The notes under the pieces: model-generated
Seen by the model: only the letters and a program-made list of their open reading frames with translations
What the model was told of the DNA's origin: nothing
The model's database searches: none
Assembly: GCA_028278625.1 (NCBI GenBank)
Contig: JANQDY010000044.1
Span: 1-11,817 of the forward strand
Source: Thermodesulfobacteriota bacterium
Lineage (GTDB): Bacteria > Desulfobacterota > DSM-4660 > Desulfatiglandales > Desulfatiglandaceae
Direction of reading: 5' to 3'
Length of the DNA stretch: 11,817 nucleotides
Made by a program: the position numbers and the translations under genes
In this document: positions 1 to 11,817 of the stretch, one piece after another
Position numbering within the stretch: position 1 is the stretch's first letter
Layout: each line of letters begins with the position of its first letter

Positions 1-54
1 AAGCGGTATATTTTACTCTCTGTTGGAAGCAAATAAATACAGGAAAAGACAAGA

Positions 55-3000
55 ATGATATGTCCAAAATGCCAAACTGAGCTTCCTGAGACAGCCAACT
101 TCTGTCTCAAGTGCGGACAACGGCTGAATACCGGGGAGCAAACTTCTGGGTTCAGCCCTATTCCTGATGCAGAACGAAAACGTGTCACGGCGCTTTTCTC
201 CGATCTAACCGGTTATACGGCTATGACTGAACAGCTCGACCCTGAAGAAGTCAAGGAGATCATGGGCCGAATATTTGATGGGGTAAAAGCAGTCGTCAGC
301 AAATACGATGGGTTCATAGAGAAGTTCGCGGGCGACGGAGCTCTGGCACTATTTGGTGTACCCAGCGCTCACGAGGACGACCCCATAAGGGCCATTGAGG
401 CTGCACGGGAGATTCACACGTTGGTTGAGGCATTGAACCCTCGTTATGAGAACAAGGTAGGTCATGCTCTGTCGATGCACAGCGGAATAAATACGGGTCT
501 CGTTGTTACAGCGGATGTCAATCTGGAAAAGGGAACTCACGGTGTCACTGGTGAGGCCATTAATGTAGCTGCAAGGTTAACTGGGCTTGCCGAGGCGGGG
601 GATATTCTGGTCGGGCTGGATACTTACAGGGCATCTCAGGCTCACTTCACTTTCCAACCCTTGAAACCGGTAAAAGTAAAAGGCAAATCTGAACATATCC
701 CGATCTACAAAGTACTTTCAAAAAAGGCTGCAACTGCTCGCATCAGCCGGGGTGTGCAGGTCTCTTCGGAAATGGTTGGCCGTGATCAGGAGCTTGCAAA
801 ACTGGAACTCCATATACTGAAGGCCGTCAACGGCCAGGGCTCCGTGGTCAACGTCTTTGGAGAACCGGGAGTAGGCAAATCCAGACTGTTGGCAGAACTA
901 AGGCAGCGGGACGTGATTAGCAGAGTCAGCATCCTGGAAGGCCGTTCAATCTCTATCGGGAAGAATCTGAGCTTCCACCCAATCATCGATCTTTTCAAGC
1001 AATGGGCCAGGATAAAGGAGGACAATACACAGGCTGAGGCCTCTAGAAAGCTGGAAACCAACATCCGCCGCGTATGTGGGGATGAAGCAGACGAAATATT
1101 TCCCTTTGTGGCGACTCTTATGGGGATGAAGCTCTCGGGTAAACATTCCCAAAGGGTTGAGGACATAGAAGGTGAGGCCCTGGAAAAACTAATCTCGAAG
1201 AATGTGCGGGAGCTCCTGATCAGGTCTTCGGAACGTATTCCCTTAGTGATTGTTATGGAAGACCTTCATTGGGCTGACACGACCTCGCTGGAGCTTCTTG
1301 AATCGCTCTTTCGTTTGACCCAGACTTCCCGCCTTGTATTCATCAATGTCTTTCGTCCCGGATACTGGCAGGGGGATGACAGAAAAGTCGAAAACTTAAC
1401 CGAATGGCTTCCCAAGGCCGATTTTGCTGAGATTGGCATAAGGCCGTTAAACAAGCAAACGAGCGAGACCCTGGTAAATAACATGTTGCAGATCAAGGGG
1501 CTTCCATACACGGTGAAGCACCGGATTGTAGACAGGGCCGGCGGTAATCCGTTCTTCATGGAGGAGATTGCACGTTCGCTTATCGATGAAGGAGCAATCG
1601 TACGAAAAAATGGAGCCTTTGAGGTCACCGAGAAGATTGATCATGTGGTGATCCCATCAACCATCAACGATGTTCTCACGGCCAGAATAGACCGATTAGA
1701 AGAACAAACGCGAGACCTCATTAAGGTCGCATCGGTAATAGGAAGGAGCTTTTTTGACAGGATATTGAAAGAAGTAGCCACTTCCATCGAAAGCATTGAC
1801 GATCGGCTTGCATATCTCAAGGACGCTCAATTTATCCGAGACCGCATGAGGATGGAAGAACTGGAGTACCTGTTCAAACACGCCCTGGCCCAAGAGGCCA
1901 CCTACGAATCCACGCTCATACAGCAGCGCAAAGCGCTTCATGGAAAGGTAGCCCAATCCATTGAGAAGATTTTCCAGGAGCGCCTTCACGAATTTTACGG
2001 GATGTTGGCATTTCACTACAGCAAAGCCGACGACCAGGAGAAGGCCGAGGAATACATGGTTAAGGCTGGGGACGAAGCACTACGGTCTTCTGCTTCGGGC
2101 GAAGCCCTGCAATACTTTCAGGAAGCGCTGAAGCTCTATCTTGCTAAATATGGCGATGATGCTGATCCAGAAAAACTCACCAATTTCGAAAAAAATATTG
2201 GTATAGCGCTTTACAACAAGGCGCAATGGCAGGAGTCAGTAACGTATTTTGACTCCGTGTTGGCACGGTGGGGGACACCGTTGCCCAAAAGAGGTTTTTT
2301 GGGGACGCTGAAGCTTGCGTGGCATCTGCTCTTATTGATTAAAATGATTTACTTGAAGTTCCCTAATTCAAAGAAGACACCGGGGGACCGGGACTTGGAA
2401 ATAATTGAGTTGCGTTCAAATGTGGGAATTGCGCTCGCATTTCTGGACCATATCAGGCAGTTCCAGGTTGCGATGGCCATCTTGAAATACATGACGAAAT
2501 TCGATTTATCCAAAACCCCCAAAGTATCTGGTAACTGTGCCGCAGTGGCCAGTGTCCTTACCCTTAGTGGGTTGTCCTTTAAGCTGAGCAACAGGCTGTT
2601 GGAAGTTTCAAAACAATATATAGTTGCAGAAAATATTGGGGACCGGATGCATTATGTTTGCTTCAGCACTATGGCTTATCATTGTCAGGGCACTTGGGGA
2701 AAAATCAAGAGACTGAATGTGGATCTATTGAATTCTTCATTGAGAATTGGTGATTTTTGGCACACATCAATGTACCTGTATTTTTATGCCCTTGTGAAAG
2801 GGGAACAAGGGGAGTTCGGACATCTCTTGAAGGTGGTAGATAAATTGTACGAAATCGGAGAGACCTATGACTATCCTCTGGCCAATATTAATGCTCAAGT
2901 ACTAAAAGCAGATTTTCTAATCAAGGCGCGAAGTGCCCATGAGGGGATGTCGGGGGCCGAACAAGGGATTTCGTACTCTCGAGAGAAAGGTACCGAACTT

Positions 3001-3588
3001 CAAGAAATAATGTTCATGGGTTTTAAAGTGGAAGCACAACATCGGGCGGGAGATGTGGAAGGAGCGCGTGACTCGATATCTCTAGCATCGGAAATCTATG
3101 AAAAACACACGTTACGGATCATGCCCGTTATGTTGGCCCCCTATATGACAGCACGTTTCTTCGTTGCTGTTGAGCAACTAAATCACCCAACCCGTTCCGT
3201 CACTTCCTCGGATGTGGCGCATATCCGAAAGCACGCCTATAACGCCGGCAAAGCGGCGGTGCGGAATTCTAAAAAATATGCACCTTACAGAACCAAAATC
3301 TTAAGACTGATGGGCCTTTATTACTGGCTCATCGACGAGCAAGGAAATGCCCTTAAATGGTGGGGCAGGACCATAGAAGAGGGTGAGAGGCTCGGCGCAA
3401 GGCCTGATCTTTCTCGAACATATTTCGAAGTGGGAAAGCGGTTGTTGGAACCACAAAGCAAACACAAAAAATTGAATGGAATAGATTCCAAAGGCTACTT
3501 TGAAATAGCTGAAACACTGTCTCGTGAAATGAATTTGGAGAGGGACCTCGAAGATTTGAATAGGTTTAAAATAGAGCATGGATTGTAG
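55..3588 (+). CDS. Zinc-ribbon / class III nucleotide cyclase / STAND ATPase / TPR-like signalling protein
   Basis: Predicted cytoplasmic multidomain signalling protein of 1177 residues. An N-terminal zinc ribbon has C3, C6, C17 and C20. A class III adenylate/guanylate cyclase domain follows at about residues 40-220. It keeps the two metal-binding aspartates (D50 in FSDLTGYT, D94 in FAGDG), a lysine at K90, and the N170-x3-R174 pair (INVAAR) of the catalytic site, so it looks active; ATP versus GTP use cannot be told. An AAA/STAND-type ATPase begins near 240, with Walker A GEPGVGKS at 269-276 and a Walker B-like segment ending MEDLHWAD (about 397-408). The rest is helical and probably TPR-like, a protein-interaction or sensing region. 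The ATG at 55 has an AGGAAAAG ribosome site at 41-48. No membrane segments are evident. This architecture is common in bacteria, but the trigger and target are unknown. No partner gene follows, only decayed sequence. Confidence 0.9.
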   Translation: MICPKCQTELPETANFCLKCGQRLNTGEQTSGFSPIPDAERKRVTALFSDLTGYTAMTEQLDPEEVKEIMGRIFDGVKAVVSKYDGFIEKFAGDGALALFGVPSAHEDDPIRAIEAAREIHTLVEALNPRYENKVGHALSMHSGINTGLVVTADVNLEKGTHGVTGEAINVAARLTGLAEAGDILVGLDTYRASQAHFTFQPLKPVKVKGKSEHIPIYKVLSKKAATARISRGVQVSSEMVGRDQELAKLELHILKAVNGQGSVVNVFGEPGVGKSRLLAELRQRDVISRVSILEGRSISIGKNLSFHPIIDLFKQWARIKEDNTQAEASRKLETNIRRVCGDEADEIFPFVATLMGMKLSGKHSQRVEDIEGEALEKLISKNVRELLIRSSERIPLVIVMEDLHWADTTSLELLESLFRLTQTSRLVFINVFRPGYWQGDDRKVENLTEWLPKADFAEIGIRPLNKQTSETLVNNMLQIKGLPYTVKHRIVDRAGGNPFFMEEIARSLIDEGAIVRKNGAFEVTEKIDHVVIPSTINDVLTARIDRLEEQTRDLIKVASVIGRSFFDRILKEVATSIESIDDRLAYLKDAQFIRDRMRMEELEYLFKHALAQEATYESTLIQQRKALHGKVAQSIEKIFQERLHEFYGMLAFHYSKADDQEKAEEYMVKAGDEALRSSASGEALQYFQEALKLYLAKYGDDADPEKLTNFEKNIGIALYNKAQWQESVTYFDSVLARWGTPLPKRGFLGTLKLAWHLLLLIKMIYLKFPNSKKTPGDRDLEIIELRSNVGIALAFLDHIRQFQVAMAILKYMTKFDLSKTPKVSGNCAAVASVLTLSGLSFKLSNRLLEVSKQYIVAENIGDRMHYVCFSTMAYHCQGTWGKIKRLNVDLLNSSLRIGDFWHTSMYLYFYALVKGEQGEFGHLLKVVDKLYEIGETYDYPLANINAQVLKADFLIKARSAHEGMSGAEQGISYSREKGTELQEIMFMGFKVEAQHRAGDVEGARDSISLASEIYEKHTLRIMPVMLAPYMTARFFVAVEQLNHPTRSVTSSDVAHIRKHAYNAGKAAVRNSKKYAPYRTKILRLMGLYYWLIDEQGNALKWWGRTIEEGERLGARPDLSRTYFEVGKRLLEPQSKHKKLNGIDSKGYFEIAETLSREMNLERDLEDLNRFKIEHGL

Positions 3589-3636
3589 CTCGTCTTCCTA
3601 TTTTAAAGAGTTTCTGCATGAACCCAATCATCATAA

Positions 3637-3939
3637 TTGGGATTTCCCTTTAACACTGAGAAGTACAATCGAAGATTAACCGCCATCTTTAACGCAGATG
3701 TAGAAGGCTACAGCCGTTTGAGGGATGATGAGGATGCAACAATCCGCACCATCACGGCTTATCGAAAAGCGATAACGGATCTTGTCCATAAATATCGTGG
3801 CAGAGTTGTCGATTCCCCAGGGGACTTGGATGCTAACGAAAACAGAACCAGTTGTGCTAATCGCCACGGAACCGGTGATTGCGCGTTGCTCTGTAGGTTT
3901 TGGAAAACACAGTGGAAAAGTAGAGGCAGTGTTTTCTAA
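3637..3939 (+). pseudogene. Truncated class III cyclase remnant (N-terminal part only)
   Basis: The first ~63 residues resemble the start of a second cyclase subfamily: RRLTAIFNADVEGYSRL carries the first metal-binding aspartate, followed by a TYR-type helix and RGRVVDSPGD with the second. In relatives this GD is followed by a stretch such as NLLAEF and then the rest of the domain. Here homology stops at about position 3825 and the frame runs into unrelated residues, ending at TAA 3937-3939. The N-x3-R catalytic pair and any effector domain are absent, so the piece cannot be an active cyclase. The only start in reach is a TTG at 3637 with no convincing ribosome site. It differs from the cyclase just upstream (no zinc ribbon, different sequence), so it is not a simple partial duplication. 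It is most likely a deletion relic. Confidence 0.7.
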
Positions 3940-4030
3940 GAGATGGTTTTGAAAAGGGTCTTTTTCTTAAAGGTTTAAAGATAATAGAAAGCCATGTGGC
4001 ATCATGAGGGTTGAGAGGATTTACAGAGGC
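3940..4030. other. Non-coding gap between two gene relics
   Basis: This is short AT-leaning sequence between the cyclase stump and the winged-helix remnant. I see no ORF, tRNA-like fold, convincing promoter or terminator. The only structure is a small GCCATGTGGC palindrome near 3991. The same holds for 4311-4411 on the other side of the winged-helix relic, where all three minus-strand frames are interrupted. Together with the two relics, the whole 3589-4411 stretch appears to hold no intact gene. Confidence 0.5.
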
Positions 4031-4310
4031 CTAGAAAATTGGATTAGCCTCCTCGTTAGGAAGTTCCACACTGGAAAGACGAGAACCTCTTGAGCCATTT
4101 TTGGGCCGGTTCACGGTGAGTCGATAGTGAGGGGATCGGCCGGCCCCTTTGAGTTTAAGAAGTCCCAGCTTCACCATTTCATCGAAATCCCGCTTGGCAG
4201 TCGCGCGCGACAAACCAGTCAGCTTCTGGTATTCGGAATTTTTGATTCACAGGTCCGATTTGAGAAACTGAACGGCTTTGACCTGCCTCTCATTTAGATT
4301 CAGTCCTCAT
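4031..4310 (-). pseudogene. Decayed C-terminal winged-helix fragment (Fic / ATP-binding-regulator type)
   Basis: Read on the minus strand, this stretch gives LNERQVKAVQFLKSDL, a stop, then IKNSEYQKLTGLSRATAKRD, followed by a wing-like segment rich in Leu and Lys and RSPHYRL. This matches the C-terminal winged helix found in Fic-family proteins and in RecG-like ATP-binding transcriptional regulators. The pattern would be continuous but for a TGA at 4247-4249, where relatives usually have a glycine or similar, and a second in-frame TGA at 4307-4309. Only a 60-residue open piece remains (4031-4213) and it lacks any catalytic domain. No clear continuation is readable further upstream. I call it a relic. 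A functional 60-residue HTH protein starting at the ATG at 4213 is possible but less likely. Confidence 0.65.
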
Positions 4311-4411
4311 GCGACCATCGGTGACCCATTAGACCTGCTTCAAATCTGGAATTTAGGGCCACTGAGTGAGCAAGATGGTTTCTTTAATGAGAAACGCAAT
4401 AACGATTCAAT

Positions 4412-4876
4412 TCAATCGCTAATATCGCTATCTCCGAGCTCCTGTTTCTGGCTGCTTTGTACAAACCCCCGTCCCAACCATCTGCCTTCTATCCCGGAAA
4501 GGTCAGGCTTACCTTCAAGTTTAACGGCTGTACCCATCCCCTGGGGCGCCCCGAAGGTTTTGGTCGTCGGTTCCCGCCATGTGCCGATATTTATCACAGC
4601 GTCCGCGCCCACATCCAGCGCCTTGTTGGCCAAGGCCTGGTAAACAGGTGCATATCCGTGGTCTTCCAACCTAATCACCTTGATTTCGCCAAGCACCCGA
4701 TACTGAACCGTGTCCGGAAGCGCCTGGTCCGTCAAGAGAATCTTCTTGTCCGTCGGAGCGCCCGAAGCCGCAGGCGTGCCGGTAAACAGTACCCGGTCCC
4801 TGTTCGCAGTCATCGCATTATCCTGCGCACACCCAAAACCGACCAGAACGGCTGTAACTAAAACCCATTTCCACAT
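4412..4876 (-). CDS. Small putative lipoprotein with YbjQ-like segment
   Basis: A 154-residue protein with a short hydrophobic N-terminus (MWKWVLVTAVLVGFGC) and a cysteine at position 16, consistent with a lipoprotein signal peptide. The lipobox is not canonical, with Gly-Phe-Gly before the Cys, so secretion without lipidation is the alternative. Residues ~57-120 contain YRVLGEIKVIR and a helix ending in ALDVGADAVINIG. This resembles the YbjQ/DUF74-like fold and related envelope proteins, where an A-x-x-x-GADAVI motif is typical. The start is well supported by a GGGAGGGG ribosome site just upstream of the ATG at 4874-4876. It is transcribed away from the oxidoreductase and stands alone, beside decayed genes. 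Function is unknown; an envelope location is inferred. Confidence 0.75.
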   Translation of the reverse strand: MWKWVLVTAVLVGFGCAQDNAMTANRDRVLFTGTPAASGAPTDKKILLTDQALPDTVQYRVLGEIKVIRLEDHGYAPVYQALANKALDVGADAVINIGTWREPTTKTFGAPQGMGTAVKLEGKPDLSGIEGRWLGRGFVQSSQKQELGDSDISD

Positions 4877-4929
4877 ATCAACCCCTCCCGTACAAAATTT
4901 GAATCCATGTTGTCATTCACCCCAACTGT

Positions 4930-4963
4930 GGCAATAATAGCCATGTTTTGTCACTTTAAACAA
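4930..4963 (-). promoter_or_regulatory. Candidate promoter for the lipoprotein gene
   Basis: On the minus strand TTGTTT (plus 4958-4963) and TATTAT (plus 4934-4939) are separated by 18 bases, a fair sigma-70-like pair. They lie about 57 bases ahead of the start at 4876. The -10 sits inside an imperfect 13-base palindrome (GGCAATAATAGCC, 4930-4942) that could be an operator. Judged by eye only. Confidence 0.35.
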
Positions 4964-5123
4964 CTCTTTTCCGAAATCACACGTCCAATGCGCCGTGTTT
5001 TCCTGTGGCCTCACTCCGCAATTTGTAGTATTCTTGTATGACTTTTCTTTCCCGTTCTGTCACACCCTTGCTTTGAAACAGTCGTTATTTGTAGCGATGG
5101 AACCTCATAAAGGAGAAGAAATA

Positions 5124-7355
5124 ATGGTTGAGTTTCAAAAGACAAGTTGCGGCCTCTGTTTGCAGAGTTGCGGTCTGGAGGTTAAGGTCGTGGACAACCG
5201 GATCATCAAAGTCCGGCCCGATAAGGAGAATCTAAGGTCCCAAGGGTATGTTTGCCGTAAAGGGCTCAAAATTGCCAATTTTCAGCATCATAAAGAACGG
5301 CTGGAACACCCTTTGAAAAGGACATCCGGCGGCTTTGAGCATGTCTCTTGGGAAACGGCGCTGGGGGAAATCAGTCACAAGCTTAAAACAATTCTGGAAA
5401 AATACGGACCGGAATCCCTGGCCCTCATGGCCGGTGGCTCCGGCGGATGTCAACTGGGCGGCCGCTTTGGAGGGCGACTTCTTTTCAGTCTCGGCAGTAA
5501 ATACCTGTACACGGCCCTGGGTCAGGAATGGACCGGACGGCATTATGTTCGGGGCCGGATTTATGGCAACCAGACGCTGTTTCATCATCCGGATCATCAT
5601 CGAACCGAAGTGCTTCTGGGGCTGGGATGGAATGGATGGTCCTCCCACGGCATGCCCCAGACCCGGCGTTATCTGAAGGCCATCAGCGAAGATCCGGACC
5701 GCCATCTCATTATTGTCGATCCACGGCCGTCTGAAACGGCCCGTTATGCGGACATCCACCTGGCCTTGACCCCCGGCACCGACGCCTTGCTGCTGAAATC
5801 CATGATCGCCATTATTTTGAAGGAAGGGTGGCAGAACGATGCCTTTATCCGCAACCATACCCGCGGCTTGGATAAGGTATTCGCCGCATTGGATGGGTTC
5901 CCCATTAAAGATGCCCTCTCGGTTTGCGGCCTTGATGTCGGTCAGGTAAAAGACGTGTGCCGTCTCTTTACCAGCCGCAAATCCGCCATCATGTCCGATC
6001 TGGGGGTGCTCATGAACCGGCATTCCACCCTGGTCAGTTTTCTGGAAGAGGTCCTTTTGGCCGTTTCCGGGCGAATCGGTGCCAGCGGCGGGAATGTCTT
6101 TACCGGAACCTTAAGCCCCATGGGAATCCATACGGACACCGATGATCCCGCCACCTGGCGGACCAAATCGACCGATATTCCGGCCATTATTGGAATTTTT
6201 CCTCCCAATGTTCTGCCGGAGGAAATCGACTCGGACCGGCAGGACCGGATTCGGGCGGTCATTGTTACAGGCGCCAATCCATTAAGATCCTATGCGGATA
6301 CCAAGGCCTATGAAAAGGCCTTCAGAAACCTGGATCTACTGGTTGCAGTCGATGTGGCGTTCACGGAAACCGCGGCCCTGGCCCATTATGTCCTTCCCAG
6401 CAGAACCGCTTACGAATCCTGGGACTGCAGTTTCTGGAGCTTCAATTTTCCGGAAGTCTTCTTACAGCTTCGCAGGCCGGTGGTAACCGCCGCGCCGGAT
6501 ACCAGGGAATTGGGCTGGATCATGACGGCCCTGGCCAAAAACATGGGGGTGATGCCTTCTGTTCCCCAGTCCCTCAAAAAGGCGGCAGAAGGCGATCTGG
6601 AGGGTTTCGCCCGTCAGTTGGAGGAGTACATCAAAACCAATCCCGATGGATTGTTGAAACTGCCTTTTGTTCTGGCCGAAACCCTGGGAAGCGTCATGGG
6701 CTCGCCCCACCTGGCCTTTATGTGGGGCCTCCTCTGGTCGGCCCCGGACCCCTTTAAGGAAGCCATGGCCCGGGCCGGATACCCGCTGGGGCCGGATCAG
6801 GCCGGAAAAATCTTGGAGGCCGTCCGTCTAAACCGTCAAGGAATATGGCTGGCGCTTTTGGAGTCCCACAAGAATCTCGATGTTGTGAAGAACCGTTTGA
6901 TCGACTTTCATGCCCCGGAACTGCTGGACTGGCTGAACCAGGTGACGCCCCAATCCGAAATTCACGCCTTATCCATGGACCTGGAGTTTCCGCTGGTAAT
7001 GATGGCGGGATGGCACATGGACAGCAATGCCAACACCCTCATGCGGGATCCGACTTGGAACAAGGGCCGCAGGGTCGGCTGTCTGGCCGTTCATGGGGAT
7101 GATGCGGAAAACCTGGGTCTTTCTGATGGCGCCAAAGCGCTATTGACCACCCAGGCCGGTCAGGCCCAGGTGACAGTACAAATAAGCCCGCTCACCCGGC
7201 CCGGCATGGTCTTGATGCCCCACGGTTTCGGCCTGGATTTTGATGGCGAAACGGTCGGGGTCAATGTGAACGATTTAACCGATGCAACACACCGGGACCC
7301 CCTGGCGGCCACCCCTCATCATCGCAGGGTCCCCTGTCGTCTGGAAAGGATTTGA
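5124..7355 (+). CDS. Molybdopterin (bis-MGD type) oxidoreductase with N-terminal [4Fe-4S] site
   Basis: A 743-residue member of the DMSO reductase / formate dehydrogenase superfamily. The [4Fe-4S] motif is C9-x2-C12-x3-C16-x27-C44, followed by R45-K46-G47; the Lys is the usual electron-relay position. Core molybdopterin-binding segments follow, including VLLGLGWNGWSSHG, LIIVDPRPSETARYADIHLALTPGTDALL and VIVTGANPLRSYAD. A C-terminal molydop-binding domain runs from about residue 620 (FPLVMMAGWHMDSN) to the end. The start is the ATG at 5124, preceded by AGGAGAA at 5111; the longer open frame from 4995 has no ribosome site and a non-conserved leader. There is no twin-arginine signal, so it is probably cytoplasmic. 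There is no in-frame UGA, and no cysteine in the region where a Cys/Sec metal ligand is usually found (around YTALGQEWTGRHYV). The substrate is unknown. Convergent with the ferredoxin-like gene, which could be its electron partner. Confidence 0.9.
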   Translation: MVEFQKTSCGLCLQSCGLEVKVVDNRIIKVRPDKENLRSQGYVCRKGLKIANFQHHKERLEHPLKRTSGGFEHVSWETALGEISHKLKTILEKYGPESLALMAGGSGGCQLGGRFGGRLLFSLGSKYLYTALGQEWTGRHYVRGRIYGNQTLFHHPDHHRTEVLLGLGWNGWSSHGMPQTRRYLKAISEDPDRHLIIVDPRPSETARYADIHLALTPGTDALLLKSMIAIILKEGWQNDAFIRNHTRGLDKVFAALDGFPIKDALSVCGLDVGQVKDVCRLFTSRKSAIMSDLGVLMNRHSTLVSFLEEVLLAVSGRIGASGGNVFTGTLSPMGIHTDTDDPATWRTKSTDIPAIIGIFPPNVLPEEIDSDRQDRIRAVIVTGANPLRSYADTKAYEKAFRNLDLLVAVDVAFTETAALAHYVLPSRTAYESWDCSFWSFNFPEVFLQLRRPVVTAAPDTRELGWIMTALAKNMGVMPSVPQSLKKAAEGDLEGFARQLEEYIKTNPDGLLKLPFVLAETLGSVMGSPHLAFMWGLLWSAPDPFKEAMARAGYPLGPDQAGKILEAVRLNRQGIWLALLESHKNLDVVKNRLIDFHAPELLDWLNQVTPQSEIHALSMDLEFPLVMMAGWHMDSNANTLMRDPTWNKGRRVGCLAVHGDDAENLGLSDGAKALLTTQAGQAQVTVQISPLTRPGMVLMPHGFGLDFDGETVGVNVNDLTDATHRDPLAATPHHRRVPCRLERI

Positions 7356-7379
7356 GGGTTCTTAACCCTCAGGTTTTTG
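7353..7379. terminator. Shared hairpin terminator between convergent genes
   Basis: A perfect 8-base stem (TGAGGGTT at 7353-7360, AACCCTCA at 7364-7371) with a three-base loop is followed on the plus strand by GGTTTTTGG. The TGA stop of the oxidoreductase forms the first three bases of the stem. The TAA stop of the opposing gene (7362-7364) spans loop and stem. It is a plausible intrinsic terminator for the plus strand. The minus-strand side lacks a clear T run, so bidirectional use is uncertain. Confidence 0.65.
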
Positions 7380-8480
7380 GTCCGCGTACCAATGGTTCAT
7401 CCATTCCCTCGCATTCAGGGGCGGATCAATGGTCTCCTCGCGATGTGTCAGTATGAGGGATTTTGTGGGGCATTTGTATACGCAAACGCCGCAGCCGATG
7501 CATTTGTCAGGGATAAGTTCGGCAACCATTCCCTTTTTGTTGGTTGATTTTGCGCTTGTGGCCAGGGTGAAGGCTTCCATGGGGCACCGCTCAACACACA
7601 AGCCGCAGGCCTTGCAGGTTTCGGGGGTGGTTCGAACACGGTAGTTGGACACATCGTGGCTCTTATTGTGCTTGAGCACATGATAGGCTTCAAAAAAAAG
7701 GCAGCAACACTTGCAGCAGTTACAGATGGTATCCGCACCCTCCTGCCAGTTGCTGATGGCATGAACCAGACCTGATTCCGCCGATTCCCTGAGGATTCCT
7801 TTGGTCTCCTCACGGGTGATCTCCCGACCCAGGCCGTTATCGACAATGTAGCGGCCGAGCCTGCCGAAATGAAGACATACATCCAAAGGATGATCACACA
7901 CCTTGGCATCGGAATCGAAACGCTTACGCTGTCGGCACGGGCAATGGGATACGGTGCAATAGTCCTGAGTTTCAACGAATCTCACCACATCCTCATAGGG
8001 GAGGATTCTGCGGGGATCCTGAACCGTCCTGTGAATGGGAATGGTCCTTAGTCCTTTTACGTGGGCGACTTTAAACTGATCCATGAAACCGTCGTAGAAA
8101 TACTTGTTGAGGGGCCGGGCCGTGGTTCTGGTGGCCTCATCCGGTTCCGCCGCCCAGTAGGGGCCCCGCAGCAGAACGAAGAACGAATCATTGAGGCTGT
8201 ACCGGATCGATTCGCCCTTCTGACTCCGCCAAACCGCACCCCGGCGGGCAAGCGCGTCCAGTTTCAACGCCAGGATTTCCGGTGCCATTCCTTTCTTTTG
8301 AGCCAATTCTTCCAGGCTCCTCCCTGAAAAGGGCATTCCGGTCAAAAGATCCGCTTCCTCAGGGGTATAGAAAGACTGTATTGTGGGCATCAGGTGTTTT
8401 GATTCCGGAAGTCCCCACCACGCTTTTCTAAGCCAGGCGATCAGTGCTTCGTAACGCGCTTTTTTTTGTAAGTCAGTCAT
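7362..8480 (-). CDS. Cysteine-rich 4Fe-4S ferredoxin-like protein
   Basis: A 372-residue soluble protein, probably an electron-transfer or Fe-S redox protein. Residues ~35-95 look helical, with a possible winged-helix-like section (FSGRSLEELAQKKGMAPEIL, then a Leu-rich helix). The middle has Y174-C175-x4-C180-x-C182, then C195 and C202, then the unusual run C253-x-CC-x-CCC (253-260). The C-terminus has two classic [4Fe-4S] motifs: C289-x2-C292-x2-C295-x3-C299-P and C327-x2-C330-x2-C333-x3-C337-P. The start at 8480 has GGAGGAG five bases upstream on the minus strand; an upstream in-frame ATG at 8501 lacks this. No signal peptide or membrane span. It resembles 4Fe-4S dicluster proteins of anaerobic deltaproteobacteria with the same CPCR and CNCC-type signatures. 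The role of the central cysteines is unknown; they could bind a further cluster. Confidence 0.88.
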   Translation of the reverse strand: MTDLQKKARYEALIAWLRKAWWGLPESKHLMPTIQSFYTPEEADLLTGMPFSGRSLEELAQKKGMAPEILALKLDALARRGAVWRSQKGESIRYSLNDSFFVLLRGPYWAAEPDEATRTTARPLNKYFYDGFMDQFKVAHVKGLRTIPIHRTVQDPRRILPYEDVVRFVETQDYCTVSHCPCRQRKRFDSDAKVCDHPLDVCLHFGRLGRYIVDNGLGREITREETKGILRESAESGLVHAISNWQEGADTICNCCKCCCLFFEAYHVLKHNKSHDVSNYRVRTTPETCKACGLCVERCPMEAFTLATSAKSTNKKGMVAELIPDKCIGCGVCVYKCPTKSLILTHREETIDPPLNAREWMNHWYADQKPEG

Positions 8481-8502
8481 TGGCTCCTCCAAGAGAAACA
8501 AA

Positions 8503-8545
8503 TTGTAATTGCAAAACGGCGCTTTTAAAATCCGTGGATACTATA
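8503..8545 (-). promoter_or_regulatory. Candidate promoter and operator for the ferredoxin-like gene
   Basis: On the minus strand TATAGT (plus 8540-8545) is a good -10 element, five of six bases matching consensus. The upstream -35 is poor (TGATTT around plus 8563-8568). Between the -10 and the gene lies an imperfect palindrome TTGTAATTGCAA (8503-8514) that could be a repressor site or part of the leader. Assigned by eye. Confidence 0.35.
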
Positions 8546-8641
8546 CCAAAAAGGCATCCAAAAAATCAGCCTGTTTTCCGGCGGCAGGTTACGGTCGTGC
8601 GCTTCTTTGAAACAAAAACTGTAAAAGCTTAAAAAACTGCC

Positions 8642-8671
8642 TTGACATTGGCGCCTTATGATGATAAAGGC
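8642..8671 (+). promoter_or_regulatory. Candidate promoter/operator of the DtxR-family gene
   Basis: A perfect TTGACA at 8642-8647 is followed by GATAAA at 8663-8668 (15-base spacer, a weak -10). The core is covered by an inverted repeat with 5-base arms, GCCTT (8653-8657) and AAGGC (8667-8671), enclosing ATGATGATA. Iron and manganese repressors often bind AT-rich dyads overlapping their own promoter, so autoregulation is a reasonable guess. No exact Fur, IdeR or MntR box is recognised. Confidence 0.35.
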
Positions 8672-8698
8672 TTCAAACAATCTTAGAAACTCTTAACG

Positions 8699-9280
8699 AT
8701 GATAGAAAAAATGGCCAATAAACAGCAAAACACTCTGGCAGAAAAACCGTTGACTTCCGCAATGGAGGATTACCTGGAGGCGATTTTTGATCTGGACCAG
8801 CAAAAAAAGGTGGTTCGGGTCAAAGACATTGCCAAGCGCTTAAACGTCAAAATGCCCACGGTGACCAGCATGCTCAAAACCCTAAGCAAACGGGGAATGG
8901 TCCATTATGAAAAATACGAGTATGTGGAACCCACCCGGGAAGGGGCCAAAATAGGAGAAGAAATGCGTCGCAGGCATGGCGTTCTTGCCAGGTTTCTGAC
9001 CGATATCCTCAAAATCGATGCGGAAACAGCGGATGATGAAGCCTGCAAAATGGAACACTCTCTGAGTGCCGAAACCCTGAGCAGTCTGACCGACTTTATG
9101 GCTTTCATACAGGTATGCCCCCGGGTTGGCGAGAACTGGCTGGAACATTTCGATGAGTATCGACGGAATCAATGGACACCGGAGAAATGCATTGCGGAAT
9201 CGGAAGCCTTCTCCTGTGAATTCATCAAACGTACCCATGATTTGAAGAACCTCTCGGAGCCCAAAAACGAAAACGACTGA
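8699..9280 (+). CDS. DtxR/MntR-family metal-dependent transcriptional regulator
   Basis: A 193-residue cytoplasmic DNA-binding repressor. A winged helix occupies residues ~18-80 (SAMEDYLEAIF, then RVKDIAKRLNVKMPTVTSML as recognition region) and the dimerisation/metal domain ~85-135. Compared with Bacillus MntR, D24 and E27 match the D8/E11 metal ligands and H93 matches H77. C116, E119 and H120 sit at the E99/E102/H103 site; the cysteine there is the DtxR/IdeR (iron) form. The protein lacks the C-terminal SH3/FeoA-like domain of long DtxR proteins but has an extra ~50-residue tail with C140, C164 and C173. The start at 8699 or the internal ATG at 8711 are both possible; neither has a strong ribosome site. 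feoA lies downstream in the same direction, so it probably controls iron uptake, sensing Fe(II) or Mn(II). Confidence 0.88.
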   Translation: MIEKMANKQQNTLAEKPLTSAMEDYLEAIFDLDQQKKVVRVKDIAKRLNVKMPTVTSMLKTLSKRGMVHYEKYEYVEPTREGAKIGEEMRRRHGVLARFLTDILKIDAETADDEACKMEHSLSAETLSSLTDFMAFIQVCPRVGENWLEHFDEYRRNQWTPEKCIAESEAFSCEFIKRTHDLKNLSEPKNEND

Positions 9281-9310
9281 AGGCACTCGTATTTATTGAT
9301 AAAAGCAGCG

Positions 9311-9349
9311 CCCCCCTGATGGAGAATCCTTTCGGCGGGGACTTTTTTT
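9311..9349 (+). terminator. Intrinsic terminator after the DtxR-family gene
   Basis: A bulged stem-loop can be drawn: CCCC pairs with GGGG, then CTGA with TCGG (one wobble), then GGA with TCC around a GAA loop. It is followed by AC and seven T residues (9343-9349). It lies about 30 bases after the TGA at 9278-9280. It separates the regulator from the genes downstream unless it is read through or regulated. Confidence 0.65.
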
Positions 9350-9365
9350 GAGACTGCAGTTAGAC

Positions 9366-9683
9366 ATGCAAAACAAGTATAGAACCCTAAAACCATTGCC
9401 AAAGATGGATGCCTTGCTAGAGATCGACCAACGCATTCAAGACCTGCATACAGTCATCGAAGCCCATCGTGAATGCGTCTTTTCCATTCTCGGACGGGGG
9501 GAAAAGGGACGAGAAGCGGAAAGCCGCAGCCACAGCGGGGGGCCATGGTCCAGGGAGCAACAACTCAAGAAAGCCCTTGAAGAAGCCATAGAGGTTTTAG
9601 AGGAGAGCCGCAAGGCGTTTAAATCAAAGCAGCTTGAGCGCCTGCGGAAGAAGCTCACTCGTGTCCTCATTGAAGCATATTGA
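9366..9683 (+). CDS. Small charged helical protein of unknown function
   Basis: About 105 residues if the ATG at 9366 is used. I do not recognise the family. It has two predicted helical parts: residues ~14-45, with DALLEIDQRIQDLHTVIEAHRECVFSIL; and ~63-105, rich in Glu, Lys, Arg and Leu (LKKALEEAIEVLEESRKAF, then a Lys/Leu helix). A Gly/Ser/Arg-rich linker joins them. The look is of a coiled coil or adapter. Start choice is weak: the TTG at 9348 overlaps the terminator, and the ATGs at 9366 and 9405 lack a clear ribosome site. It ends 24 bases before the GTG start of the DUF2325 gene, consistent with co-transcription. No cysteine motif; a single Cys is in the first helical part. Confidence 0.55.
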   Translation: MQNKYRTLKPLPKMDALLEIDQRIQDLHTVIEAHRECVFSILGRGEKGREAESRSHSGGPWSREQQLKKALEEAIEVLEESRKAFKSKQLERLRKKLTRVLIEAY

Positions 9684-9707
9684 TGAACCCAAAGGGAGGT
9701 GAATTTT

Positions 9708-10970
9708 GTGGAAGCAAAAGCGATTTTGGCACCCGGAACCATGAAATCACATGGGATCTGCTGCACACTTGAAACGTGTTCAGAAGACAAAGGGCCATCC
9801 AAACTCAGGTTTTGGGAGATTGACCAGTTTTTTAAATGCCCGACCGTGGGCATCTGCCTCACGCTCAAAGAGCAGAAACAAATTCTTAAAAAGGCCGCGG
9901 TTTCCGTCAAAGGAAAAAGCCCCTTTGAAATCCATGAGATCCTGGTTGGCTGTTCGGAAAAGGAGAATCGTGTCTCAAAGCAGGCGGACCGGCTGCTGAG
10001 TCGGAAGTATGGGGATGAAATCGCGCCTCTTTTGGCGCTTAGTGAAAGCGTCTTTATGGGGCGCTGGGCCGCTGATTTTCATGAGGGAAGATTCTCCGGG
10101 ACTTTTTGGGCAGCCGCCGTCAGAGCAGACCTTGGGCCTGAATCGAGAGGTCGCATCTTTGGAGACGTACACATGTCCATGCACGGTAATATTGAGCAGA
10201 GCATGCAATTCAAAAGAGAGCTTGCATTTCACCGAAAAACGGCCGCCAAAATGAGCGCCAAAGCCAAAGAAGCCCTTCGATCCAGAAAAACCCTTCAGAA
10301 AAAGAACGCACTTTTGATGGAAAACCAAAGGGATCTGCAATTTCGATTAAATACTCAGGAACGTGAAATCTGCCAGCTGAATGACCGCCTGTCGGGAAAT
10401 GCATCCTGGAAGGGTATTGAGGCACTCAAGAGTGAAAATCGACGCTTAAGGCTTGAATTGGCCTATTATGTGGAAGAGGCGGAAGAAAAAGATGCCCGGC
10501 TGGCGGATATTATGAAAGAAAACCGGCGGCTTTTGTATGCCCTGGACAAAGAGAAAGAGGCCGTCGAACGCCTTCATCGGGAACTCAAAAATTTTATCCA
10601 GGCGCCACCTTCCAACGGGTTTTGCGACCAGACATGTCCTTCATACGACCTTTGCCGAAAAAGGGTTCTGATGGTGGGAGGACTGACCAAAATGACCCCC
10701 CTCTATCGGGATGTCATCGAAGGGAGCAACGGCGTATTCGAATATCACGACGGATATATGAAAGGCGGTGCCAAGAAGCTGGAAACACGCGTCAGACAGG
10801 CCGATATGGTCCTTTGTCCGATTACCTGCAACAGCCACGCGGCTTGCGATTTGGTGAAAAAGCTGGGGAAGAAGTACAACAAGCCGGTTCGCTTATTGTC
10901 CAGTTCCAGTTTAAGCGCCATCGGGGAGGCCCTCTCGGGAAAAGGCGGTGTTTATGCGTCGAACAACTGA
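9708..10970 (+). CDS. DUF2325-domain protein with coiled coil and cysteine motifs
   Basis: 420 residues, soluble, function unknown. The N-terminus has C18/C19 and C24, then FWEIDQFFKCPTVGICL (C44, C50), a pattern I associate with DUF2325 proteins. Residues ~125-160 contain FHEGRFSGTFWAAA and FGDVHMSMHG, with H156 and H159. A long coiled coil spans ~165-295. A C306-x3-C310-x5-C316 motif leads into the DUF2325 domain at ~318-410 (VLMVGGLTKMTPLYRDVIE, EYHDG, ADMVLCPITCNSHAAC), with C370, C374 and C380. The GTG at 9708 is chosen because GGGAGG (9694-9699) lies eight bases before it; the GTG at 9699 overlaps that site. The gene sits between the small helical gene and a tiny membrane protein. Clustered Cys and His suggest metal or Fe-S binding or a redox role, but this is inference. 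Confidence 0.82.
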   Translation: MEAKAILAPGTMKSHGICCTLETCSEDKGPSKLRFWEIDQFFKCPTVGICLTLKEQKQILKKAAVSVKGKSPFEIHEILVGCSEKENRVSKQADRLLSRKYGDEIAPLLALSESVFMGRWAADFHEGRFSGTFWAAAVRADLGPESRGRIFGDVHMSMHGNIEQSMQFKRELAFHRKTAAKMSAKAKEALRSRKTLQKKNALLMENQRDLQFRLNTQEREICQLNDRLSGNASWKGIEALKSENRRLRLELAYYVEEAEEKDARLADIMKENRRLLYALDKEKEAVERLHRELKNFIQAPPSNGFCDQTCPSYDLCRKRVLMVGGLTKMTPLYRDVIEGSNGVFEYHDGYMKGGAKKLETRVRQADMVLCPITCNSHAACDLVKKLGKKYNKPVRLLSSSSLSAIGEALSGKGGVYASNN

Positions 10971-11067
10971 CATATCCCCAGTCGTCGGCTGGGCCATATG
11001 GACCGGGTGCATTGTGGCCATGGGTACCCTTTTTCTGTTCGGTTCAATATTCCGCCCGAAAGGCTGA
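10954..11067 (+). CDS. 37-residue single-pass membrane protein
   Basis: A short open frame of 37 codons ending at TGA 11065-11067. After a basic start (MRRTTDISPVVG) it has one ~20-residue hydrophobic stretch (WAIWTGCIVAMGTLFLFGS), then a short IFRPKG tail, as expected for a small inner-membrane peptide. It overlaps the 3' end of the DUF2325 gene by 17 bases in another frame, suggesting translational coupling; GGAAAAGGCGG just upstream may serve as a ribosome site. Below the size most gene callers keep. FeoB-linked small membrane proteins exist in other bacteria, but I cannot match this one. Role unknown; an accessory to the nearby transporter is a guess. Confidence 0.6.
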   Translation: MRRTTDISPVVGWAIWTGCIVAMGTLFLFGSIFRPKG

Positions 11068-11117
11068 GGGTAACGGCAAAGGAAACCGTCAAGACCAATT
11101 AATAAGGAGTGAATGCC

Positions 11118-11504
11118 ATGAGCAGTAATTTTCACATTCAATGCCAGAAACGTAACGGAAACCTCCATCTCAGGCCGAAAGGCGATTTTGACGGCACTTC
11201 CACCTGGGAAACAATTCACATGATGCGCCACATGTACGAGGGCAACGGCCGGATATATATCGACACCAGCCAACTGGGGAAGGTTCTCGGTTTTGGCTGC
11301 ACCACTTTTCGATGCTGCTTCAGGGAAGGAGGCATTCCCGCCCACCGGCTCGTTTTTCAAGGTGAGAAGGGGGGCCAATTGGCGCCCAGCGGCAGCAAGG
11401 TGCAGAGAAACCCGGAAAACCGACCCTGTGGATGCACCGGGGATTGCGCCAATTGCCTCTGCAAGATGCCGAAAAGGCAGGCTTCCGCTAAACAAAAGAC
11501 TTGA
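11118..11504 (+). CDS. Small STAS-like protein with cysteine-rich C-terminal tail
   Basis: 128 residues, soluble. Residues ~5-80 look like a STAS/anti-anti-sigma-type fold: FHIQCQKRNGNLHLRPKGDFDG begins with a beta hairpin, followed by a helix (TWETIHMMRHMY), a strand with IYIDTSQL, and a GFGCTTFRCCF segment. The C-terminal tail carries C104-x-C106-x3-C110-x2-C113-x-C115, a compact metal- or Fe-S-binding-like motif not usual in STAS proteins. The ATG at 11118 has AAGGAG at 11104-11109; the GTG at 11109 overlaps that site. It starts 50 bases after the small membrane protein stop, so the two are probably co-transcribed, and feoA lies 160 bases further on. The STAS assignment is tentative. Possible roles are metal sensing or partner switching linked to iron uptake. 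Confidence 0.7.
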   Translation: MSSNFHIQCQKRNGNLHLRPKGDFDGTSTWETIHMMRHMYEGNGRIYIDTSQLGKVLGFGCTTFRCCFREGGIPAHRLVFQGEKGGQLAPSGSKVQRNPENRPCGCTGDCANCLCKMPKRQASAKQKT

Positions 11505-11664
11505 CAAAAGAATTTGGCGTGTGAGTTAGATTTACCTCTTTTATTTAGACAGGAAAAACATTTTCGGTTGCTATAAAAGCGTTGTTTTCGGTTAACAAGG
11601 AGAGACCTTTAAAAGCGACTCAGCGGTTTTAAAACACCAGCAATCAACAGGGGAGGCCAAAACC
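11505..11664 (+). promoter_or_regulatory. AT-rich leader upstream of feoA with direct repeats
   Basis: The 160 bases before feoA are AT-rich and hold no gene. TTGACA at 11501-11506 overlaps the stop of the preceding gene; a weak TAGATT follows at 11527, spaced too far for a strong promoter. TATAAA at 11572-11577 is a good -10 but its possible -35, TAGACA at 11546, is 20 bases upstream. The 9-base repeat TTTTCGGTT occurs at 11561-11569 and 11585-11593, a 24-base period that flanks TATAAA. A separate promoter and a metal-repressor site are plausible here; no standard Fur or DtxR box is seen. Confidence 0.4.
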
Positions 11665-11817
11665 ATGACACTGGACCAACTCAAACCGGGATACAGGTGC
11701 CGGATTAAGAAACTGAAGATTCATGATCAACTGGGTCAGCGCCTTTTGGACATGGGCGTGTACCCGGGACTCACCCTAGAGGTGATTCGAAACGCGCCTT
11801 TGGAAGACCCCATGGAA
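11665..11817 (+). CDS. feoA: FeoA-family ferrous iron transport protein (5' part, cut by window end)
   Basis: Only the first 51 codons are present; the gene runs off the right edge. The sequence MTLDQLKPGYRCRIKKL followed by LGQRLLDMGVYPGLTLEVI is typical of FeoA, a small SH3-like cytoplasmic protein of about 75-85 residues that works with the FeoB Fe(II) transporter. The RLLDMGVYPG segment is the family hallmark. The ATG at 11665 has a strong AGGGGAGG ribosome site at about 11649-11656. A feoB gene probably follows outside the window. Its position downstream of a DtxR-family regulator supports iron-dependent control. Confidence 0.9.
   Translation, partial: MTLDQLKPGYRCRIKKLKIHDQLGQRLLDMGVYPGLTLEVIRNAPLEDPME

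Follow-up and report, generated by a model that had tools for sequence, protein, structure and literature searches.

The window analysed here, meaning the whole stretch of 11,817 nucleotides from a Thermodesulfobacteriota genome (contig JANQDY010000044.1), closes with a series of genes that all lie on the forward strand, as a first-pass annotation had described. These encode a DtxR-type metalloregulator (positions 8699 to 9280), a small Feo-linked protein designated HEL (9405 to 9683), a DUF2325 protein (9708 to 10970), a STAS-like protein with a cysteine tail, STAS-Cys (11118 to 11504), and the 5' part of FeoA (11665 to 11817; PF04023, 48.7 bits, over the cut-off), which is cut by the window end. 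The short gaps that the annotation had assumed throughout do not extend to the intervals upstream of HEL (about 124 bp, with a palindrome of its own) and upstream of feoA (160 bp). The unequal gaps and the palindrome before HEL make it likely that the module is transcribed as more than one transcript. A TTGACA hexamer at 8642 to 8647 of the forward strand is conserved when the four closest upstream sequences are aligned and may act as a -35 promoter element; Rfam returned no family at gathering score within the window. The order DtxR-HEL-DUF2325-STAS-FeoA recurs in relatives more often than by chance and extends there to FeoB; feoB lies outside the window and is present in relatives that share this gene order. 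Further neighbours in relatives are a flavodoxin, a periplasmic binding protein, and DUF4198. The co-occurrence check that the annotation had proposed thus found the neighbours kept beside feoA or feoB in related genomes. Its broader reading, an accessory module for Fe(II) uptake, draws support from this conserved Feo neighbourhood and from a common DtxR/IdeR-type palindrome, but not all members are equally constant: the tie to Feo is strongest for the regulator and HEL, and DUF2325 and STAS-Cys are optional, being often missing from Feo loci and also found elsewhere. Fe-S-linked control, which the annotation named as well, and metal binding by the cysteines of DUF2325 and STAS-Cys are putative roles, for which the analysis covered Cys conservation.

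The regulator, a two-domain protein of 193 amino acids, matches PF01325 and PF02742 (74.5 bits each, over the cut-off), and a Pfam search detected no third, SH3-like domain in it. Its ligands, Asp24, Cys116, Glu119, and His120, do not fully match the iron-type primary site (Met10, Cys102, Glu105, His106), as Asp24 replaces Met while Cys, Glu, and His are present. The protein is like DtxR and IdeR in its two N-terminal domains, its Cys/Glu/His ligands, and the TTAG-N6-CTAA geometry of its proposed operator, and is unlike them in the Asp at the first ligand, in lacking the third domain, and in an operator that comprises a single half-site as opposed to a 19-bp box. A mixed Asp/Cys/Glu/His set also occurs in PgMntR of Porphyromonas gingivalis, where Cys is described as mattering for Fe(II) binding and Mn is bound too; the FeoA domain of PgMntR is absent here, and FeoA-like C-terminal domains are found on some relatives (L031, L038, L042). 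Alternatively, the module could serve manganese, with an MntR as its regulator and this copy of FeoAB importing Mn(II), as might be argued from Asp24, a Mn-type ligand, from best matches that are MntR models in NCBIfam (below cut-off) and MntR structures in the PDB, and from the discussion of Feo-like Mn transporters in the literature (PMC8749426). Given that Cys116, a ligand of the iron type, is present in 28 of 28 sequences, that the palindrome has IdeR half-site geometry, and that a flavodoxin and a periplasmic binding protein are among the neighbours, we regard a manganese module as quite improbable.

The palindrome has the consensus GTTAG-N6-CTAAC, and its geometry equals that of the published IdeR half-site TTAG-N6-CTAA (PMC10317159, PMC8464063), that is, only the half-site of the CCTAA-repeat operator and not the 19-bp box. 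Two proposed operators were located on the forward strand of the window, CTTAGAAACTCTTAAC at 8682 to 8697 before the DtxR gene, in the same place as in relatives, and GTTAGACATGCAAAAC at 9359 to 9374 before HEL, each with 8 of the 10 arm bases. These are the only sites in the window, where a count of 2 against 2.29 expected is at chance level and only the positions are informative; upstream of the window feoA no site of 8/10 was found. The pattern is clearer among held-out relatives, in which the palindrome lies upstream of DtxR in 39/60 cases, HEL in 33/65, DUF2325 in 28/77, and feoA in 23/61, compared with 5-7 after shuffling, and is not enriched before STAS (3/51) or feoB (2/60). Across 54 loci, 36 of 48 strong sites fall at the starts of DtxR, HEL, DUF2325, or FeoA, and four of the five exact matches in 12 genomes lie inside the module. 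A spacing of 6 was found before DtxR in 43/64 cases; a spacing of 10 is also in excess (18/64) and is unexplained. It is well supported that the module genes are co-regulated and Feo-linked, and the regulator and palindrome together suggest that the module responds to iron. Fur or some other regulator could instead recognise the palindrome, which would make the DtxR protein incidental, since dFUR boxes have been described on feoAB of Geobacter and Desulfovibrio (PMC545781). The dFUR consensus, however, occurs once in the window, with three mismatches, at position 2338 and far from the module, and the palindrome differs from it in sequence and spacing and precedes the DtxR gene itself, leaving this reading very improbable.

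HEL belongs to a Feo-linked family with 1415 database matches, none of the 120 matches listed carrying a Pfam entry, and HEL itself matched no Pfam family at E 0.1. Its ORF opens with a TTG at 9348; translation probably starts at the ATG at 9405, because relatives and the palindrome at 9359 to 9374 suggest a later start. The annotation had called the product a helical protein: the small ORF is present, and its helicity is a reading of the amino acid sequence. Across 194 genomes of a single order, 18 of 29 HEL hits have a FeoA or FeoB gene within 5 kb on the same strand, as do 17 of 24 hits in a phylum sample; the remaining hits (11/29 and 7/24) have no same-strand Feo gene within that distance. 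HEL adjoins FeoA or FeoB also where DUF2325 or STAS is missing. FeoC (PF09012) was not among the 25 families listed for 27 HEL members.

The DUF2325 protein (420 amino acids; PF10087, 85.6 bits, cut-off 33.6) has its better start at GTG 9708, preceded by AAAGGGAGG. It is built of an N-terminal Cys pair, a coiled-coil-like middle, and, at the C-terminus, the DUF2325 domain, which contains two C-x3-C-x5-C groups. The several Cys groups noted by the first-pass annotation are near-invariant: Cys 44, 50, 306, 310, 316, 370, and 380 are conserved in 22 of 22 sequences and Cys 374 in 21 of 22. Viral collections yielded no relatives of this protein or of STAS-Cys. In 100 genomes of the phylum of G020, three DUF2325 proteins exceeded the cut-off and the one beside FeoAB was the already known locus L046, so that the tie between DUF2325 and Feo outside Desulfobacterota rests on L046. 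Cj1384 of Campylobacter jejuni shares the Cys-rich DUF2325 domain, yet at 104 amino acids it is far shorter than the window form, which has an extra N-terminal part and lies beside Feo; Cj1384 is described as PerR-regulated and adjoining katA (PMC9426514). That setting favours another reading, in which HEL, DUF2325, and STAS-Cys belong to an iron-starvation regulon, share with Feo no more than their regulation, and have other jobs, such as redox defence or signalling, making no contact with FeoA or FeoB. The same could be said of DUF2325 genes with their own palindrome in L022, L049, and L050, where Feo is not in the stretch of the locus examined, of the flavodoxin that adjoins DUF2325 in L010, L036, and L047, and of the C-terminal motif of HEL, which also terminates two response-regulator proteins. 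Mere co-regulation accounts less readily for HEL genes that occur in the company of no other accessory gene, either between the regulator and feoA or at most 350 bp directly 3' of feoB, the latter place being seen in 6/29 and 8/24 hits although not in the window. We take this alternative seriously but judge it unlikely.

Overlapping the end of the DUF2325 gene, the ORF of the 37-residue membrane peptide named in the annotation is present (10954 to 11067, forward strand) and could encode a single-helix peptide; homology only weakly suggests that it is part of the module. A model built without the window peptide scored it at E = 1.1, which puts it tenth among 19,736 small ORFs, though best of the 130 in the window. 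The peptide alignment, in which one row (L010) scored E 0.18 and was added by eye, matches 5 of 194 genomes, four of the matches lying within 2 kb 3' of DUF2325 on the same strand. Three of those four are themselves alignment rows (L213, L011/L180, L214), and the only new matches are G063 (near DUF2325) and G192 (DUF2325 on another contig).

STAS-Cys (128 amino acids) carries the CxCx3CxxCxC tail exactly as annotated (CGCTGDCANCLC, 11427 to 11462, forward strand). Its STAS-like character is indicated by profile similarity (hhalign E 8e-6, probability 84, residues 3-69) and by an AlphaFold model with the predicted strand and helix order of STAS; no Pfam STAS match over the cut-off was obtained among 30 members, the best being E 0.19 (STAS_2) and 0.27 (STAS), one member each. 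In the profile match and predicted fold order it is like the STAS anti-sigma antagonists, but it differs from them in its added Cys tail and in the switch region, where the phosphorylatable Ser is missing and Gly-Phe stands opposite the Ser-Ser pair of true STAS proteins. The FeoB-associated Cys-rich peptides share with the STAS-like protein of L160 a Cys cluster of CxCx3CxxC spacing; theirs lies on a membrane peptide, whereas here the cluster is on a soluble STAS-like domain. That peptide family came up for 2 of 30 STAS-like members at no better than E 0.13, and no membrane segment was seen in the sequence. Ten of the 30 STAS-like loci examined lack a Cys tail and also have no module partner within about 3 kb. 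A module gene occurs within about 1.5 kb at 9 of 11 loci with at least three tail Cys, compared with 9 of the 19 loci that have fewer (Fisher p = 0.12), a difference from which we claim no link between the tail and Feo. A protein search with STAS-Cys alone recovered one other protein. Three relatives have a fusion of the STAS-like protein with HD_5 (HD-GYP-like) domains; L051 and L197 carry such HD-STAS-Cys fusions. In Desulfosarcina alkanivorans (L016), the STAS-Cys gene is interrupted by an in-frame TGA at the second tail Cys position, and in L012 there is a TGA in the tail as well. Selenocysteine in the L016 tail was considered and rejected, as in the DUF2325 gene of this locus a TGA takes the place of a Trp that is otherwise invariant, which makes decay or truncation likelier than recoding.

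Taken together, we favour, at somewhat better than even confidence, a Feo module that is of DtxR/IdeR type, autoregulated, and repressed by iron, and that includes accessory proteins specific to the lineage. When Fe(II) is sufficient in the cytoplasm, a metal-loaded regulator dimer would occupy the TTAG-N6-CTAA half-sites at its own and the HEL promoters and repress the module; as iron falls, HEL, DUF2325, STAS-Cys, and FeoAB would be produced. HEL may then partner the FeoA/FeoB complex in a lineage-specific way, and in some genomes its gene occupies the position behind feoB where FeoC is found elsewhere. STAS-Cys could supply a thiolate cluster resembling that of the FeoB-associated Cys-rich peptides, its HD-GYP-like partners in some species may connect the import of iron with a nucleotide second messenger, and the Cys-rich DUF2325 protein might be a thiol or metal adaptor, or a stress sensor, of the same regulon. 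The module is like the Feo system (FeoA, FeoB, FeoC) in having feoA here, feoB in relatives, and, in some genomes, a small protein immediately behind feoB, but HEL has no Pfam family in common with FeoC, and a DtxR-type regulator, DUF2325, and STAS-Cys are added. A more far-reaching version, possible but doubtful, is a Feo machine of the Desulfobacterota's own, in which HEL is a third component dedicated to Feo and replacing FeoC, an IdeR-like regulator acts on half-sites, STAS-Cys and HD-GYP-like partners couple FeoB to a second messenger, and DUF2325 is a thiol sensor.

A literature search of titles and abstract openings, with most subscription journals outside its coverage, found this combination in none. 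Feo has been called the most widespread bacterial ferrous-iron importer, although what its small partners do is unclear and most lineages lack FeoC (PMC8749426). Both its position and a common palindrome tie HEL, a family without a Pfam entry, to Feo, so that a FeoC-like role can be put to a direct test. A review describes most Gram-negative bacteria as using Fur for iron and DtxR-type regulators for manganese (PMC10317159); the palindrome suggests that these Gram-negative anaerobes may use an IdeR-like switch for Feo. The module would offer concrete candidates for the missing parts of a very common iron importer in anaerobic, mostly sulfate-reducing bacteria.

The genes that the first-pass annotation had named between a DtxR-family regulator and feoA, and had read as an accessory module for Fe(II) uptake, were all found on the forward strand: a DtxR-type regulator (8699-9280), the small, probably helical Feo-linked protein HEL (ORF 9348-9683, start probably at 9405), a DUF2325 protein (9708-10970), a possible membrane peptide of 37 residues (10954-11067), the STAS-like protein STAS-Cys (11118-11504; 128 residues with a CxCx3CxxCxC tail), and feoA, which starts at 11665 and is truncated where the window stops. 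For HEL, STAS-Cys, and the peptide, no family in Pfam or NCBIfam scored over its cut-off. Elsewhere in the window, a short ORF (3637-3939, 100 aa) that by eye resembles a cyclase fragment directly follows a long cyclase/AAA protein (55-3588), and the gene of a 4Fe-4S protein with an additional CNCCKCCC stretch (7362-8501, reverse strand) is convergent with a molybdopterin oxidoreductase gene (4995-7355, forward strand).

A scan of GTDB genomes with a DUF2325 alignment returned 54 loci; judged by title, 48 come from lineages of the Desulfobacterota type or are named Deltaproteobacteria, and six come from Acidobacteriota, Cloacimonadota, Synergistaceae, Pseudomonadota, and Proteobacteria (two). 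The window order of DtxR, HEL, DUF2325, STAS, FeoA, and FeoB was found again in relatives. Within 3 kb of DUF2325 and on the same strand, the 54 loci encode HEL (24), DtxR (24), STAS (26), FeoA (18), FeoB (18), and an HD domain (6), which are low counts because many contigs end within the cluster. Other loci (e.g., L033, L041, and L048) carry DUF2325 without module partners. Since this sample was picked via DUF2325, the parts were also searched one by one in 194 genomes of one order, where STAS was found in 90, HEL in 28, DUF2325 in 48, and FeoA in 192. L001 (3002-3292) and L028 (2634-2924), the nearest two relatives in which a gap separates DUF2325 from STAS-Cys, share a 96-aa ORF in that gap.

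The link between HEL and the ferrous-iron importer Feo rests on several tests. FeoA or FeoB lay within 5 kb of HEL on the same strand in 18 of 29 matches in the order sample, whose genomes partly supplied the HEL alignment rows, and in 17 of 24 in a phylum sample (345 genomes, of which 22 had a HEL match); for any module partner, the counts were 25 of 29 and 19 of 24. The 24 phylum matches remained from 27 after removal of G008, a genome already in the order sample, and of two faint matches in genome G429 outside the examined region; one of the 24, locus L272, had no HEL at the threshold used and was scored as a miss. The genomes listed with a HEL match have 1 to 7 FeoA matches each, so that, by our estimate, a chance neighbor within 5 kb is expected in about 1/100 or fewer. 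HEL lies between the regulator and feoA in L194, L195, L196, L252, L253, L255, L258, and L264, and immediately behind feoB, no more than 350 bp away, in 6 of 29 order and 8 of 24 phylum matches; its placement beside Feo is kept also in loci lacking DUF2325 and STAS. A protein database search with HEL returned at least 1415 proteins at E <= 0.001; the 120 matches listed have no Pfam domain, and those named are mostly "hypothetical protein". The HEL motif is not restricted to Feo, since two response-regulator receiver proteins (L273 4841-5758 and L274 8126-9184, both reverse strand) also end in the HEL C-terminal motif.

Co-regulation of the module likewise rests on several tests. Alignment of upstream DNA from the four closest loci (the window, L001, L002, and L028) revealed conserved TTAG and CTAA pieces, and the palindrome GTTAG-N6-CTAAC was counted by spacing, a site having at least 8 of 10 matching arm bases. 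With the genomes of these four loci omitted and duplicates merged, sites were present in 39 of 60 upstream regions of DtxR, 33 of 65 of HEL, 28 of 77 of DUF2325, and 23 of 61 of FeoA (shuffled means 5.9, 5.7, 7.1, and 5.2), and control spacings of 4, 5, 7, and 8 gave 0 to 7 sites in these regions. STAS (3 of 51) and FeoB (2 of 60) upstream regions were at the shuffled level (4.8 and 4.5). A spacing of 10 was also in excess before DtxR (18 of 64) and FeoA (13 of 66) in a spacing count apart from the held-out test. The 54 loci also contain 519 further ORFs of 200 aa or more, and 27 of these had a site. These loci (755,647 bases) contain 48 sites of at least 9 of 10, of which 36 fall between 30 bp inside and 260 bp before a DtxR, HEL, FeoA, or DUF2325 start and 12 lie away from such starts. 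Exact copies of GTTAGRNNNNYCTAAC occurred at 5 places in 12 genomes, 4 of these within the module; the reversed pattern, used as a control, occurred at 13. The fifth match (G006 4210933-4210948, locus L289) is outside the Feo module, about 15 kb from the STAS-Cys gene of that genome; it precedes a methyltransferase-like ORF and follows an opposite-strand ORF with a Cys-rich end. In the window, only two sites of at least 8 of 10 occur, before DtxR and before HEL, and it is their position rather than their number that is evidence, because two equals chance; feoA there has no such site. Palindromes also lie 31-47 bp before DUF2325 genes at L022 1978, L049 1625, and L050 1236, where the examined locus has no Feo gene. 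TTAG-N6-CTAA has the geometry of the IdeR half-site described in PMC10317159 and PMC8464063, and the natural reading, which we infer, is that the palindrome would be read by the DtxR protein encoded alongside.

This regulator has both N-terminal domains of the DtxR family; a Pfam scan found no third domain, unlike the three-domain IdeR. Alignment to MntR structures predicts Asp24, Cys116, Glu119, and His120 as ligands, the first present in 26 of 28 regulators and the other three in all 28; Cys140 (28 of 28) and Cys164 (26 of 28) are also conserved. The same mixed Asp/Cys/Glu/His set is reported for PgMntR, in which the Cys is important for binding Fe(II) (PMC4805248). By this analogy iron is the likely metal, though PgMntR binds Mn too and manganese could serve instead. 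The DtxR-type regulators of L031, L038, and L042 have a FeoA-like domain at their C-terminus.

The closest relatives of the DUF2325 protein share 60-65% identity, the named ones being from Deltaproteobacteria, including strain NaphS2. Cysteines 44, 50, 306, 310, 316, 370, and 380 are invariant (22 of 22) and Cys374 nearly so (21 of 22). In PDB searches, coiled coils were the only matches to its middle part, and the DUF2325 domain had no convincing match. In Synergistaceae locus L046, a short DUF2325 form precedes FeoA-FeoB, with palindromes before FeoA. The 104-residue DUF2325 protein Cj1384 of Campylobacter is PerR-regulated and strongly induced by light stress (PMC9426514). In L010, L036, and L047, the start of DUF2325 has an ORF of the flavodoxin family about 1-1.5 kb away (Pfam-confirmed in L047 only). 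A model built from the window peptide and that of L052 found relatives in L213, L011, L214, and L047, each with DUF2325 on the same strand, a co-occurrence that counts little because the loci were mostly picked for DUF2325; the window peptide is only a possible gene product.

The AlphaFold model of STAS-Cys, built from 30 sequences, is confident over about the first 100 residues, whereas the tail is modeled with low confidence. In a profile comparison, STAS-Cys matched a set of eight true STAS proteins (L292-L302), which came from three of the four genomes that were searched plus one more, at E 8e-6 over residues 3-69, and HEL, as a control, had no match; the Ser-Ser switch region of true STAS proteins is replaced. 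The tail motif is full in 17 of the 30 STAS-like sequences, shorter in 5, and absent from 8. Its CxCx3CxxC spacing recurs in a Pfam-confirmed FeoB-associated Cys-rich peptide (L160) and, by spacing alone and without a Pfam scan, in a peptide of L034; STAS-Cys itself is no member of that family by Pfam. It is fused to an HD_5 domain in three genomes (L018, L051, and L076/L197) and adjoins an HD gene in L017, L034, L172, and L202; the L076 fusion matched, at E 5e-36 but well under the cut-off, an NCBIfam model for c-di-GMP phosphodiesterases. The Desulfovibrio Fur regulon includes an HD-domain gene, hdd (Rodionov and colleagues, PMC545781). STAS-like paralogues lacking the Cys tail occur at up to six matches per genome (e.g., L070, L074, L088, L090, and L094-L099). 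In Desulfosarcina alkanivorans (L016), TGA codons (10013-10015 and 11543-11545) replace an invariant Trp of DUF2325 and a tail Cys of STAS-Cys, respectively, and both genes look broken or recoded.

An autoregulated iron-uptake module is the best-supported account of the locus. What HEL, STAS-Cys, and the DUF2325 protein do is a matter of proposal; the module would work like a Feo system with FeoC-type small partners, although HEL falls outside the FeoC family.
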